Assembly (NCBI RefSeq): GCF_000011305.1
Contig: NC_004369.1
Span: forward strand, 2,294,001 to 2,358,000
Source: Corynebacterium efficiens YS-314
GTDB lineage: Bacteria > Actinomycetota > Actinomycetes > Mycobacteriales > Mycobacteriaceae
Reading direction: 5' to 3'
Length of the DNA: 64,000 nucleotides
Shown here: one piece after another, positions 1-64,000 of the stretch
Layout of the letters: every line of letters starts with the position of its first letter
Position numbering within the stretch: the stretch's first letter is position 1
Translations under genes and position numbers: made by a program
The notes under the pieces: model-generated
The model's input: only the letters and a program-made list of their open reading frames with translations
Databases searched by the model: none
Told to the model about the DNA's origin: nothing

Positions 1-214
1 GGGTCAACGGCACTTTGCCGTTCAGGGGCCCTACCTTGAACCCGAGTTGTGCGTACCGGCGTGCGGCGGTTGGTAACCATTGGTTGGTGGGCAGGGTCTC
101 GGGGGATCCATCCCACTTCAATGGGGTGTTATGTCCGGCAGGGTTGCTACACTGGTGTTGGTTGTCCACCACCCCGAGTAATGCCCCTGCCTGCACCGTG
201 GGGGCATTAATCAT
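1..214 (-). CDS. Bifunctional DNA primase/polymerase (prim-pol), N-terminal part, runs off the window
   Basis: This is an open frame of 71 codons reading out of the left edge. It starts at the ATG at 214-212 and overlaps the end of the upstream gene by 8 bases, so translation is probably coupled. After a poorly conserved leader of about 45 residues it reads TAARRYAQLGFKV followed by PLNGKVPLT. This resembles the opening helix and first strand of the prim-pol replication domain found in actinophage and integrative-element replication proteins. The family primes and copies element DNA. Only the beginning is visible, so the catalytic acidic residues cannot be checked. The identification rests on this short motif and on its place downstream of an integrase and an excisionase-like gene. 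Confidence 0.6.
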   Translation of the reverse strand, partial: MINAPTVQAGALLGVVDNQHQCSNPAGHNTPLKWDGSPETLPTNQWLPTAARRYAQLGFKVGPLNGKVPLT

Positions 215-629
215 TGCTGCCACCACCTTGAATGACAGTCAGCCCGGCGCGCCGGGTCTCTGCCTCCATCTCAGGGTGTGGCAGTCCGTTGGGGTGCTCC
301 AGGCACACACAGGTGAACTCTTTCCCCTTGGGGCCCATCTCACGCTGTGAGTACACAGGCAGGTGATTGGAGTAGTACACCGGGCGCATGATGGAACCAT
401 CATTCCGACGGTGGTAAACCCCGGTGTCCATAGCCATGGCGGTGACATCGGCGGCAATGCTGTACAGCGCTGCCATGACCTCGTTCAGGGGCCCGGGTAG
501 GTATTCCTCCCCGTCGATCAGCTCCAGGCCGTAGGTATCTGCCAGGTGCTCGTGTACCCAATCCAGGGTGTTACGCAATGATTCCCGGGTGTGAATGAGG
601 GCATCACGCGGTGTGTAATCGGCGGGCAT
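207..629 (-). CDS. Hypothetical protein of the integrated element
   Basis: The protein has 140 residues and starts at the ATG at 629-627, which overlaps the stop codon of the upstream HTH gene as TAATG. I do not recognise a family. It is acidic and soluble, with no signal peptide or membrane segment. The N-terminal half is probably helical and the C-terminal half contains one CVC pair. The tight overlaps on both sides place it in one operon with the HTH gene and the prim-pol gene, so a role in replication or excision of the element is an inference from context only. Confidence 0.6.
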   Translation of the reverse strand: MPADYTPRDALIHTRESLRNTLDWVHEHLADTYGLELIDGEEYLPGPLNEVMAALYSIAADVTAMAMDTGVYHRRNDGSIMRPVYYSNHLPVYSQREMGPKGKEFTCVCLEHPNGLPHPEMEAETRRAGLTVIQGGGSND

Positions 630-850
630 TACGCTGCACCCCCATCCCACTGGTTGGTGGCACGGGCCTGTATCAGGGCCTCCAGCGACTCCACAGATAC
701 GCGCATGGAACGGGGTGTGAGGTAGGTAGCCTGTAGTTCTCCAGCGGCCACCAGGCGGCGGATTGTCTTAGTGGAACAATCCACTAGTTCAGCGGCATTA
801 GCTACGGTGAGCCACTGTTTATGGGTGGTAGGTGAGGTTGTGGCACTCAT
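629..850 (-). CDS. Excisionase-like helix-turn-helix DNA-binding protein
   Basis: This 73-residue protein carries one winged-helix/MerR-like HTH of the excisionase type. Residues about 14-55 read WLTVANAAELVDCSTKTIRRLV, then an AAGEL turn and an SMRVSVESLEAL wing, the usual layout of this family. Such proteins bind short operators and either direct integrase toward excision or control early genes of mobile elements. The gene opens the leftward cluster and is followed by a TAATG overlap with the next gene. Distinguishing an excisionase from a plain regulator is not possible from sequence alone. Confidence 0.7.
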   Translation of the reverse strand: MSATTSPTTHKQWLTVANAAELVDCSTKTIRRLVAAGELQATYLTPRSMRVSVESLEALIQARATNQWDGGAA

Positions 851-1006
851 GGGTGTGAAACCATATCTAGCGTGTTGGGTGCACGCTTAAACCCCCGGCA
901 CGCGACTGCCAGGTTGTATAAGCGCGGCACCCTCACTATGAGGCCATGCCCTACAGGTCTAAGTTCCCGCAGATAGTGGAGAGTCTACCACAGGGCACAC
1001 AGGGCA
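851..1006. promoter_or_regulatory. Intergenic region upstream of the element's leftward operon
   Basis: These 156 bases separate the HTH gene from the unknown 266-residue gene, and all neighbours point leftward. The region contains several short repeated words (GGCAC, GTGC) and a TATCTAG-like AT patch just upstream of the HTH start. A promoter and operator for the operon probably lie here. I cannot fix a -35/-10 pair with confidence. Confidence 0.3.
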
Positions 1007-1807
1007 CTATAGGGCCTGCACTGCCCTACGGATCATATCTACCGGGATCCGCTGCCTCCCGGCGCGCCTAAATGCATGTAGCACCGGGGCCAGCTTGGTG
1101 GAACGTACACGGTAACCGTCCAGCACCCACACATGGTCATGGTTGGGGCGTTCCTCCCAACTCACCCGAGTAGTTGCACGCAAGCCCGTCACCCCCTGAG
1201 ATCCCATTTCATCCTTGAGAATTTCGGTACTACGTTGCTCTGCATCACCTGGTGATTCCGACAGTTCACCAGCGGCGTAGAGCTCAACAGCCCGTGGCCA
1301 AAAATAGTAGCTACTTGTATGCTTCCCCACCGGGCTAGGTGACCTGCCCTTGAATACCCGCGCTAACCACATCTCTTCCACTTCGTCAGGCGCGTCCAGT
1401 GTGTAATACAGGTAAAAAGTTCCGATAGCTTTCTTGGTGTCCTCACCCCGGTAGATCCGCACCCATTGAAATGTTCCCTCCATCACTCCAACACTCTGGG
1501 GGGCTCTAGGCAAGATTGTGCCCTCCCCATTGGTGAGCAACTTTTCATACGCACCGGGCATTAAGAATTGAGAGTGCAGGGCCGTGCTCACAAGTCTTTT
1601 TGTCTGTTCATCCAGCGCATCAAATTCTGAGGCAGGTAGATCATAGAGCTGAGTCCATAAGCCTTTGGCAGTGTTCTTAGCCAGTCGTAACGCTAGTAAC
1701 GGTGGGGTGCTGCCTATTTCGTCTTGGACATTCCCTATTACAGGCTTAACCAATTCACGCAACTTCTCTAGCGCTTCATCGCGTCCCAGCTGTTCATTCT
1801 CATTCAC
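1007..1807 (-). CDS. Hypothetical protein between integrase and excisionase-like gene
   Basis: The protein has 266 residues and begins at the ATG at 1807, two bases beyond the integrase stop codon, so the two genes are almost certainly co-transcribed. No family is recognised. It is soluble and charged, with no signal peptide and no membrane segment. The C-terminal third is rich in arginine and histidine (for example ERPNHDHVWVLDGYRVRS), which would suit nucleic-acid binding, but this is inference. Its position suggests an accessory protein of the integrated element. Confidence 0.55.
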   Translation of the reverse strand: MNENEQLGRDEALEKLRELVKPVIGNVQDEIGSTPPLLALRLAKNTAKGLWTQLYDLPASEFDALDEQTKRLVSTALHSQFLMPGAYEKLLTNGEGTILPRAPQSVGVMEGTFQWVRIYRGEDTKKAIGTFYLYYTLDAPDEVEEMWLARVFKGRSPSPVGKHTSSYYFWPRAVELYAAGELSESPGDAEQRSTEILKDEMGSQGVTGLRATTRVSWEERPNHDHVWVLDGYRVRSTKLAPVLHAFRRAGRQRIPVDMIRRAVQAL

Positions 1808-1809
1808 GA

Positions 1810-3051
1810 TTACAACCCCTGTCCGTTGTCTAGTGTGCTGCCAATCATCCCCATGAGCTCCTGGGGGCGGGACTGCCTCACGCTGGTGTAAATATGGGTG
1901 ATTGTTGATAGGTCGGTATCCCCGAGCACGCTGCCTATCTCAGCTGGGGTGGCCCCCATCTCAGCCAACCGGGTGGTGATCCACCGCCGGCCACTATGAG
2001 GATGAACCCGGCGCGGCACCCCAGCCTTATCGGCGGCACGGATCAACACAGAACGGAAACTAGTGTCCATCACTGGTTTGCCCCCGGTGGTGACGGTGAA
2101 TAACCCACCCTCTGCCTTATCCGCGTACAGGCTCAAGTGCTCCTGCATCATCTGTGTGAACTCAGGGAACACGTACACATCACGTACACCGGCCTGTGTT
2201 TTGGTGGGTTGGCGCACCAGCTGTACTTTCCCGTCCACGCTTAACCGCTGGAGTTGGTCACGTACCTGCACCACCACGTACGGGGCACGGGGTACGTCAC
2301 CTGCCACCACAACGTTATGGGTGTGCAGCCCGATAGCCTCCCCCACCCGCAACCCGTGAAACAGGGTCAACACCGTCAACGCCCGGTAGCGCGCCGGGAC
2401 AGCCCCGAGCACCTTGAACAGTTCTGCATCTTCTAACAGGGGCTTGTCGTACTTGGGGGCGGCACTCCTAGCCGGGGCCTTGAGCGTGACGGGTGTTGCC
2501 GTAATGATCCCGCGCTCCAGGGCATCATTAAACCCAGCCTTGAGCCGCTTAAACGCTTTACGGTTGTACTCCGCTGTATCGGGAAACAGTGCCACCACCG
2601 CATCCCACCAGTCCTGAATATGTTGGCTGGTGACCTCCACCATGGGTACATCACGCAGTTGCCCGGCACGGCCCTGCACCATATCGGCCCGGGTGATCCT
2701 GTTCTCCGTGACCCGGGTGTACTGCTGGAAAGTGGAGGCCCGGATAACCCCGTGGTCTGCTAGGCGTTGGTTGTAGGCGGTGAGGTATTCCCCCACCGTG
2801 ATCTGTTTCTCTTGGTTCTTTTTGTTTCTGTCCTTGGGTGGCATCCAAGTGGTGTACCCAAGGCGGTGGTGCTCCACCAGGGTTTCCTCCTGGGCTAACC
2901 ACAACTCTGCCTGTTGCTCTGTAGCGAATGATTTACCGGGGGTGTGCCTGCCACCATCGGGCCCGGTGTACATGACGATGAAACGCTGCCCGCGTTGGCG
3001 GATGCTCCCAAACCGTCGCTTCATGCTTGGTTTCCTCTTAGCCCGTGCCAT
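1810..3051 (-). CDS. int: Tyrosine recombinase (phage-type integrase)
   Basis: This site-specific recombinase would integrate and excise the element. I take the ATG at 3051 (MARAKRKPSMKRRFG, 413 residues) as the start. An in-frame ATG at 3096 would run through a GTACG-rich upstream region. The N-terminus resembles an arm-binding domain (GSIRQRGQRFIVMYTG). A core-binding helical domain follows, then the catalytic domain. Visible catalytic positions are Arg in GLRVGEAIGL near residue 232, the His/Arg box HPHSGRR near 349, and the nucleophilic Tyr in THIYTSV near 388. The box-III residue normally His or Trp appears to be Asp (GDTDLS). The gene lies next to the 3' end of a tRNA gene, the usual target of this enzyme class. 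Confidence 0.9.
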   Translation of the reverse strand: MARAKRKPSMKRRFGSIRQRGQRFIVMYTGPDGGRHTPGKSFATEQQAELWLAQEETLVEHHRLGYTTWMPPKDRNKKNQEKQITVGEYLTAYNQRLADHGVIRASTFQQYTRVTENRITRADMVQGRAGQLRDVPMVEVTSQHIQDWWDAVVALFPDTAEYNRKAFKRLKAGFNDALERGIITATPVTLKAPARSAAPKYDKPLLEDAELFKVLGAVPARYRALTVLTLFHGLRVGEAIGLHTHNVVVAGDVPRAPYVVVQVRDQLQRLSVDGKVQLVRQPTKTQAGVRDVYVFPEFTQMMQEHLSLYADKAEGGLFTVTTGGKPVMDTSFRSVLIRAADKAGVPRRVHPHSGRRWITTRLAEMGATPAEIGSVLGDTDLSTITHIYTSVRQSRPQELMGMIGSTLDNGQGL

Positions 3052-3181
3052 GTGTGTGGTTGTCCTTTGCGTACGTACCCAATCCGTACGCAACATGTAC
3101 GCGTTAACAGTCTATATCAGTCCCCACCAGTCCATACATGTGTTAGACTGAAACACGCAATGACCTGCAAGAAACAGTGAA
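3052..3181 (-). promoter_or_regulatory. Region upstream of integrase with repeated GTACG words
   Basis: The stretch 3069-3105 carries four closely spaced copies of a GTACG/CGTACG word, on both strands because the word is palindromic. This is the kind of arrangement seen for integrase arm sites or a regulator operator. An AT-rich patch follows at 3109-3140. Reading leftward it contains a TATAGA-like -10 element that could serve the integrase gene. Confidence 0.35.
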
Positions 3182-3205
3182 ACCCCCAGCTAAACGCAGC
3201 TAGGG
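3182..3205 (-). terminator. Terminator-like hairpin after the CAU tRNA gene
   Basis: Read on the minus strand, CCCCTAGCT pairs with AGCTGGGGG around a GCGTTT loop, and the hairpin is followed by a T-rich tail. It lies 14 bases past the tRNA 3' end. It may belong to the chromosome or to the integrated element, depending on where the attachment core ends. Confidence 0.55.
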
Positions 3206-3218
3206 GAAACACAATAAG

Positions 3219-3292
3219 TGGGGCCAGCGGGGCTCGAACCCGCGACCAACGGATTATGAGTCCGTAGCTCTAACCGACTGAGCTATAGCCCC
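3219..3292 (-). tRNA. tRNA with CAU anticodon (tRNA-Met, possibly tRNA-Ile2)
   Basis: The 74-base cloverleaf on the minus strand starts GGGGCTA and ends TGGCCCC plus a discriminator A, without an encoded CCA. The D arm (TAGCTCAGTCGG), the anticodon stem-loop with CAT in the loop, and the T arm (GGGTTCGAGCCCC) all fold. CAU can be elongator Met or lysidine-modified Ile2, and sequence alone does not settle this. Its 3' end faces the integrase gene, so it probably contains the attachment core of the integrated element. Confidence 0.92.
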
Positions 3293-3323
3293 CGTCCACC
3301 GTTGCCTTTCGGACAACGGACTC

Positions 3324-3329
3324 ATTATA
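3324..3329 (-). promoter_or_regulatory. -10 element for the CAU tRNA gene
   Basis: Read on the minus strand this is a perfect TATAAT, 31 bases upstream of the tRNA 5' end. That is an appropriate distance for a stable-RNA promoter with a short leader. No convincing -35 box is seen at 17 bases. Confidence 0.55.
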
Positions 3330-3418
3330 CCCATGACATTTTCCCCCAATATGCCAACCCCCGGTTCGTGTCGCATTATCATGAGGAACCAATCCCCTCC
3401 CGCGCCGAGGAGCTCACC

Positions 3419-4990
3419 ATGCAGGCAGCAACCATCACCCGTCGCCTTTTCCTCCGGGGCACCGCCCTTGCCGCGACGGTGGCCACCATAGGTGGGACAA
3501 AGACAGCACACGCCACAGCTCCCCACCAATGGTTTCAACACGGGGTGGCCTCCGGGGACCCCACGCCCAGCTCTGTGATCCTGTGGACACGCGTCACCCC
3601 CACACCGGAGGCAACCCCGGGCAGCGGGGTGGGTGAGCCGGTCGGGGTGGCGTGGGAGGTGGCGAGGGAGGCGTCGATAAGCACCGTCGTGGCGCGCGGC
3701 ACCGCGGTGACGGGGCCGGAATGCGACCACACCATCCACGTCGACCCGGGCGGGCTGGAGCCCGCGACCCACTACTACTACCGGTTCACCGCCCCGGACG
3801 GCGAGCGGTCCCCGGTGGGGACCACCACGACGCTTTCGCTTATCGACGCCCCCCTGTCCTCCCTCAACCTCGCCGTGGCCTCGTGCGCCAACTGGGAAGC
3901 CGGCCACTTCGCGGCCTATCGTGACATCGCCCGGCGCGCCGACGCAGGTGAACTGGACCTGGTGGTGTTCCTGGGTGACTACATCTACGAATACGCACGC
4001 GGCACCTTCGTCGGCGGATCCGGGATGGTGCGTGCCACCGAACCCGCCGAGGAGACCGTCCGTCTCGATCAGTACCGCACACGCTATGGCCTGCACCGCA
4101 CGGACCCCCACCTGCAGGCCGCCCATGCCGCACTGCCGTGGATCGTGATGTGGGATGACCACGAAACCGCCAATGACTCCTGGCGTGACGGTGCGCAGAA
4201 CCACCAACCCCATGAAGGCCCCTGGCACGATCGGAAACAAGCCGCACTGCAGGCGTACCTGGAATGGCTACCGATCCGCGCGGGCGCCGACGACCCCCTC
4301 TACCGCTCCTTCACCTTCGGCACCCTGGGGCACCTGTCCATGCTGGATCTGCGCAGTTTCCGCGACGCACCACCCACCCACCAGCAGTGGCTGGGCGGGA
4401 TGCGTGGGACCACCATGATGGGGACCGCACAGTTTGACTGGTTGAAAACCCAGATCGAACACAGCACCGCCCGGTGGAACATCATCGGCAGCTCCGTCAT
4501 GTTCTCCCCCATGCAGGTCACCGGCGGCCCCCACATCCAGCTGCCGGATCCCCTGCCTGCCAACCTCGATCAGTGGGACGGGTACTCCCTGGAACGCGAC
4601 CGCCTGCTCACCGTCCTCGCCGACACCGGTCGCCCCGCACTCTTCCTGGCCGGTGACATCCACTCCGAGTGGGGCAGCACCCTGCGTCACGGTGACCGGC
4701 ACGTCGGGGTGGAACTGGTCGGCAGTTCCATCACCTCCGCCAATGTCAACGATTTCCTGGGACTGCCCGAGGACAATCCCGTCAGCCTCAGCAGTGAGGG
4801 TTTCATCCGGACCAACGCCCCCCATGTACGCCATGTGGATCTGGATGCCCATGGATACGCCATCGCCTCCCTCGGGCCGGAATCCGTCCAGCTGCGCTGG
4901 TTGCGGGTCGCCGACATCACCAGGCCTGACTCCCCGGTCGCCCCAGCGGTGTCACTGGACTGGGTTTACGGCACCGGATTTACCTCCTGA
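3419..4990 (+). CDS. phoD: PhoD-family alkaline phosphatase/phosphodiesterase, Tat-exported
   Basis: This is a secreted metal-dependent phosphomonoesterase/diesterase, probably used for phosphate scavenging outside the membrane. The start at 3419 gives 523 residues and places a Tat signal at the N-terminus: twin Arg in TRRLFLRG near residues 8-15, then a hydrophobic stretch ending AHA near residue 31. The metallophosphatase motifs are present in order: VASCANWE, LVVFLGDYIYEYARG, WDDHETANDSW and LFLAGDIHSEW. An N-terminal PhoD domain precedes the catalytic part. Two copies of the GCTTNNCGACGC word lie inside the gene (3671 and 3838). It stands alone between two tRNA genes. Confidence 0.92.
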   Translation: MQAATITRRLFLRGTALAATVATIGGTKTAHATAPHQWFQHGVASGDPTPSSVILWTRVTPTPEATPGSGVGEPVGVAWEVAREASISTVVARGTAVTGPECDHTIHVDPGGLEPATHYYYRFTAPDGERSPVGTTTTLSLIDAPLSSLNLAVASCANWEAGHFAAYRDIARRADAGELDLVVFLGDYIYEYARGTFVGGSGMVRATEPAEETVRLDQYRTRYGLHRTDPHLQAAHAALPWIVMWDDHETANDSWRDGAQNHQPHEGPWHDRKQAALQAYLEWLPIRAGADDPLYRSFTFGTLGHLSMLDLRSFRDAPPTHQQWLGGMRGTTMMGTAQFDWLKTQIEHSTARWNIIGSSVMFSPMQVTGGPHIQLPDPLPANLDQWDGYSLERDRLLTVLADTGRPALFLAGDIHSEWGSTLRHGDRHVGVELVGSSITSANVNDFLGLPEDNPVSLSSEGFIRTNAPHVRHVDLDAHGYAIASLGPESVQLRWLRVADITRPDSPVAPAVSLDWVYGTGFTS

Positions 4991-5023
4991 GCTGCCGATT
5001 TGTGTGTTTTGAAAGCATCGGGC

Positions 5024-5029
5024 TATAGT
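5024..5029 (+). promoter_or_regulatory. -10 element for tRNA-Asn
   Basis: The hexamer TATAGT sits in an AT-rich gap, 54 bases ahead of the tRNA, preceded by TTTGAAA and GTGTGTTTT. It is the only convincing -10 between phoD and the tRNA gene. Confidence 0.45.
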
Positions 5030-5083
5030 TAATTCTCGTTGCAGGGAAGCGGCACACAGCCACTACTCAAACAACAACAGTAT

Positions 5084-5156
5084 TCCTCCATAGCTCAGTT
5101 GGCAGAGCATTCGACTGTTAATCGAAGGGTCACTGGTTCGAGCCCAGTTGGAGGAG
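5084..5156 (+). tRNA. tRNA-Asn (GUU)
   Basis: The 73-base cloverleaf has acceptor arms TCCTCCA and TGGAGGA with discriminator G, a D arm TAGCTCAGTTGG, an anticodon loop CTGTTAA (anticodon GTT) and a T arm CTGGTTCGAGCCCAG. The anticodon assigns it to asparagine. A terminator follows within 12 bases. Confidence 0.95.
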
Positions 5157-5167
5157 CAGAAATAAAA

Positions 5168-5194
5168 CCCACCGAAATTATTCGGTGGGTTTTT
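5168..5194 (+). terminator. Intrinsic terminator of tRNA-Asn
   Basis: A nine-base-pair stem CCCACCGAA / TTCGGTGGG encloses an ATTA loop and runs directly into TTTTT. It lies 11 bases after the tRNA and is a textbook rho-independent terminator. Confidence 0.9.
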
Positions 5195-5349
5195 GCATTG
5201 CCCTGGCAGGGGGCTGATTCCAGGGGTGACGCTGAACGAAAACGTTGGTTTGCACTCAGAGGCGCCCCATTCCGGCCGGTTTCCCGCGCAAGCCAACGAA
5301 AACGTTCACACCATCCTGCACCCGGGTCGGTCGACGTAGCCTGGGAGCC

Positions 5350-5805
5350 ATGAGCACAGAACCCACCTCCCCCACCGCACCCGTTACCGCCACCCGCACC
5401 GGGCCGTGGACGTTGTCCGTCGACAATGGCCGGGGTGCCACCCTCACCATCGGCATGGAGGGCGCCGACGGCAGCTTCTCCCCCGTCGAACTGCTCCAGG
5501 CCGCGCTCGCCGGGTGCACCGCACTATCCGCGGAGGCCCAACTGGTGGACAAGCTCGGCGCCGATGTGTCCGTCTCCTCCACCGTGCAGGCCACCTACGC
5601 CCCCGACGCGAACCGGATCATCCACCTGGACACCACAATCACCGCCGACATGACCTCCCTGCCGATGGAAAGAATGGACAAACTCATCCAGGCCGCGGAG
5701 CGTTCCGTGGGCAGATTGTGCACGGTGAAGAGATCACTCACCCACGGCATCGAGACCACAACCACCGTGGTCAACGGAAGCGCTGGACCGACCGGCAGGG
5801 TGTGA
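5350..5805 (+). CDS. OsmC/Ohr-family protein
   Basis: The start at 5350 gives 151 residues. The OsmC fold is supported by the GSFSPVELLQAALAGCTALSA segment, which holds the first reactive Cys near residue 56, and by RSVGRLCTVKRSL with the second Cys near 123. Proteins of this family reduce organic or fatty-acid hydroperoxides using these two cysteines, in the cytoplasm. This member could equally belong to the less characterised OsmC branch, because the Ohr hallmark residues are not clear. It precedes the GH15 gene by about 50 bases on the same strand. Confidence 0.85.
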   Translation: MSTEPTSPTAPVTATRTGPWTLSVDNGRGATLTIGMEGADGSFSPVELLQAALAGCTALSAEAQLVDKLGADVSVSSTVQATYAPDANRIIHLDTTITADMTSLPMERMDKLIQAAERSVGRLCTVKRSLTHGIETTTTVVNGSAGPTGRV

Positions 5806-5858
5806 CTGGTTGTGGCTTCGATTGTCACCGCGCTGTGAACCGCTCTACCCTGGCGGAT

Positions 5859-7691
5859 ATGGAGAAAACCGCGAGCACAGCACCACCTGTCCCACTGGAT
5901 ACGCCTCTGGAGGATTACGCCCTGCTGTCGGACACCCACACCGGGGCGTTGCTGTCCAGGCACGGCAGCATCGACTGGTTGTGTCTACCCAGGTTCGACT
6001 CCGAGGCTGTATTCACGCGTCTGCTCGGTGATCATGATCATGGCCACTGGCGCATCCACGTCCCGGATGGTGAGGTGATCAGCCAGGCCTATCTGGGTGA
6101 TTCCTTCGTGGTGCAGACCGTCTGGCGCTCCCCGACCGGTATCGCCCGGGTGGTGGATTTCATGCCGATCCACGGTCACGGGGATTCCCTCACCGACCTG
6201 GTGCGTACCGTGCACTGTGTGGAGGGCGAGGTCGATGTGGAGGCGGTGCTGCGACTGCGGTTCGACTACGGCGAGTCCATCCCGTATTTCCGTTCCGAGG
6301 ATCACGGGAATCACAGTGTGATCCAGGCGGTGGCCGGCCCCAATGCGGTCTACGTCCGTGGTCCGAAGATGCCCCACCGGCCCAGTTCCGACTGCCACCA
6401 TGGCGCGTTCACACTGACGGAGGGGGAATCCCTGAAGTGGGTGCTCACCTGGTCACCGTCATTCGAGGAGCATCCACCGTTACCCGATTACTCCCGTTCC
6501 TTCGAGGAGACGGTTGCCTTCTGGTCCCACTGGGTGGAGACGCTGCCGCACCAGGAGCTTTACTACGACGAGGTGCGCCGCTCCATGCTCGTCCTGCGTG
6601 CACTAACCGACCTGAAAACCGGGGGGATCGTCGCGGCCCCCACCACCTCCCTACCGGAGGAGTTCGGCGGGGTACGCAACTGGGATTACCGCTATGTCTG
6701 GCTGCGGGATTCCGCCTTCACCATCGAGGCCCTGGTGGAATACGGTTTCTCCCAGGCCGCCATGCAGTGGCGGGCCTGGCTGCTCCGCGCGATCGCCGGT
6801 GACCCGGAGAAACTGCGCATCATGTACGGACTCGGGGGTGAACGCCACCTCCCGGAGCGCGAACTCCCCCACCTCCGCGGATATGAGAACTCTGTGCCCG
6901 TCCGGGTGGGTAACGGCGCGGCCGAGCAGTACCAGGCCGATGTGGTCGGTGAGGTCATGGTGGCACTGGAGACCATCCGCCGGGCGGGATGCCTGGAGGA
7001 TGAATTCTCCTGGGGCATGCAGAAGGCCATGTTGGAATTCCAGGAACTCAACTACCACCGCAAGGACCAGGGCATCTGGGAGATGCGTTCCGAGCCGAAG
7101 TACTTTACCCACGGCCGGGTGGCCATGTGGGCGGCATTCGACCGTGGGGTGAAAGCCGTGGAGGAATATGGCCTGGACGGCCCGGCGGACCGGTGGCGTG
7201 AACTCCGATCGCGGCTCTATGAGGAGATCATGGAGCACGGGTACAACGAGGAGATCCAATCCTTCACCCAGTGCTATGACAACACCCGGGTGGATGCCTC
7301 CCTGCTGCACATCGTGCAGATGGGGTTCATCTCCCCCACCGATCCGAAGATGCTCAACACCGTCGCCCGCATCGAGGAGGAACTGCTCGATGAGCATGGC
7401 TTCCTCCACCGCTACATCACCGATGGTTCCGATGGCCTGGAAGGTGACGAGTACCCGTTCCTCATCTGCTCCTTCTGGCTCATCGAGCAGTATGCCCTGT
7501 CGGGACGACTCGAGGACGCGAAGGAGATGATGGAGCGTGTGTTGTCCGTCCAGAGCCCCCTGGGACTCCTCTCCGAGGAGTACTCCCCCACCCACGGACG
7601 TCAGGCCGGTAACTTTCCACAGGCGTTTTCCCACATCGGTCTGATCCGTGCGGCCCGCGCCATCAATTTTGAGACCGCCAGAACCAGGTAG
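5859..7691 (+). CDS. Glycoside hydrolase family 15 protein (glucoamylase/trehalase-like)
   Basis: The product of 610 residues begins with the N-terminal beta-domain typical of actinobacterial GH15 proteins (LEDYALLSDTHTGALLSRHGSIDWLCLPRFDS). A catalytic (alpha/alpha)6 barrel follows, marked by GGVRNWDYRYVWLRDSAF near residue 275 and a C-terminal EEYSPTHGRQAGNFPQAFSH containing a conserved Glu. No signal peptide is present, so it acts in the cytoplasm. Relatives hydrolyse alpha-glucans or trehalose, and the substrate here cannot be assigned. A GTG at 5835 is an alternative start. The window also holds malQ, treS and mak, which points to alpha-glucan turnover. Confidence 0.88.
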   Translation: MEKTASTAPPVPLDTPLEDYALLSDTHTGALLSRHGSIDWLCLPRFDSEAVFTRLLGDHDHGHWRIHVPDGEVISQAYLGDSFVVQTVWRSPTGIARVVDFMPIHGHGDSLTDLVRTVHCVEGEVDVEAVLRLRFDYGESIPYFRSEDHGNHSVIQAVAGPNAVYVRGPKMPHRPSSDCHHGAFTLTEGESLKWVLTWSPSFEEHPPLPDYSRSFEETVAFWSHWVETLPHQELYYDEVRRSMLVLRALTDLKTGGIVAAPTTSLPEEFGGVRNWDYRYVWLRDSAFTIEALVEYGFSQAAMQWRAWLLRAIAGDPEKLRIMYGLGGERHLPERELPHLRGYENSVPVRVGNGAAEQYQADVVGEVMVALETIRRAGCLEDEFSWGMQKAMLEFQELNYHRKDQGIWEMRSEPKYFTHGRVAMWAAFDRGVKAVEEYGLDGPADRWRELRSRLYEEIMEHGYNEEIQSFTQCYDNTRVDASLLHIVQMGFISPTDPKMLNTVARIEEELLDEHGFLHRYITDGSDGLEGDEYPFLICSFWLIEQYALSGRLEDAKEMMERVLSVQSPLGLLSEEYSPTHGRQAGNFPQAFSHIGLIRAARAINFETARTR

Positions 7692-7745
7692 GCTGTCGGT
7701 TATCACCAACGAAGACATCCGATTTCCTAGGGAGACCATCCACCC

Positions 7746-7988
7746 ATGATCCAGCTTGTTATCGGCGCCGCCGCCGGGTACGTGTTAGGCACCAAGGCCG
7801 GGCGTAAGCGATACCACCAGATCAAGAAGGGATATGAAACCGCCATCAACTCCCCGGCGACAAAGGCTGCGGTGAACGCCACCCGGCGCGCCATCGCCAA
7901 CAAGCTCGACCCGGAACCTCGGATGAAGGAGGTACGCAATCTGCGTACCGATGATGGCCACAGTGTCCTCGAGCCGGACGAGGATTAG
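7746..7988 (+). CDS. Small conserved actinobacterial protein with N-terminal hydrophobic segment
   Basis: This 80-residue protein starts with a glycine-rich hydrophobic stretch (MIQLVIGAAAGYVLGTKAG). A basic amphipathic region follows (RKRYHQIKKGYETAINSP) and an acidic tail. The layout is like YtxH-type stress proteins, but I cannot place it firmly. The start codon is preceded by a GGGAGA ribosome-binding site. The gene ends 12 bases before the convergent dnaG stop codon. Confidence 0.75.
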   Translation: MIQLVIGAAAGYVLGTKAGRKRYHQIKKGYETAINSPATKAAVNATRRAIANKLDPEPRMKEVRNLRTDDGHSVLEPDED

Positions 7989-8000
7989 TCAGAGACCGGT

Positions 8001-9899
8001 TCAGCTCCGGAACGCCCGCGCCATCAGTTCCCGCCGGGCCTGTTCCAGGGCCACCAGGTCTGCGAACAGGGAGTTGTAGGCCTGCTCATCATCGGAGGGC
8101 CGCATGCGCTGCAGTTGGCTCTTGAGCACCGCGATCTGGTTCCCCACCCGTGTCTCCTGGAGTCGGGACAACACCCCGTCGGTATAGGACTCGAGATCCT
8201 GGGCCTCCACCTCGATGGGTTCCATCGCCAGTTCTGACACCAGCGAGGTGCCCAGGATATCCGCCATGTTCTCAGATACCCGCGGTAACCAGTCCACCCC
8301 TCCGGTGGCCTGTTCACACCCACCGGCTGCGGTGATGGCATCCCGGACCATGCGGTAGGCGGGGTTGGTGAAACAATCCACCGCCAGCCCGTCGAAGTAC
8401 GATCCCGCCAGTTCCGGGTGCTGGAGGGCAATCTTGAGGGATTCACGTTCCTGCCACAGGGCGGGGTTACGTGGGTCGGGCATGACCATCTGGGGGCGAC
8501 TGCTCTGATCCTCCAGGTTCTGCGCATCAAAGCGGGTGGCCCGCATCTGTCTCTTCTGCGGCTTGGGTCGACGGACCTCCTCGTGCACCTGCTGGAGCAC
8601 CTCCGCAGGATCGGGCCAACCCACCCAGCCGGCGAGCAACCGGGCGTACTCCGACTGCAGGGTCCGGTCGCGGATGCCCGCGACGATCGGCACCGCTCGG
8701 CGCAACGCGTTGAGTCGTCCCTCCACCGTGTCCAGGGGGTACTCACTGATGATGGACTGGATGACGAACTCGAACATGGGGACCCGGCTGGCCACCAGAT
8801 CCCGCACGGCCGCATCCCCGCGTTCCAAACGCAGGTCACAGGGGTCCATGCCCTGGGGCGCCACAGCGACATAGGACTGGCCGGTGAATTTCTGATCACC
8901 CTCGAAGGCGCGCATCGCGGCCTTCTGGCCGGCCTCATCACCGTCGAAGGTGTAGATGAGCTCCCCGCGGAAATAGTTGTCATCGAGCATCAGCCGACGC
9001 AGCATCTGGAGGTGTTCATCGCCGAAGGCGGTGCCACAGGAGGCCACCGCGGTGTTGATACCGGCGGCGTGCATGGCCATGACATCGGTATAACCCTCCA
9101 CCACCACGGCCTGGTGACTCTGGGCGATGGCCCGCTTGGCGGTGTCCAGGCCGAAGAGCACCTTGGATTTCTTATACAGCAGGGTCTCGGGCGTGTTCAT
9201 GTACTTGCCCATCTTGTCATCGTCGAAAAGCTTCCGGGCTCCGAAACCGATGACATCACCCGCGAGGTTCTTGATGGGCCACAGCAGTCGACGCTGGAAC
9301 TGGTCGATGGGACCCCGCCTGCCCATCTTGGACAACCCGGCGGCCTCAAGTTCCCTGAACTCAAAACCCTTCTTCAACAGGTGTTTGGTCAGCGTGTCCC
9401 ACCCGGCCGGGGCGTAACCACATTCAAAGTGGTAGATGTGCTCCTTGCTGAAACCACGCTGCAGCAGGAAATCACGGCCGGGCTGGGCCTCGGGTGTTTC
9501 CAGCTGTTCACGGTAGAACTGGTGGGCCGCCTTGTTCGCGGCGATGAGACGCTGACGGGTACCGGGTTCCTCCCGCCGCCCCGGGCCGCCTCCCTGGTAG
9601 TTGATCTGGTAGCCGATCTTCTCCGCGCAGACCTCCACCGCCTCCGGGAATGATATGTGTTCCATCTCCATGAGGAAGGAATACACATCCCCACCCTTGC
9701 CAGTGGAGAAACAGTGGTAGTACCCGCGGTTGGGGCGGACATGGAACGACGGGGTCTTCTCGTCCTTGAAGGGGCTGAGTCCCTTGAGTGAATCCGCGCC
9801 GGCGCTTTTGAGCTGCACGTAGTCACCCACGATCTCCTCGATCGGGGTTCGTTCACGGATTGCCTGGATATCGCTTTCCGGTATGCGTCCCTTTGTCAT
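8001..9899 (-). CDS. dnaG: DNA primase with degenerate zinc motif
   Basis: The start at 9899 (MTKGRIPESDIQAIRERTP) gives 632 residues. It makes the RNA primers for chromosome replication. The N-terminal domain, the TOPRIM domain (VVVEGYTDVMAMHAAGINTAVASCGTAF, then YTFDGDEAGQKAA) and the C-terminal helicase-interacting helical domain are all present. The N-terminal CHC2 zinc ribbon is altered: the expected Cys-x2-His and Cys-x2-Cys positions read Ser42-Pro-Phe-Lys45 and Cys63-Phe-Ser-Thr66, so only one of four ligands remains although the surrounding DEKTPSFHV and YYHCFSTG context is kept. The gene is convergent with the small gene at 7746 and divergent from the ribonuclease gene. Confidence 0.96.
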   Translation of the reverse strand: MTKGRIPESDIQAIRERTPIEEIVGDYVQLKSAGADSLKGLSPFKDEKTPSFHVRPNRGYYHCFSTGKGGDVYSFLMEMEHISFPEAVEVCAEKIGYQINYQGGGPGRREEPGTRQRLIAANKAAHQFYREQLETPEAQPGRDFLLQRGFSKEHIYHFECGYAPAGWDTLTKHLLKKGFEFRELEAAGLSKMGRRGPIDQFQRRLLWPIKNLAGDVIGFGARKLFDDDKMGKYMNTPETLLYKKSKVLFGLDTAKRAIAQSHQAVVVEGYTDVMAMHAAGINTAVASCGTAFGDEHLQMLRRLMLDDNYFRGELIYTFDGDEAGQKAAMRAFEGDQKFTGQSYVAVAPQGMDPCDLRLERGDAAVRDLVASRVPMFEFVIQSIISEYPLDTVEGRLNALRRAVPIVAGIRDRTLQSEYARLLAGWVGWPDPAEVLQQVHEEVRRPKPQKRQMRATRFDAQNLEDQSSRPQMVMPDPRNPALWQERESLKIALQHPELAGSYFDGLAVDCFTNPAYRMVRDAITAAGGCEQATGGVDWLPRVSENMADILGTSLVSELAMEPIEVEAQDLESYTDGVLSRLQETRVGNQIAVLKSQLQRMRPSDDEQAYNSLFADLVALEQARRELMARAFRS

Positions 9900-9964
9900 G
9901 CTCAACACTCTAGCCCCTTGCCGGGACATGAATCCCATCCACGGAATGTGAGAGGATTGACCCC

Positions 9965-10438
9965 ATGCAGAGAAGCGGCAACAAGAAAATCACGGGTGTG
10001 CTCGGGGTGGCGCTGATCGCCGCGGCCACCTGGTTGGGGATCAACGCCTCCGGTGAGGACCAGGCGGACACCACACGGGCCACGGCAACCACCACAGCAA
10101 CCACCTCGGTGGCCCCACAGCGCACCATCAGCGGCCTGCCCGCCTGCTCCCTGGAGAGCCTGCCCGATCAGACCGAACCCGTGGTGGAGGACATCCTGAC
10201 CGGCGGCCCCTTCGCCTACCCCGATAATGACGGCACCCGCTTCGGCAACTACGAGGGCATCCTGCCGGAGGAGCCCGCAGGCTACTACCGGGAATACACC
10301 GTGGACACCCCGGGGCTGAACCACCGGGGTCCGCTGCGCATCGTCACCGGGGGCAGCGAGGACACCGATCCCGATGTCTGGTACTTCACCGGGGACCACT
10401 ATGAGTCCTTCTGCGAGATCACCGATGCGGAGGGCTAG
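9965..10438 (+). CDS. Secreted guanyl-preferring ribonuclease, RNase Sa/barnase family
   Basis: The protein has 157 residues. It has an N-terminal hydrophobic segment (residues 11-26) that acts as signal or membrane anchor, a Thr/Ala-rich linker, and an RNase Sa-like domain from about residue 58. Aligned by eye with Streptomyces RNase Sa, the catalytic set is complete: Glu110 in YYREYTV, Arg121, Arg125 in LRIVTG and His145 in FTGDHYESF. Cys61 and Cys150 match the RNase Sa disulfide. The loop before the catalytic His is four residues longer. The enzyme should cleave RNA after guanosine outside the cell. A barstar-like gene follows after three bases. Confidence 0.9.
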   Translation: MQRSGNKKITGVLGVALIAAATWLGINASGEDQADTTRATATTTATTSVAPQRTISGLPACSLESLPDQTEPVVEDILTGGPFAYPDNDGTRFGNYEGILPEEPAGYYREYTVDTPGLNHRGPLRIVTGGSEDTDPDVWYFTGDHYESFCEITDAEG

Positions 10439-10441
10439 ACC

Positions 10442-10702
10442 ATGCACATCGTGATCCGCGGGTCCTTCCGCACCCGGGCGGATGTCCTGGGGCTCATCGG
10501 CCGGGCCGCCTGGGGCAGTGAACGGCCCGCACCCACCAACCTCGACGGGCTGGCCGACCTGATCAAGGAGACCGGTCTGCGCAGCATCATCATCCAGGGC
10601 ACCTGGGCGGTGGACGAGAAAACAGCCTCGGCGATCAACCGGATCTGTGGGGATCTCGGTGTCTCGCTGAGGCTGCCGGCGGGGACTGACCCCGCGTCGT
10701 AA
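10442..10702 (+). CDS. Barstar-family ribonuclease inhibitor
   Basis: The 86-residue protein carries the barstar signature: a helix-turn region DVLGLIGRAAWG, then PTNLDGLADLIKE, which corresponds to the NLDALWD segment that plugs the barnase active site. It is cytoplasmic, with no signal. The start ATG is three bases after the ribonuclease stop codon, so the pair is an operon of toxin-like enzyme and immunity protein. The stop codon overlaps a GCTTTACGACGC word on the opposite strand that precedes the glmS terminator-like hairpin. Confidence 0.87.
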   Translation: MHIVIRGSFRTRADVLGLIGRAAWGSERPAPTNLDGLADLIKETGLRSIIIQGTWAVDEKTASAINRICGDLGVSLRLPAGTDPAS

Positions 10703-10705
10703 AGC
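10679..10705 (-). terminator. Hairpin with GCTTTACGACGC word just after glmS
   Basis: On the minus strand the glmS stop codon is followed after three bases by GCTTTACGACGC, whose last two bases open a GCGGGG/CCCCGC hairpin with a five-base loop. There is no U-tract. The whole element overlaps the 3' end of the convergent barstar gene. The same order of stop codon, word and hairpin occurs at malQ, the DUF4383 gene and ectP. Confidence 0.5.
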
Positions 10706-10708
10706 TCT

Positions 10709-12580
10709 CTACTCCACGGTGACGGACTTGGCCAGGTTGCGGGGCTGATCCACGTCGAAGCCCTTCTCGGTGGCCACCGCGCAGGCGAAGATCTGCAGCG
10801 GCACGGTGGCCAGGAGGGGCTGCATCAGGGTCGGAGCCTGCGGGATGCGGATGATGTAGTTGGCGTGCTCATCAACAGCCGTGTCGCCCTCTTCGGCGAT
10901 GACGATGGTGACGGCACCACGGGCGCGGATCTCCTGGATGTTGGAGACCACCTTGGCATGCAGGGAATCACGACCGCGCGGGGACGGGACGATGACGAAG
11001 ACGGGCTGTCCGTCCTCCACCAGTGCGATGGGGCCGTGCTTGAGCTCACCGGCAGCGAAACCCTCGGCGTGCAGGTAGGCGATCTCCTTGAGTTTCAGTG
11101 CACCCTCGAGGGCCACCGGGTAGCCGACGTGGCGTCCGAGGAAGAGCACCGACTTGGCATCGACCATGCTGCGGCCGAGCTGCTTGATCTGCTCCTCATT
11201 GTCGATGACCTCCTGGATCTTCGCGGGCATCTCACGCAGGGAATCCAGGATGACGCGGACCTCGTCGGCGAACTTGTTGCCGCGCAGCTGCGCCAGGTAC
11301 AGACCCAGCAGGTAGGACGCGGTGATCTGCGCGAGGAAGGCCTTGGTGGAGGCCACGGCGATCTCCGGGCCGGCGTAGGTGTACAGGCAGGCATCGGCCT
11401 CACGCGGCAGGGTGGAGCCGACGGTGTTGCAGATGGCGACGACCTTCGCACCCTGCTCGCGGGCGTGGCGCACAGCCATCAGGGTGTCCATGGTCTCACC
11501 GGACTGCGACAGCGCCACCACCAGGGTCTTTTCATTGACGATCGGATCGCGGTAGCGGAACTCATGGGCCAGCTCCACCTCGGTCGGGATGCGGCACCAG
11601 TGCTCGATGGCGTAGCGGGCCACCTGGCCGGCGTAGGCCGCGGTACCACAGGCCACCACGATGATCTTGTCCACCGAACGCAGGATGGATTCATCGATGC
11701 GCAGCTCATCGAGCATCAGTTTGCCGTCCTCGTCCATGCGACCCAGCAGGGTGTCGCGGACGGCGGCCGGCTGGTCATGAATCTCCTTGTCCATGAAGGA
11801 GTGGAAACCACCCTTCTCGGCGGCGGCGGCATCCCACTCCACGGCGAACGGCTTACCCTCCGAGGGGGCGCCGTGGAAGTCGGTGATCTCGTAGGAGTCG
11901 GCGGTGATGGTGACCACCTGGTCATTGGACAACTCCACCGCGCTGCGGGTGTAGTCGATGAACCCGGAGACATCGGAACCGAGGAAGTTCTCCCCCTCGC
12001 CCAGGCCGATGACCAGCGGGGAGTTGCGGCGGGCGGCCACGATGCGGTCGGGGTGGTCGACGTGGATGGCGAGGAGGGTGAAGGCACCGTCGAGGCGCTG
12101 ACCGGTCAGCTGCATGGCCCGGGTCAGATCGCCCTCGGCCTCGGTCTTGTAGATCTCCGCCAGCAGGGTGGCGGCCACCTCGGTGTCGGTGGAGGAGACG
12201 AAGTTGTACCCCTTGGCGGTCAGCTCGGCGCGCAGCTCGGAGAAGTTCTCGATGATGCCGTTGTGGACCACAGCCAGCCTGCCCCCGGCCACCACATGCG
12301 GGTGCGCGTTGACATCGGTGGGACCACCGTGGGTGGCCCACCGGGTGTGTCCAATGCCGAGAACCGAATCCGGCAGCGGCGCGCGGGCGATCTCCGTCTC
12401 CAGGGCTGCGACCTTGCCCGCCTTCTTGCGGAAGCTGATCTCCCCGTCCGCGTACACCGCGACACCGGCGGAGTCATACCCGCGGTATTCCAGGCGACGC
12501 AGTCCTTCTAAGACCACGTCCAGCGCATAGTAATTGCGGGTGTCACCCGCTTGGCCAATGTATCCGACAATTCCACACAT
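10709..12580 (-). CDS. glmS: Glutamine-fructose-6-phosphate aminotransferase (isomerizing)
   Basis: The 623-residue enzyme makes glucosamine-6-phosphate from fructose-6-phosphate and glutamine, the first step toward UDP-GlcNAc and peptidoglycan. The N-terminal nucleophile is Cys2 in MCGIVGYIG. The glutaminase domain (GHTRWATHG) and two SIS sugar-isomerase domains (VACGTAAYAG and FLGRHVGYPVALEGALKLKE) follow. The C-terminus ends PRNLAKSVTVE as in all GlmS proteins. It lies downstream of dgt on the same strand and converges with the barstar gene. Confidence 0.97.
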   Translation of the reverse strand: MCGIVGYIGQAGDTRNYYALDVVLEGLRRLEYRGYDSAGVAVYADGEISFRKKAGKVAALETEIARAPLPDSVLGIGHTRWATHGGPTDVNAHPHVVAGGRLAVVHNGIIENFSELRAELTAKGYNFVSSTDTEVAATLLAEIYKTEAEGDLTRAMQLTGQRLDGAFTLLAIHVDHPDRIVAARRNSPLVIGLGEGENFLGSDVSGFIDYTRSAVELSNDQVVTITADSYEITDFHGAPSEGKPFAVEWDAAAAEKGGFHSFMDKEIHDQPAAVRDTLLGRMDEDGKLMLDELRIDESILRSVDKIIVVACGTAAYAGQVARYAIEHWCRIPTEVELAHEFRYRDPIVNEKTLVVALSQSGETMDTLMAVRHAREQGAKVVAICNTVGSTLPREADACLYTYAGPEIAVASTKAFLAQITASYLLGLYLAQLRGNKFADEVRVILDSLREMPAKIQEVIDNEEQIKQLGRSMVDAKSVLFLGRHVGYPVALEGALKLKEIAYLHAEGFAAGELKHGPIALVEDGQPVFVIVPSPRGRDSLHAKVVSNIQEIRARGAVTIVIAEEGDTAVDEHANYIIRIPQAPTLMQPLLATVPLQIFACAVATEKGFDVDQPRNLAKSVTVE

Positions 12581-12652
12581 TCCCGAAACTGTACATCAGG
12601 TTTTATCTGCTGCACCACCTGAATTGGGCAGTTTTTTTCCTCGTGTTTCTGA

Positions 12653-12698
12653 CCACTACAAACAGGTGTCTATCTGCTCAAACAGCACCTGTCAGTGG
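12653..12698 (-). other. Hairpin in the dgt-glmS intergenic region (glmS leader)
   Basis: Two stacked inverted repeats face each other: CCACT...AGTGG outside and ACAGGTG...CACCTGT inside, around a 17-base AT-richer loop. They lie about 75 bases ahead of the glmS start. No T-run follows in the direction of glmS. It could attenuate read-through from dgt or be a regulator site. It has none of the landmarks of the glmS ribozyme riboswitch that I could identify. Confidence 0.4.
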
Positions 12699-12764
12699 AA
12701 AGAAATCAGCGCATTTCCGGGAAGAAAAACCGTCCCGTTCCGGCGTGGTTGTCCAGCCGGTGGG

Positions 12765-14045
12765 CTACCCCAGGAAACCCGAGATCCCGGAGGCATTACG
12801 GGCCAGACGCTCCAGGCGGGATTCCGTCATGGAGGCGATCTGGTCCACCACCACACGGGCACGCCCGGCATCATCGTCGGCCTCGAGGAACCACTGCCGG
12901 TACATCGGATCGAGGGATCCCGGTGCCCCGAGGGTGAGGTAGTCGAAGACCCGGAAGATGCGGTCACGTTGGCGATCCTGCCGGGCGAGGTGCCCGGGAT
13001 CATCCATGACGTAGAGCACCGCCAGGGTCTTGAGCAGGCGCACCTCCCGGTCGGCCTCGGGGCGGATGACCAGCTCACCGTGCATGCGGCCGAACTCATA
13101 CTCCCCCAGGCGCGCGGCGGCGCGGGTGGCGGCGATGGTGGATCCGACATACCGGCCCACCAGTTCGGAGGTCATGGCCTTCAGCGCCGCATAGGAGCTC
13201 AGGGAGGCATCGAAATCAGCGGCGGCGGCCACCACGGGCAGTTCCCGCAGGGTGGCGGCACCCTCGATGAGTTCCTCCGGGTCACCGCCGAAGGCTCGCG
13301 CCCCCTTCTGCGCGAGCGCCGCCAGCTCCACCAGATCCCACAGCACCTTGAGATCGATGCGTCCGGCGACGATGCCGTCCTCCACGTCGTGGACGGAGTA
13401 GGCGATGTCATCGGAGAAATCCATGGTCTGCGCCTCCAGGCTGGGCCGCAGGTCGGTGTGTCCCCGGCGCACCCACTCCAGGATGTGGGCGTCCTCGTCA
13501 TAGGCACCGTATTTCCGGTTGATGGTGCCGTCCGGGCTGGTCTTGGTCCAGGGGTATTTGCAGGCGGCGTCCAGTGCGGCACGGGTGAGGTTGAGACCGA
13601 AGCTGGTGCCATCGGCGGACACGACCTTCGGTTCCAGGCGGGTGAGAATGCGCAGCGTCTGGGCGTTACCCTCGAATCCACCGCAGGCGGCGGCGACCTC
13701 GTTGAGGGCCTTCTCACCGTTGTGGCCGTAGGGGGGATGACCGATGTCATGGCACAGCCCCGCCAGCTCTGACAATTCCGGATCCAGGCCTAGGCCGCTG
13801 CCCATGCCACGCGCGATCTGCGCCACCTCAAGCGAGTGGGTCAGACGGGTACGCGGGGTGTCCCCGTCGCGGGGGCCGACGACCTGGGTCTTGTCGGCGA
13901 GGCGTCGTAAAGCAGCCGAGTGCAGCACGCGCGCACGATCGCGGGAGAAGTCGCTGCGCAGATCCACCTCGCTGTGGGCCAACTGGCTGGCCTTGGGCGC
14001 CTCCTGGTGCAGGCGCTGCGCATCGGACTCCGAATAGGGGTACAT
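12765..14045 (-). CDS. dgt: Deoxyguanosinetriphosphate triphosphohydrolase-like HD protein
   Basis: The 426-residue HD-superfamily enzyme hydrolyses dNTPs to deoxynucleosides and tripolyphosphate, limiting the nucleotide pool. Metal-binding motifs are visible: RLTHSLEVAQIARGMG (His) and AGLCHDIGHPPYGHNGE (His-Asp), with a later ISYSVHD-like motif (DDIAYSVHDVEDG). The opening ESDAQRLHQEAPKAS and the SDFSRDRARVLHSAALRRL block are typical. It begins one base after the stop of the YdcF-like gene, indicating an operon. A GCTTTACGACGC word lies inside it at 13902-13913. Confidence 0.93.
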   Translation of the reverse strand: MYPYSESDAQRLHQEAPKASQLAHSEVDLRSDFSRDRARVLHSAALRRLADKTQVVGPRDGDTPRTRLTHSLEVAQIARGMGSGLGLDPELSELAGLCHDIGHPPYGHNGEKALNEVAAACGGFEGNAQTLRILTRLEPKVVSADGTSFGLNLTRAALDAACKYPWTKTSPDGTINRKYGAYDEDAHILEWVRRGHTDLRPSLEAQTMDFSDDIAYSVHDVEDGIVAGRIDLKVLWDLVELAALAQKGARAFGGDPEELIEGAATLRELPVVAAAADFDASLSSYAALKAMTSELVGRYVGSTIAATRAAARLGEYEFGRMHGELVIRPEADREVRLLKTLAVLYVMDDPGHLARQDRQRDRIFRVFDYLTLGAPGSLDPMYRQWFLEADDDAGRARVVVDQIASMTESRLERLARNASGISGFLG

Positions 14046-14046
14046 C

Positions 14047-14742
14047 TTATTTCCTCAACCTCCGCAATTCCTCGTGCCGGGCGCGCCGCGACGGCCGCAG
14101 CCATCCCTGCACCGCTCTCATGACATCCTCCACGTGCTCCGCCGCCCGCTCCCCCGCCACCGCAGCGACATCCAGTACCAGCACCCCGCCCCACTCGTGG
14201 GACAGCGTGGTGAAAAAGCTTTTCGACGGGAAGGTGGCCGGCGTATAAGGCGTCGGGGCCGGGTACGCATCGAACCCCATGCGGCGTGCGATCCGCACCG
14301 CACGGTAGGAGTGGTTCGGGTCTGTGACAATCAAAACACGTCCCACGTCCGCCGGATCAAGCGGGGCATAGGAACCGCGGGTGTCATTACCGGTGGGCTG
14401 GGAGATGATCAGATCAGGTTCCACCCCCTCCCGGATCAGGTACTCCCGAGCCACCTCTGCCTCGGTGAAGCGGTCACCGGGCAGTTTCCCACCGACGACA
14501 TACACCCGCTGGCTCTCATGCTGACGCCACAGTTGCGCGGCGTGCCGCAACCGGGCGGCGAACTGCCGTGACGGGCGACCGTCATACTGCGCGGTGCCGA
14601 GCACCAGGATTGACTCGATCACCCTCCGATCATTCCCGGGGCGCCACAGGGAATACAGCAGGCTGCGGAGGACAGGTTGCGCCACCACCCCCACGATGAC
14701 GGCGGCGTAGACAGTCCCTCTGGATATTCTCCTCACCTTCAC
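14047..14742 (-). CDS. YdcF/DUF218-family membrane-anchored protein
   Basis: A GTG at 14742 gives about 231 residues, with a further GTG two codons later as an alternative. The N-terminal hydrophobic segment (TVYAAVIVGVVAQPVLRSLLY) anchors a DUF218 domain. The domain is marked by ILVLGTAQYDGRPSRQFAARL, VYVVGGKLPGDRFTEAEVA, EPDLIISQPTGNDTRGS and LIVTDPNHSYRAVRIARRMG. Family members bind nucleotide-like ligands or act in envelope biogenesis, and the activity is unproven. It is the first gene of a dgt-glmS-direction cluster and is divergent from the TPM gene. Confidence 0.85.
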   Translation of the reverse strand: MKVRRISRGTVYAAVIVGVVAQPVLRSLLYSLWRPGNDRRVIESILVLGTAQYDGRPSRQFAARLRHAAQLWRQHESQRVYVVGGKLPGDRFTEAEVAREYLIREGVEPDLIISQPTGNDTRGSYAPLDPADVGRVLIVTDPNHSYRAVRIARRMGFDAYPAPTPYTPATFPSKSFFTTLSHEWGGVLVLDVAAVAGERAAEHVEDVMRAVQGWLRPSRRARHEELRRLRK

Positions 14743-14787
14743 CAGTGTGCCAGGGCTCAGGGGGATTATGCCGGTAATGTGGTGCCC

Positions 14788-16827
14788 ATGAACACGCGTG
14801 TGCACAATATCCGGTTGATCGCTGCCCGTCTGTCCGCCGCCCTGGCAGTCGGGGCCGGTGGCATCATCCTCACCGGTGTGATGCCCATCGGTCACGCGGT
14901 GGCGGCGGAAACCCTCATCGTTGCGGAGGCCCCCGAGTTCTACAGTGACCACGTCACCGATTACACGGGGACCCTGTCCGGCTCTGATATCGCCGCCATC
15001 GAGGAGGCCATCAATGAGGCCCAGGTGGAGGAACAGCGGGAGGTTTTCGTGGTCTTCCTCAATTCCTTCGACGGTGTGACCCCGGAAGAGTGGACCGAGC
15101 AGGCCGTGGCAATCAACGGCGGCGGCAATGTCATGGTCTACGCGGTTTCCCCGGAGGAGGGATTGTTCGGGGTCTGGGGTGGTTCGCAGTGGACGGAGTC
15201 GGAGATCAACGACACCATCGACGCCGCCTATGCGCAGCTGGTCAATGATGAATTCGCCCAGTCCGCCGTGGCCGCGGCCAGGGCTGTCACAGGCGCGGGT
15301 GGTGGTTCCGGTGATTCCGGTTCTGGCGCAGCCTGGTTGGGTGTGGCCGGGGTGGGTGCCGTGGCCGCCGGTGGTGGTCTGTGGGCCTACAACCGGAAAC
15401 GCCAGAAGAAGCAGAGCGCCGAGACCCTGTCCGATGCCCGCAACATCGACCCACGCGACACCAACCGTCTCATGCAGCTGCCCATTGACACCCTGGAGAC
15501 CCTGGCGGAGGAGGAGCTGTCCTCCACGGATGAGTCCATCCGACGGGGTCGGGAGGAGCTCGATATCGCCATGGCGGAATTCGGGCCGGAACGCACCCGC
15601 AGCTTCACCCGGGCGATGAACCACTCCCAGGCCACCCTGCAGAAGGCCTTTGAACTGCAGCAACGCCTCAACGACTCCATTCCCGAGACCGAGGCCGAGA
15701 AACGCGCCATGCTGGTGCAGATCGTCTCCTCCTGCGGACAGGCGGATGATGCCCTCGACGCGGAGGCCGAGAACTTCGCGGAGATGCGCAACCTCCTGGT
15801 CAATGCGGATTCCAAACTGGATGAGATCACCCAGAAGACCATTGATGTGCGCGCCCGCCTGCCCCGTGTGGAACAGACCCTGTCCGACCTGCGCACCCGC
15901 TACGGCAGCACAGTGTTGGAGAGCATCGACGACAATGCGGACCTGGCTACCGCGGCCCTGGAGGAATCCGAGAAGGCGCTGTCGCGTGCACGTGACCTGC
16001 AGGCCAAACCCGCCGGACAACAGGGCGGGCTGGTGGAGGCCATCCGCGAGGCGGAACACGCTGTGTCCACCGCCGACCGTCTCCTCGAGGGCATCGAACA
16101 TGCCGATGAGAACATCGCGGTGGCACGCGCCAATGTTGCCGACCTGATCACCGAGATCGAGGAGGAGATCGCCGAGGCCGCACAGCTGAAGAACCAGGCG
16201 GGTCGTGACGGAACCCGGGCGGACTGGAACGCCCTCGACGAGGCGGTACGACGCGCCGTCGAGGCGCTGTCCAGCGCGCGTGCCGACGCCGAGAGGGACC
16301 CCCTGGGTACCTACACCGAACTCACCGACATCGATTCCGCCCTGGACACCCAGCTCGATGCGGTACGGTCCACCGCCGCCGATCAGCAGCGTCAGCTGCG
16401 TGTCTTCGACCAGCAGCTACGCGCTGCGGCGAGCCAGATCCAGGCAGCAGAGGACCTGATCTCCACCCGTGGTCGCATTGTGAAGTCAGAGGCCCGCACA
16501 CACCTGGCCAACGCCAAGAAACTGCACGCCATGGCCACCCAGCACCGGACCTCTGACACCCCGGCCGCCATCGACTACGCACGTCAGGCCGCGGTGGCGG
16601 GCAAACGTGCCAGATCCTCCGCACAGTCCGATATCAACGACTACCAGAACCGGATGAACCGCCAGCACAGGCCCGGTGGCGGTGCCGGCGGCGCACTCGT
16701 GGCCGGCATGGTCATCAACTCCATCCTCAACAGCGGTGGCCGCGGTGGAGGATTCGGGGGCGGCTTCGGGGGTGGCGGCGGTGGTTTCGGCGGCGGGGGC
16801 GGTTTCGGCGGCGGAGGTCGCTTCTAA
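14788..16827 (+). CDS. TPM-domain membrane protein with coiled coils and glycine-rich tail
   Basis: The start at 14788 gives 679 residues. A signal peptide (residues about 5-35, ending GHAVAAE) is followed by an extracytoplasmic TPM domain (residues about 45-165). A transmembrane helix follows near 183-203 (AWLGVAGVGAVAAGGGLW). A long helical cytoplasmic part of about 400 residues, rich in Glu, Ala and Arg, is probably coiled coil. The last 35 residues are almost only Gly and Phe (GGGFGGGGGGFGG). TPM domains have phosphatase-like folds. The full architecture resembles other actinobacterial TPM proteins of unknown role. It ends 15 bases before the convergent gene at 16843. Confidence 0.85.
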   Translation: MNTRVHNIRLIAARLSAALAVGAGGIILTGVMPIGHAVAAETLIVAEAPEFYSDHVTDYTGTLSGSDIAAIEEAINEAQVEEQREVFVVFLNSFDGVTPEEWTEQAVAINGGGNVMVYAVSPEEGLFGVWGGSQWTESEINDTIDAAYAQLVNDEFAQSAVAAARAVTGAGGGSGDSGSGAAWLGVAGVGAVAAGGGLWAYNRKRQKKQSAETLSDARNIDPRDTNRLMQLPIDTLETLAEEELSSTDESIRRGREELDIAMAEFGPERTRSFTRAMNHSQATLQKAFELQQRLNDSIPETEAEKRAMLVQIVSSCGQADDALDAEAENFAEMRNLLVNADSKLDEITQKTIDVRARLPRVEQTLSDLRTRYGSTVLESIDDNADLATAALEESEKALSRARDLQAKPAGQQGGLVEAIREAEHAVSTADRLLEGIEHADENIAVARANVADLITEIEEEIAEAAQLKNQAGRDGTRADWNALDEAVRRAVEALSSARADAERDPLGTYTELTDIDSALDTQLDAVRSTAADQQRQLRVFDQQLRAAASQIQAAEDLISTRGRIVKSEARTHLANAKKLHAMATQHRTSDTPAAIDYARQAAVAGKRARSSAQSDINDYQNRMNRQHRPGGGAGGALVAGMVINSILNSGGRGGGFGGGFGGGGGGFGGGGGFGGGGRF

Positions 16828-16842
16828 ACACCGGTCCTGGTT

Positions 16843-17352
16843 CTAGATCCGCGGTCGGCGCACCGAGGAATCCACCAGGACACACCCCCAGCTGAGGAAC
16901 ACCGCATCGACGAAGGGGAGTTTGTCACCACCGACGGTACCGACGTGGAACTCCACCCGCCCACTGGTCATGGGGCGCATGCGCGCCACCTCCACCCCAC
17001 CATTGAGGATCACCCGTTCCTTACGCCACGGGGAGACCCGACGGAGCTCATAACGGCGGGTCCCGCACCGTGCCACCAGTTCAGCCACGGAGAAGGACTG
17101 CTGGTTGATGGTGAACACGGAACCATCGGAGGTGGTGGCCCGGCACCTGAACCGCATTGTTCCCGGTGTTGATTCAATGAGCAGACGCTCGTTGGCAACA
17201 TAGAGGACATCAGATCGGACATCGGCGATGATCTCGCCGCTCTCGTCGAAAAGCTCATTACCCAACCACACCCACGTCTCGCGGGTGTGGTCTCCGAAGA
17301 TTCCCGCCTTCGGGCGTTTGCTGCTGTCCATATCGGAATCCTCTGGCTTCAT
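16843..17352 (-). CDS. Hypothetical protein, probable paralogue of the next gene upstream
   Basis: The 169-residue protein has no recognised domain. It has a beta-rich middle (ELFDESGEIIADVRSDVLYVANERLLIE) and a C-terminal hydrophobic strand (FVDAVFLSWGCVLVD). The FLSW motif near the end and the general layout recur in the neighbouring 192-residue protein 34 bases upstream on the same strand, suggesting a tandem duplication. A LURP-one/tubby-like beta-barrel fold is possible, but this is a guess from the strand pattern. Confidence 0.7.
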   Translation of the reverse strand: MKPEDSDMDSSKRPKAGIFGDHTRETWVWLGNELFDESGEIIADVRSDVLYVANERLLIESTPGTMRFRCRATTSDGSVFTINQQSFSVAELVARCGTRRYELRRVSPWRKERVILNGGVEVARMRPMTSGRVEFHVGTVGGDKLPFVDAVFLSWGCVLVDSSVRRPRI

Positions 17353-17386
17353 CTACCTCGGGGAACTGACATTCTCGGCGGGTGCA

Positions 17387-17965
17387 TTAGGTGAACATGA
17401 GGAAGATGATGATCGGGGTGAGCACCACCAGGAAGAGCGTCAGGGCCCAACTGGTTCCCAACATCCTCGATTCCAGGGTCTTGCGGGTGATCCAGGAGAG
17501 GAAGACCTCCTGATCCACCGGCAGACGCACCCCCTTGTCGAACTCGAGGATGGCCCGACGCATGCCATTGTTCACCCCTGTGAACTGAGCCACCTTCTGG
17601 GATGCGGCATCATCGATGATCCAGTTGTTCTTGTTCTCGTTGATGGCTTCCATGTGGGTGCCGTCCATGTCGATCCGGATGTTCTTCGACTTGGAGAACC
17701 CCTTCTCACCGGGATCGGCGGTGAACACCCGGCCATCGGGCAGGGTCGCGGAGGCGGTTCCGTCGATATCGAAGGACAGCTGCCATTCCCGGTCCCCCAC
17801 CGTGGCGGTGGAGGTGAAGGCCTTGGAGGTGGCATCACCGAAGGTGGCGATCCGTTCCTGTTCCTCCCCGCGGAGCAGGTCGGTGGACAGCTGGCCCTCG
17901 GTCCTGGTGCGCTTGCCCCAGGAGGTGTACTCGGTCACGGCGAGATCCTTCGTGGTCATGGACAT
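17387..17965 (-). CDS. Hypothetical protein with C-terminal membrane anchor
   Basis: I choose the ATG at 17965, which gives 192 residues. A second ATG two codons on (17959) fits equally well, and no clear ribosome-binding site precedes either. The soluble part has alternating strands (GRVFTADPGEKGFSKSKNIRID, then NNWIIDDAASQKVAQF). The C-terminus is a single transmembrane helix (LTLFLVVLTPIIIFLMF), so it is a tail-anchored protein facing the cytoplasm. It shares the VFLSW motif with the next gene. The start lies only a few bases beyond the glyS terminator, so a leaderless transcript is possible. Confidence 0.7.
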   Translation of the reverse strand: MSMTTKDLAVTEYTSWGKRTRTEGQLSTDLLRGEEQERIATFGDATSKAFTSTATVGDREWQLSFDIDGTASATLPDGRVFTADPGEKGFSKSKNIRIDMDGTHMEAINENKNNWIIDDAASQKVAQFTGVNNGMRRAILEFDKGVRLPVDQEVFLSWITRKTLESRMLGTSWALTLFLVVLTPIIIFLMFT

Positions 17966-17970
17966 AAGAA

Positions 17971-17998
17971 TAGCACCGGTCGTTTCCAACCGGTGCTA
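17971..17998 (-). terminator. Terminator-like hairpin after glyS
   Basis: Nine base pairs (TAGCACCGG / CCGGTGCTA) enclose a ten-base loop, and a TTCTT tail follows on the minus strand. It lies 39 bases after the glyS stop codon and directly before the start of the next gene. Confidence 0.65.
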
Positions 17999-18036
17999 CC
18001 CCTCATGTGCTGCCCATCATGTCGACAGCGGTGCCA

Positions 18037-19422
18037 TTAGCAGCCGATGAGCTGCTGTGCCAGGTACCCCTGGAGCTCATCGAGTGGCACACGGATCTGC
18101 TCCATGGTGTCACGCTCACGGACGGTCACTGCGTTGTCCTCGAGGGTGTCGAAGTCGACGGTGACACAGAACGGGGTGCCGATCTCATCCTGACGACGGT
18201 AACGACGACCGATCGCACCGGAGGTGTCGTACTCAACATTCCAGAACTGGCGCAGCTCGGCGGCCAGCTTCTCGGCCGGGCCGGACAGCTCGGGCTTCTT
18301 GGACAGCGGCAGGACCGCGACCTTGACCGGCGCGAGGCGACGGTCCAGCTTGAGCACAACGCGCTTGTCGACGCCACCCTTGGAGTTCGGTGCCTCATCC
18401 TCGTGGTACGCATCCATGAGGAAGACCATCATCGCACGGCCCAGGCCGGCGGCCGGCTCGATGACATACGGGATCCAGCGCTCGCCGGTCTCCTGATCGA
18501 AGTAGGACAGGTCCTCTCCGGAACCCTCGGAGTGGACGCGGAGATCGTAGTCGGTACGGTTGGCGATACCCTCCAGCTCACCCCACTTGGAGTTGGCGAA
18601 GTTGAAGGCGTATTCGATGTCCACGGTGCGCTTGGAGTAGTGGGACAGCTTCTCCTGCGGGTGCTCATAGAGACGCAGGTTGTCCGGGTTCACGCCGAGA
18701 TCGATGTACCACTGGTGGCGGGCGTCGATCCAGTGCTGGTGCCACTCTTCATCCTCGCCCGGTTTGACGAAGAATTCCATCTCCATCTGCTCGAACTCAC
18801 GGGTGCGGAAGATGAAGTTACCCGGGGTGATCTCGTTGCGGAAGGACTTGCCGATGTTGGCGATGCCGAACGGTGGCTTCATGCGCGAGGAGTTCATCAC
18901 ATTCTTGAAGTTCACGAAGATGCCCTGCGCGGTCTCCGGGCGGAGGTAGTGCAGGCCCTCCTCATCATCAACAGGCCCCAGGAAGGTCTTGAGCAGGCCG
19001 GAGAAGGCCTTCGGCTCGGTCCACTTGCCGGGCTGGCCGGTCTCCGGGTCGTTGATGTCGGCGAGACCGTTGGCCGGTGGGTGGCCGTGCTTCTCCTCGT
19101 AGGCCTCGAGCAGGTGATCGGCGCGGTAACGCTTGTGGGTGTGCAGGGACTCCACCAGCGGATCGGTGAAGACCTCGACGTGCCCGGAGGTGACCCAGAC
19201 CTGTCGTGGCAGGATGACGGAGGTGTCCACACCGACCACATCGGGTCGGGAGGTGACCATGGTACGCCACCACTGACGCTTGATGTTCTCCTTCAGCTCC
19301 ACACCGAGCGGACCATAATCCCAGGCCGAGCGGGTGCCGCCGTAGATCTCACCACAGGGGTACACCAGTCCACGTCGTTTACACAGGTTCACAACAGTGT
19401 CGATGATCGATTGCTGAGCCAC
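18037..19422 (-). CDS. glyS: Glycyl-tRNA synthetase, dimeric class II type
   Basis: The enzyme charges tRNA-Gly with glycine. I start it at the GTG at 19422 (reads [17 protein letters not shown]), because GGAGGAGAG stands ten bases upstream. This gives 461 residues. Class II motifs are visible: the N-terminal [39 protein letters not shown] (motif 2) and [15 protein letters not shown] (motif 3). The C-terminal anticodon-binding domain ends [12 protein letters not shown]. It is the single-chain archaeal/eukaryotic-like form usual in actinobacteria. It is divergent from the ArsR-zur operon. Confidence 0.97.
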
Positions 19423-19751
19423 GTCGGATGCTCTCCTCCAGGTCGATGGGCAGTTCACTAGTCCCCAGATTAAGGACAGACCTTTCCAATCCTAGCCCAC
19501 CTGACAAGCGGGGTTGACCTGGGCCCGTTTATCCAAGGTCACACTCGATTAGTCAACCAGATGTTATAACCAACAGTTAACATTAGAGATTGAGATATAA
19601 CAGCCGGTGAATTGGATAAAAATCACTTATAGGACATTTCTTTTATTTCCCCATATACCCCACCAGAAGCATCATAAGCAGTTATTCTAGCAATTGTGCT
19701 AAATATGCCGGTGGTGAAGCCACCGGTTTTGAAACAGGAAGGAGGCGTCTC
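19423..19751. promoter_or_regulatory. AT-rich divergent promoter region between glyS and the ArsR-zur operon
   Basis: The 329 bases include a stretch at 19540-19720 that is far more AT-rich than the rest of the window. It contains ATATAAC, TTATAACC and CTAAATATG words that could serve as -10 boxes; the last is correctly oriented for the ArsR gene. A GGAAGGAGG ribosome-binding site precedes the GTG start at 19752. I see no classical Zur palindrome here. Confidence 0.5.
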
Positions 19752-20162
19752 GTGGTCCAAGACGTCACTAACAGGATGATCACGCCACCAGACGATGACG
19801 AGAATCCATCCACCGCGATCTACCTATCCCCGGACAAGGTCGTGGATTCCGCTGAGCTCAGCGTCGCAGACAATATCGCCGCACTCAGCGGCATTATCCG
19901 TGCCGTGGATTCCCCACTCCGGATCCAGATGCTGGTGGCGCTGCATGAGCGCCCGCACTATGTCTCGGAACTCGTCGCCCTCGTGGGTAGTTCCCAGCCC
20001 CTGGTCAGCCAGCACCTCAAGGTTCTTAAAGCTGCCGGTCTGGTCCATGCCGACCGCCGGGGCAGGCAGATGTCCTATTCGCTTGCCCAACCGATGATCA
20101 TCGACATCCTCAAACTCGCCCTACGGGTTGCTGAAAAAGCCCTCGAGACCACTTCGGAGTAG
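19752..20162 (+). CDS. znr: ArsR/SmtB-family metal-responsive regulator
   Basis: The protein has 136 residues and starts at a GTG behind a strong GGAAGGAGG site. After an acidic N-terminal extension of about 35 residues it has the ArsR winged helix. The recognition helix lies in VALVGSSQPLVSQHLKVLKAAGL and the wing in RRGRQMSYSLAQP. Such repressors leave DNA on binding zinc, cadmium or similar metals. The C-terminal helix shows no obvious paired His ligands. It is followed after 46 bases by the Fur-family gene, an arrangement I recognise from C. glutamicum, where the pair is linked to zinc. Confidence 0.85.
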   Translation: MVQDVTNRMITPPDDDENPSTAIYLSPDKVVDSAELSVADNIAALSGIIRAVDSPLRIQMLVALHERPHYVSELVALVGSSQPLVSQHLKVLKAAGLVHADRRGRQMSYSLAQPMIIDILKLALRVAEKALETTSE

Positions 20163-20208
20163 GATCAGGGGAAATAACCACTGTTTCCCAGATTCTCAGG
20201 AGGGTGGC

Positions 20209-20655
20209 ATGGGCCTGAATCGACACGGAGAGAAGTCCACACCCAAGCTCGGCGTGCGCAGCACTCGGCAGCGCAAGGCGGTGGTGGACATTCTGGAGGA
20301 GATCGACAATTTCGCCTCTGCCAAAGCCATCCACGCGGAACTCAACGCGCGGGAGCATTCCGTGGGGTTGACCACCGTGTACCGCACCCTCCAGTCGCTG
20401 GCCGAGATCGGCGCCGTGGATGTGCTCACGGTCACCGGGGGTGAAACCCTCTACCGTCAGTGCCACGATGAGGGACACCACCACCACCTCGTGTGCACCC
20501 AGTGTGGCCGCACCGAGGAGATCGACGGTGGCCCGGTTGAGAGGTGGGCCGGGGAGGTCGCCCGGACCCACGGATTCAGTGTGAGCAGCCACGAGGCTGA
20601 GATCTTCGGACTCTGTCCGGCATGCCGCCCCGATACCGTCGATGGGCAGGCCTGA
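20209..20655 (+). CDS. zur: Fur-family zinc uptake regulator
   Basis: The start at 20209 follows AGGAGG and gives 148 residues. The protein is a Fur-type repressor with a winged helix (STRQRKAVVDILEEID, then GLTTVYRTLQSLAEIG). Its metal-binding part contains the histidine cluster HDEGHHHHLVC with CTQCG, and a second CPAC pair near the C-terminus, which form the structural zinc site. With zinc bound it represses uptake genes. It is the second gene of the ArsR-zur operon and ends five bases before the convergent VIT1 fusion gene. Confidence 0.9.
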   Translation: MGLNRHGEKSTPKLGVRSTRQRKAVVDILEEIDNFASAKAIHAELNAREHSVGLTTVYRTLQSLAEIGAVDVLTVTGGETLYRQCHDEGHHHHLVCTQCGRTEEIDGGPVERWAGEVARTHGFSVSSHEAEIFGLCPACRPDTVDGQA

Positions 20656-20660
20656 CACGT

Positions 20661-21767
20661 CTAGAGCATGGTGCCGAAGGCTAACCCCAGGACGTAGGTG
20701 ATCGAGGCGGCCCCCAACCCCACCAGCAACTGACGGATCGCCCGGTACAGCGGTGGTTTGCCCGACAGGACCCCGGTGAGACCACCGGTGAACAGGAGGG
20801 AGATGCCCACCAGCACCAGTGCCAGGACTCCCGCCGCCACACCGGCAAGACCGAAGAGCAGGGGGATGATCGGGATGAAGGCCCCCACGGAGAAACTGAG
20901 GAAGCTGAACAGCGCCGCAGATCGGGCTGAGCCGGTCTCCTCACGGTCGGTGGTGGGGATGAGGTGGGCGTCGTCAAGCTCACCCCTGCTGGAAACCAGG
21001 GCCCCGAAGACAGCGGCCGCCCTGGCTGCCGCCTCCTGCTCCCCCATGCCACGTGCGCGGTAGACCAGCTCCAGCTCATTGGCATCGACATCGAGCTCCG
21101 GGATGGCGGTGCGGGTCTCCGGGTCGGGGGTTGAGGCGTCGAGAAGCTCCAGCTGGGAGCGCACGGAGATGTACTCGCCGGCCGCCATGGACAACGCCCC
21201 TGACAGGAGGCCGGACACGCCGGTGATCAGCACGATCTGCGGGGCGACGCCACTGGCCATCACGCCGATGACCAGCGCGAGGTTGGAGACCAACCCGTCG
21301 TTAACGCCGAAGACCGCGGCACGGAAATTGCCGCTCATCCGTTCCCGGCCACGGGTGGCAAGACCGCGGATGACCTCGGCGTGGATGCGCTCATCCGCAC
21401 TCATCTGCTCCGTGGCATCATCATCGGAGCTGTAGGGACTGCGGGACTCCGCCGACTGCATCAGAGCCAGGGAGAACACCGACCCGAAACGCCGTGTCAG
21501 CATCCCCAGGACCCTGGTGCGCAGATCAGGTTTGACGGGTCCTCCCCCGGCATCCCCGAGCAGACCACGCCAGTGCGCCTCATGGCGGGATTCCGCCTCA
21601 GCGAGTTTCAACAGGATCTCGCGTTCCTCCCCGGTGCGTTTCCGGGCGAGGTCACGGTAGACCTCCGCCTCGGCACGCTCATTGGCCAGGTAACGCTGCC
21701 ACCGTCGCACCTGATCCGGGGTGGGTGGAGCTGTGGCCGGCTGGTCGGGGTCGGGATCCTCACTCAT
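20661..21767 (-). CDS. Ferritin-like/VIT1 fusion membrane protein (iron or manganese transporter)
   Basis: The protein has 368 residues. Residues about 15-85 form a rubrerythrin-like four-helix segment with Glu and His ligands (NERAEAEVYRDLARKRTGEE, then AEAESRHEAHW). The rest is a VIT1/CCC1 transporter with NFRAAVFGVNDGLVSNLALVIG and about five membrane helices. Fusions of this kind move iron or manganese across the membrane and are related to MbfA exporters. It converges with zur, so it lies in a metal-homeostasis neighbourhood. The direction of transport and the metal are inferences. Confidence 0.85.
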   Translation of the reverse strand: MSEDPDPDQPATAPPTPDQVRRWQRYLANERAEAEVYRDLARKRTGEEREILLKLAEAESRHEAHWRGLLGDAGGGPVKPDLRTRVLGMLTRRFGSVFSLALMQSAESRSPYSSDDDATEQMSADERIHAEVIRGLATRGRERMSGNFRAAVFGVNDGLVSNLALVIGVMASGVAPQIVLITGVSGLLSGALSMAAGEYISVRSQLELLDASTPDPETRTAIPELDVDANELELVYRARGMGEQEAAARAAAVFGALVSSRGELDDAHLIPTTDREETGSARSAALFSFLSFSVGAFIPIIPLLFGLAGVAAGVLALVLVGISLLFTGGLTGVLSGKPPLYRAIRQLLVGLGAASITYVLGLAFGTML

Positions 21768-21785
21768 GTCATGTCTCCCAGGGGG

Positions 21786-22517
21786 TCAGGCGGTGCCGAA
21801 GCGACGGTCGCGACGGGCGTACTCCTCGACCGCGTCGAAGAGATCCTGCGGGGTGAAATCAGGAAAGAGCTTGTCCTGGTACACCATCTCAGCATAGGCC
21901 GACTGCCACAGCAGGAAGTTGGAGGTGCGCTTCTCCCCCGAGGGACGCAGGAAGAGATCGACATCCGGCATGTCCGGCTCATCGAGGAAATCCGGGAAGG
22001 TCTTCTCATTGATCTGCTCAGGCCGCAGCTGGCCGGCAGCCGCCTGCCGGGCGATCTCGCGGGCGGCATCGATAATCTCGGCGCGGCCACCGTAGTTCAC
22101 ACACATCGCCAGGGTCATGTTGGTGTTGTCTTTGGTCAGTTCCTCCGCGGCCTCCAGCTCACGGATCACCGAACGCCACAGACGGGGACGACGCCCCACC
22201 CACCGGACACGGACGCCCTTCTCATGCAGGCCATCACGCTGTCGACGCAGCACATCCCGGTTGAACCCCATGAGGAAACGGACCTCCTCGGTGGAGCGGC
22301 GCCAGTTCTCCGTGGAGAAGGCATAGGCGGACAGGTACGGAACACCGAGTGCCAGGCAGGCATCCACCACGTCGAGCAGCACCGCCTCACCACGCCGGTG
22401 GCCCTCGGTGCGTTTCATGCCCTTCTCCGTGGCCCAGCGGCCGTTTCCATCCATGACCAGCGCGATATGCCGGGGCAGGAATTCAGCAGGGATGTTGGGG
22501 GGTACAAGTTCACTCAC
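21786..22517 (-). CDS. uppS: Undecaprenyl/polyprenyl diphosphate synthase (cis-type)
   Basis: The 243-residue cis-prenyltransferase elongates an allylic diphosphate with IPP to make the lipid carrier for cell-wall synthesis. The catalytic Asp is in [13 protein letters not shown] near residue 23. Also present are [21 protein letters not shown] and the C-terminal [24 protein letters not shown]. It is followed by the VIT1 fusion and preceded by recO on the same strand. Confidence 0.95.
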
Positions 22518-22568
22518 AATCCATCATTGTGCCACGCCCACCGCACATCCCCGGACCAACACCCGCTC

Positions 22569-23297
22569 TCACACCTGATCCAGGACCTCCAGCGTGGGGA
22601 GTTTGCGTTCCAGATGCCACTGCAGGTGTGCTGTGGTCAGCCGGTGGATAGCCCCGGTCAACCCGGGGTGCTCCGCCAGCACCCGCCCACCCTGCCCGTG
22701 GGCGAGCAGCCACATCATATGCAGCGTTTCCGCGGGTATCTTCGCGCTACCCTGGGGGCGGCAGTAGAGACAGACCGCCCCACCGGCACCGGGATGGAAG
22801 GCGGTGTGGGGCCCGGGGCGTCCGCACTGCGCACAGTCGAAGAGACTGGGGGCCCACCCCGCATGATCCATCGCGCGGAGCATGTACTCATCCAGGAGCA
22901 GCACCGGGTGCTCTGCATTCTGCATGCGCTGCAGTGCGGCGGTGGTGGCATCGAACAGGTACGGCCCCTGCTCCATCGGTGCGATGCTGGAGGCGATCTC
23001 CAGGATGGCCGAGGCTGCGGAATAGCGTTTGAAATCATCGATGATGCCGGAGGCGTAGTACCCCACGGTGTCCGCACCGGAGATCGTGGACAGATTACGC
23101 CCCGGATACAGCTGGACATCCAGCTCCACGAACAGCTGGAGCCGGGAACCGAACCGGGATTTCGACCGCCTCACCCCCTTGGCCACCCCCCGGACAATAC
23201 CGTGGTCACGGGTGAGCAGGACAACGATGCGATCGGCCTCACCGAAGTCGTGGGTCCGCACCACCAGGGCACGGTCCCGGTAACTCTCCCTGCGCAC
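22569..23297 (-). CDS. recO: DNA repair protein RecO
   Basis: The 242-residue protein starts at a GTG. It loads RecA with RecR and anneals single strands during recombination repair. The N-terminal OB-fold (YRDRALVVRTHDFGEADRIV, then GIVRGVAKGVRRSKSRFG) is followed by a helical domain with a zinc site made of two CxxC pairs (DCAQCG and VCLYC). It lies between era and uppS on the same strand, the standard actinobacterial order. Confidence 0.93.
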   Translation of the reverse strand: MRRESYRDRALVVRTHDFGEADRIVVLLTRDHGIVRGVAKGVRRSKSRFGSRLQLFVELDVQLYPGRNLSTISGADTVGYYASGIIDDFKRYSAASAILEIASSIAPMEQGPYLFDATTAALQRMQNAEHPVLLLDEYMLRAMDHAGWAPSLFDCAQCGRPGPHTAFHPGAGGAVCLYCRPQGSAKIPAETLHMMWLLAHGQGGRVLAEHPGLTGAIHRLTTAHLQWHLERKLPTLEVLDQV

Positions 23298-23325
23298 CGG
23301 TTACACCAATCCCCACCGACGTGGT

Positions 23326-24243
23326 CTAGAACCCCAGGCGGTTGAGTGCCTTGGGGTCGGACTGCCAGTTCTTGAGGATCTTGATGCGCAGATCCAGGTA
23401 GATGTTCTTGCCGAGCAGCTTCGTCAGCTGCTGGCGGGAATTGTGGATGATCCGCCCCATGCGCTGGTTGTTGTGGCCCATGATGATGTCCTTCTGGCCC
23501 GGGCGTTCCACGTAGATGATCGCATGGACGGTAAGCATGCCGGGACGGGGTTCATCCGGGAGGACCTCGTCGATCTCCACGGCGATGGAGTGCGGCAGTT
23601 CATCCTTGAGACCGGACAGGGCCGCCTCACGGATCAGCTCCGACATGCGGGTCTCGATGTCCTCATCGGTGATGTGATCATCCGGGTAGTACTTGGGGCC
23701 CTCCGGCAGGAGACCGGCGATGACAGCAGCGAGGGTGTCGATGTTCTCACCCGAGGCGGAGGACACGGGAACCACCTCGCTTTCGCCCCCGAGCAGCTCA
23801 TGGACCGCCATGAGCTGGGCCGCAACCTGGTCCCAGGATGCCTTGTCGATCTTGGTGACAATACCCACGATGGGGGTCTTCGGTGCGGCGGTGCGCACCG
23901 CATCGAGGATCCAGCGGTCACCGGGGCCGATCTTGTCGGTGGCCGGGATGGTCAGGCCGATGAGATCCACATCGGAGTAGGTGTCCTTGACCGATTCATT
24001 GAGACGCTCGCCCAGGAGGGTGCGTGGGCGGTGCAGGCCGGGGGTGTCCACGACGATGATCTGGGCGTCCTCGCGGTGCACCAGGCCGCGGATCGGGTGA
24101 CGGGTGGTTTCAGGCTGATCGGCTGTGATGGCGATCTTCTCACCCACCAGGGCGTTGGTCAGCGTGGATTTGCCTGTGTTGGGGCGGCCGACGAAGCTGA
24201 CGAAGCCTGAACGGAAACCTTCCGGGGTGTCGGTAAAGCTCAT
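23326..24243 (-). CDS. era: GTPase Era
   Basis: The start at 24243 gives 305 residues. Era is a GTPase with a KH domain that binds 16S rRNA and assists 30S assembly. The G1 motif is GRPNTGKST, G3 is VDTPGLHRP and G4 is TKID. The C-terminal KH domain (RPGQKDIIMGHNNQRMGRII) ends with DPKALNRLGF. In place of the usual ligand-contacting Leu/Ser after G3 nothing unusual is seen. It is downstream of the CBS-domain gene and upstream of recO. Confidence 0.96.
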   Translation of the reverse strand: MSFTDTPEGFRSGFVSFVGRPNTGKSTLTNALVGEKIAITADQPETTRHPIRGLVHREDAQIIVVDTPGLHRPRTLLGERLNESVKDTYSDVDLIGLTIPATDKIGPGDRWILDAVRTAAPKTPIVGIVTKIDKASWDQVAAQLMAVHELLGGESEVVPVSSASGENIDTLAAVIAGLLPEGPKYYPDDHITDEDIETRMSELIREAALSGLKDELPHSIAVEIDEVLPDEPRPGMLTVHAIIYVERPGQKDIIMGHNNQRMGRIIHNSRQQLTKLLGKNIYLDLRIKILKNWQSDPKALNRLGF

Positions 24244-24356
24244 TGATCCTCTAACTGGGTCTCTCGTGGGAAGTGTGACTAACCAGCATAGTCCCACCCG
24301 GCCCGGTTGTAGTTATCCCGTAGCTATCCGGCGATGCGGCTTTACGACGCCCCGAC

Positions 24357-25694
24357 TCAGTTCTCAGCCTGCTCCACCGCGGGCAGCACCTCAACCACGG
24401 CCGAATGCATGCGCAGTCGGCCACGGCGGTTGCGTTTACCCTCCGCGGTCAACCGCAGGCCCGAGGTCTCGACGGTGGCCCCGGGCAACGGGACGCGGCC
24501 GAGTTCGAAGGCGATGAGCCCACCGACGGTGTCCACCTGATCATCGATGTCATCGGTGAAATCGATGTCCACCTCGAGTTCCTCCTGCAGATGGTCCCGG
24601 AGGTCCTCGAGGGACAGGCGCGACATCACCCGGTAGGTACGCTCGGCGATCTGTTCAATCGGGGCGACCTCATCATTGTCGTATTCATCGGCGATCTCAC
24701 CGACGATCTCCTCCAGGATGTCCTCGATGGAGATCAACCCCGCCACGCCACCGTATTCGTCGATGAGGATGGCGATGTGGTTCTGCTCCTCCTGCATCTC
24801 CTGCAGCAGGGCATCCAGGGGGCGGGAATCGGGGATGAACTTGGCCGGGCGCATGACCTCGTCGACGGTGACGGAACGTCCACCATCGGTGGCGTAGTAC
24901 GTCTGTTTGACCAGGTCCTTCAGGTAGACCACACCGATGATGTCATCGACATTCTCACCGATGACCGGGATACGGGAATGCCCGGACCGCACGCACAGGG
25001 CGGTGGCCTGGCCGGCGCTCTTGCCGGATTCAATCCAGATCATCTCGGGTCGGGGCACCATCACCTGTCGGACTGTGGTGGAGGCGAGGTCGAACACCGA
25101 CTGGATCATACGGCGTTCCTCCACCTCCACGATCCCGTGTTCCTGGGCGATGTCGACCATCTCGCGCAGCTCCACCTCGGTGGCATAGGGGCCGTTGCGC
25201 AGGCCCGGGCCCGGGGCGATGACATTGCCCACCCAGATGATCAGTTTGGCCAGGGGGCCGAGCACCTTCTCCACGCCGGTGAGCACGACCGCACTGCGCA
25301 GGGAGACGGTATAGGGGTTCTTCCGCCCCACTGTCCGGCCGAACACACCCACCACGCCGAAGGTGATGAGGGAGACCACCACGATGGCCAGGAAGATCGC
25401 CCAGGCATCGCTGGTGACCAGATGGACCGCGATGACACCGGCCAGCACGGCCGCGGAAGTGTCCAGCAGGGTCCGCAGCATCACCAGGATGTTGATGTTG
25501 GTGGCCCGGTTGTCGATGACATGCAGCAGGGCCGCCGAGCCGGAGACTTCGTCCTTGTGCATCTGCTCCACGCGGGCCCGGGAGACGGTGGAGACAGCGG
25601 ATTCGATGGCCCCGAGCAGTCCGGACAACAACAGGGAGACGACGGTGGCCAGCCCCAGCCATAGGACGGTCTCATCCATCTGAGCGGTGATCAT
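24357..25694 (-). CDS. CNNM/CorC-type membrane protein with CBS domains
   Basis: The 445-residue protein starts with a DUF21 membrane domain of about four helices (residues 10-165). Two CBS domains follow (residues about 205-330, with QVMVPRPEMIWIE and VDEVMRPAKFIPDSRP) and a CorC/HlyC C-terminal domain ends it. Members take part in magnesium or cobalt export. The central LIDEYGGVAGLISIEDILEEIVGEI segment is characteristic, although older annotation calls these hemolysins. It sits between ybeY and era, as in other actinobacteria. Confidence 0.92.
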   Translation of the reverse strand: MITAQMDETVLWLGLATVVSLLLSGLLGAIESAVSTVSRARVEQMHKDEVSGSAALLHVIDNRATNINILVMLRTLLDTSAAVLAGVIAVHLVTSDAWAIFLAIVVVSLITFGVVGVFGRTVGRKNPYTVSLRSAVVLTGVEKVLGPLAKLIIWVGNVIAPGPGLRNGPYATEVELREMVDIAQEHGIVEVEERRMIQSVFDLASTTVRQVMVPRPEMIWIESGKSAGQATALCVRSGHSRIPVIGENVDDIIGVVYLKDLVKQTYYATDGGRSVTVDEVMRPAKFIPDSRPLDALLQEMQEEQNHIAILIDEYGGVAGLISIEDILEEIVGEIADEYDNDEVAPIEQIAERTYRVMSRLSLEDLRDHLQEELEVDIDFTDDIDDQVDTVGGLIAFELGRVPLPGATVETSGLRLTAEGKRNRRGRLRMHSAVVEVLPAVEQAEN

Positions 25695-25724
25695 AAATTT
25701 TCCTGGTTCTCCATCCGCGGTGGG

Positions 25725-26327
25725 TTAACGGGCGGAGGCGCCAGATTCGCCGGGTTCGCCCTGTTCCTCGGCGATCATGGTCTGATCGAGTTCGAGGCGG
25801 TCCGCCGCTGTCGGGAAGGCACCGGGTCCGGTGGGTTTGGGCTGGTAGACCACCCCACGTCGGTCCACGTCGTCATACCAGTCGGCCAGCAGTTCATTCT
25901 GCAGGGCGAACATCTCGCGTTCCTGCGCCGGTTCGACATGATCGTATCCCAGCAGGTGCAGGCACCCGTGGACGGTGAGCAGCGCTAACTCATGGGACAG
26001 GTCATGCCCGGCCTTGGTGGCCTGTTTCTCCGCGAACTCCGGGCACAGCACGATATCCCCGAGCATCGCCGGGCCGGGGGCTCCGCCGTCGGGGCGGGAA
26101 TAACCGGGGGTGAGCTCATCCATGGGGAAGCTCATCACATCGGTCGGGCCCTCCAGGTCCAGCCACTTGACGTGCAGTTCCGCGATGGTGTCGGAGTCCA
26201 CGATGTGGATGGAGGCCTCCGCATCGGGGTGGATGTCCATCTCACCGAGGGCGAAGGAGAGGACATCGATGAGCATCTCCTCATTCACGCCGTCGTAACC
26301 GGATTCGTTGAAAACCTCAATGCTCAT
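25725..26327 (-). CDS. ybeY: Endoribonuclease YbeY (rRNA maturation)
   Basis: This metal-dependent RNase takes part in 16S rRNA 3'-end maturation and ribosome quality control. The zinc motif is present as [17 protein letters not shown] near residue 118, and the N-terminal fold is typical ([21 protein letters not shown]). It is 200 residues long because of a C-terminal tail of about 40 residues. The start codon overlaps the phoH stop codon as ATGA, so the two are translationally coupled. Confidence 0.94.
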
Positions 26328-27406
26328 GACTGGAGACCCTCCTGCTCGCGTGCTTCGGCCTCGACTGCGCGTCGTAAAGCTTCCTCGCGTTCCTCGCGGG
26401 CGCGGCGACGCTCGTTCTCGCGCTTTTCCTGCAGCTCCTCGTACTCGTCATAGGCGTTGACGATGTGGCCGACCAGCTGGTGTCGCACCACGTCCTCGGA
26501 GGTCAACTCGGTGAAGTGCACATCCGGCACATCACGCAGGATGTGGCGCACCAGGCGCAGGCCGGACTTCTGTCCACCGGGGAGGTCGACCTGGGTGATG
26601 TCACCGGTGACCACCATCTTCGACCCGAAACCCAGTCGGGTGAGGAACATCTTCATCTGGGCCGGGGTGGTGTTCTGGGCCTCATCGAGGATCACGAACG
26701 CATCATTGAGGGTGCGGCCACGCATATAGGCCAGCGGGGCGACCTCGACGATCCCGGCCTCCATCAGCTTCGGGATGACCTCGGGCTCGACCATGTCGCG
26801 CAGGGCGTCATGGAGGGGACGCAGGTACGGGTCGATCTTCTCATTGAGGGTGCCGGGCAGGAACCCCAGCTTCTCCCCCGCCTCCACGGCCGGCCGGGTC
26901 AGGATGATGCGGCTGACCTGCTTCGACTGCAGCGCCGCCACGGCCTTGGCCATGGCCAGGTAGGTCTTGCCGGAACCTGCGGGACCCACGCCGAAGACGA
27001 TGGTGTTCTCATCGATGGCATCGACGTATTCCTTCTGGCCGAGGGTCTTGGCGCGGATGACCTTGCCGCGGCGGGCGATGATGTCACCGGTGAGGATCTC
27101 GGACACCGACTGCGGGGTCTCGACATTGATCATGCTGATGACGTTCTTGACGGTGTCGGTGCTGATCACATGGCCGCGGCGGGCAATGGCCTGCAGCTCG
27201 TCGAGGATCTTCCCGGCGCGGGAGACCTCATGGGCCGGTCCGGTCAGCTCGATGCGGCTACCCCGGGCGTGGAAATCAGCATCCACCTGATTGTCCAACA
27301 CCCTCAGGTTGTCGTCGGTGACGCCGAGAACCGTGGGCGCCAGATCGCGCTGGAGGTTGTAGACGGTGGACACAACGTCGGTGCGTGTGCTTCGCGGGGT
27401 AGTCAC
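26324..27406 (-). CDS. phoH: PhoH-like ATPase
   Basis: The 360-residue protein starts at a GTG. After an N-terminal KH-like segment (residues about 35-80) it has a RecA-like ATPase with Walker [14 protein letters not shown] near residue 140 and Walker [14 protein letters not shown]. It probably acts with YbeY in RNA processing. It is coupled to ybeY by a four-base overlap. Despite the name, the link to phosphate starvation is not supported here. A GCTTTACGACGC word near the 3' end encodes Ala-Leu-Arg-Arg with codons rare in this genome. Confidence 0.93.
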
Positions 27407-27472
27407 AGTGCTGTATCTGCCTGCTTTCTGGTTTGGTCAGGGGAGGTCATTTTCCGACTATTAGCGAGAAGT

Positions 27473-28198
27473 TTACCAGCGGTTGGACAGCACGCCGATC
27501 GCCGCGAGGGCAACCATCCCCGCCGATGCTGTCCGGAGCACCTCTGGGCCCAGTTTCACGGTGTGGGCCCCGGCGGCGGTGAACCGGTGGATCTCCTCCG
27601 GTGACACCCCGCCCTCAGGCCCGATAATCACTACAACATCGCCGGTGAAATTCAATTCCCGGAACGGCTGGCTGGCCTCCTCATGCAGGATGATCGCCAG
27701 GTCCGCCTCCTCAATGAGCTTGTCGACGCCCGCCGTATCCACCACCCCGACCACCTCGGGGATGGTTGCGCGCCGCGACTGTTTCGCGGCCGCCTCCGCG
27801 GCCGCCTGCCACTTCGTCAGTGACTTGGCCTCCTTGCCCGCCCACTTGGCGATGGTGCGCTGCGACTGCCACGCCACTATCCGGTCCGCACCGGCCTGGG
27901 TGAGCAGGTCGACGGTCAGTTCGGAGCGCTCGGACTTCGGGATGGCCTGAACGATGGTGACGCGGGGATCAGGAGGTGGGATCTCCTCCACGCTCTCCAC
28001 CACCACATCCATGCGGTCCCTGCCACTGACCGCGGTGACCTGACAGGTGCGGGCGGTGCCGTGGCCGTCGATAAGCATCACGCGCTCACCCGGGGTGATG
28101 CGCTTGACGGTGACGGCGTGGCGCCCCTCCGGGCCGGTGACGGTGACATGCTCACCGGCAGCGGCGACCGTATCGGAGATGAAGACGGGAAGAGACAT
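27473..28198 (-). CDS. rsmE: 16S rRNA (uracil-1498 N3)-methyltransferase
   Basis: The 241-residue SPOUT-class methyltransferase modifies U1498 of 16S rRNA using S-adenosylmethionine. The knot motifs are clear: VVVIIGPEGGVSPEEI and KLGPEVLRTASAGMVALAAIG. The N-terminal PUA-like domain contains GPEGRHAVTVKRITPGE. Its ATG overlaps the dnaJ stop codon by one base (TGATG), so it is co-translated with dnaJ. Confidence 0.95.
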   Translation of the reverse strand: MSLPVFISDTVAAAGEHVTVTGPEGRHAVTVKRITPGERVMLIDGHGTARTCQVTAVSGRDRMDVVVESVEEIPPPDPRVTIVQAIPKSERSELTVDLLTQAGADRIVAWQSQRTIAKWAGKEAKSLTKWQAAAEAAAKQSRRATIPEVVGVVDTAGVDKLIEEADLAIILHEEASQPFRELNFTGDVVVIIGPEGGVSPEEIHRFTAAGAHTVKLGPEVLRTASAGMVALAAIGVLSNRW

Positions 28199-29334
28199 CA
28201 GCGGTTGCGGAACTTGCTCTTGAGCTTATCGAACAACCCGCCATGCTCCTCACCCTCACGGTGCACCGAGGAATTGTCCCTGCGGTAATCCCGGATCTGC
28301 TCCAGCAGCTCACGGGTGCGGTCATCGATCTCGGTCGGGACGAACAGGTCCACATGTGCCATGAGGTCCCCGCGACCCTCGGCGCGCAGACGCGGCATGC
28401 CCTCACCCTCCAGGGTGATAACCTGGTTCGGCTGCGTGCCGGCCGGGATCACCACGGTGATCTCCTCACCGGTCAGCGACTCCACCTCAAGCTCCGACCC
28501 CAGTGCCGCATCGATCATGGGCACGCGGATACTGGCGTGCAGATCATCACCATCGCGGGTGAACACCGCATGCGGACGGACCATCACCTCGACGTAGAGA
28601 TCACCGGCGGGTCCACCACCGGCGCCGACCTCACCCTGACCCGCCATCCGGATGCGCATACCCGACTGGATACCGGCCGGGATATCGGCCACGATGTCAC
28701 GGCGCGCACGCACACGACCATCACCGGCACACTCATCACACGGATCGGGAATGACCTCACCGGTGCCGTTACACGTGTGGCACGGACGCGAGGTCATGAC
28801 ATTGCCCAGGAAACTGCGCTGCACCTCCTGGATCTCACCGGAACCATGGCAGGTGCCACAGGTCTTCGGCTTGGCATTGGAGGCGGAACCCGAACCATGA
28901 CACTTGGAACACAGCACAGCCGTGTCCAGGGTGAGATCCTTCTTCACACCGGTGAACGCCTCCTCCAGGGTGATGGAGGTGCGCCACAGGGTGTCACTGC
29001 CGGGCTGTACACGCGACCGTGGCCCACGGGAACCCGCACCGCCACCGAAGAAGGCATCGAAGATGTCACCCAGACCGCCACTGCCGAAACCACCCGGATG
29101 TCCGGCACCACCACCCTGCTCCATGGGATCGCCACCCATATCCACAATCCGGCGCTTATCCGGATCGGTGAGCACCTCATGGGCCACGGAGGCCTCACGG
29201 AACTTCTCCGCCGCCTCCTCACTGGGGTTCACATCAGGGTGGTATTTGCGGGCAAGCTTGCGGTACGCCTTCTTGATTTCAGAGTCGGTTGCGTTGCGGT
29301 CAACTCCGAGGATGCCGTAATAGTCACGTGCCAC
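28198..29334 (-). CDS. dnaJ: Chaperone DnaJ (second copy type)
   Basis: The 378-residue co-chaperone stimulates DnaK. The J domain has HPD in KYHPDVNPS near residue 33. A Gly/Phe-rich linker follows ([15 protein letters not shown]). The zinc domain has four CxxCxGxG repeats ([32 protein letters not shown]), and the substrate-binding C-terminal domains follow. It lies downstream of hrcA, as in the actinobacterial hrcA-dnaJ2 pair; a second dnaJ beside dnaK is expected elsewhere. Confidence 0.95.
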
Positions 29335-29404
29335 GGTCGGTGATTCTCCCTTATGAGTGAAGATTTATCGCGAATAGGTGAACAAATGGCCTAGTATAGC
29401 GCGC

Positions 29405-30433
29405 TTATTCGCCAGCCAGTACCCGGCCAACATATCTAGCAACGGCCGACACCTTCGAGATTGTTCCCGGATAGTCCATGTATGTGGGCCCCACCACTCC
29501 CAACCCACCCAGGGTGTTACCCGCAGAACCATACCCCGTTGTCACCACCGAGGCGCTGCGCAACTGCAGATCCTCATTCTCCTCACCGATGTGCACCGTG
29601 ACATGATCCAGATCCGTGACATTGGACAACAGCTTCAGCATCACCACCTGTTCCTCCAACGCCTCCAGCACCATCGGCACACTCGCGGCGGTCTCACGCG
29701 TCAGGCGCGTCAGGTTGCTGGCACCGGCGAGGATGAGCCGGTCGGAGGGCTGCTCCACCAGGGTGGCCACCAGGACACCACTGCACTTCTCCATGGTGCT
29801 GCGGATATCCGACGGGGCATTGCGGCTGAGTTCCTGCAACGCCTCCGAGGCATCGGTCAGCGTCTTCTCCGCCAGCGCACCATTGAGCAGATCCTTGAGC
29901 ACCGTGACCTGATCGGCCTCCAACGGCTCATCGAGCTCCACATTGCGTTGATCCACTCGACCGGTATCCGTGATGAGCACCAACAGCAGACGCACCGGCG
30001 ACAGCGACACCACCTCACAATGTTTGACCCGGGCAGTCTTCAACGTGGGCAACTGCACCACCGCCGCCTGGTGCGTCAACTGCGACAACAACTGCACCGA
30101 CCGGCGCAGCACATCCTCCAGATCCACGCCGCCCTCCAGGAAACCGAGGATCGCCCGACGCTCCGCCAGCGACAGCGGCTTGATGTCATGGATGGAATCG
30201 ACAAACAGGCGGTAGCCCTTCTCCGTGGGCACGCGCCCCGAGCTGGCATGCTCCTGCACGATGTAACCGTCTGATTCAAGGACTGACATGTCATTGCGGA
30301 TCGTCGCAGAACTGACATTGAGCTTGTGGCGCTCCAACAGCGCCTTGGAACCCACCGGCTCCTGGGATTCGATGTAGTCGGCGACGATGGCCCGCAGGAC
30401 CTCATATCTGCGTTTCTCCGTTGCACTAGCCAT
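29405..30433 (-). CDS. hrcA: Heat-inducible transcription repressor HrcA
   Basis: The start at 30433 ([20 protein letters not shown]) gives 342 residues. It binds CIRCE operators to repress groE and related genes. The N-terminal winged helix is seen in [31 protein letters not shown]. The dimerization and inserted domains follow, with [21 protein letters not shown] typical of the family. Upstream is the repeat block at 30512, not a visible CIRCE element. dnaJ follows after 70 bases. Confidence 0.95.
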
Positions 30434-30511
30434 AACCAGTACCTTACTGGACTTGCTGATTATTAATGAGACTCCGGCGGGAGAACCCCGGCTAGGTGGT
30501 GGCAGGTGGGC

Positions 30512-30650
30512 GGGTTCGACTTTTTCGACACAGGCACAGGCCTCCGGGTGGGATGTGTCGAAAAAATCACGTGTACGCAGTCCCCGGGTTCGACTATTCC
30601 GACACAAGGGCGGTGTGGCCGCGGGGATGTGTCGAAAAAGTCGAAAAGAC
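30512..30650. repeat. Intergenic two-hairpin palindromic repeat, copy 1
   Basis: Four arms with the consensus GGGTTCGACTTTTTCGACACA alternate in orientation: forward at 30512, reverse at 30553, forward at 30586 and reverse at 30627. They make two imperfect hairpins of about 60 bases in tandem. The block fills the gap between hemW and hrcA. The same arm sequence and paired-hairpin layout recur at 47053-47187. The arrangement resembles REP/BIME elements of other bacteria, though the sequence is unrelated to any I know. Confidence 0.75.
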
Positions 30651-30773
30651 CTCCCCACCCCGAGAACACCGCCGGGAAAACCGACGCACCAGATCGCCGT
30701 CTGAGCGGTTGAACCGCGCTCAGCCATACCCGCGCCCATCCGGCGATCCCCAAGCCCTTAAATCCGCACCCAC

Positions 30774-31970
30774 TCAGGCGCCTGGAAGGTCATCGTCCTC
30801 GGCGAGGAGGATGTCGGCGATGATGCCGTCGGCAAGCAGGCGTCCGGCGTCGGTGACCGCGATGTTGCCGCCGACCCGGTGCAGCAGACCCCGGTCGATG
30901 TGGCGGTCGATGACCCGGTGCGCCGATGGGGAGAAGATCCCGGCGGGCAGCCCCTGTTTGAGACGCAGGCCCAGCATGACGCGTTCAGTGTGGTGGTCAT
31001 CGGCGGTGAGGAGTTCGGTATCCATGATCGGCAGCTCCCCGCCCGCGATCTGTGCGGAGTACCTGGCGGGGTGTTTGACGTTGTAGAAGCGGTGGTCGCC
31101 GATGTGCGAATGGGCACCGGGGCCGGCCCCCCACCAGTCACCGTCGACCCAGTACCCCATGTTGTGGCGGCACTCCCCGCCGGGTTTGGCCCAGTTGGAC
31201 ACCTCATACCAGTCGAAGCCGTTGGCACGCAGGCGCTGGTCGATCATCTCGTAACGGTCGGCGTAGACATCCTCGTCGGGGGCGGGCAATTCGCCGCGGC
31301 GGACCTTGCGGGCCATGGCGGTGCCGTCCTCCACGATGAGGGAGTAGGCGGAGACATGATCAACATCGGCCTCCAGGACGGCGTCGAGGGTTTTACGGAC
31401 ATCCTCGTCGGTTTCGGTGGGGGTGCCGTAGATCATGTCGAGGTTGACGTGGTCGAAACCGGCCGCGCGTGCCTCCTTCGCGGCGGCCACCGGCCTGCCC
31501 GGGGTGTGCCGGCGGTCCAGCACCCTAAGCACGCTTGACGACGCCGACTGCATCCCCAGCGAAATGCGGTTGTACCCGGACTCGCGCAGGGCATCGAAGA
31601 ACTCCGGCGAGGTGGACTCCGGGTTGGATTCGGTGGTGATCTCCGCCCCCGGCGCCAGGCCGAAGGTATTGCGGATGCCGGAGAGCACCCGGCTGAGCCC
31701 ATCCGCCCCGATCAGTGAAGGTGTGCCGCCGCCGATGAAGACGGTTTCCGCGGGACGTGGGCCCGGCTGGTCGGAATCGGCCTCATGGGCCGCGGCGAGG
31801 CGGGCGACAGCCATCTCCAATTCCACCTCGAGCGCATCGAGATAGGTATCGGGCCCGGCGGTGCTGCCCAGTTCACCCGCCGTGTAGGTGTTGAAGTCGC
31901 AGTACCCGCACCGGGTGGAACAGAATGGGACATGGACATAGACACCGAAGACGGAGCGAGGAACTGACAT
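30774..31970 (-). CDS. hemW: Radical SAM heme chaperone HemW
   Basis: The protein has 398 residues from the ATG at 31970. The radical-SAM cluster motif is HVPFCSTRCGYCDFNTY near residue 13, followed by FIGGGTPSL. It carries the heme-binding motif HNMGYW near residue 265, which separates HemW heme chaperones from true oxygen-independent coproporphyrinogen oxidases (HemN). The C-terminal HemN-like domain ends with DAGRLLADGIIADILL. It is often annotated hemN. It has a GCTTGACGACGC word inside. Confidence 0.9.
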   Translation of the reverse strand: MSVPRSVFGVYVHVPFCSTRCGYCDFNTYTAGELGSTAGPDTYLDALEVELEMAVARLAAAHEADSDQPGPRPAETVFIGGGTPSLIGADGLSRVLSGIRNTFGLAPGAEITTESNPESTSPEFFDALRESGYNRISLGMQSASSSVLRVLDRRHTPGRPVAAAKEARAAGFDHVNLDMIYGTPTETDEDVRKTLDAVLEADVDHVSAYSLIVEDGTAMARKVRRGELPAPDEDVYADRYEMIDQRLRANGFDWYEVSNWAKPGGECRHNMGYWVDGDWWGAGPGAHSHIGDHRFYNVKHPARYSAQIAGGELPIMDTELLTADDHHTERVMLGLRLKQGLPAGIFSPSAHRVIDRHIDRGLLHRVGGNIAVTDAGRLLADGIIADILLAEDDDLPGA

Positions 31971-32069
31971 AGCACCCAACAGTAGTGGGTGGGTCTTTTT
32001 CGACAGAATCTACAGGCGGAACCAAGGTGGACTATACGGAATTGCCAAGAAAGTAGTAGAGTGCAGAGC

Positions 32070-32738
32070 ATGAAACGCATGACGGTGGTCGCGACACTCA
32101 CAACAGCTTTGTTGGCGGGTGTCACCCCCTGCTATGCGCATGAGGCCGCATCTCCCGTCATCATTGAAACCGCAGCTCAGAGCACTACAGTCAGTCCGGC
32201 TGGTGTCAATCCGTCATCGCGTTCCGTCGCTGAGGCCGTGGCTGATGCCGCCGCCGAATCCAGTCCCTCCGCCACCCCCTCCCACGAGGCCGGGACGGAG
32301 CCGACCCTCCGTACCACACAGGGCGCCCAGGTTGCTGACAGCACCGGAACAGATCGGGATGCTACCGACCGGGGCCTGTGGGATGATGCCGTGGCGGAAC
32401 CCGGGCAGGCACTGCACGTGAAGTTCAAGGGGGATCGCATCTATCGCGATCTCAGCATTGAGGTCCCCGCGCAGTTCGCAACCTTCGGCACGCTGATCCT
32501 GCAGGACCAGTCGATCATCGTCTTCGTGCCCTCTGATTTCACCACCGGCGCCACCATCACCCCGGTCTTCACCGTCTCTGACGCACACGGCCAGCTCGAC
32601 AGTTTCTCCGTCACGGTGGAGTATCCACGGTCCGGCACCACGGAGACTGAACCCGATTCCCCGCTGGCACGCCTGATCTCCGACATCGCCTTCCGCCTGC
32701 CGCAGCTGCCGTTCATCAGCCACCTGTTCAAGTCCTGA
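32070..32738 (+). CDS. Secreted or surface-exposed hypothetical protein
   Basis: The start at 32070 gives 222 residues with a signal peptide (MKRMTVVATLTTALLAGVTPCYA). A Ser/Ala/Thr-rich region of low complexity (residues 30-105) leads to an Ig-like/cadherin-like beta domain (LHVKFKGDRIYRDLSIEVPA, then VFTVSDAHGQLDSFSVTVEY). The protein ends in a short hydrophobic C-terminus (IAFRLPQLPFISHLF). No sortase motif is seen. It resembles the C-terminal style of the surface protein at 58857. The function is unknown. Confidence 0.8.
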   Translation: MKRMTVVATLTTALLAGVTPCYAHEAASPVIIETAAQSTTVSPAGVNPSSRSVAEAVADAAAESSPSATPSHEAGTEPTLRTTQGAQVADSTGTDRDATDRGLWDDAVAEPGQALHVKFKGDRIYRDLSIEVPAQFATFGTLILQDQSIIVFVPSDFTTGATITPVFTVSDAHGQLDSFSVTVEYPRSGTTETEPDSPLARLISDIAFRLPQLPFISHLFKS

Positions 32739-32754
32739 CGCCTGTAGGCGAAAG

Positions 32755-32803
32755 AAGAAAGCCACCTCCCTGTCGGAACTAATCCCCGGGTAGGTGGCTT
32801 TCT
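32755..32803. terminator. Bidirectional terminator
   Basis: AGAAAGCCACCT pairs with AGGTGGCTTTCT around a loop of about 24 bases. The A-run on the left arm and T-run on the right arm make it usable in both directions. It separates the secreted-protein gene from the convergent gene at 32838. Confidence 0.8.
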
Positions 32804-32837
32804 GGGTTCGACCCCTGGAATCCGCCCTGGAGTCCGC

Positions 32838-33515
32838 CTAGGACACCTGGCCCCGCTCGTTCTGCATCCGCTCCGCCACACGCGCCACCACCGAATCGAT
32901 GCGGGCGCGTTCCAGGAGGAAGGAGGGAGGGTTACAGCCCCGCTTGGTCCAGACATAATCAGGGTGCGCGTCTGCCACCACGTGCAGCCAGGCGCGGGTG
33001 GAGGTGCACACATCGTCGGCCACACGCCCGTAGACCATGGGCAGTGACACCGCATCAAGGTCGTCGGCCACACAGGCGGTCTGTGCCAGCACCCAGTCCA
33101 CCACCTGTTCCAGGTGCGCGATGACCGCCTCGGTGCGGGCGTTGAGTGCCGCCGCCATCTCACCCACCATGACGATCTCACCGATGGGGTGGGCATCCTC
33201 AAGCTGCGAGGCGGTGATGCGTTCCGGCTGGGTGAGCCCCACCCTGACCGCGGAGCGTGCACTGACGGTCCCCTGGCGCAGACCCGAGGTCAGTGCGTGA
33301 CGCAGTCCCAGGAGTTCGGCTACCACGGTTCGGGAATCATCACGGGCCTCCGCGATGATCTCCTCGAATTCCGCGAGGCAGTCATCGACCAGCTCGGCAT
33401 CCCAGTCCGAGATGGCTTCCATGATGTGTTCAATGTAGTCGGCGACCTCATCACCGATGTTGTAGATCTCCTGGGTGAGCTCGCGGTGGCGCAGTTGCGC
33501 GGTGGTGGTGCCCAT
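32838..33515 (-). CDS. Hypothetical protein, helix-rich
   Basis: I take the ATG at 33515 (MGTTTAQLRHRELTQEIYN), giving 225 residues. An in-frame ATG at 33560 would add 15. The protein is acidic and mostly helical, with long amphipathic stretches (VADYIEHIMEAISDWDAELVD) that may form a bundle or coiled coil. No signal peptide or membrane segment is seen. I do not recognise the family. The gene stands alone, with a terminator on its downstream side. Confidence 0.7.
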   Translation of the reverse strand: MGTTTAQLRHRELTQEIYNIGDEVADYIEHIMEAISDWDAELVDDCLAEFEEIIAEARDDSRTVVAELLGLRHALTSGLRQGTVSARSAVRVGLTQPERITASQLEDAHPIGEIVMVGEMAAALNARTEAVIAHLEQVVDWVLAQTACVADDLDAVSLPMVYGRVADDVCTSTRAWLHVVADAHPDYVWTKRGCNPPSFLLERARIDSVVARVAERMQNERGQVS

Positions 33516-33696
33516 ACGTTCCAGCACACATCCTTTCTTGCATTCAGCCTCAGGAATCACACGAGACCCTCAAGTAACACTTGAGAGTTTCTCTAACGGG
33601 TTCCGACTCTATGTGAATTCGCTTGGAATTGTCGGCAGGCACGCCGGGGGAACCTGAACCTTCCTGTGGAACACCGTCAACTGAACCACCCGGCAG

Positions 33697-34083
33697 CTAC
33701 CTGGGCAGTGCCGGCAGCCCCATAGCAGACACCAGCTGCTCGAGGATCTCCCGTGGTTCCCCCCTGCGCTCGGTGTCATCCAACCGGGAGAGGTACCGGT
33801 CCACCACCCGGGTCACCGCATCCCGGTGCGCCTCCGCCAACCCGAGGCAGCCCGCCACATAACCGGGATTATCCTGGGCAAACAACCACTCCGGGTCACC
33901 GAAGGCCAGGCCGGGGTTGGACCCGAGGGTGAAGAACTCAGGGTCCCCCGCGGAACCCGTGGCGGCGATGTAGGCGAATTCATCCATGATCCCGAGGGCG
34001 AACCGTTCAGGCTCCGAACCGACCTCCGCCTGCTGCCAGGCCACACCATCCCAGTTGAACTGGATTTCTTCTACTGTGTTCAA
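33697..34083 (-). CDS. Hypothetical small protein coupled to fadD15, TTG start
   Basis: The frame continues upstream into fadD15. The likely start is the TTG at 34083 (reads NTVEEIQFNWDGVAWQQAE), preceded by GGAAAG and lying five bases after the fadD15 stop codon, which gives 128 residues. It has a beta-hairpin beginning and a helical C-terminus, and no known domain. The tight spacing means it is co-transcribed and probably co-translated with the acyl-CoA synthetase. Confidence 0.7.
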   Translation of the reverse strand: MNTVEEIQFNWDGVAWQQAEVGSEPERFALGIMDEFAYIAATGSAGDPEFFTLGSNPGLAFGDPEWLFAQDNPGYVAGCLGLAEAHRDAVTRVVDRYLSRLDDTERRGEPREILEQLVSAMGLPALPR

Positions 34084-34087
34084 CCGT

Positions 34088-35938
34088 CTACTTTCCGCGG
34101 TAGATGTGCTCGATGGCGTCGGCGTAGCGACGGTAGACCACATTGCGCTTGACCTTGAGGGTCGGGGTCAGCTCATCGTCCTCCTCGGTGAGGTCGCGGT
34201 CGAGGATGTAGAACCGCTTGATGGCCTCGGAGTGGGAGACGGTGGCATTCGCGTTGTTGATGGCGTCCTGGATCTCACCGCGCAGGGCCGGTTCCGTGGC
34301 CAACTCCTCAATGGTCCGGGACTCCGGGATGTTGCGGTTGAGCTTCCACCGCTTGAGTGCATCCGGATCCAGGGTCACCAGCAGACCGACGAAAGGCTTG
34401 CCGTCGCCGACCACCATTGCCTGGCTGATCAGCGGGTGCGCCCGGATGATGTCCTCCAGTGGTCCGGGTGAGACATTCTTGCCGCCGGCGGTGACGATGA
34501 GATCCTTCTTGCGGCCGGTGATCACCAGATGTCCGGAATCCAGCAGTTCACCCAGGTCACCGGTGTTGAACCAACCATCGACGATGGATTCCGCGGTTGC
34601 CTTCGGGTTGTTCCAATAACCGCGGAAGAGCATCTGCCCCTTGAGCAGGATCTCCCCCTGGTCATTGATGCGGATGGTCATGCCCGGCAGGGGCTTGCCC
34701 ACGGTGCCGATCTTCTGGTCCTCGAAATCGATCGCGGCCGCCGCCGCGGTTTCGGTCAGACCATAACCCTCGTAGATCGGGATGCCGATGCCACGGTAGA
34801 AGTGCAGCAGATCATGGCTCATCGCGGATCCACCGGTCACCGCGTACTGCACGGAGTTGCCCACGGCCGCACGGATCTTGGCGTAGACGAGACGGTCGAA
34901 GACCTTGTGGGCGGCAGCCAGGACCCTGCTCGGCCCCTCCTCGGTGTCCTGGGCCCGGGAGTAGTCGATGGCGGCCTTCTCCGCGCGGGCGAACAGGGCG
35001 GCCTTGACCGGCCCACCGTCAGCGGCATTGGTGGCAGCAGAGTTACGGACCTTCTCAAACACACGTGGTACACCGAGGATGAAGTTCGGGCGGGCACGCT
35101 GCAGTTCCAGTGCCAGGGTGGAGAAGTCTGACCAGTGGGACTGGGTGGCGCCGCCGATGGTGAACGCCAGGGAGACCGCACGCGCCAGGACGTGTGCCAG
35201 TGGCAGGAAGGTGAGCACCCGGGAGCCGGGTACCGCGATCGCGCCGATCGGGTGGGTCAGCAGCGCGCGGACCTCGGCCAGCCAGTTGTGGTGGGTCAGT
35301 TCGCAGCCCTTGGGACGCCCGGTGGTTCCGGAGGTGTACACCAGGGAGGCCAGGTCGGCGGAGCGGGTGGCTTCGATGCGTTCCCGGACCAGGTCGTCGG
35401 ACAGCTCGCGGCCCTCAAACCTGAGGGTGTCCAGTGCGGAGGAGTTGATCTCCAGGATGCGACGCAGCTTGGAGGTGGACCCCTTCAGCGCCGGGGTGCC
35501 GTCCTCGGTGAGCACGAGATGTTTCATCAGGTCGGTGTGATCGGGGGTCTCGGTGATGGCCAGGACCGCACCGGAGTCCTCGATGATCCACTGCACCTGG
35601 GACAGGGAGGAGGAGCTGTAGATCGGGACACTCACGGCACCGGCTGCCCAGATGGCGTAGTCGAGAACGGACCACTCGTAGCGGGTGTCGGCGAGCAGGG
35701 CCACGCGGTCCCCCTGTTCCACGCCGGTGGCGATGATGCCCTTGGCCACGGCGAAGACCTCATTGAGGAATTCCTGCGCAGTGACATTGACCCACTCGAA
35801 GTTCGCGGGCCGGGTGAACAGCACACCGTAGGGGCGGGTCTTGACCTGGTCGATGAGGGCGGTCAGGCAGGTTTCGTTCTCCCCGATGGTGTATTCGGCC
35901 TCGACGGTGAATTCCCTGGGTTGGGACGCTGAAGTCAT
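34088..35938 (-). CDS. fadD15: Long-chain fatty-acid-CoA ligase (acyl-CoA synthetase)
   Basis: The start at 35938 gives 616 residues. The AMP-forming ligase activates fatty acids with ATP and CoA. Motifs include LVYTSGTTGRPKGCELTHHNW (P-loop), YEGYGLTETAAAAAIDF and DGWFNTGDLGELLDSGHLVITGRKKD, with the catalytic Lys segment near the end. It is like the mycobacterial FadD15 group, which supplies acyl-CoA for lipid synthesis. It is divergent from malQ. Confidence 0.93.
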   Translation of the reverse strand: MTSASQPREFTVEAEYTIGENETCLTALIDQVKTRPYGVLFTRPANFEWVNVTAQEFLNEVFAVAKGIIATGVEQGDRVALLADTRYEWSVLDYAIWAAGAVSVPIYSSSSLSQVQWIIEDSGAVLAITETPDHTDLMKHLVLTEDGTPALKGSTSKLRRILEINSSALDTLRFEGRELSDDLVRERIEATRSADLASLVYTSGTTGRPKGCELTHHNWLAEVRALLTHPIGAIAVPGSRVLTFLPLAHVLARAVSLAFTIGGATQSHWSDFSTLALELQRARPNFILGVPRVFEKVRNSAATNAADGGPVKAALFARAEKAAIDYSRAQDTEEGPSRVLAAAHKVFDRLVYAKIRAAVGNSVQYAVTGGSAMSHDLLHFYRGIGIPIYEGYGLTETAAAAAIDFEDQKIGTVGKPLPGMTIRINDQGEILLKGQMLFRGYWNNPKATAESIVDGWFNTGDLGELLDSGHLVITGRKKDLIVTAGGKNVSPGPLEDIIRAHPLISQAMVVGDGKPFVGLLVTLDPDALKRWKLNRNIPESRTIEELATEPALRGEIQDAINNANATVSHSEAIKRFYILDRDLTEEDDELTPTLKVKRNVVYRRYADAIEHIYRGK

Positions 35939-36262
35939 TTCGTGTTCTCGCCTTCCGTGTGTTGTCGGTTCACCCCGGATCCAACGGGGCATCGGAGCCC
36001 TTGGGGTGTGTGGGCCCCGGCTTCCGCCCGGAGTGTGTTCCCCCGGGCCTATCGGTTCATTAATCCATAGTGTTTCAGTACCGGCTCCGGCCGGGACAAC
36101 CAGGGTCACCTCGTTGAACGACCGGCACCATATCAATTTGTCACCAAATCTACCTGTTTCTTTTCATCCACCGCGGGACCTGAACAGGAGTTTAGGAAAG
36201 TAATGATCATTTCAAAGCAGTTAGCCTGTCGAAAGTGGATTTGAGTGGCATGATGTTAACTT
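35939..36262. promoter_or_regulatory. Divergent promoter region between fadD15 and malQ
   Basis: These 324 bases hold no convincing gene. The half near malQ (36110-36250) is AT-rich, with TTAACTTGTGAC just ahead of the malQ GTG and AAGTAATGATCATTTC around 36198, where TGATCA is a perfect palindrome. No strong ribosome-binding site precedes the malQ start. A GGAAGGCGAGA site precedes fadD15. Confidence 0.45.
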
Positions 36263-38389
36263 GTGACTGCACGAGGACCTTTACAAGACCTGGCCGGCCT
36301 GTACGGCATCTCCACCTCATACACGGATTACAAGGGCGCCGACATTGAGGTCAGTGATGACACGCTGATCAAGGTTCTCCGCGCCCTTGATGTGGATCTG
36401 GGTGAGGGTGAGCCGTCGGATGGGACCATCAACGCCGCCATTGAACGTTTCCACGACAGGGAGTTCTCCCGTCCCCTGCCACCGTGTGTGGTGGCGGTGC
36501 AGGGTGATGAGGTGGTCTTCCCCGTCCATGTGCACGATGGCGCGCCCGCCGAGGTGCATATTGAGTTCGAATCGGGCGAGCGTCGAGAAGCACACCAGGT
36601 GGAGAACTGGACGCCGCCGCGCGAGGTGGACGGCACCACCTGGGGTGAGGCGAGCTTCAAGCTGCCCGCCGACCTGCCGCTCGGCTGGCACCAGCTGCGC
36701 CTGACCTCCGGGGAGATGACCGTGACCTGCGGATTGACCATCACCCCGGAACGTCTGTCCACCGCGGACAAGTATCTGGAATCCCCCCGCACCGGTGTCA
36801 TGGCGCAGATCTACTCCGTGCGTTCCAATCTGTCGTGGAGCATGGGTGATTTCAACGACCTGGGTCACCTCGCCAGTGTGCTGGCCGTCGACGGTGCCGA
36901 TTTCCTCCTCATCAACCCCCTGCATGCCGCGGAGCCACTGCCGCCCACCGAGGATTCGCCGTACCTGCCCACCACCCGGCGGTTCATCAACCCGATCTAC
37001 CTCCGCGTGGAGGATGTGCCGGAGTTCAACCAGCTCCCGGTGGAGCTGCGCGACGATGTCGCCGAGCTTGCCGACGAGTTCCGCGAGGAGAACTTCACCC
37101 CCGACATCATCGAACGCAACCCCGTCTTCGAGGCCAAGCTGCAGGTGCTGCACGAGATCTTCCGCGTCGAGCGCTCCCCCGGGCGCGAGCAGGCCTTCCG
37201 CGATTTCGTGGAGCAGGAGGGTCAGGGCCTGGTTGATTTCGCGTCCTGGTGCGCCGAGCGGGAGATCACCCAGCTGGCCTCCGCGCACCACGCCGAACCG
37301 GACCGCGATGAGCTGACCACCTTCTACATGTGGCTGCAGTGGCTGTGCGATGAGCAGCTGGCCGCCGCCCAGAAGCGCGCGGTGGACTCAGGCATGTCGA
37401 TCGGCATCATGGCCGACCTCGCCGTCGGTGTGCACCCCGGTGGTGCCGATTCCCAGAACCTGGCGCATGTGCTCGCGCCGGACATCTCGGTGGGCGCACC
37501 GCCGGACGGTTACAACCAGCAGGGCCAGGACTGGTCCCAGCCACCATGGAATCCGACCAGGCTCGCCGAGGAGGGGTACATCCCGTGGCGTAATCTGCTG
37601 CGCACCGTCCTGCGCCACTCCGGTGGCATCCGCGTGGACCACGTCCTGGGTCTGTTCCGTCTGTTTGTCATGCCCCGCATGGAATCACCCGCCACCGGCA
37701 CCTACCTCAACTTCGACCACGACGCGCTGGTGGGCATCCTGGCCCTGGAGGCCGAGCTTGCCGACGCCGTCGTCATCGGCGAGGACCTGGGCACCTTCGA
37801 GCCCTGGGTCCAGGACGTGCTGGCCAGCCGTGGCATCATGGGCACCTCCATCCTGTGGTTCGAGCATTCCCCGACACACGAGGGTCCCCGTCGCCAGGAG
37901 GAGTACCGTCCGCTGGCGCTGACCTCGGTGACCACCCATGATCTGCCGCCCACCGCGGGTTACCTCGCCGGCGAACACATCGACCTGCGCGACCGCCTCG
38001 GTGTGCTCACCCGCGACCCGGCCATCGAGCACGAGGAGGACCTGCAGTGGCAGGCTGAGATCCTCGATGTGGTCGCCGCCGCCGGTGCCCTGCCCATGCC
38101 CGAGGGTGGCACCTACGTGGGCCTCGAACGGTCCGAGCGTGGTGAGCTCGCGGACCTGCTGGCCGGTTTGGAACGCTTCGTGGCCGGCACCCCCTCCGCC
38201 CTGACGTGCGTGTCCCTGGTGGACATGGTCGGTGACAAGCGCGCCCAGAACCAGCCCGGCACCACCCGCGACATGTACCCCAACTGGTGCATCCCGCTGT
38301 GCGACAACGACGGCACCCCGGTCACCATCGAGGCGCTGCGCGAGCATCCGCTCTACCGCGTCGTCTCGGATGCGGCCAGGCGCGACTAG
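36263..38389 (+). CDS. malQ: 4-alpha-glucanotransferase (amylomaltase)
   Basis: The GH77 enzyme has 708 residues and starts at a GTG. It transfers maltooligosaccharide segments between glucans and releases glucose, and acts in maltose and glycogen metabolism in the cytoplasm. An N-terminal extension of about 160 residues (beta-rich) precedes the barrel, as in other actinobacterial MalQ proteins. Catalytic motifs are GGIRVDHVLGLFRLFVMP (nucleophile Asp), VVIGEDLGTFEPWVQ (Glu) and SVTTHDLPPTAGY. A terminator-like hairpin with a GCTTATCGACGC word follows the stop codon. Confidence 0.96.
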   Translation: MTARGPLQDLAGLYGISTSYTDYKGADIEVSDDTLIKVLRALDVDLGEGEPSDGTINAAIERFHDREFSRPLPPCVVAVQGDEVVFPVHVHDGAPAEVHIEFESGERREAHQVENWTPPREVDGTTWGEASFKLPADLPLGWHQLRLTSGEMTVTCGLTITPERLSTADKYLESPRTGVMAQIYSVRSNLSWSMGDFNDLGHLASVLAVDGADFLLINPLHAAEPLPPTEDSPYLPTTRRFINPIYLRVEDVPEFNQLPVELRDDVAELADEFREENFTPDIIERNPVFEAKLQVLHEIFRVERSPGREQAFRDFVEQEGQGLVDFASWCAEREITQLASAHHAEPDRDELTTFYMWLQWLCDEQLAAAQKRAVDSGMSIGIMADLAVGVHPGGADSQNLAHVLAPDISVGAPPDGYNQQGQDWSQPPWNPTRLAEEGYIPWRNLLRTVLRHSGGIRVDHVLGLFRLFVMPRMESPATGTYLNFDHDALVGILALEAELADAVVIGEDLGTFEPWVQDVLASRGIMGTSILWFEHSPTHEGPRRQEEYRPLALTSVTTHDLPPTAGYLAGEHIDLRDRLGVLTRDPAIEHEEDLQWQAEILDVVAAAGALPMPEGGTYVGLERSERGELADLLAGLERFVAGTPSALTCVSLVDMVGDKRAQNQPGTTRDMYPNWCIPLCDNDGTPVTIEALREHPLYRVVSDAARRD

Positions 38390-38395
38390 GAATGT

Positions 38396-38433
38396 GCTTA
38401 TCGACGCCCGGGGGTGACCTCCTCCCGGGCGTC
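38396..38433 (+). terminator. GCTTATCGACGC word and terminator-like hairpin after malQ
   Basis: The word begins six bases after the malQ stop. Its GACGC end forms the base of a ten-pair stem (GACGCCCGGG / CCCGGGCGTC) with an 11-base loop. No T-run follows. The same order of stop, word and hairpin is seen after glmS, the DUF4383 gene and ectP. Confidence 0.6.
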
Positions 38434-38525
38434 TGGCATTGGGGGCAGCGGTGCGTGTGATAGACAATGGTGTCGACTATTTGATCGAACTGAAAAAGTA
38501 CTGATGAGAAGAAGGCCTGTCTGTC

Positions 38526-40391
38526 ATGCGACTGCTTGGACGCATCCTCAAATCCACGTCCGCCCTGTGGCCCTACTACCTCGGGATCGTGCTGGCCTCC
38601 ATCGTGGTGGCCGGGTTGTCGCTGGTTTCCCCCTTCATCCTGCGTGAGGCCACCGACACGATCGTCGCGGCCCTCCAGGGCGAGGTCACGGTGGAGTCCG
38701 TCACCCAGACCATCCTGGTGCTGGCGGTGGCCCTCTTCGTGGCCGACATCCTCAACACCCTGATGTCGAATGTGGGTGGTTACCTCGGCGACATCATGTC
38801 CGAACGGATGCGGCAGATCCTGTCCACCCGCTACTACGCCAAACTGCTGGCGCTGCCGCAGAAGTACTTCGACAACCAGGTCACCGGTACCATCATCGCG
38901 CGCCTGGACCGGTCGATCACGGGCATCACCCAGTTCATGAAGGGGTTCTCCAACAACTTCTTCCCCATGATCATCACCATGGTGGCGGTGTTGATCATCA
39001 CCGCCATCTTCTACTGGCCGCTGACCATCCTGCTGGCCCTGCTGTTCCCCATCTACATGTGGGTGACGGCGCTGACCTCGGTGCGCTGGCAGAAGATGGA
39101 ACGGGAGAAGAACGCCCAGATCGACCTGGCCAACGGCCGCTTCGCCGAGGTGGTCGGTCAGATGAAGGTGGTCAAGAGTTTCGTCTCGGAGACCCGGGAG
39201 CTCGATGACTTCGGCAGCCGCTACGGCAAGGTGGTCACCATTGCCCGCCCCCAGTCCAACTGGTGGCACCGCATGGATTTCCTGCGTGGTGCAGCCCTGA
39301 ACCTCATCTTCCTGGGCATCTACCTCATGCTCTTCTACCGCACCCTCAACGGCTTCTTCAGCCTGGGTGACATGGTCCTGCTCATCCAGCTGGTCAACAT
39401 GGCCAAGCAGCCGGTGTTCATGATGAGTTTCATCGTCGATGCCGCGCAGCGCGCCGTCGCCGGTTCCCGTGATTATTTCGATGTGATGAGCGAGCCCGTC
39501 GAACCCACCGCGAACAAGGAACTGGTGCGCACGACAGAAACCTCCGACACCCCGGCATTGACGCTGACGGTGCCCGAGCCCCTGCCCCCGGCTGAGCCCG
39601 CCCTGAAATTTGAGAACGTCACCTTCGCCTATGAGGAGAACAAACCGGTGATCCGGGATGTCACGATCGAGGCCCGGCACGGCGAACGCATCGCACTGGT
39701 CGGTGAATCCGGCGGTGGTAAATCCACACTGGTCAACCTGCTGCTGGGGCTCTATGAACCCAGTGCCGGCCGGATGCTGGTGTGCGGTGAGGATGTGTCG
39801 TCCCTGACCACGGAGAAGTTGCGTGCCTCGGTGGGCGTGGTGTTCCAGGATGCCAGCCTGTTCTCCGGTTCGATCGCGGAGAATATCGCCTACGGCCGTC
39901 CCGGTGCCAGCCTGGATGAGATCGTGGCGGTGGCGAAGAAAGCAAACGCCCATGAGTTCATCGAGGCCTTCCCCGACGGTTATGACACCGTCATCGGTGA
40001 ACGTGGCCTGAAGCTGTCCGGTGGGCAGAAACAGCGTGTGGCCGTGGCCCGCGCCATGCTCAAGGACGCCCCCGTGCTGGTGCTGGATGAGGCGACCTCC
40101 GCCCTGGATACCAAATCCGAACGCGCCGTCCAGGCAGGCCTGGAACAGCTGATGGCCAACCGCACCACCCTCATGATCGCCCACCGACTGTCCACCATCG
40201 CCGATGTGGACACCATCGTGACCATCCGCGACGGTGAGGTTGATGAGATCGGCTCCCCTGCTGAGCTGGCGGTCTCCGGTGGTATCTACGCCGAGCTGCT
40301 GCGCCTGACCCAGTCCACCGCCGAGGCCGACCGTGAGCGCCTGCGGTCCTTCGGTTTCACCGGCGATGCACCGGTGGAGGAGACGGACTGA
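38526..40391 (+). CDS. ABC exporter, fused permease and ATPase
   Basis: The 621-residue half-transporter has six N-terminal membrane helices (residues about 15-300) and a C-terminal ATPase. ATPase motifs are Walker A LVGESGGGKST, signature LSGGQKQRVA, Walker B VLVLDEATSALD and a switch His in IAHRLSTI. An unusual proline- and acid-rich linker of about 40 residues (EPTANKELVRTTETSDTPAL) joins the two parts. It probably works as a homodimer and exports an unknown substrate. No partner gene is adjacent. Confidence 0.93.
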   Translation: MRLLGRILKSTSALWPYYLGIVLASIVVAGLSLVSPFILREATDTIVAALQGEVTVESVTQTILVLAVALFVADILNTLMSNVGGYLGDIMSERMRQILSTRYYAKLLALPQKYFDNQVTGTIIARLDRSITGITQFMKGFSNNFFPMIITMVAVLIITAIFYWPLTILLALLFPIYMWVTALTSVRWQKMEREKNAQIDLANGRFAEVVGQMKVVKSFVSETRELDDFGSRYGKVVTIARPQSNWWHRMDFLRGAALNLIFLGIYLMLFYRTLNGFFSLGDMVLLIQLVNMAKQPVFMMSFIVDAAQRAVAGSRDYFDVMSEPVEPTANKELVRTTETSDTPALTLTVPEPLPPAEPALKFENVTFAYEENKPVIRDVTIEARHGERIALVGESGGGKSTLVNLLLGLYEPSAGRMLVCGEDVSSLTTEKLRASVGVVFQDASLFSGSIAENIAYGRPGASLDEIVAVAKKANAHEFIEAFPDGYDTVIGERGLKLSGGQKQRVAVARAMLKDAPVLVLDEATSALDTKSERAVQAGLEQLMANRTTLMIAHRLSTIADVDTIVTIRDGEVDEIGSPAELAVSGGIYAELLRLTQSTAEADRERLRSFGFTGDAPVEETD

Positions 40392-40474
40392 CACACCACG
40401 GCAGGTAACCGCCCGAGGGTAACAGAACCCGATCCCGGTGTCCCATGTCACATACCCTGCCTATCCTGGGCGCC

Positions 40475-41872
40475 ATGACCAAGCAACTCTTCCAACTGGA
40501 CCCATCCAGACCCTTCCATCATCAGGATCGCCTGGGCCACAACCGGTGGCATCCGGATATCCCCCCGGTGGAGACCATCCGGCCCGGGGAGACCTTCCGG
40601 GTGGACTGTCGCGACTGGTTCGACGGGGCGGTGCGTAACGACGAATCCGCCGAGGACGTCCTCACCGCCCCCTTCCACATCGGCCACCCACTGTCGGGAC
40701 CGTTCCGCGTGGAGGGTGCCAAACCAGGGGATCTCCTGGTGGTCGATATCGTCGATGTGGCCCCGATGTCCGATGCCTCAGCACCCGGTGACCTGGCGGG
40801 GCAGGGCTGGGGATATACCGGTATCTTCGCTCCCTCCCACGGCGGTGGTTTCCTCCACGAGCATTTCCCCGATGCCCATAAGGCGATCTGGGATTTCCGT
40901 GATGGACGCGCCACCTCACGCCACATCCCCGGGGTGTCCTTCCAGGGCGCACCGCACCCCGGCGTGATGGGCACGGCCCCCTCGCCGGAGCTGCTGGCGA
41001 GGTGGAACAAACGCGAGGCGACTCTGGTGGCTCGGCGTCCGCTGCGGGTGCCACCCTATGCGCTGCCCCCGCTGCCGAAGGGGGCCCTGTTGGGGCAGTT
41101 GTCGGATGCGAAGGCGGCCCTGGTGGCCAGCGTGGCCGCACAGACCACCCCGCCGCGGGAGAACGGCGGCAACCAGGACATCAAGGACCTCACCCGCGGC
41201 AGCCGGGTCTTTTACCCGGTGTTCGTCGAGGGCGCGAACCTCTCGGTGGGTGACCTGCACTTCTCCCAGGGCGACGGCGAGATCACCCTGTGTGGTGCCA
41301 TCGAGATGGGCGGTCACATCGACCTACACGTTGGCATCATCCCGGGCGGCATGGACACCTATAACATCACGGAGAACGCCATCTTCGTCCCCGGCGATGA
41401 GGCACCCCGCCGCGAGGACTGGATCTCGTTCTCCGGGATCTCCGTCACCGAGGACGACAAGCAGCATTATCTCGACCCCTACCTCGCCTACCAGCGGGCG
41501 TGTCTGCATGCGATCGACTACCTGACCGCCTTCGGTTATTCCCGCGAGCAGGCCTTCCTCCTGCTGGGTGCGGCCCCCATCGAGGGGCATCTGTCCAGTG
41601 TGGTGGACATCCCCAATGCCTGCGCCACGCTCTATCTCCCCACCGATATCTTCGACTTCGACATCCGACCCAGCACCGACGGCCCACACCAGGTGGTCTC
41701 CACCCTGCACCCACCGCGTGCCGACGCCGATCTCCTCCCCGAGGATGATGTCCTGCGGGCCATCCCGAAGAACAAGCGCGCACTGCTGCCCACGGCACGG
41801 CGCCTCGGTGGCCAGGCCGCCCGCCCGGCGGGCATGGTCTTCGGGAAGCTGCGCAGCCTGCTCGGACGGTAG
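40475..41872 (+). CDS. fmdA: Acetamidase/formamidase family protein
   Basis: The start at 40475 (MTKQLFQLDPSRPFHHQDRL) gives 465 residues. The FmdA/AmdA family hydrolyses short amides to ammonia and carboxylate. Supporting segments are HPLSGPFRVEGAKPGDLLVVDI, HPGVMGTAPSPELL, GGNQDIKDLTRGSRVFYPVFV and GAAPIEGHLSSVVDIPNA. The CHY zinc-finger gene follows after 11 bases, so the two are probably co-transcribed. The natural substrate is not clear from sequence. Confidence 0.9.
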   Translation: MTKQLFQLDPSRPFHHQDRLGHNRWHPDIPPVETIRPGETFRVDCRDWFDGAVRNDESAEDVLTAPFHIGHPLSGPFRVEGAKPGDLLVVDIVDVAPMSDASAPGDLAGQGWGYTGIFAPSHGGGFLHEHFPDAHKAIWDFRDGRATSRHIPGVSFQGAPHPGVMGTAPSPELLARWNKREATLVARRPLRVPPYALPPLPKGALLGQLSDAKAALVASVAAQTTPPRENGGNQDIKDLTRGSRVFYPVFVEGANLSVGDLHFSQGDGEITLCGAIEMGGHIDLHVGIIPGGMDTYNITENAIFVPGDEAPRREDWISFSGISVTEDDKQHYLDPYLAYQRACLHAIDYLTAFGYSREQAFLLLGAAPIEGHLSSVVDIPNACATLYLPTDIFDFDIRPSTDGPHQVVSTLHPPRADADLLPEDDVLRAIPKNKRALLPTARRLGGQAARPAGMVFGKLRSLLGR

Positions 41873-41883
41873 GATTGTCTCGC

Positions 41884-42192
41884 ATGAGCGAGATCCAGGG
41901 TGTGCTTATCGACGCCCGCGGCCGCTGCGCCCATTACGGTGGTGCCCGCGATGTGGTCGCCAACCGGTGCGCCACCTGCGGTGGCTTCTTCGCCTGCCAC
42001 CGCTGCCACGATGAACTGACCGATCACCCCTTCGGGCGGATGAGCACCGACGCCCCCGATTCGGTGCTGTGTGGTGCCTGCGGACACGTCATGGGTTACC
42101 ACGTGTACTCGCAGGCATCGGCGTGCCCGGCCTGTGACCACCTGTTCAACCCGGGATGCTCCCTACACGCCCCGCTGTACTTCGAGGTGTAG
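41884..42192 (+). CDS. CHY-type zinc-finger protein
   Basis: The protein has 102 residues from the ATG at 41884. The cysteine/histidine pattern is RCAHYGG, CATCGGFFACHRCHDELTDH, LCGACG and CPACDHLFNPGCSLHAPLYF, which matches the CHY zinc finger, a three-zinc fold. Bacterial stand-alone CHY proteins have no assigned function. It lies 11 bases after fmdA and converges with the SulP gene, three bases apart. A GCTTATCGACGC word encodes Leu-Ile-Asp-Ala near the N-terminus. Confidence 0.88.
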   Translation: MSEIQGVLIDARGRCAHYGGARDVVANRCATCGGFFACHRCHDELTDHPFGRMSTDAPDSVLCGACGHVMGYHVYSQASACPACDHLFNPGCSLHAPLYFEV

Positions 42193-42195
42193 CAG

Positions 42196-43746
42196 CTAGT
42201 TCAATCTGCCGGAGAGCTTTGCCAGACGCTCCCGGCTTGGGCCGTCCAGACCGGTGATCTCCACCGTCTTGCCGCGTTCCTGGAACTTCTGGGTGATGGA
42301 ATCAAGGGTGGCCACCGTGGAGGCATCCCAGATCTCCGCTGCTGACATGTCGATGATGATGTGATCGGCCTCGTCGTTGTAGTCGAACTGGTAGACCAGG
42401 TCATTGGAGGAGGCCCAGAACAGCTGGCCGTGCACGCGGTAGGTGCGGATATCAATGGTGCCGTCCTTATCCACATCGAGTGCCTCAACCATCTCGATGG
42501 TGACCAGGTGTGCCACCCGACGGGCGAACATGACCATCGCGGTGAGCACACCGAGCACCACCCCGATGGCCAGGTTGTTGGTGGCCAGGGTGGCGATGAC
42601 GGTCACTGCCATGACGGCGGTCTCGGACAGTGGCATGAACTTCAGGGTGCGCGGGTGCACGGAATGCCAGTCGATGGTGCCGAGGGAGACCAGGACCATG
42701 ATGGCCACCAGGGCCGCCATCGGGATCAGGCCGACGATGTCGCCGAGGACCACGATGAGGATGAGCAGGAAGACACCGGCGAGCAGCGTGGACAGACGGG
42801 TGCGTGCCCCGGATTCGCGGACGTTGATCATGGTCTGGCCGATCATGGCGCAGCCGCCCATGCCACCGAAGAAACCGGAGGCAATGTTCGCGACACCCTG
42901 GCCCCAGGATTCCCGGGTCTTGTCTGAATGGGTGTCGGTGATGTCGTCGACAAGCTTGGCGGTCATGAGGGACTCCATGAGGCCGACGATCGCCATACCG
43001 AGTGCGTAGGGGCCGATGATCTGCAGCGTCTCCAGCGTGTAGGGCACATCGGGGATGAACAGCGACGGCAGTGAATCCGGCATCTGCCCCATGTCCGAGA
43101 CATTCGGCACGTTGATCCCGGCCATGATGACCAGGGCGGTCAGCACGACGATGGTGACCAGCGGGGCGGGAATCGCCGTGGTGATCTTGGGGAAGAAGAT
43201 CATGATGACCAGGCCCAGCACGAACAGCGGGTAGACCAGCCACGGGACGTCGATGAGATGCTCGAGCTGCGCGGTGAAGATGAGGATGCCGAGTGCATTG
43301 ACGAAACCGAGCATCACCGACCGCGGGATGAACCGCTGCAATTTGGCCACACCGAGTGCGGCGAGCACGATCTGCAGCACACCGGCCAACAGGACCGTGG
43401 CGATGAAGTAGTCAATTCCATGCTCACGCGCGACCGGTGCGATCACCAGTGCCACCGCCCCCGTGGCCGCGGTGATCATCGCGGGGCGCCCACCGGTGAA
43501 GGCAATGACAATGGCCATGACCACCGAGGCGAACAATCCCATGGAGGGATCCACACCTGCCAGGATGGAGAAGGCGATCGCCTCCGGGATCAGGGCGAGG
43601 GAGACGGCAAGCCCTGCCAGCACCTCGATCCGCAGACGCGCCGGCGAGGAGAAGGCGTAACGGAAGGACGCCACCACCCCGTTGGGCGGCAGCGCTTCCG
43701 GGGAGGCGGGTGTGGGTCTGGAACCCGCCGTGTTAGTTTCAGTCAT
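42196..43746 (-). CDS. SulP-family anion transporter with STAS domain
   Basis: The start at 43746 (MTETNTAGSRPTPASPEALP) gives 516 residues. About ten to fourteen membrane helices (FSILAGVDPSMGLFASV, then FTGGRPAMITAATGAVAL) are followed by a C-terminal STAS domain (residues about 410-516). Transporters of this type carry sulfate or bicarbonate. It is divergent from a MerR regulator, which suggests that the regulator controls it. Which anion it carries is not decided by sequence. Confidence 0.9.
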   Translation of the reverse strand: MTETNTAGSRPTPASPEALPPNGVVASFRYAFSSPARLRIEVLAGLAVSLALIPEAIAFSILAGVDPSMGLFASVVMAIVIAFTGGRPAMITAATGAVALVIAPVAREHGIDYFIATVLLAGVLQIVLAALGVAKLQRFIPRSVMLGFVNALGILIFTAQLEHLIDVPWLVYPLFVLGLVIMIFFPKITTAIPAPLVTIVVLTALVIMAGINVPNVSDMGQMPDSLPSLFIPDVPYTLETLQIIGPYALGMAIVGLMESLMTAKLVDDITDTHSDKTRESWGQGVANIASGFFGGMGGCAMIGQTMINVRESGARTRLSTLLAGVFLLILIVVLGDIVGLIPMAALVAIMVLVSLGTIDWHSVHPRTLKFMPLSETAVMAVTVIATLATNNLAIGVVLGVLTAMVMFARRVAHLVTIEMVEALDVDKDGTIDIRTYRVHGQLFWASSNDLVYQFDYNDEADHIIIDMSAAEIWDASTVATLDSITQKFQERGKTVEITGLDGPSRERLAKLSGRLN

Positions 43747-43798
43747 GGGTATCCGATCATGAGGACGGGGGAGGGCGCAACGCCCGATGGAGAAATCC

Positions 43799-43821
43799 AA
43801 CCCTCTAGTAACTTTAAGGTT
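43799..43821. promoter_or_regulatory. Possible MerR-type operator
   Basis: An imperfect 23-base inverted repeat with AACC and GGTT ends encloses CTAGTAACTTTAAG. It lies in the 165-base gap between the SulP and MerR genes, 90 bases before the MerR start. The word CTAGTAACTTTAAGG resembles the half-sites that MerR-family activators use between distant -35 and -10 boxes. Confidence 0.5.
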
Positions 43822-43911
43822 GGTGACCGTGAATACCGTAGCGGGAGCCCCTTTGCACGTCAAAGCACCAACCCAGATTTATGGCCAGGGTCACAGTGGA
43901 GGAGAACAGTC

Positions 43912-44301
43912 ATGGACGACAACGGCTTGAAGATCGGTGAGGTCACCGAACTCACGGGATTATCCGCCACCACCCTGCGGCACTACGACAGCCACGGACT
44001 GATCACCTCCTCCGCCCGCAGCCCCGGAGGCTTCCGCCTCTACAGCCAGGACGACCTCCGCCGGATCCTGCTGGTGCGGCGCATGAAACCACTGGGCTTC
44101 ACCCTCGACCAGATGCGCGAGTTTCTTGACGCCGCCGAAATCATCCAGAACCCCGATGACATTCCTGCTGCTGAACGGAAACAGGCGGAGGCCACCCTGG
44201 CCAACATCCGCGAGGAGGCCCGCAACCGCTATGAGAAGCTCCTCAAGCAACTGGGTTACGCCGAGGAATTCCTCGAGCTGGTCACCGGCCTGGAGTCCTG
44301 A
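43912..44301 (+). CDS. MerR-family transcriptional regulator
   Basis: The ATG at 43912 follows a perfect GGAGGAG site and gives 129 residues. The MerR winged helix is clear (LKIGEVTELTGLSATTLRHYDSHGLI, then GGFRLYSQDDLRRILLVRRMKPLGFTLDQMREFLD). It is followed by a coiled-coil dimerization helix. No cysteine is present, so it does not sense heavy metals in the MerR manner. Divergence from the SulP gene suggests it controls that gene, itself, or both. Confidence 0.92.
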   Translation: MDDNGLKIGEVTELTGLSATTLRHYDSHGLITSSARSPGGFRLYSQDDLRRILLVRRMKPLGFTLDQMREFLDAAEIIQNPDDIPAAERKQAEATLANIREEARNRYEKLLKQLGYAEEFLELVTGLES

Positions 44302-44388
44302 GCCCCCTTCGCGACAACTGAAAAAAGGGGCCCGCCTCCCTCACCTGGGAAGGTGGGAGACGAACCCCGGGAGCAGGATGCCGGGTAC

Positions 44389-44529
44389 CTAGAACAGGGA
44401 CACCAGCCATGCGATAACCACGATGACCAGCAGGAGCACCAGCGCCTGGGTCACACGCGACTGCGGGTACTTGCGCTTACGCTTCGGCAGCTCCTGGTCG
44501 CGCTTGCGGAGCTCTTCTGGGTTAGCCAT
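44389..44529 (-). CDS. 46-residue single-span membrane microprotein
   Basis: The ATG at 44529 begins MANPEELRKRDQELPKRKRK, a highly basic cytoplasmic head. One transmembrane helix follows (ALVLLLVIVVIAWLVSLF), reaching the stop codon. An AGAGAAAC ribosome-binding-like stretch precedes the start. It lies 18 bases downstream of the 84-residue membrane protein and is the last gene of the dcp-direction cluster. No family is recognised; the gene is short but its architecture makes it credible. Confidence 0.7.
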   Translation of the reverse strand: MANPEELRKRDQELPKRKRKYPQSRVTQALVLLLVIVVIAWLVSLF

Positions 44530-44547
44530 GAGTTTCTCTGGTGTCCT

Positions 44548-44802
44548 TTAGATAGGTCGGGTTTCGCTGATGATGTGTGTTCCGCCGGGCTTCCTGCGCG
44601 GGCCCTGCCCCCGGTGTGGCCTTGGTGTGCTGTCGCCGCTGGTGATACGCACCGTCCAGGCCCAGAGGAAATCCACGGCTGCGAGCAGTGGCACGGCCAG
44701 CAGCGCACAGACCAGCACCGCGCCCAGGATCACGATCGGCGACTGGATCCACAGCGGTGCCGTGGTCAGGTGCTGGGAGATCCAGTCGAGGAAGGCGGTC
44801 AT
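44548..44802 (-). CDS. Small membrane protein
   Basis: The protein has 84 residues. Its N-terminal half has two hydrophobic helices (WIQSPIVILGAVLVCALLAV and LLAAVDFLWAWTV). A basic, proline-rich cytoplasmic tail follows (TPRPHRGQGPRRKPGGTH). I recognise no family. It starts 41 bases after the peptidase gene and is followed by the 46-residue membrane protein, so the three form a probable operon. Confidence 0.75.
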   Translation of the reverse strand: MTAFLDWISQHLTTAPLWIQSPIVILGAVLVCALLAVPLLAAVDFLWAWTVRITSGDSTPRPHRGQGPRRKPGGTHIISETRPI

Positions 44803-44842
44803 GGCTTAAAACCATACACCGCCCAAACACCATCCCGGGAGT

Positions 44843-46879
44843 CTAGATCGCACCTGCCAGGCCACGGCGACGCAGCAGCGGCTGGATGTCCTTTGCCCGG
44901 CCGCGCAGGGTCTCGAAGGAACGGGAGTAATCGGCGGCCGCACCGCGGGAGAGCACCAGGTCCCGGAACTTCTGACCGGCCTCGCGGGCGGTGTCCTGCG
45001 ATGCCTCCTCCCCGGCGGCACCGGTTTCGGTGAACCAGTCGAAACCATCGGCATCCAGGGCCTCAGCCCACAGGTAGGAGTAGTAGCCGGCGGAGTACCC
45101 ACCGGCGAAGATGTGGTTGAAGTAGGTCGAACGGTAGCGCGGGGCGACATGGTCCACGTCCAGGCCGGCGTGCTGCAGGGCATCCTGTTCGAACTGTTCG
45201 ATGTCGGTGACCGCGGCGGCCTCCTCCGGGGTCAGGGAGTGCCAGGCCAGATCGATGATGGAGGCGGCCAGGTACTCGGAGGTGGCGAACCCCTGCCCGA
45301 ACTGGCGGGAGGCCTCAATGGCGGCGAGCATCTCATCGGGGATGACCTCACCTGTTTCATGGTGGCGGGCGTAGTTGCGCACCACCGCCGGGTCGAAGGC
45401 CCAGTTCTCGTTGATCTGGGAGGGGAACTCCACATAGTCCCTGGGCACCGAGGTGCCGGAGAAACTCGGGTAGCGCACATCGGAGAGCAGACCGTGGAGC
45501 CCGTGACCGAACTCGTGGAACAGGGTGGTCACCTCATCCAGGGACAGCAACGCCTCGCCGGAGGTCGGTTTGGTGATGCCCATGACGTTGACCACCACCG
45601 GTTTCGTGCCCAGCAGGTGCGACTGGTCGACGAAGCTGCTCATCCAGGCCCCACCGCGCTTGGAGGGGCGGCCGAAATAGTCGGTGAGCAGCAGGCCGAT
45701 GCCGGACCCGTCGTGGTCCTTCACCTCCCACACATCCACGCCCTCGGCGTACCCCTGCAGGTCGGGGCGCTTGGTCACGGTGATGCCGTAGAGGCGGTTG
45801 GCGGAGTAGAAGACGCCATCTTCCAGCACACGGGACAGGGGGAAATACTTGCGCAGCTCGGCATCATCGAGGGCGTAATCGCGTTCGCGCACCTTCGCCT
45901 CCCAGAACGGCCAGTCCGCGGCATCGACCTTCTCCCCCGCGGCCTCCGCCTCCTCGGCTGACAGTTTGTACTCCGCCCGTGCATTGGAGGCGGCGCTGGG
46001 TGCCAGATCGTAGAGGAGTCCGCGCACGGCGTCGACATCATCGGCGGTCTCCTCCTCGATGACATAATCGGCATGCGTGGGATAACCCAGCAGCTGGGCA
46101 CGCTCGGCACGCAGGCGGACGGTTTCCAGGAGCACCTCAGTGTTTGATTCCTGCCCTCGCTTCTGGGAGGCCTCATACAGTTTCGCGCGGGCGTCAGGGG
46201 AGGTCAGCACCGCCTGCTCGGCCTGCACGGTGGGCAGCTCCAGGGGAACCACATACCCCTCACGGCCCAGGCTCTCGGCATAGGCTGCGGCCGCCTCCAC
46301 CCGCGCGGGACTGAATCCCGCGAGCTCGGTGTCCTCGAAGGAAACCGCGAGATCCCGGGTGTCCTTGAGCAGATTTCGGCCGAACTGTTCCGACAGGGCG
46401 GAAAGGCGTTGGTTGATCTCCGACAGGCGGGCCTTGCCGGGGGCGTCGAGGGCGGCACCGCGGCGTCGAAAAGCACGCAGGGTGTGGGCCAGCAGGCGCT
46501 CGGACTCCTCATCGGCCGGGGCGGTCAGCGACTCCAGTCGCTGGAACAGCGTGGTGTTGTGGTAGATCGCGTCATAGTGCGCCGCCAGCTTCGGGGCGAT
46601 CTCCTGGGCGATCGCGTCCATCTCATCGGAGGAATCGGTGCCCTGCAGGTTGAAAAACACCGCGGCCACACGGTTGAGCGGCTGGCCTGCACGCTCGAGG
46701 GCCTCCACGGTGTTCTCCCAGGTCACAGGCTCCGGGTTGGCGGTAATACCCTCGATCTCCGCCAGGTGCTCAGCGAGGGCGATCTCGAAGGCGGGGAGGA
46801 AATCAGCGGTCTCGATCGCGGCGAAATCAGGCAGCTGGTAGGGCAGGGTACTTGCGGTCAGCAGGGCATCAACACTCAT
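44843..46879 (-). CDS. dcp: M3-family peptidyl-dipeptidase
   Basis: The 678-residue zinc peptidase of the thimet oligopeptidase family removes dipeptides from the C-terminus of peptides. The zinc motif is LFHEFGHGLHGLLS near residue 450, with a downstream Glu in VEFPSQINENW as third ligand. It lacks a signal peptide, so it acts in the cytoplasm on oligopeptides. Two small membrane-protein genes follow on the same strand. It may equally be an oligopeptidase A. Confidence 0.93.
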   Translation of the reverse strand: MSVDALLTASTLPYQLPDFAAIETADFLPAFEIALAEHLAEIEGITANPEPVTWENTVEALERAGQPLNRVAAVFFNLQGTDSSDEMDAIAQEIAPKLAAHYDAIYHNTTLFQRLESLTAPADEESERLLAHTLRAFRRRGAALDAPGKARLSEINQRLSALSEQFGRNLLKDTRDLAVSFEDTELAGFSPARVEAAAAYAESLGREGYVVPLELPTVQAEQAVLTSPDARAKLYEASQKRGQESNTEVLLETVRLRAERAQLLGYPTHADYVIEEETADDVDAVRGLLYDLAPSAASNARAEYKLSAEEAEAAGEKVDAADWPFWEAKVRERDYALDDAELRKYFPLSRVLEDGVFYSANRLYGITVTKRPDLQGYAEGVDVWEVKDHDGSGIGLLLTDYFGRPSKRGGAWMSSFVDQSHLLGTKPVVVNVMGITKPTSGEALLSLDEVTTLFHEFGHGLHGLLSDVRYPSFSGTSVPRDYVEFPSQINENWAFDPAVVRNYARHHETGEVIPDEMLAAIEASRQFGQGFATSEYLAASIIDLAWHSLTPEEAAAVTDIEQFEQDALQHAGLDVDHVAPRYRSTYFNHIFAGGYSAGYYSYLWAEALDADGFDWFTETGAAGEEASQDTAREAGQKFRDLVLSRGAAADYSRSFETLRGRAKDIQPLLRRRGLAGAI

Positions 46880-47052
46880 AGGGCTTGATCCTAGCTGCGT
46901 TGGGGCGAAGAGAGACGATGTGGGCGCACAAGGCGATCAGAGGCGTTGGATATGCCCGGATGACCTCCACCCTTCCCGGGAGTGTTTCAGGGGCTTGAGC
47001 GGGATTCTGGGAGGGCACTTTTTTAGGGGCGATTGGGCGGCTCCTGGCGCGG

Positions 47053-47187
47053 GGTTGGCATTTTCCGACACACACCACGGTGGAGAAGCCACTGTGTCGA
47101 AAAAGTCGAACCCGGGTGCCGGGGAACCGCGAAAAACTCGACACAGCCACCCCGAAACACCCGTGCTGTGTCGAAAAAATCGAACCC
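47053..47187. repeat. Intergenic two-hairpin palindromic repeat, copy 2
   Basis: Four arms alternate in direction: a degenerate forward arm at 47053, a reverse arm CTGTGTCGAAAAAGTCGAAC at 47092, a forward arm GAAAAACTCGACACAG at 47131 and a reverse arm CTGTGTCGAAAAAATCGAAC at 47165. They form two tandem hairpins, as at 30512-30650, and lie between the divergent peptidase and esterase genes. The arm sequence is shared with copy 1 to near identity, but the loops differ. Confidence 0.75.
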
Positions 47188-47275
47188 CACCCCACAGCCG
47201 CCCCGCATAAGGCGATCAGAGGCGACCAGACCGGCACCCCGCCCACCCGCGCGGCCAGTTGCTAGGGTTGGACCC

Positions 47276-48529
47276 ATGTCTGTTACGGTCTCCTGCCCCG
47301 CCGGCACCATCACCGGTGAACTCGCCACTTTCACAGCACCGGATGGCACCTACAGCATCCCCTATTTCCGTTCCATCCCCTATGCCCGGGCGGGGCATTT
47401 CCAGGATGCGCAGCGCCTGGAGCCCCTGCAGATCGACGCGACGGGCACCCATGATGGTCTGCACCTGACGGTGTCCACGCCGGAGGTCAAATTCGGGGCG
47501 GATTATCCGGTGATCGTGTTCATCCACGGCGGTGGTTACCACTCGGGCACGCGTTTTGATCCGCGGCATGATCCGTTGTTCTTCACCAGTCGCGGGTTTG
47601 TGGTGGTGGAGCTTTCCTACCGCCTGGGGCTGGAGGGGTTTGTGCCCTTCCATGATGATGAGCCGAATCATTACCGGGGCACCGATGACTGCGTGCTGGC
47701 CCTGGAGTGGGTGCAGAAGAATATTGAGCATTTCGGGGGTGATCCCACGAATGTGACGCTGATTGGTCAGTCCGCGGGTGGTGGCATGGTGCTGTGGCTG
47801 GCCCGGCGCGATCATTACCGCGGTGCGTTCCGCCGGGTGGTGGCGTTGTCGCCGAGCTTCCCGCGCGGGTCTTTTGCCAGGCGTAAGGGAGCTTTACGAC
47901 GCACCCTCGGCCGCCCCGTCACCCGCGACGCCCTGGCGAAACTCGACCCCCGGCGGCTGGATCGTGCCTATCAGCGTTTCGCGCGTCGTTATTTTCATGA
48001 CCTGGCGCTCGGCCCCACCGGTTATGACCCCGATGAACTCGCCGACATTGATCTGATCATCACCTCCACCCGGGATGAGATGTACAACCATGCCACGGGC
48101 ATCTCCCTGGACCGCAGGAGGTTCGGTCCCCGTCTGGCGGCGCGGATGCTGGGGGTCTCGGTTCCGGAGTCCTATATCACCCGGGCGCGGCGCATCGATG
48201 ACCGTGTGGTGGGACGCATGATCGGTGATTCCATGATCCGTCGTTATGTGGCCCAGACGGAGAAGGGCTGGTGGATTGAATTCCCGGGCAGGCACTGTGA
48301 TGATCTCGCGGAGATCTTCGTCCGTGACACCGCAGCCCACCGCATCATCGCCTCCTTCGCCCGTGGTGAGACACCACCATGGCCGCAGTACTCGCCGGAG
48401 GACAGGGCGGCGTTGTCGCTGGTTCATGGCGAACCGGAGGTGGTGCGCGACCCGTTGAATCTGGTGCGCACCTCGTTCCTGCCGCAGCGGGGAACCACTG
48501 TGGAGGGGCTCGGTGGCCGGGTGCTGTAG
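47276..48529 (+). CDS. Carboxylesterase type B family hydrolase
   Basis: The start at 47276 (MSVTVSCPAGTITGELATF) gives 417 residues, shorter than the usual 500 or so for the family. The alpha/beta-hydrolase oxyanion region is VIVFIHGGGYHSG, and the nucleophile elbow is VTLIGQSAGGGMV near residue 170. An acidic residue in STRDEMYN and a His near GRHCDD are candidates for the rest of the triad. It has no signal peptide and acts in the cytoplasm on an unknown ester. It contains GCTTTACGACGC at 47891. Confidence 0.87.
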   Translation: MSVTVSCPAGTITGELATFTAPDGTYSIPYFRSIPYARAGHFQDAQRLEPLQIDATGTHDGLHLTVSTPEVKFGADYPVIVFIHGGGYHSGTRFDPRHDPLFFTSRGFVVVELSYRLGLEGFVPFHDDEPNHYRGTDDCVLALEWVQKNIEHFGGDPTNVTLIGQSAGGGMVLWLARRDHYRGAFRRVVALSPSFPRGSFARRKGALRRTLGRPVTRDALAKLDPRRLDRAYQRFARRYFHDLALGPTGYDPDELADIDLIITSTRDEMYNHATGISLDRRRFGPRLAARMLGVSVPESYITRARRIDDRVVGRMIGDSMIRRYVAQTEKGWWIEFPGRHCDDLAEIFVRDTAAHRIIASFARGETPPWPQYSPEDRAALSLVHGEPEVVRDPLNLVRTSFLPQRGTTVEGLGGRVL

Positions 48530-48602
48530 GTGGGTTGGCGTTCACTTATAGCACAAAATGCAGGGTCGACGAGACGTGGAAAATGTCTCTACCCTTGTGG
48601 GT

Positions 48603-50396
48603 ATGACTGACACTACCCCGTTGAGTTCGGACCTGATCCCAGAGAGCACCGCCCGCCCGGTAGTCGATGCCGAGGGCTTCATCATTGAGCATGAGTCGGA
48701 GGAGTACCACACTCCCACCCCCGCCCCCGGTGAACAGCCCTGGGAGAAACATGACCGCGAATGGTACAAGGACGCTGTGTTCTATGAGGTGCTGGTGCGT
48801 GCCTTCTACGACCCGGACAACACCGGTTCGGGCACCCTGAAGGGTCTGACGGAGAAGCTGGATTACATCCAGTGGCTGGGTGTGGACTGCATCTGGGTGC
48901 CGCCCTTCTACGACTCTCCCCTGCGTGATGGTGGGTATGACATCCGGAACTTCCGTGAGATCCTGCCGGAGTTCGGCACGGTGGAGGATTTCGTGGAGCT
49001 GGTTGACCAGGCCCACCGCCGTGGTCTGCGTGTGATCACCGACCTGGTGATGAACCACACCTCCGATCAGCATCCGTGGTTCCAGCAGTCCCGGACGGAT
49101 CCGGATGGCCCCTATGGTGACTTCTACGTCTGGGGGGATGATCCGGAGATGTACAAGGAAGCCCGCATCATCTTCGTCGATACCGAGGAATCCAACTGGA
49201 CCTACGACCCGGTGCGCAAGCAGTACTACTGGCACCGGTTCTTCTCCCACCAGCCGGACCTGAACTATGACAACCCGGCGGTGCAGGAGGCGATGCTCGA
49301 TGTGCTGCGGTTCTGGCTGGATCTGGGTCTGGATGGGTTCCGTCTGGATGCCGTGCCCTACCTGTTCGAGCGTGAGGGTACCAACGGTGAGAACCTGCCG
49401 GAGACCCACGAGTTTCTCAAGCGGTGCCGTCGGGTGATCGATGAGGAGTACCCGGGCCGCATCGTCCTGGCGGAGGCCAACCAGTGGCCCCATGATGTGG
49501 TGGAGTACTTCGGTGAGAAGGAGAAGGGCGATGAGTGCCACATGGCCTTCCACTTCCCGCTCATGCCCCGCATCTTCATGGGTGTGCGCCAGGGGTCCCG
49601 CACCCCGGTCAGTGAGATCCTCGAGCACACCCCGGACATCCCCAAGACCGCCCAGTGGGGTATCTTCCTGCGCAACCATGACGAGCTGACCCTCGAGATG
49701 GTGTCCGAAGAGGAACGCGCCTACATGTACCAGCAGTTCGCCCCCGAGCCTCGGATGCGCGCGAACGTGGGTATCAGGCGTCGACTAGCAACGCTTGTCG
49801 ACGGCGACCGCAACCAGCTCGAACTCCTGCACGGGCTGTTGCTGTCCCTCCCGGGTTCCCCCGTGCTGTACTACGGCGATGAGATCGGCATGGGCGACAA
49901 CATCTGGCTGCCGGACCGTGATGGCGTGCGCACCCCCATGCAGTGGTCCAATGACCGCAACGGGGGTTTCTCCAAGGCAGATCCCGAGCGTCTTTATCTG
50001 CCAGCGATCCAGAATGACCGCTTCGGTTATGCCCAGGTCAATGTGGAAACCCAGCTCAAGCAGGAGAACTCCCTGCTGCAGTGGATCCGCAACCAGATCA
50101 TGATCCGCAAGCAGTACAAGGCCTTCGGCAAGGGCACCTACCGGGAGATCGACTCCACCAACGAGGCGGTGCTGACCTTCCTCCGTGAGTACAAAGGCCA
50201 GACCATTCTGTGTGTCAACAACATGTCGAAGCTGCCACAGGCGGTGGCCCTGGATCTCAGCGAGTTCGCCGGCATCACCCCGCGTGAGGTCTCCGGCGGC
50301 CAGTACTTCCCCACCATCGGTGAGCGCCAGTGTGTGTTCACCCTGGCACCGCATGGGTTCTTCTGGCTCGATCTCACCGGTGAGGAGGAGGAATGA
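48603..50396 (+). CDS. treS: Trehalose synthase (maltose glucosylmutase)
   Basis: The start at 48603 gives 597 residues. The GH13 enzyme interconverts maltose and trehalose. Motifs include VITDLVMNHTSDQHPWFQ, LDGFRLDAVPYLFERE (nucleophile Asp), IVLAEANQWPHDVVEYF (Glu) and IFLRNHDELTLEM. The start is not unique, and the upstream region carries a weak site. The last codons overlap the maltokinase gene (ATGA), giving the TreS-Mak pair that channels trehalose through maltose to maltose-1-phosphate. Confidence 0.96.
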   Translation: MTDTTPLSSDLIPESTARPVVDAEGFIIEHESEEYHTPTPAPGEQPWEKHDREWYKDAVFYEVLVRAFYDPDNTGSGTLKGLTEKLDYIQWLGVDCIWVPPFYDSPLRDGGYDIRNFREILPEFGTVEDFVELVDQAHRRGLRVITDLVMNHTSDQHPWFQQSRTDPDGPYGDFYVWGDDPEMYKEARIIFVDTEESNWTYDPVRKQYYWHRFFSHQPDLNYDNPAVQEAMLDVLRFWLDLGLDGFRLDAVPYLFEREGTNGENLPETHEFLKRCRRVIDEEYPGRIVLAEANQWPHDVVEYFGEKEKGDECHMAFHFPLMPRIFMGVRQGSRTPVSEILEHTPDIPKTAQWGIFLRNHDELTLEMVSEEERAYMYQQFAPEPRMRANVGIRRRLATLVDGDRNQLELLHGLLLSLPGSPVLYYGDEIGMGDNIWLPDRDGVRTPMQWSNDRNGGFSKADPERLYLPAIQNDRFGYAQVNVETQLKQENSLLQWIRNQIMIRKQYKAFGKGTYREIDSTNEAVLTFLREYKGQTILCVNNMSKLPQAVALDLSEFAGITPREVSGGQYFPTIGERQCVFTLAPHGFFWLDLTGEEEE

Positions 50397-51481
50397 GCAT
50401 TGCAGAACACATAGTGAAGGAACGCTTCTACGGTGCAAAATCCCAGACCATCACCGATGTGGATATCGTCCTGGAGAAGAAGTACGGCGAGCACATGCTC
50501 GTGCTCGCCCGGGTCAACGATGCCCTGTACCAGCTGTTCGTGGACTCCGAGGGCTGGGACCGGCTCGTTGATCACGTCGACGAGATCCGCGAGGGCCTGG
50601 GTGTCTGGCGATCCGAGACCCCCTTCCCTGACGGCCCCTACATGCCGCTGCGTGGGGAGCAGTCCAACACCTCCCTGGTGGCAGGCGATGTGATGGTCAA
50701 GTACTTCCGCAAGATCGAACCCGGCCTCAACCCCGATGTGGAACTGCTCAGCCGGATCCCCGACTGCCCACACGTGGCCCCGGTGCTGGGGTACGCCTCC
50801 ACCGAACTCGATGGTGAGGAACACACCCTGGTGATGACCCAGAAATTCATCCCGGGCATCGACGGCTGGAAACATGCCCTGTCCACCGTGGCCGGTAGCT
50901 TCGCCGAGGATGCACGCATGCTGGGTGAGGCCACCGCATCGGTTCACACGGCACTGGCCAGGGAGTTCGGCACCTCCTCCGTACCCGCGGAAACCGTGGT
51001 CGGGGGGTTGATCACCCGCCTCGACGGGCTGATCACACAAGCCCCTGAACTGGCTGACTACCGGGAGGCGGCGGTGACGGTGTACCGGGAGCTGCGCGGG
51101 GAGATCGATCTCCAGCGCATTCACGGTGACCTGCACCTGGGTCAGACGTTATGCACCGCGGACCGCTATATCCTCATCGATTTCGAGGGTGAACCCGCCC
51201 GTCCCCTGGCCGAGCGTAAACTCCCCGACTCTCCCCTGCGCGATGTGGCGGGCATGCTGCGGTCCATCGACTACGCCGCCCACTTCGACGGCACCCACGA
51301 GCAGTGGGGCGCCGAGGCCACGGCTGCTTTCCTCGAGGGTTACGGGACGATGGAGTTGGACCAGCAGCTTCTCGATGTCTACCTCCTGGACAAGGCCCTC
51401 TATGAGGTGGCCTATGAGATCAACAACCGTCCCGACTGGGTGCATATCCCCCTCGCGGCGGTGAAGCAGGTCCTGGGCTAG
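50393..51481 (+). CDS. mak: Maltokinase
   Basis: The 362-residue enzyme phosphorylates maltose to maltose-1-phosphate, the substrate of GlgE in alpha-glucan synthesis. It belongs to the aminoglycoside-phosphotransferase-like kinases. The catalytic loop is RIHGDLHLGQTL near residue 242 and the metal loop is ILIDFEGEPARPL. It overlaps treS by four bases, so translation is coupled. No glgE is in the window. Confidence 0.9.
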   Translation: MSIAEHIVKERFYGAKSQTITDVDIVLEKKYGEHMLVLARVNDALYQLFVDSEGWDRLVDHVDEIREGLGVWRSETPFPDGPYMPLRGEQSNTSLVAGDVMVKYFRKIEPGLNPDVELLSRIPDCPHVAPVLGYASTELDGEEHTLVMTQKFIPGIDGWKHALSTVAGSFAEDARMLGEATASVHTALAREFGTSSVPAETVVGGLITRLDGLITQAPELADYREAAVTVYRELRGEIDLQRIHGDLHLGQTLCTADRYILIDFEGEPARPLAERKLPDSPLRDVAGMLRSIDYAAHFDGTHEQWGAEATAAFLEGYGTMELDQQLLDVYLLDKALYEVAYEINNRPDWVHIPLAAVKQVLG

Positions 51482-51500
51482 AAACCGCTGCCCACAGGAC

Positions 51501-51556
51501 AGCGATGGGCCCGGGGCCGGCGCGTACCTACACCGGCCCCGGGCCCATCTATCGCT
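51501..51556. terminator. Strong bidirectional terminator between mak and idi
   Basis: A perfect 17-base-pair stem (51504-51520 with 51533-51549; arm GATGGGCCCGGGGCCGG) encloses a 12-base loop between the two convergent genes. Directly after it comes GCTTTACGAGCG (51554-51565), a near match to the GCTTTACGACGC word. Confidence 0.8.
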
Positions 51557-51582
51557 TTACGAGCGTCTTTAGACTTTCGGGT

Positions 51583-52161
51583 CTAGGCTTCCGGGTCAAA
51601 GGCCTCAAGGATGGCCTGACGCAGTTCAGGATGGGAAAGCTGGTCCACCATCCAGGGGGAGAAGACGAACGGGGTGGCATCCACCGCATCGAAGACCTTC
51701 TGTGGCTCCTCCCAGGCGAACTCCTCCACCTCGTCTGGCAGGGGCTCCACGAATTCCCCCACGGCGAGGCGCACCAGGTGGACCGGGCAGATCTCCCATT
51801 CCACGATGCCGGAGGAATCCTCAGCCCGGTAACGGTAATCGTCGAGAACAACCTGAATATCCAGGAAGGACCCGAAGTCCAGGCCGAGCTCGGACACACC
51901 ACGACGACGGATCGCATCCGCATTCGTCTCATCCGGTGCCGGGTGACCACACATGGAGTTGGTCCACACACCGGGCCAGGTCTTCTTGCTCAGTGCGCGT
52001 CGGGTCACCAGCAGTTCGCCCCGGGGGTTGAGGATGTAGCTGGAGAATGCGAAATGCAGCGGGGTGTCAGTAGTGTGAACCGTCGCCTTGGGGGCGGTGC
52101 CGATGGCATTGCCCTCTTCGTCGGCGAGCACGACCAGTTCTTCCTCATTTGTCATGCCCAC
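51583..52161 (-). CDS. idi: Isopentenyl-diphosphate delta-isomerase, type I
   Basis: The 192-residue Nudix-fold enzyme interconverts IPP and DMAPP in isoprenoid synthesis. The active-site Cys lies in WTNSMCGHPAPDE near residue 68. The other motifs are FSSYILNPRGELLVTRRA and the Glu in EDSSGIVEWEICPV. It converges with mak and lies just downstream of the ESX-like gene on the same strand. Confidence 0.95.
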   Translation of the reverse strand: MGMTNEEELVVLADEEGNAIGTAPKATVHTTDTPLHFAFSSYILNPRGELLVTRRALSKKTWPGVWTNSMCGHPAPDETNADAIRRRGVSELGLDFGSFLDIQVVLDDYRYRAEDSSGIVEWEICPVHLVRLAVGEFVEPLPDEVEEFAWEEPQKVFDAVDATPFVFSPWMVDQLSHPELRQAILEAFDPEA

Positions 52162-52180
52162 CAGCTTAGCAACCCTGAAG

Positions 52181-53830
52181 TCAGCGCCTCACCCAATCAC
52201 CGATGACACCGGGCACGACAGGCCCCCGATCCCCGAGCAGCGCCGCGAGATTGGCGTCCTGTTCCACCGCAGACGTCACCGTTTTCACCTTCCCGGTGTT
52301 CTTGGGTTGTGCGCCTCCCGCACCGCCCATGGGCATCATCGGCATCATCGGGCGTGCTGTGCTTTGCGACGCCTTACCCACCCCACCCGTCATCATCCCG
52401 GAGGGTGTCTGAGCCCCGGCCGCGGATGCGGGATTACCGGTCTGTGGTGCCAGAGCCTGCCGCATCCCGCCACGGTGGGTGTTGCTTCCCGCAGCACCCA
52501 CACCGCCGACGCCCGCACCACCCCCTGCGCCCGCCGAGCCCAGCATGGATCCCATCGGTCCCATCGCCGATGCACTCTGGGTACGGGCATTCATCGGATT
52601 GAGTCCGGCATTGGAGAACCGCTGCCCGGCGGTGGGACCATGGCGCCCGTTCATCCCCATGAAGGGTGCGGCAGCCATGGCCCCACCGCCGGCAGAAGCG
52701 TTCATGCCACCGACACCGGACAGACCGGAGGCGTTGCTCAGCGTGGACCCCGCGCCCGCTACCGACGCGGTGGATGTCTGCAGATCACCGACATCCAGGC
52801 CACCGAGGTTGTCTGCCACTGCACCGAAATCACCCGCCCCCACGGAATGTGCCGCTGCTGTGCCACCACCGCCGGCCGCCGAGAACCCCTGAGGGGTCAG
52901 ACCATGGGTGGTGAACCCGGCACCACTACCCGCGATATCCGACATCCCCAGGGCAAGCCCACCGCCGCTTCCGTCAGCCCCCTTGACGCGCATCAGATTG
53001 TCGATACCCGGCACACCCGCCCGGACATCACCCTGAAAAGCAGACTGGAACGACGCCAGGTAGGCGCTTTCCGCCGCGGCACGCTCCGCCGGTTCCTTGA
53101 TCATGGCTATCGACGCCGCCGCCATGAACACACTCATCTTGTGCCCCATGTAGATCTGATTCAAGGTCCCCACCGACCGCGACATCTCCCGCGCATTCTG
53201 GGAAAACACCGACCCGGCTTCAGCAACCTCCGCTATGCGTGCCGATGCCTGCTCAAACACCTCCCCCGCATTACTCGCCAGAAGTTCACCCGCCACGCGA
53301 TCCAGTGACGCAGACACCTCCGAGATCGTGGACGCCATCGTGGTCCACGAACTCTGTGCCGCCGAAACCGCCCCCGAGTTGGTTCCGGAAAAGTCACTGC
53401 ACAGCTGATCAAGCGAATTCGGTGCTGTCACCACAGGCGGTGTGAACGAGAAGGAATCGAACCGCGGCGCCGGCCGTTCAGGAAACGACACCGACTCCTC
53501 CCCCACGCTCCCACCGATATCCGCAATGTCCATCCCCCGCGCGAAGATCTCATCCTGGCTATTCAGAGCCTCCACCGAGGCCTTGAGCGCATTGCGGAGC
53601 CATTGGATCTGTTCCGCATAAGACAGGAGTACGGTACGTGCGGATCCTGCGCCCCCATTAAGCACATTGCCGTGGTTGGCCCCCAACTGGTCTAGGCCAG
53701 TGACAGGTGAGTAGCTACTATCAATCGTTTTCAATGCAGCAGATTGAGAACTATTGATAGACGTTCTTGCCAATTCACTCAAGTGGTTCAAAGCGGTTTC
53801 AATTGAGCCTTGATCAACTTTAAGTTCCAT
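52181..53830 (-). CDS. Large ESX/PPE-like helical protein with glycine-rich C-terminal half
   Basis: The 549-residue protein has a helical N-terminal half of WXG100/PPE type: residues 1-110 include IQWLRNALKASVEALNSQ, and a second helical pair runs from about 150 to 260. A Gly/Ala/Met-rich region (about 290-520) precedes a conserved-looking tail, AALLGDRGPVVPGVIGDWVRR. No classical signal peptide is seen, which suits type VII secretion. The match is by architecture only; no ESX genes are in the window. The start overlaps the DUF3558-type lipoprotein stop by 11 bases. Confidence 0.65.
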   Translation of the reverse strand: MELKVDQGSIETALNHLSELARTSINSSQSAALKTIDSSYSPVTGLDQLGANHGNVLNGGAGSARTVLLSYAEQIQWLRNALKASVEALNSQDEIFARGMDIADIGGSVGEESVSFPERPAPRFDSFSFTPPVVTAPNSLDQLCSDFSGTNSGAVSAAQSSWTTMASTISEVSASLDRVAGELLASNAGEVFEQASARIAEVAEAGSVFSQNAREMSRSVGTLNQIYMGHKMSVFMAAASIAMIKEPAERAAAESAYLASFQSAFQGDVRAGVPGIDNLMRVKGADGSGGGLALGMSDIAGSGAGFTTHGLTPQGFSAAGGGGTAAAHSVGAGDFGAVADNLGGLDVGDLQTSTASVAGAGSTLSNASGLSGVGGMNASAGGGAMAAAPFMGMNGRHGPTAGQRFSNAGLNPMNARTQSASAMGPMGSMLGSAGAGGGAGVGGVGAAGSNTHRGGMRQALAPQTGNPASAAGAQTPSGMMTGGVGKASQSTARPMMPMMPMGGAGGAQPKNTGKVKTVTSAVEQDANLAALLGDRGPVVPGVIGDWVRR

Positions 53831-54398
53831 ATTTCCCCCCAGATTGGATTATTAAAGATTCCAGAATTGCGACCGAAACAGAACACAAGAACTCTTGATC
53901 AGCGATCTCACCCAGTTCTCGATAATCCACAGAGAAGCGTCCCCATTCAAAATCTAGAGCTGCCGAACAGCCCTGAGCTTCGGTAGGCATTTGGTGAGTG
54001 TAAATGCCTTCCACCTCGGACTCCGCCGAATCCACTGGTTCCAATTCGCGCTCCAAGATTTTCCATTTATCCATAGTGTCAGTGGCAATCAAGAAAGAGC
54101 CTTCGTAGACATCTGTTCTCTGATGCGCGAAGCCACAGGATTTCACTCGACTCGCGGGATCTTCAGCAGCAATCAAGCGCTTCCCCAACCCCGCCGCTGC
54201 GAATTGCTCTTCGGTGAATACTTCGCAGGGGTGAAACTGGCTGGCGAAGATACCGGAATCGGTAGGGGTGGGAGATTCGGCGGGTGAGGTTGCTGCGGCA
54301 GGTGCCGGTGATGGGTCGGTGGCTGGTGTGCTGCTCCCCGGGGAACAACCTGTCAGTAGGGCGGCGGCGGCCAGGAGAATCGGGCCGGTTCGGTGCAT
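53820..54398 (-). CDS. DUF3558-type lipoprotein
   Basis: The 192-residue protein has a lipobox (ALLTGCSP, Cys near residue 18) after a short hydrophobic signal. A Pro/Ser/Thr-rich linker and a globular domain follow, with SQFHPCEVFTEEQFAAAGLG, KSCGFAHQRTD and GCSAALDFEWGRF; this Cys/strand pattern is that of DUF3558. It is expected on the outer face of the plasma membrane. The last 11 bases overlap the ESX-like gene, so the two are co-expressed. Confidence 0.82.
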   Translation of the reverse strand: MHRTGPILLAAAALLTGCSPGSSTPATDPSPAPAAATSPAESPTPTDSGIFASQFHPCEVFTEEQFAAAGLGKRLIAAEDPASRVKSCGFAHQRTDVYEGSFLIATDTMDKWKILERELEPVDSAESEVEGIYTHQMPTEAQGCSAALDFEWGRFSVDYRELGEIADQEFLCSVSVAILESLIIQSGGKYGT

Positions 54399-54503
54399 GG
54401 GAAACCCCCAGAGTTTCGTGGTCTGTGAGTGAGTACGGTGAAGGTACTCGTTTACTTAGACTGCGGAACTTGGGGGAAGGTTCCCTCGGGGAGAAAAGTT
54501 CTT

Positions 54504-55025
54504 CTAGAGGTTGTTCAGGTTGCCGTCGAAGATGATGTTGCCGATCTGGAATTGAGCAGCCCACAGGGATCCGTTGGAGGTGTTGTAGGCCCACTGGAGG
54601 TTGGTGGTGGCGCCTGCCCCCAGGGGTAGATCGAGGGGGATGTTGTCGTCGCCTTCGATGGGTTCGATCTCCATGAGGTCACCGTCGTAGTCGACAATCT
54701 TCAGCACTGGTCGTTCGAATGCGTCGGTGGGGAGGGGAACCTCGTTGAGGTTGGTGACGGCCACGTAGATGATGGAGCCGCCGTTGGTACCATAACCGGT
54801 GCCCTGGAAATGGACGCGGATGTTCAAACCGGGGTCTTCGGCAACATCCTCCCCCTCATCCATTAACACAGGATCTACCTGCTGCGGTTCAAAGGAGGGG
54901 GTCTCCGAAGTGCTCACGGCAATTGATTCAGTGGGGGTGGCAGCACCCTCCTCACCAGCGCTATCCCCGGAGCAACCTGCCAAAAGTGCAGCTGCTGCAA
55001 GCACTGGAATAATCCTCAACTTCAC
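54504..55025 (-). CDS. Lipoprotein with immunoglobulin-like domain
   Basis: I take the GTG at 55025 because AAGGAG lies six bases upstream; an ATG at 55046 is the alternative. The 173-residue protein has a lipobox (ALLAGCSG), an acidic Ser/Thr linker and a beta-rich domain (IRVHFQGTGYGTNGGSIIYVAV, then GAGATTNLQWAYNTSNG). This resembles DUF4352-type extracellular domains that stabilise envelope proteins. It lies upstream of the DUF3558 gene on the same strand. Confidence 0.75.
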   Translation of the reverse strand: MKLRIIPVLAAAALLAGCSGDSAGEEGAATPTESIAVSTSETPSFEPQQVDPVLMDEGEDVAEDPGLNIRVHFQGTGYGTNGGSIIYVAVTNLNEVPLPTDAFERPVLKIVDYDGDLMEIEPIEGDDNIPLDLPLGAGATTNLQWAYNTSNGSLWAAQFQIGNIIFDGNLNNL

Positions 55026-55080
55026 TTCGGGCTCCTTAGAATTCATCGGTACTTTTGGAAAGTTTACTAGCCTAGAGCCT

Positions 55081-56187
55081 ATGCGCTTCCCCGAACTCCA
55101 CGAATTGCAAAATCGTCGCACCCTCAAATGGACCCGTTATGACGAAGACGTGCTTCCCCTGTGGGTTGCCGAGAGTGATTTCGGTACCTGCCCACCCCTC
55201 AAGGAGGCTCTCGCCGACGCCGTCGAGCGTGAAGTCTTCGGTTATCCACCAGACCGCACCGGCCTACCCGAGGCGTTAGTGGGCTTCTATGAACGGCGTT
55301 ATGGTTTCGCCCCGAATCCTAACCACGTATTCGCCATCCCTGATGTGGTGCGTGGTCTGCAGTTGGCCATCGAGCACTTCACCAAACCGGGTTCCGCCGT
55401 CATTGTTCCTATCCCCGCCTACCCGCCCTTCATCGAGCTGCCCAAGGTCACCGGCCGCAAGATCATCTACCTGGATGCCTACAAGTTCGACCTCAATGAG
55501 ATCGAGGAGGCCTTCGCCGAGGGCGCGGGATCCATTCTCTTCTGTAATCCACACAACCCGCTCGGCACTGTCTTCAGTGAGGAGTTCATCCGTGAACTCA
55601 CCGACCTGGCGGTGAAATATGAAGCCCGCGTGATCGTCGATGAGATCCATGCACCACTTGTCTTTGAAGGAACCCATGTGGTTGCCGCGGGTGTCTCACC
55701 CAATGCCGCGGAGGCATGCATCACCATCACCGCAACCTCGAAGGCATGGAACACTGCCGGGTTGAAATGCGCCCAGATCTTCTTCACCAATAAAAATGAT
55801 GTGAAGACGTGGAAGAAACTGTCTGGCATCACACGCGATGGCGTGTCCATCCTCGGGTTGATCGCCGCAGAAACGGTCTATAACGAGGGCGAGCCCTTCC
55901 TCGATGAGTCCCTGCAATACCTGCGGGAAAACAGGGACTATGCAGCCGCTGAGCTGGAGAAACTAGGTGTCAAGGTTTATGTTCCTGATGCTACCTATCT
56001 GATGTGGTTGGACTTCTCAGACACTGAGATTGCAGAGAGCCCTTCTATCATTTTGCGGGAAGAGGGTAAAGTCATGCTGAATGACGGTGCGGCTTTCGGC
56101 GATTTCACAAACTGCGCGCGCCTCAATTTTGCATGTTCCCGCGAAACCCTGGAGGAGGGTCTACGCCGTATCGCCAGCGTTCTCTAA
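55081..56187 (+). CDS. aecD: Cystathionine beta-lyase / C-S lyase
   Basis: The 368-residue PLP enzyme of the MalY/PatB type cleaves cystathionine and other C-S bonds to pyruvate, ammonia and thiol. It opens MRFPELHELQNRRTLKWTRY. The PLP Lys lies in TATSKAWNTAGLKCAQ near residue 221, with NPHNPLG and YPPDRTGLPEAL upstream. In C. glutamicum this gene confers resistance to aminoethylcysteine and stands before brnQ, as here. The brnQ start directly abuts its stop codon. Confidence 0.94.
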   Translation: MRFPELHELQNRRTLKWTRYDEDVLPLWVAESDFGTCPPLKEALADAVEREVFGYPPDRTGLPEALVGFYERRYGFAPNPNHVFAIPDVVRGLQLAIEHFTKPGSAVIVPIPAYPPFIELPKVTGRKIIYLDAYKFDLNEIEEAFAEGAGSILFCNPHNPLGTVFSEEFIRELTDLAVKYEARVIVDEIHAPLVFEGTHVVAAGVSPNAAEACITITATSKAWNTAGLKCAQIFFTNKNDVKTWKKLSGITRDGVSILGLIAAETVYNEGEPFLDESLQYLRENRDYAAAELEKLGVKVYVPDATYLMWLDFSDTEIAESPSIILREEGKVMLNDGAAFGDFTNCARLNFACSRETLEEGLRRIASVL

Positions 56188-57465
56188 ATGAAAAAAGCCG
56201 TACTTGTTACATCACTGATGTTGTTTTCCATGTTCTTCGGAGCTGGAAACCTCATCTTCCCGCCGATGCTCGGACAGGAATCAGGTACGGCGTACCTTCC
56301 TGCAATCATCGGCTTCCTGTCCACGGGTGTTCTGCTGCCGGTGATTGCCATCATCGCGGTGGTGGTCTCCGGTAATGACGCCCGGGACATGGCCTCACGC
56401 GCCGGCAAGGTGTTTGGGCTGGCCTTTCCCATCCTGGCATACCTGTCCATCGGCGCGTTCTACGCCCTGCCCCGCACCGGTGCGGTGAGCTATTCCACCG
56501 CGGTCGGTGCGGACAGTGTTCTCTACTCGGGCATCTTCAACTTCGTCTTCTTCGGCATCGCTCTGGCACTGTCCTGGAACCCGAACGGGGTGGCCAATAA
56601 GCTGGGCAAGTGGCTCACGCCCGCCCTGCTGATCCTGATCCTGCTGCTGGTGGTCCTGTCGCTGTCCATGCTGACCGGTTCTCCCGGTGAGCCACGCGGC
56701 GCCTACGCTGAGCAGGCTGTTGGTGCCGGATTGTTTGAGGGCTATATGACGATGGATTCGATTGCCGCCCTGGCATTCGGCATCGTGGTCATCTCCGCCT
56801 TCAAATACCAGAAGGTGAAGAAGGTCCGCACCGCAACGGTGTACGCGGCCCTCATCGCAGGTGGCCTGCTGGCTGCGGTCTATCTGGGACTCGGGGCGGT
56901 GGGTCGTGTCGCCGGTGGTGACCACGCCGACGGAACCGCCATCCTCAATCATGCAGCCGAGCAGACCATGGGTGGAACCGGCCGGTGGGTGTTCGCCGTC
57001 ATCGTAGTGCTGGCCTGCCTCACCACGGCAGTGGGTCTGATCACCGCCACCTCGGAGTTCTTCAATTCCCTGTTCCCAGGTATCCGTTATCACGTGTGGG
57101 CGGTGGTGTTCTCGCTGATCTCCTTCGCTGTCGCAACTCTGGGGCTGGAGACAGTCCTGTCCATCGCGGCACCGATCATCACGTTCATCTACCCCGCGGC
57201 CATCACCTTGGTGGCTCTCACCCTGCTGGAACCACTGTTGTTCCGATTCCGCTACACCTTCCTGCTGGGAATCTGGACCTCAGTGGTGTGGGCGTTCTTC
57301 ATGAGCGTGCCCGCCCTGGTCCCCTTCATCGAATGGGCACCACTGCACAGCATGCAGCTGGGTTGGGTTGTCCCAGTCGCATTCATGTCCGTTCTGGGTA
57401 TGGTCGCGGATTGGAATAACCGGACGCGTACACGGGTTGAAGAGAAGGCTGCAGTAAATACCTAG
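56188..57465 (+). CDS. brnQ: Branched-chain amino acid uptake carrier
   Basis: The 425-residue secondary transporter of the LIVCS family has about twelve membrane helices (MFFGAGNLIFPPMLGQESGT at the N-terminus, AFGIVVISAFKYQKVKKVRT in the middle). It imports isoleucine, leucine and valine with sodium. The ATG directly follows the aecD stop codon with no gap, and the nearest AGGAGG lies about 25 bases upstream inside aecD, so expression depends on translation of aecD. Confidence 0.95.
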   Translation: MKKAVLVTSLMLFSMFFGAGNLIFPPMLGQESGTAYLPAIIGFLSTGVLLPVIAIIAVVVSGNDARDMASRAGKVFGLAFPILAYLSIGAFYALPRTGAVSYSTAVGADSVLYSGIFNFVFFGIALALSWNPNGVANKLGKWLTPALLILILLLVVLSLSMLTGSPGEPRGAYAEQAVGAGLFEGYMTMDSIAALAFGIVVISAFKYQKVKKVRTATVYAALIAGGLLAAVYLGLGAVGRVAGGDHADGTAILNHAAEQTMGGTGRWVFAVIVVLACLTTAVGLITATSEFFNSLFPGIRYHVWAVVFSLISFAVATLGLETVLSIAAPIITFIYPAAITLVALTLLEPLLFRFRYTFLLGIWTSVVWAFFMSVPALVPFIEWAPLHSMQLGWVVPVAFMSVLGMVADWNNRTRTRVEEKAAVNT

Positions 57466-57483
57466 CCTGAGAAGGAACGATTA

Positions 57484-58470
57484 ATGTCTGTGCCACTTTC
57501 ACTCATCGACTTTGCCACCATTTTTGAGGGTGAACGCCCCGGGGACAGTTTCAAACGTTCCGTCGCCATGGCACAGAAAGCGGAGGCCCTGGGCTTTAAG
57601 CGCATCTGGTACGCCGAGCATCACAACATGCCCACCATCTCCTCGTCGGCTCCCGCGGTGCTCATCTCCCACATCGGTGCGCACACCAACACCATCCGCC
57701 TGGGCGCGGGTGGTGTCATGCTGCCCAACCACTCCCCCTATGTGATCGCCGAGCAGTTCGGTACCCTCGCGGAGCTCTACCCGGACCGCATTGATCTGGG
57801 GTTGGGCCGTGCCCCGGGCACGGATATGAACACCCTGCGCGCTTTGCGACGCGAACCCTCCTCCGCGGAGTACTTCCCGCAGGATGTCGTCGAGCTGCAG
57901 TCCTACCTGGCTGGCCGCTCCCGTCTGCCCGGTGTGGAGGCCATCCCCGGCAAGGGCACCAATGTGCCGCTCTACATCCTGGGTTCCTCCCTCTTCGGCG
58001 CCCAGCTTGCTGCCCAGCTCGGCATGCCATACTCCTTCGCCTCCCACTTCGCCCCCGCCCACCTGGAGCAGGCGGTGTCCACCTACCGTGAGAACTACCA
58101 GCCCTCGGAGCAACACCCGGAGCCGTATGTCATCGCCGCGGTCAACGTGACCGCCGCAGACAGCACCGATGTTGCCCACGAGCACTTCGCCACCGTGGCG
58201 CGTGCCCGGGTGCGCAGCATGGCGGCCCGCGGCCGTGCGACCATCACCGATGAGCAGTTGGATGCCATCATGGATTCCCCCTCGGGTCGCCAGATTGTGG
58301 ACATGCTCCGCTACACCGCCATCGGCACCGGAACGGAGGTCAGGGATTTCCTAGAGGATTTCACACGCACAGCTCAGGCCGATGAGCTCATGATCTCGCT
58401 GCAGTCCCCCGGCACCGAGGCGACCTCGCGCAGCATGGAGATTCTCGCGGAGGCATGGTTCCGGGCCTAA
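57484..58470 (+). CDS. Luciferase-like (alkanal) monooxygenase
   Basis: The 328-residue flavin-dependent enzyme of the LLM family opens [20 protein letters not shown]. It carries [41 protein letters not shown] and [13 protein letters not shown], the typical FMN-binding barrel parts. The substrate is unknown. It follows brnQ after 18 bases and is probably the third gene of the aecD operon. A GCTTTGCGACGC word lies at 57841. Confidence 0.9.
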
Positions 58471-58856
58471 ACACCCCCCACCAGGACAAATGTACTGTAT
58501 TCACAGTTTGAATTCAGCATTTTCCCGGAATTTTATCCGTCATCTTCCTGCTTTCCCTTATCCCAGCTAGGGATACCGAAACAGTGGGGTACCGCCCGAG
58601 CCTTCCTGAAAATAATCTAAGAGGGCAGTGGTCCAGGGATGTGGCCGTGCAGATAACGCTCTTACCTGCAGATATATACGGGTGTAGTGAAATCGATAAT
58701 CGGCCAGGGCCGTGAAATAGGGATCTACCATTGAAACAAGCCAGAAAGGCAGGGCACTGCACAGCAATTGCCCTGCCTGGGTATTGATTGCTTGTTCCCT
58801 GAGTTCTTCCCTTGTCTCGCGCTGTTTTGCCAGCGCTTTCACAGTAAGGATTCCCC
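58471..58856. other. Intergenic region ahead of the nidogen-domain gene
   Basis: These 386 bases contain no convincing gene. Frames on the minus strand here lack a plausible start and run into the neighbouring gene. The first third is AT-rich (TTTGAATTCAGCATTTTCCC), and GAAAATAATCTAAG near 58609 could be a -10 for the surface protein. I see no strong hairpin. Confidence 0.4.
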
Positions 58857-60869
58857 GTGTATCCCCCACCCAACTCCATTCGACAATCCCCCTCATCAAC
58901 CCTCCGCGCCTCCATCGCCGCGGCTATCACCGCCCTCATCGCCATCGTGGCCCTCATCCTCTCGGGGGCGTCTCCCGCCATGGCCCAGGAGGATGAGGTC
59001 TCACCCCCAGCCACCATTGATGTGGTGACACCCAAGGAGCTGGAGGCCTTCGGAGGTCCGGCACCTGAAACCGACACGATGTCCACCTTTGCGGTGGTAC
59101 AGGCCCGGCCAGCGGCCCCCGCCCTGGTGTCCACCGACGGCTGGGTTCTCGATGAGGTCCCCCGCAATGATGATGGATCATCCGAACTGGTGCCCCTGCC
59201 GTTTCCCATCAACTTCTTCGACAATCGGTACTCCGCTCTCTATGTGAACAACAACGGCAATGTCACCTTCAATGAGTCGATGAGCACCTACACGCCCTTC
59301 GCGTTGACTGGTGAGACCAACATTCCCATCATCGCCCCGTTCTTCGCCGACATCGACACCCGCGGGGAGAATTCCGCCCTGGTCACCTATGGTGCCAGCC
59401 CCGATGGCAAGCAGTTCGTGGTCAACTGGATTGATGTTGGTTTTTACGCCACCCGGAGCGACAAATTGATCTCCGCGCAGCTTGTCCTGACCGAGCGCTC
59501 AGGACCTGCCTACCGCGAGGGTGACTTCGACATCACCTTCAACTACGGCTCCATCGAATGGGAAACCGGCGACGCCTCCGGTGGCACCGACGGCTTCGGC
59601 GGTAATCCCGTCCGCGTCGGGTACTCACTGGGCACCGGCATCGAAGGCACCTTCTTCGAACTCGCCGGATCCGGTGTGAGTACCGCCCTCACCGATGGTG
59701 GGGAACGCGCCCTGTTCACCAACAGCATCGGGTCCCTGAGCACCCCGGGCCGTTACATCTTCCCCATTCGTTCCGAGGGGCCTGATGTCATTGCAGGTAA
59801 CGTCACGGGTACCGTGAGCGACGATTCGGGTCAGCCCATCGTCGGTGCGATTGTCTCCATCATCGCCCAGGACGGATCCTGGAGTTCCAACACCATCACC
59901 GGTCCGAATGGGTCCTATGCCCTCAGTGGCCTGGGCACCGGGCCAGCCACCGTCCGTGTGAGCCCACCGAGCGGTAGCGCCCTGGACGCGCCGGCACGGT
60001 CGGTGACCACCGCCATCGGCACCCCACTGACGGTGGACTTCACCCTCAGCGGACCGCGGACCATCCCCGAGGGCACCGTCATTAATCAGGGTGTGGACCA
60101 GACATCCGGCATTCCTTCGGTCTATTGGAATGACCCCTTCGAGATCACCCACACCGCAACCCCCGGAGCAACCGTCACCTTCGAGATCGTCCAGGATGGC
60201 ACTGTTCTGCTCACCGGTGACTTCGCAGAGAGCTCCACACAGCCCGGGCTGTTCACCGCCACGGTCTCCAGCCTCTTGGCCGCGAGCGCGCAGTCGGGCC
60301 TGGCACAGGTGGTCATCTACGTCAACGGTGTTCCACTCACCTTTGATATCTACATCGACCCTGCCGGAACTGTGGTGGACCAGAACGGCCGGCCCATCGC
60401 TGGGGCCGAGGTGATCATCTACCGTTCCGACAATCCGGATGGCCCCTTCGAGCAGGTCCCCGATGGTAGTGCACTGCTCTCCCCGAGCAACCGCACCAAC
60501 CCCGACCGCACCGATGCCCAGGGACGTTTCTCCTGGGACACCGTCCCCGGTTACTACCGTGTGAGTGCCTCGGCCCCGGGTTACCTCGCGCAGGATGGCA
60601 GCGAACTGGCCTGGACGGATGTCCTGCCCGTCCCGCCGGAGCACCTTGATCTCGTTCTGACCCTGTACTCGACGGATCCCGACCCAGATCCCGACCCAGA
60701 TCCCGACCCGGATCCCGACCCGGATCCGGACCCGGACCCCACACCCGGGGGTTCCTCCACCGGCAGCTCCGTCCTTGACGGCATCGTGAGCGTGATTTCC
60801 GGCATCGGGGGCGTCTTCAAGATCTTCTTCGACTGGATCACCTCTTTCTTCACCGGGTCCAGTAGGTAA
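58857..60869 (+). CDS. Secreted surface protein with nidogen-like domain and Asp-Pro linker
   Basis: The 670-residue protein starts at GTG 58857 and has a signal peptide of about 45 residues ending SPAMAQEDE. A nidogen-like domain follows (residues about 115-305: LYVNNNGNVTFNESMSTYTP, IIAPFFADIDTRG, QFVVNWIDVGFY). Two carboxypeptidase-regulatory-like domains come next (GNVTGTVSDDSGQPIVGAIV and GTVVDQNGRPIAGAEVIIYR). The tail has eleven Asp-Pro repeats, then a hydrophobic helix (FKIFFDWITSFF). No LPxTG motif is present. The Asp-Pro stretch could span the cell wall. The ligand is unknown. Confidence 0.85.
   Translation: MYPPPNSIRQSPSSTLRASIAAAITALIAIVALILSGASPAMAQEDEVSPPATIDVVTPKELEAFGGPAPETDTMSTFAVVQARPAAPALVSTDGWVLDEVPRNDDGSSELVPLPFPINFFDNRYSALYVNNNGNVTFNESMSTYTPFALTGETNIPIIAPFFADIDTRGENSALVTYGASPDGKQFVVNWIDVGFYATRSDKLISAQLVLTERSGPAYREGDFDITFNYGSIEWETGDASGGTDGFGGNPVRVGYSLGTGIEGTFFELAGSGVSTALTDGGERALFTNSIGSLSTPGRYIFPIRSEGPDVIAGNVTGTVSDDSGQPIVGAIVSIIAQDGSWSSNTITGPNGSYALSGLGTGPATVRVSPPSGSALDAPARSVTTAIGTPLTVDFTLSGPRTIPEGTVINQGVDQTSGIPSVYWNDPFEITHTATPGATVTFEIVQDGTVLLTGDFAESSTQPGLFTATVSSLLAASAQSGLAQVVIYVNGVPLTFDIYIDPAGTVVDQNGRPIAGAEVIIYRSDNPDGPFEQVPDGSALLSPSNRTNPDRTDAQGRFSWDTVPGYYRVSASAPGYLAQDGSELAWTDVLPVPPEHLDLVLTLYSTDPDPDPDPDPDPDPDPDPDPDPTPGGSSTGSSVLDGIVSVISGIGGVFKIFFDWITSFFTGSSR
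60675..60740 (+). repeat. Asp-Pro coding repeat (11 units)
   Basis: Eleven in-frame Asp-Pro codon pairs, mostly GATCCC and GACCC variants, lie near the 3' end of the surface-protein gene. Such runs expand and contract by slippage and give a stiff linker of variable length. Confidence 0.9.
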
Positions 60870-60890
60870 CCCTCGCCCTTCAGCCCCTTC

Positions 60891-60922
60891 CCACCACCGT
60901 GGTCGCGCGACCACGGTGGTGG
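60891..60922. terminator. Perfect 32-base palindrome after the surface-protein gene
   Basis: CCACCACCGTGGTCGC is followed directly by its exact reverse complement, with no loop. It starts 21 bases past the stop codon and is followed by CCCTATTTCAG. It can act as a terminator or as a binding site. Confidence 0.7.
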
Positions 60923-61016
60923 CCCTATTTCAGCGATCGCCACCCATACCGACAGCCCCTATTTCACTGATAGGTTTGAAAGTAATAGCACCTCGATGCC
61001 CCTCAAGGAGGACCCC

Positions 61017-61274
61017 ATGTCACATCGTTTCCGTTCCGCAGTGGTGGCGCTCTCCACCGCTGCCCTGCTCAGCGGTGCCATAGCCACACCAGCCCAGGCA
61101 CAATCCGAAGTCCCCGAGCCGCAGTTCACCACGGAGATGCTCTCCTCGGTTCTGCCGGAACCCATCCGTGAGGTTCTCTGGCTCGTGTTCGCGGTGCCGG
61201 TCATCGGCAGCTCGATCCTCTCCTCGGCGATCGGCATTCCACAGTGCGGGTTACACGACACCCGGGCCTGTTAG
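61017..61274 (+). CDS. Small secreted protein
   Basis: The ATG at 61017 follows AAGGAGGAC and gives 85 residues. A signal peptide (residues 5-29, ending TPAQAQ) is followed by a short acidic segment. A hydrophobic stretch (EVLWLVFAVPVIGSSILSS) precedes a C-terminal tail with two Cys. No family is recognised. The hydrophobic segment resembles the C-terminus of the upstream surface protein, so a shared membrane-targeting role is possible. Confidence 0.75.
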   Translation: MSHRFRSAVVALSTAALLSGAIATPAQAQSEVPEPQFTTEMLSSVLPEPIREVLWLVFAVPVIGSSILSSAIGIPQCGLHDTRAC

Positions 61275-61289
61275 ACCACCGACGACCGC

Positions 61290-61339
61290 GACCCCCGCTG
61301 CCACGGTGCGTGGCGGCGGGGGTCGGGGCGTCGACAAGC
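61290..61339. terminator. Hairpin plus GCTTGTCGACGC word at the 3' end of the DUF4383 gene
   Basis: A stem of fifteen pairs with one G-T pair (GACCCCCGCTGCCAC / GTGGCGGCGGGGGTC) encloses a five-base loop at 61290-61324. The word lies at 61328-61339 on the minus strand, four bases past the DUF4383 stop codon. The element also lies 15 bases past the small secreted protein gene, so it may serve both strands. Confidence 0.65.
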
Positions 61340-61343
61340 GCGG

Positions 61344-61793
61344 TCAGTCGCGGTGGCGGGGCAGGAAGGACAGTGCCACCATGCCCAGGCCGAGGGCGAG
61401 GTGCAGCCAGTTGTTGGCATCACTCAGGGGCACCAAGTTGGCGGTGGAGTCGAAGTCAATGATCAGGCCGTAGACGAACAGGCCCAGGTAAATGACACCA
61501 CCCCACAGCAGGAACTGGCGGGCGGCGTTCGGGGTGCGGGCCAGTGCCACGCCGGCCACACCGAAGAGCAGGTGTACAACGTTGTGGAGGATGGACACAT
61601 GGAAGATGCCCAGGAGCATGGCGTGGCCCTCGTGGCCTGCGAACTGCAGGTCACCCAGGTTCTGGGTCAGGCCGGGGATGAAACCGGCCACACCGACCAG
61701 GAGGAAGACAACTCCCACCACGAGGGCGGCGATCTGGACGGGCGTGCGCTGGGTGGAGGTGGTGCGTGTGTCGGGCTGAGTAGGTATTGACAT
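61344..61793 (-). CDS. DUF4383 membrane protein
   Basis: The 149-residue protein has about four membrane helices (IAALVVGVVFLLVGVAGFIP, LLGIFHVSILHNVVHLLFGV, FLLWGGVIYLGLFVYGLI and LHLALGLGMVALSFL). The conserved HNVVHLLFG segment is the hallmark of DUF4383. The function is unknown. Its terminator is near-identical in form to that of ectP. Confidence 0.85.
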   Translation of the reverse strand: MSIPTQPDTRTTSTQRTPVQIAALVVGVVFLLVGVAGFIPGLTQNLGDLQFAGHEGHAMLLGIFHVSILHNVVHLLFGVAGVALARTPNAARQFLLWGGVIYLGLFVYGLIIDFDSTANLVPLSDANNWLHLALGLGMVALSFLPRHRD

Positions 61794-61975
61794 GTCTGTA
61801 CCTTTCGTGTCGGCCGACCGCGGATTCGACGGAGGATCGATTCACGGGCCAATGACGAGGCACATGCCGCGGGGCGAAGCAGGTTCTCATGCGCCCCAGG
61901 CGTTACTGTCACGGTATGACCAGGGTAACAATTCATTGTGGAAACCACTATCAATAAATAGTTTGTACTATAAAT

Positions 61976-62016
61976 GCCCCGCTGCCACGATGGGTGGCGG
62001 CGGGGCGTCGACAAGC
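61976..62016 (-). terminator. Hairpin plus GCTTGTCGACGC word after ectP
   Basis: On the minus strand the ectP stop codon is followed after 13 bases by GCTTGTCGACGC (62016-62005). Its last two bases form the base of a stem GCCCCGCCGCCAC / GTGGCAGCGGGGC with a five-base loop (61976-62006), containing one G-T pair. The hairpin core closely resembles that at 61290-61324. Confidence 0.65.
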
Positions 62017-62029
62017 ATGTCGCGGGTGT

Positions 62030-63877
62030 TTAGCCCTTGTAATCGTCCCTGGACTGTGGGCGGGTCTGCTCAACGATCTTGAAGCGGTCCTCCATGTCCT
62101 GGGCCTCGTTGGGATCGTCAACAACATCACCCACGACACCGAGATCACCACCGATGACCACATTGCCCGGGATCCGGATATTCCCGTCCTCATCGTGCTC
62201 GAGTGCCGGGATCGGCAGCGGGTTGCCGTCCTCGTCATACCCCGGCGCGGGACGGGACTGGTGCTCCTCGAGCTTCTCCGGGGTGTCGGTCTTCTCCCAC
62301 TTGCGTGTCTGCACACGACGGGTGGCCGCGGCATCCTCACTCATACCCTTGAGCAGGGAATACATCATGATGAACTGCACCAGGAAGAAGGGGAAGGCGA
62401 CAATGATCACCACCTCCTGCAGGGTGGCGATACCGGATTCCGGTGAGATGATCAGCAGGGACCCGGCTACCGCACCGATGGTGCAGGCCCACATGATGCG
62501 GTAACTGGTGGGGGTCTTGTTCTCCTCACCGGTGGCGAACATGTCATTGACCAGGGCCGCGGAGTCAATGGAGGTGATGAAGAAGATCACGATGATCGCC
62601 AGTGCAAGCGCGGAGACAATCCCTGTCAGCGGGTAGGCGGCCAGGAGGTTGAACAGTGCCGCAGGCACATCACCCTCCACCACGACCGGATCGGTGAGGT
62701 AACCGGGGCTGTTCAGCTCCAGCTCGATACCCGCACGCCCGAAGATGGCGAACCAGATCACGCCGAAGATGGCAGGCAGCGCCAGGGCACCGCCGATGAA
62801 TTCACGGACGGTACGGCCACGGGAGATACGGGCGATGAACATGCCCACATAGGGTGACCAACAGATGGTCCAGGCCCAGTAGAACACGGTCCACTTACCC
62901 TGCCACCCGGGGTTGTCCTGGAAGGAATCGGTCCAGAACATGATGTCGGGCAGCCACCCGGCGTAGATGCCGAAGGCCTCCACCACGAAACGGATCAGGG
63001 TGAGGGTGGGGCCGGTGAGCAGGATGAACACCATGAGTGCCACGGCGGTGGCGATATTGATGTTGGACAGCAGTTTGATGCCCTTCTCCAGGCCGGAGGC
63101 CACGGAGATACACGCCACCACGGTGATCACCAGGATGACCAGCAGCTGGGTCCAGGAGGCGATGGGGGTGCCCCAGAGCTTGTTCATGCCGGAGTTGATC
63201 TGCAGCACACCCAGGCCCACCGACACTGCAATGCCGAAGGTGGTGCCCACGATGGCGAGCACATCGATGAGCTTGCCCGGGGTGGAGTAGATATGGCGAC
63301 CCAGCAGCGGCGCGAACACCGACGACAGGCGTGGGGGGAGTTTACGCTTGTAGATGAAGTATCCCAGCGCCAGACCCGGCAGGGTCATCACCACCCACAT
63401 GTGGATACCGAAGTGATAGAAGGTGAAGGCGAAGGCCTGCTCGATGGCGGCCTCGCTCATCGGCTCCTCATTGACCATCGGCACATTGAAGGCGTGGTTG
63501 ATAGGTTCGGCGACACCCCAGAACATCAGCACCGCCCCCACACCACCGGCGAACAGCATGGCAAACCAGACCAGTAATCTGTGCTCAGGTTCATCGTCAT
63601 CATCACCGAGTTTCACCCGCCCGTAACGGGAGGCGAAGATACCGATGAGGAAGACGAGGATGAGGGACACACCACCGACATACATCCACCCGAGGTTCTC
63701 CAGCAGCCAGCCGGCCATAGCACTGAAACCATCACGGGCGGTATCCCCCAGGATCACGGTGGCGACCACGAAGGTCACGATGATCCCCACGGACAGCAGG
63801 AAAATGAAAGGGTCGGACTTCAGACCCAGAAAATGTTTCTCTTCAGGGTCCTGCGAAAGTGTTATCTTTTGGCTCAT
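62030..63877 (-). CDS. ectP: BCCT-family osmoprotectant transporter (ectoine/betaine/proline)
   Basis: The 615-residue sodium-coupled carrier of the BCCT family has twelve membrane helices. The signature region is WTVFYWAWTICWSPYVGMFI near residue 330, with GIHMWVVMTLPGLALGYF upstream. A long charged C-terminal tail (about 115 residues, ending QSRDDYKG) is typical of osmosensing Corynebacterium carriers. Length and neighbours match C. glutamicum EctP, which imports ectoine, glycine betaine and proline. Substrate preference here is inferred from this match. Confidence 0.92.
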   Translation of the reverse strand: MSQKITLSQDPEEKHFLGLKSDPFIFLLSVGIIVTFVVATVILGDTARDGFSAMAGWLLENLGWMYVGGVSLILVFLIGIFASRYGRVKLGDDDDEPEHRLLVWFAMLFAGGVGAVLMFWGVAEPINHAFNVPMVNEEPMSEAAIEQAFAFTFYHFGIHMWVVMTLPGLALGYFIYKRKLPPRLSSVFAPLLGRHIYSTPGKLIDVLAIVGTTFGIAVSVGLGVLQINSGMNKLWGTPIASWTQLLVILVITVVACISVASGLEKGIKLLSNINIATAVALMVFILLTGPTLTLIRFVVEAFGIYAGWLPDIMFWTDSFQDNPGWQGKWTVFYWAWTICWSPYVGMFIARISRGRTVREFIGGALALPAIFGVIWFAIFGRAGIELELNSPGYLTDPVVVEGDVPAALFNLLAAYPLTGIVSALALAIIVIFFITSIDSAALVNDMFATGEENKTPTSYRIMWACTIGAVAGSLLIISPESGIATLQEVVIIVAFPFFLVQFIMMYSLLKGMSEDAAATRRVQTRKWEKTDTPEKLEEHQSRPAPGYDEDGNPLPIPALEHDEDGNIRIPGNVVIGGDLGVVGDVVDDPNEAQDMEDRFKIVEQTRPQSRDDYKG

Positions 63878-64000
63878 GTCACTGGTTTCGTCTAGGGGAC
63901 TGGAAAGAAATTAGTAGATGAAAGCTTATAGGACGCCATATTCACACTGCACTGCGGTGGCCACGAGAGCCATTCCCGGCACCGTCCCGCCACGGAACCG
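63878..64000. other. Upstream region of ectP at the window end
   Basis: This is 123 bases with no gene. AGTCCCC and AATTTCTTTCC words lie just upstream of the ectP start, and an AT-rich patch (63910-63945) could hold its promoter. Confidence 0.35.

Follow-up and report, generated by a model that had tools for sequence, protein, structure and literature searches.

The window analysed here, a 64,000-nucleotide stretch of the Corynebacterium efficiens YS-314 genome (C3:2294001-2358000 of 3,219,505 bp), contains two copies of an intergenic element built from four arms. Element 1 occupies the gap between hemW and hrcA (30515..30645) and element 2 the divergent gap between an M3-type peptidase gene and an esterase gene (47055..47184), and neither is assigned a strand. 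In both, 18-nt arms of consensus TTCGAYTTTTTCGACACA follow one another in the order + - + -, forming a unit of about 131 bp with 21-nt loops and a 74-bp period. The arms of element 1 lie at 30515-30532 (+), 30554-30571 (-), 30589-30606 (+) and 30628-30645 (-), with loops at 30533-30553 and 30607-30627 and a linker at 30572-30588 (131 bp in all: arm 18, loop 21, arm 18, linker 17, arm 18, loop 21, arm 18). Those of element 2 lie at 47055-47072 (+), 47093-47110 (-), 47128-47145 (+) and 47167-47184 (-); its loops measure 20 and 21 nt, and the shorter one brings the element to 130 bp. Like arms recur at 74 or 73 bp, 74 bp being about seven helical turns, and facing cores are spaced 28 bp start to start. 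A 21-nt consensus with up to 3 mismatches matches five places in the window and none in 100 shuffles. The two-hairpin repeats that the initial annotation had placed at 30512-30650 and 47053-47187 are both real, each with four arms in the same layout. Mechanically called ORFs pass through both elements; with the gene starts that relatives share, neither element falls within hemW, hrcA, peptidase or esterase.

Module B and further copies

Several elements are accompanied by a second conserved stretch, module B (core CAGATCGCCGTTTAAGCG ... CGCCTTAAAACGCC), about 25-60 bp to one side of the arms, so that the whole composite measures about 250-300 bp. In element 1, module B (CAGATCGCCGTCTGAGCG ... 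CCTTAAATCCGC) lies on the plus strand at 30667..30787, with its core pattern at 30690-30707 and a profile match that overlaps the hemW 3′ end by about 10 nt; in element 2 it lies on the minus strand on the peptidase side (46917..47046; match 47046-46917). Both are nhmmer matches to a profile whose training set includes them and whose sources are C. efficiens, C. gallinarum and two further relatives, G045 and G205. The first module-B motif occurs five times in the genome at up to 2 mismatches, every time adjoining an element. Composite element 2 is flanked by a 16-bp direct repeat seen in the sequence, AAGGCGATCAGAGGCG, with both copies on the plus strand (left 46930..46945, right 47209..47224). 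At this site C. gallinarum has three tandem units with a period of 279 bp, and the direct repeat fits a remnant of such tandem units.

A genome-wide search for the arm had been proposed as a check, and further copies do exist. The arm pattern TTCGACTTTTTCGACACA gives 26 matches at up to 3 mismatches versus 0 for the reversed pattern, three of the 26 (L022, L023, L025) being single arms without the four-arm layout. The core pattern CGACACA-N{18,24}-TGTGTCG occurs at 17 places, with 21 nt between cores in 16 and 20 nt in one. With 150 of 1205 candidates scored, covariance model R1, built from 19 elements (11 from C. efficiens, 7 from C. gallinarum and 1 from G205), recovers 11 full copies plus a half copy and a variant. 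The full copies lie on C3 at 219654, 354991, 363144, 363434, 433561, 1111849, 1693247, 2324515, 2341055, 2444108 and 2939801, the half copy at 432078 and the variant at 2223704. The R1 E-values of the window copies (2.1e-26 for element 1, 7.1e-25 for element 2) add no new proof because those copies trained the model; the arm-pattern and core-pattern matches are independent of it. A second variant (L225), just before position 2146 of a sampled stretch, was missed by both R1 and the four-arm scan described below, so degenerate copies are undercounted. The half-arm that the initial annotation had read near 31997 is not supported: 4 of its 18 positions depart from the arm, we estimate about 0.5 chance occurrences of such a match per 64 kb, and the site reads differently in C. 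gallinarum and G045.

Searches beyond the species return few convincing members. Among 242 genomes of the genus, 12 pass E 0.01, and convincing matches come from C. efficiens itself (G000), C. gallinarum (G056), G045 (one copy, E 1.3e-9) and G205 (one copy, E 3.4e-16); the other eight (E 4e-4 to 0.009) lack the four-arm layout by eye. Because 14 candidates per genome were scored under strict filters, degenerate genus members may be missed. At order level 3 of 397 genomes match, our own and two with weak truncated matches that by eye do not resemble members. Genome contigs of 84,980 species, possibly not including our own genome, yield 19 pattern stretches, 7 of them in C. gallinarum and 12 scattered over other groups, including 4 in one Prolixibacteraceae genome. 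A pattern match in G119 was dropped for its 23-nt loop and coding-like sequence. The Prolixibacteraceae contigs (UBA6029; L135, L137, L139, L144) match TTCGACACA-N20-22-TGTGTCGAA and possibly represent an unrelated repeat family. Viral contigs give three pattern matches, and a query of window 30450-30780 against plasmid and phage records gives none.

Conserved cores and the history of insertion

The loops had been called unrelated between copies that share the same arms, and a wider comparison agrees. Across 10 C. efficiens elements (tandem copy L008b left out), identity between paralogues is 0.334 in loop 1 versus 0.331 in shuffled sequence (z 0.2) and barely above shuffles in loop 2 (0.351 versus 0.324, z 2.0) and the linker (z 2.6); it reaches 0.50-0.63 in outer arms and 0.89-0.97 in the nearly invariant cores (z 18-21). 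At six sites orthologous between C. efficiens and C. gallinarum, cores are identical at 165/168 positions and loops at 216/247 (Fisher p 3.5e-5), next to 241/264 in outer arms, 85/102 in linkers and 1475/1612 in partly coding flanks. One of these sites, L013, has no substitution at all; in another, L006, the alignment spans a tandem copy, with large gaps as a result and no added core substitution. As judged from these alignments, loops drift no more slowly than the flanks, and cores are kept. A CRISPR array was considered and rejected: the arms alternate in orientation, and orthologous loops change by substitution.

Relatives provide both filled and empty sites. Identity of hemW to the C. efficiens gene is 96% in C. 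gallinarum, 90% in G045, 88% in G205 and 85-86% in G064, G034, G214, G038 and G023, which we label the C. glutamicum group on the basis of this identity; G064 we take to be C. glutamicum ATCC 13032. The distance between the hemW match end and the hrcA motif is 364 nt in C. efficiens and 674 nt in C. gallinarum, which has two tandem copies, versus 82 nt in G045, 70 nt in G205 and 42-54 nt in the C. glutamicum group. The peptidase-esterase gap likewise lacks the element in G045, G064 and G034. Since relatives are without the element at these two places, it was inserted. Absence from the orthologous C. glutamicum gaps, suggested earlier as a point to examine, is found in 5 of 5 group genomes at hemW-hrcA and in 2 of 2 at peptidase-esterase.

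Most copies nevertheless appear old. C. gallinarum holds 16 full elements, and 10 of the 11 full C. efficiens copies have a same-place counterpart there (judged by eye for 363144, 363434, 433561 and 1693247), the exception being 219654, where no C. gallinarum element is found at the corresponding place; where C. efficiens has the half copy 432078, C. gallinarum has a full element. The simplest reading of these sequences is insertion before the two species split, followed by inheritance, and recent mobility is not supported. At three sites (hemW-hrcA, the esterase and 2939801) the two species do not have the same number of tandem copies; the unit periods are 217-300 bp. At the site of the G205 element, no such element is seen by eye within 420 nt after the stop codon in C. 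efficiens, C. gallinarum or G045.

Dispersed copies and empty orthologous gaps are what non-autonomous mobile DNA of REPIN or MITE type would leave, with the arms serving as recognition ends for a trans-acting transposase that has since been lost or escapes recognition, and with present copies being old insertions. REPINs likewise consist of inverted 16-mers at a conserved distance around a less conserved spacer, according to the available text of PMC3116915. However, the transposase domain Y1_Tnp (PF01797), the one transposase family searched, is not found in eight of nine close genomes (G000, G056, G045, G064, G034, G214, G038 and G023), so the earlier proposal of mobilisation by a REP-associated tyrosine transposase finds no such gene in the genome itself. 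The single match, in G205 (L169, G205:C53:1229-1582), contains one internal stop; G205 also holds one four-arm element. Target duplication is not clear by eye at any compared site, and the C. gallinarum counterparts weigh against movement as well. Because paralogous loops are saturated while cores stay fixed, the arms were maintained after dispersal. Mobile DNA, although the best placed of the alternatives, is in our judgement an unlikely explanation.

Arm classes in relatives and tests of pairing

The locus that corresponds by orthology to the G205 site carries, in G034, module B with four arms of different sequence before it and, in G064, four arms reading ACCAAGG/CCTTGGT. We scanned sampled stretches for four alternating 7-mers (up to 2 mismatches in total, loops 14-26, period 60-90) and counted as in range those matches with a period of 70-76 and equal loops. 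G064 gives 26 matches in 774 kb, 18 of them in range and 14 of these 18 at exactly 72, against 7 matches and none in range from three shuffle sets; G034 gives 11 in 400 kb with 5 in range, against 7 and 0 from three shuffle sets. None is in range among 14 matches in 400 kb of C. efficiens, a sample without the 11 known copies (shuffles 9 and 0), or among 6 in 320 kb of G045 (shuffles 3 and 0). With narrower limits, a scan of the window returns both known elements and one weak extra match. A weak four-arm match is seen at window 37924-38023 (CTCGGTG, 2 mismatches, period 73). Elements L162 and L163 come from a smaller scan, whose L194 and L193 are L253 and L274 of the main one. In L194:1229 / L253:1399 the linker between two ACCAAGG hairpins itself looks stem-like (CTCAATCGCACA ... 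TGTGCATTTGAG).

The 23 in-range elements of G064 and G034 share the same geometry (period 71-74) and have different arm sequences, which agree within an element and differ between classes. In 11 elements of class A (arm consensus ACCAAACCACAGTGCCCA) the cores lie at offsets 0, 29, 72 and 101, and their 28 bases show 0-5 mismatches. Arms cannot be aligned from one class to another, and the classes are linked by geometry and module B. In the sampled G064 and G034 DNA the module-B profile has 12 matches at E<0.01, 7 of them within 60 bp of a four-arm element; these lie 24-52 bp from class A, D or F elements, where about 0.2% of positions would qualify. The other five lack a strict four-arm element within 60 bp: degenerate arms are visible by eye near L213 and L203, and no arms are found within 60 bp of L273, L212 and L249. 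C. efficiens itself contains variant forms. Variant L225, next to module B at about 1985-2212 of its stretch (G000:C3 about 1501985-1502212), has arms CATCCACA / TGAGGGCGG / CCGCCCTCA / TGTGGTGG, the inner two complementary over 14 nt. Both L225 and L176 combine C. efficiens-type outer arms with altered cores, some near class A (CGCCCACA in L176), and the C. gallinarum orthologue of L176 retains CGACACA-type cores. Shared geometry, module B and variant cores therefore suggest a single old composite in which the arms are replaced jointly.

Pairing between arms, described at the outset as hairpins, does not emerge as a conserved feature. In a covariation test of 19 elements, standard pairs make up 74.6% versus 76.2% in shuffles, and 483 of 500 shuffles equal or exceed the observed value; the covariation score is 0.089 versus 0.099. 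Sliding the partners by 1-3 columns lowers pairing from 74.6% to 24-47%, a drop expected because the arms are inverted copies of one motif. For 11 class-A elements, framed by the best of nine shifts, none of eight comparisons gives a significant excess of complementarity within over between elements. Across 34 elements of all classes (without L274, L176, L225 and tandem copy L008b, and with class assignment and framing of the 24 C. glutamicum-group elements by hand), arm similarity is 24.9 of 36 for side-by-side, 25.4 for nested and 25.6 for same-strand arms, and neither side-by-side nor nested pairing is favoured (Wilcoxon p 0.76); nesting is favoured in single cases, C. glutamicum L211:16550 and the C. 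efficiens variants L176 and L225. Selection for pairing would predict compensated changes in the arms, and these are not seen; on the alignments one sequence motif simply recurs in all four arms, with no hairpin backed by covariation. Loops differ, with a mean MFE of -16.1 versus -14.3 in shuffles (0 of 200 shuffle means as low; 45 unique loops), and in 11 hand-picked orthologous loop pairs 98 of 121 base pairs are kept versus 92.8 expected (p 0.06). Compensatory stem changes, the mark of a structured RNA, are thus absent from the aligned sequences, and the loops speak weakly in favour of structure.

An RNA element at transcript ends, whose hairpins would stabilise or terminate mRNA by REP-like protection from 3′ exonucleases or by bidirectional termination, would account for the self-complementary loops. 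C. glutamicum elements also favour convergent gaps (10 of 18 versus 51 of 234 gaps, p 0.002, on crude longest-ORF gene calls that place 6 of the 18 inside a called ORF), a preference that could point to a transcript-end role, and A-rich and T-rich outer arms border the class A stem. The matching tally for C. efficiens, based on 3-kb loci and with neighbours misplaced (L003), is left out of this comparison. The arms' lack of covariation argues against this explanation, as does the position of window element 2 between divergent genes. An intrinsic terminator was rejected, since the C. efficiens consensus has its T-runs ahead of the stem and its A-runs behind it, opposite to the order in a terminator, although T-runs are present in some inner arms. 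Rfam matches no element, finding only two tRNAs in the window and nothing in seven C. glutamicum stretches. We regard an RNA element as improbable. Binding sites of a classical transcription regulator would explain arms conserved at fixed spacing, but the neighbours have no evident common function (hemW/hrcA, peptidase/esterase, purU, tRNA and cobalamin genes) and by eye some sites lie between gene ends (L013, L015), making a regulon very improbable.

A putative protein-binding composite and known repeat families

The explanation we favour, with somewhat more than even confidence, is an old, dispersed intergenic family of BIME/REPIN-like type whose four motif copies would be bound by a putative factor, with whole-arm turnover among subfamilies. 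Protein binding best explains the arms because a motif present four times is kept at fixed helical spacing while the intervening DNA drifts, and the element would be a docking site for a putative DNA-binding partner because relatives keep the layout and module B and swap the arm sequences. A sequence-specific factor may occupy the four arms as two head-to-head pairs and build a nucleoprotein complex in which the loops would mainly keep distance. Module B belongs to the same composite as the arms, whose sequences presumably turn over with the factor. Such a complex might serve the host, in chromosome structure or in insulation of gene ends, or might have helped the element itself to disperse. 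The self-complementarity of the loops and their kept pairs are not what DNA binding alone would lead one to expect.

More tentatively, a single composite family could span the C. glutamicum/C. efficiens clade, keeping geometry (period 71-75 bp) and module while all four arms are replaced together, each subfamily with its own co-evolving DNA-binding partner. Arm cores across subfamilies read CGACACA, GTGCCCA, CGTGCCA, TCCACCA, AGACCAA, TGACCAA and ACCAAGG. If true, this would amount to an as yet undescribed system of nucleoprotein sites spread over the genome. At the sampled density of 18 in 774 kb, roughly 75 such elements are expected in the industrial model organism C. glutamicum. The combination of rigid geometry and swapped arms offers a natural experiment on the co-evolution of a repeat family and the protein that recognises it, and the four-arm element provides a bait for finding its putative recognising protein.

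The family bears out the initial comparison with REP and BIME repeats in being dispersed and intergenic with alternating arms. BIMEs of Escherichia coli, like four-arm elements, carry repeat copies of alternating orientation in intergenic space, and they bind gyrase, IHF or Pol I; to our knowledge their sequence is unrelated to that of the four-arm element. MITEs share insertion relative to empty sites in relatives but differ in having near-identical copies, bounded by terminal inverted repeats, and target-site duplications, the paralogous loops here being unrelated. In our coverage of the literature on Corynebacterium intergenic and palindromic repeats and on REP, BIME and REPIN elements, which included few subscription papers, the family is not described; the main texts of two stem-loop surveys name C. 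diphtheriae as the sole Corynebacterium (PMC2267715, PMC1590033).

The GTAG- and CGTC-tagged REP superfamilies are dispersed, mostly intergenic palindromic repeats that form dimers, with stems of 5-13 bp and loops of 2-20 bp for GTAG and stems of 8-9 bp and loops of 4-5 bp for CGTC, according to the main text of PMC3733652, where the word Corynebacterium does not appear. Compared with that description, four-arm elements have loops of about 21 nt, no end tag and four arms at a period of 72-74 bp; by eye the arm TTCGACTTTTTCGACACA contains only a 4-bp self-complement and neither a GTAG nor a CGTC tag. REPINs of Pseudomonas and other bacteria, REP doublets that form hairpins, are extragenic and occur in several flavours per genome (available text of PMC3116915). 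Four-arm units differ from them in being doubled, in having arms that are not tagged palindromes, in often being accompanied by module B, and in that the C. efficiens genome and 7 of 8 relatives searched lack a REP-associated tyrosine transposase. With REPINs as that text describes them, they share inverted motifs at a constant distance, a variable spacer and an extragenic position.
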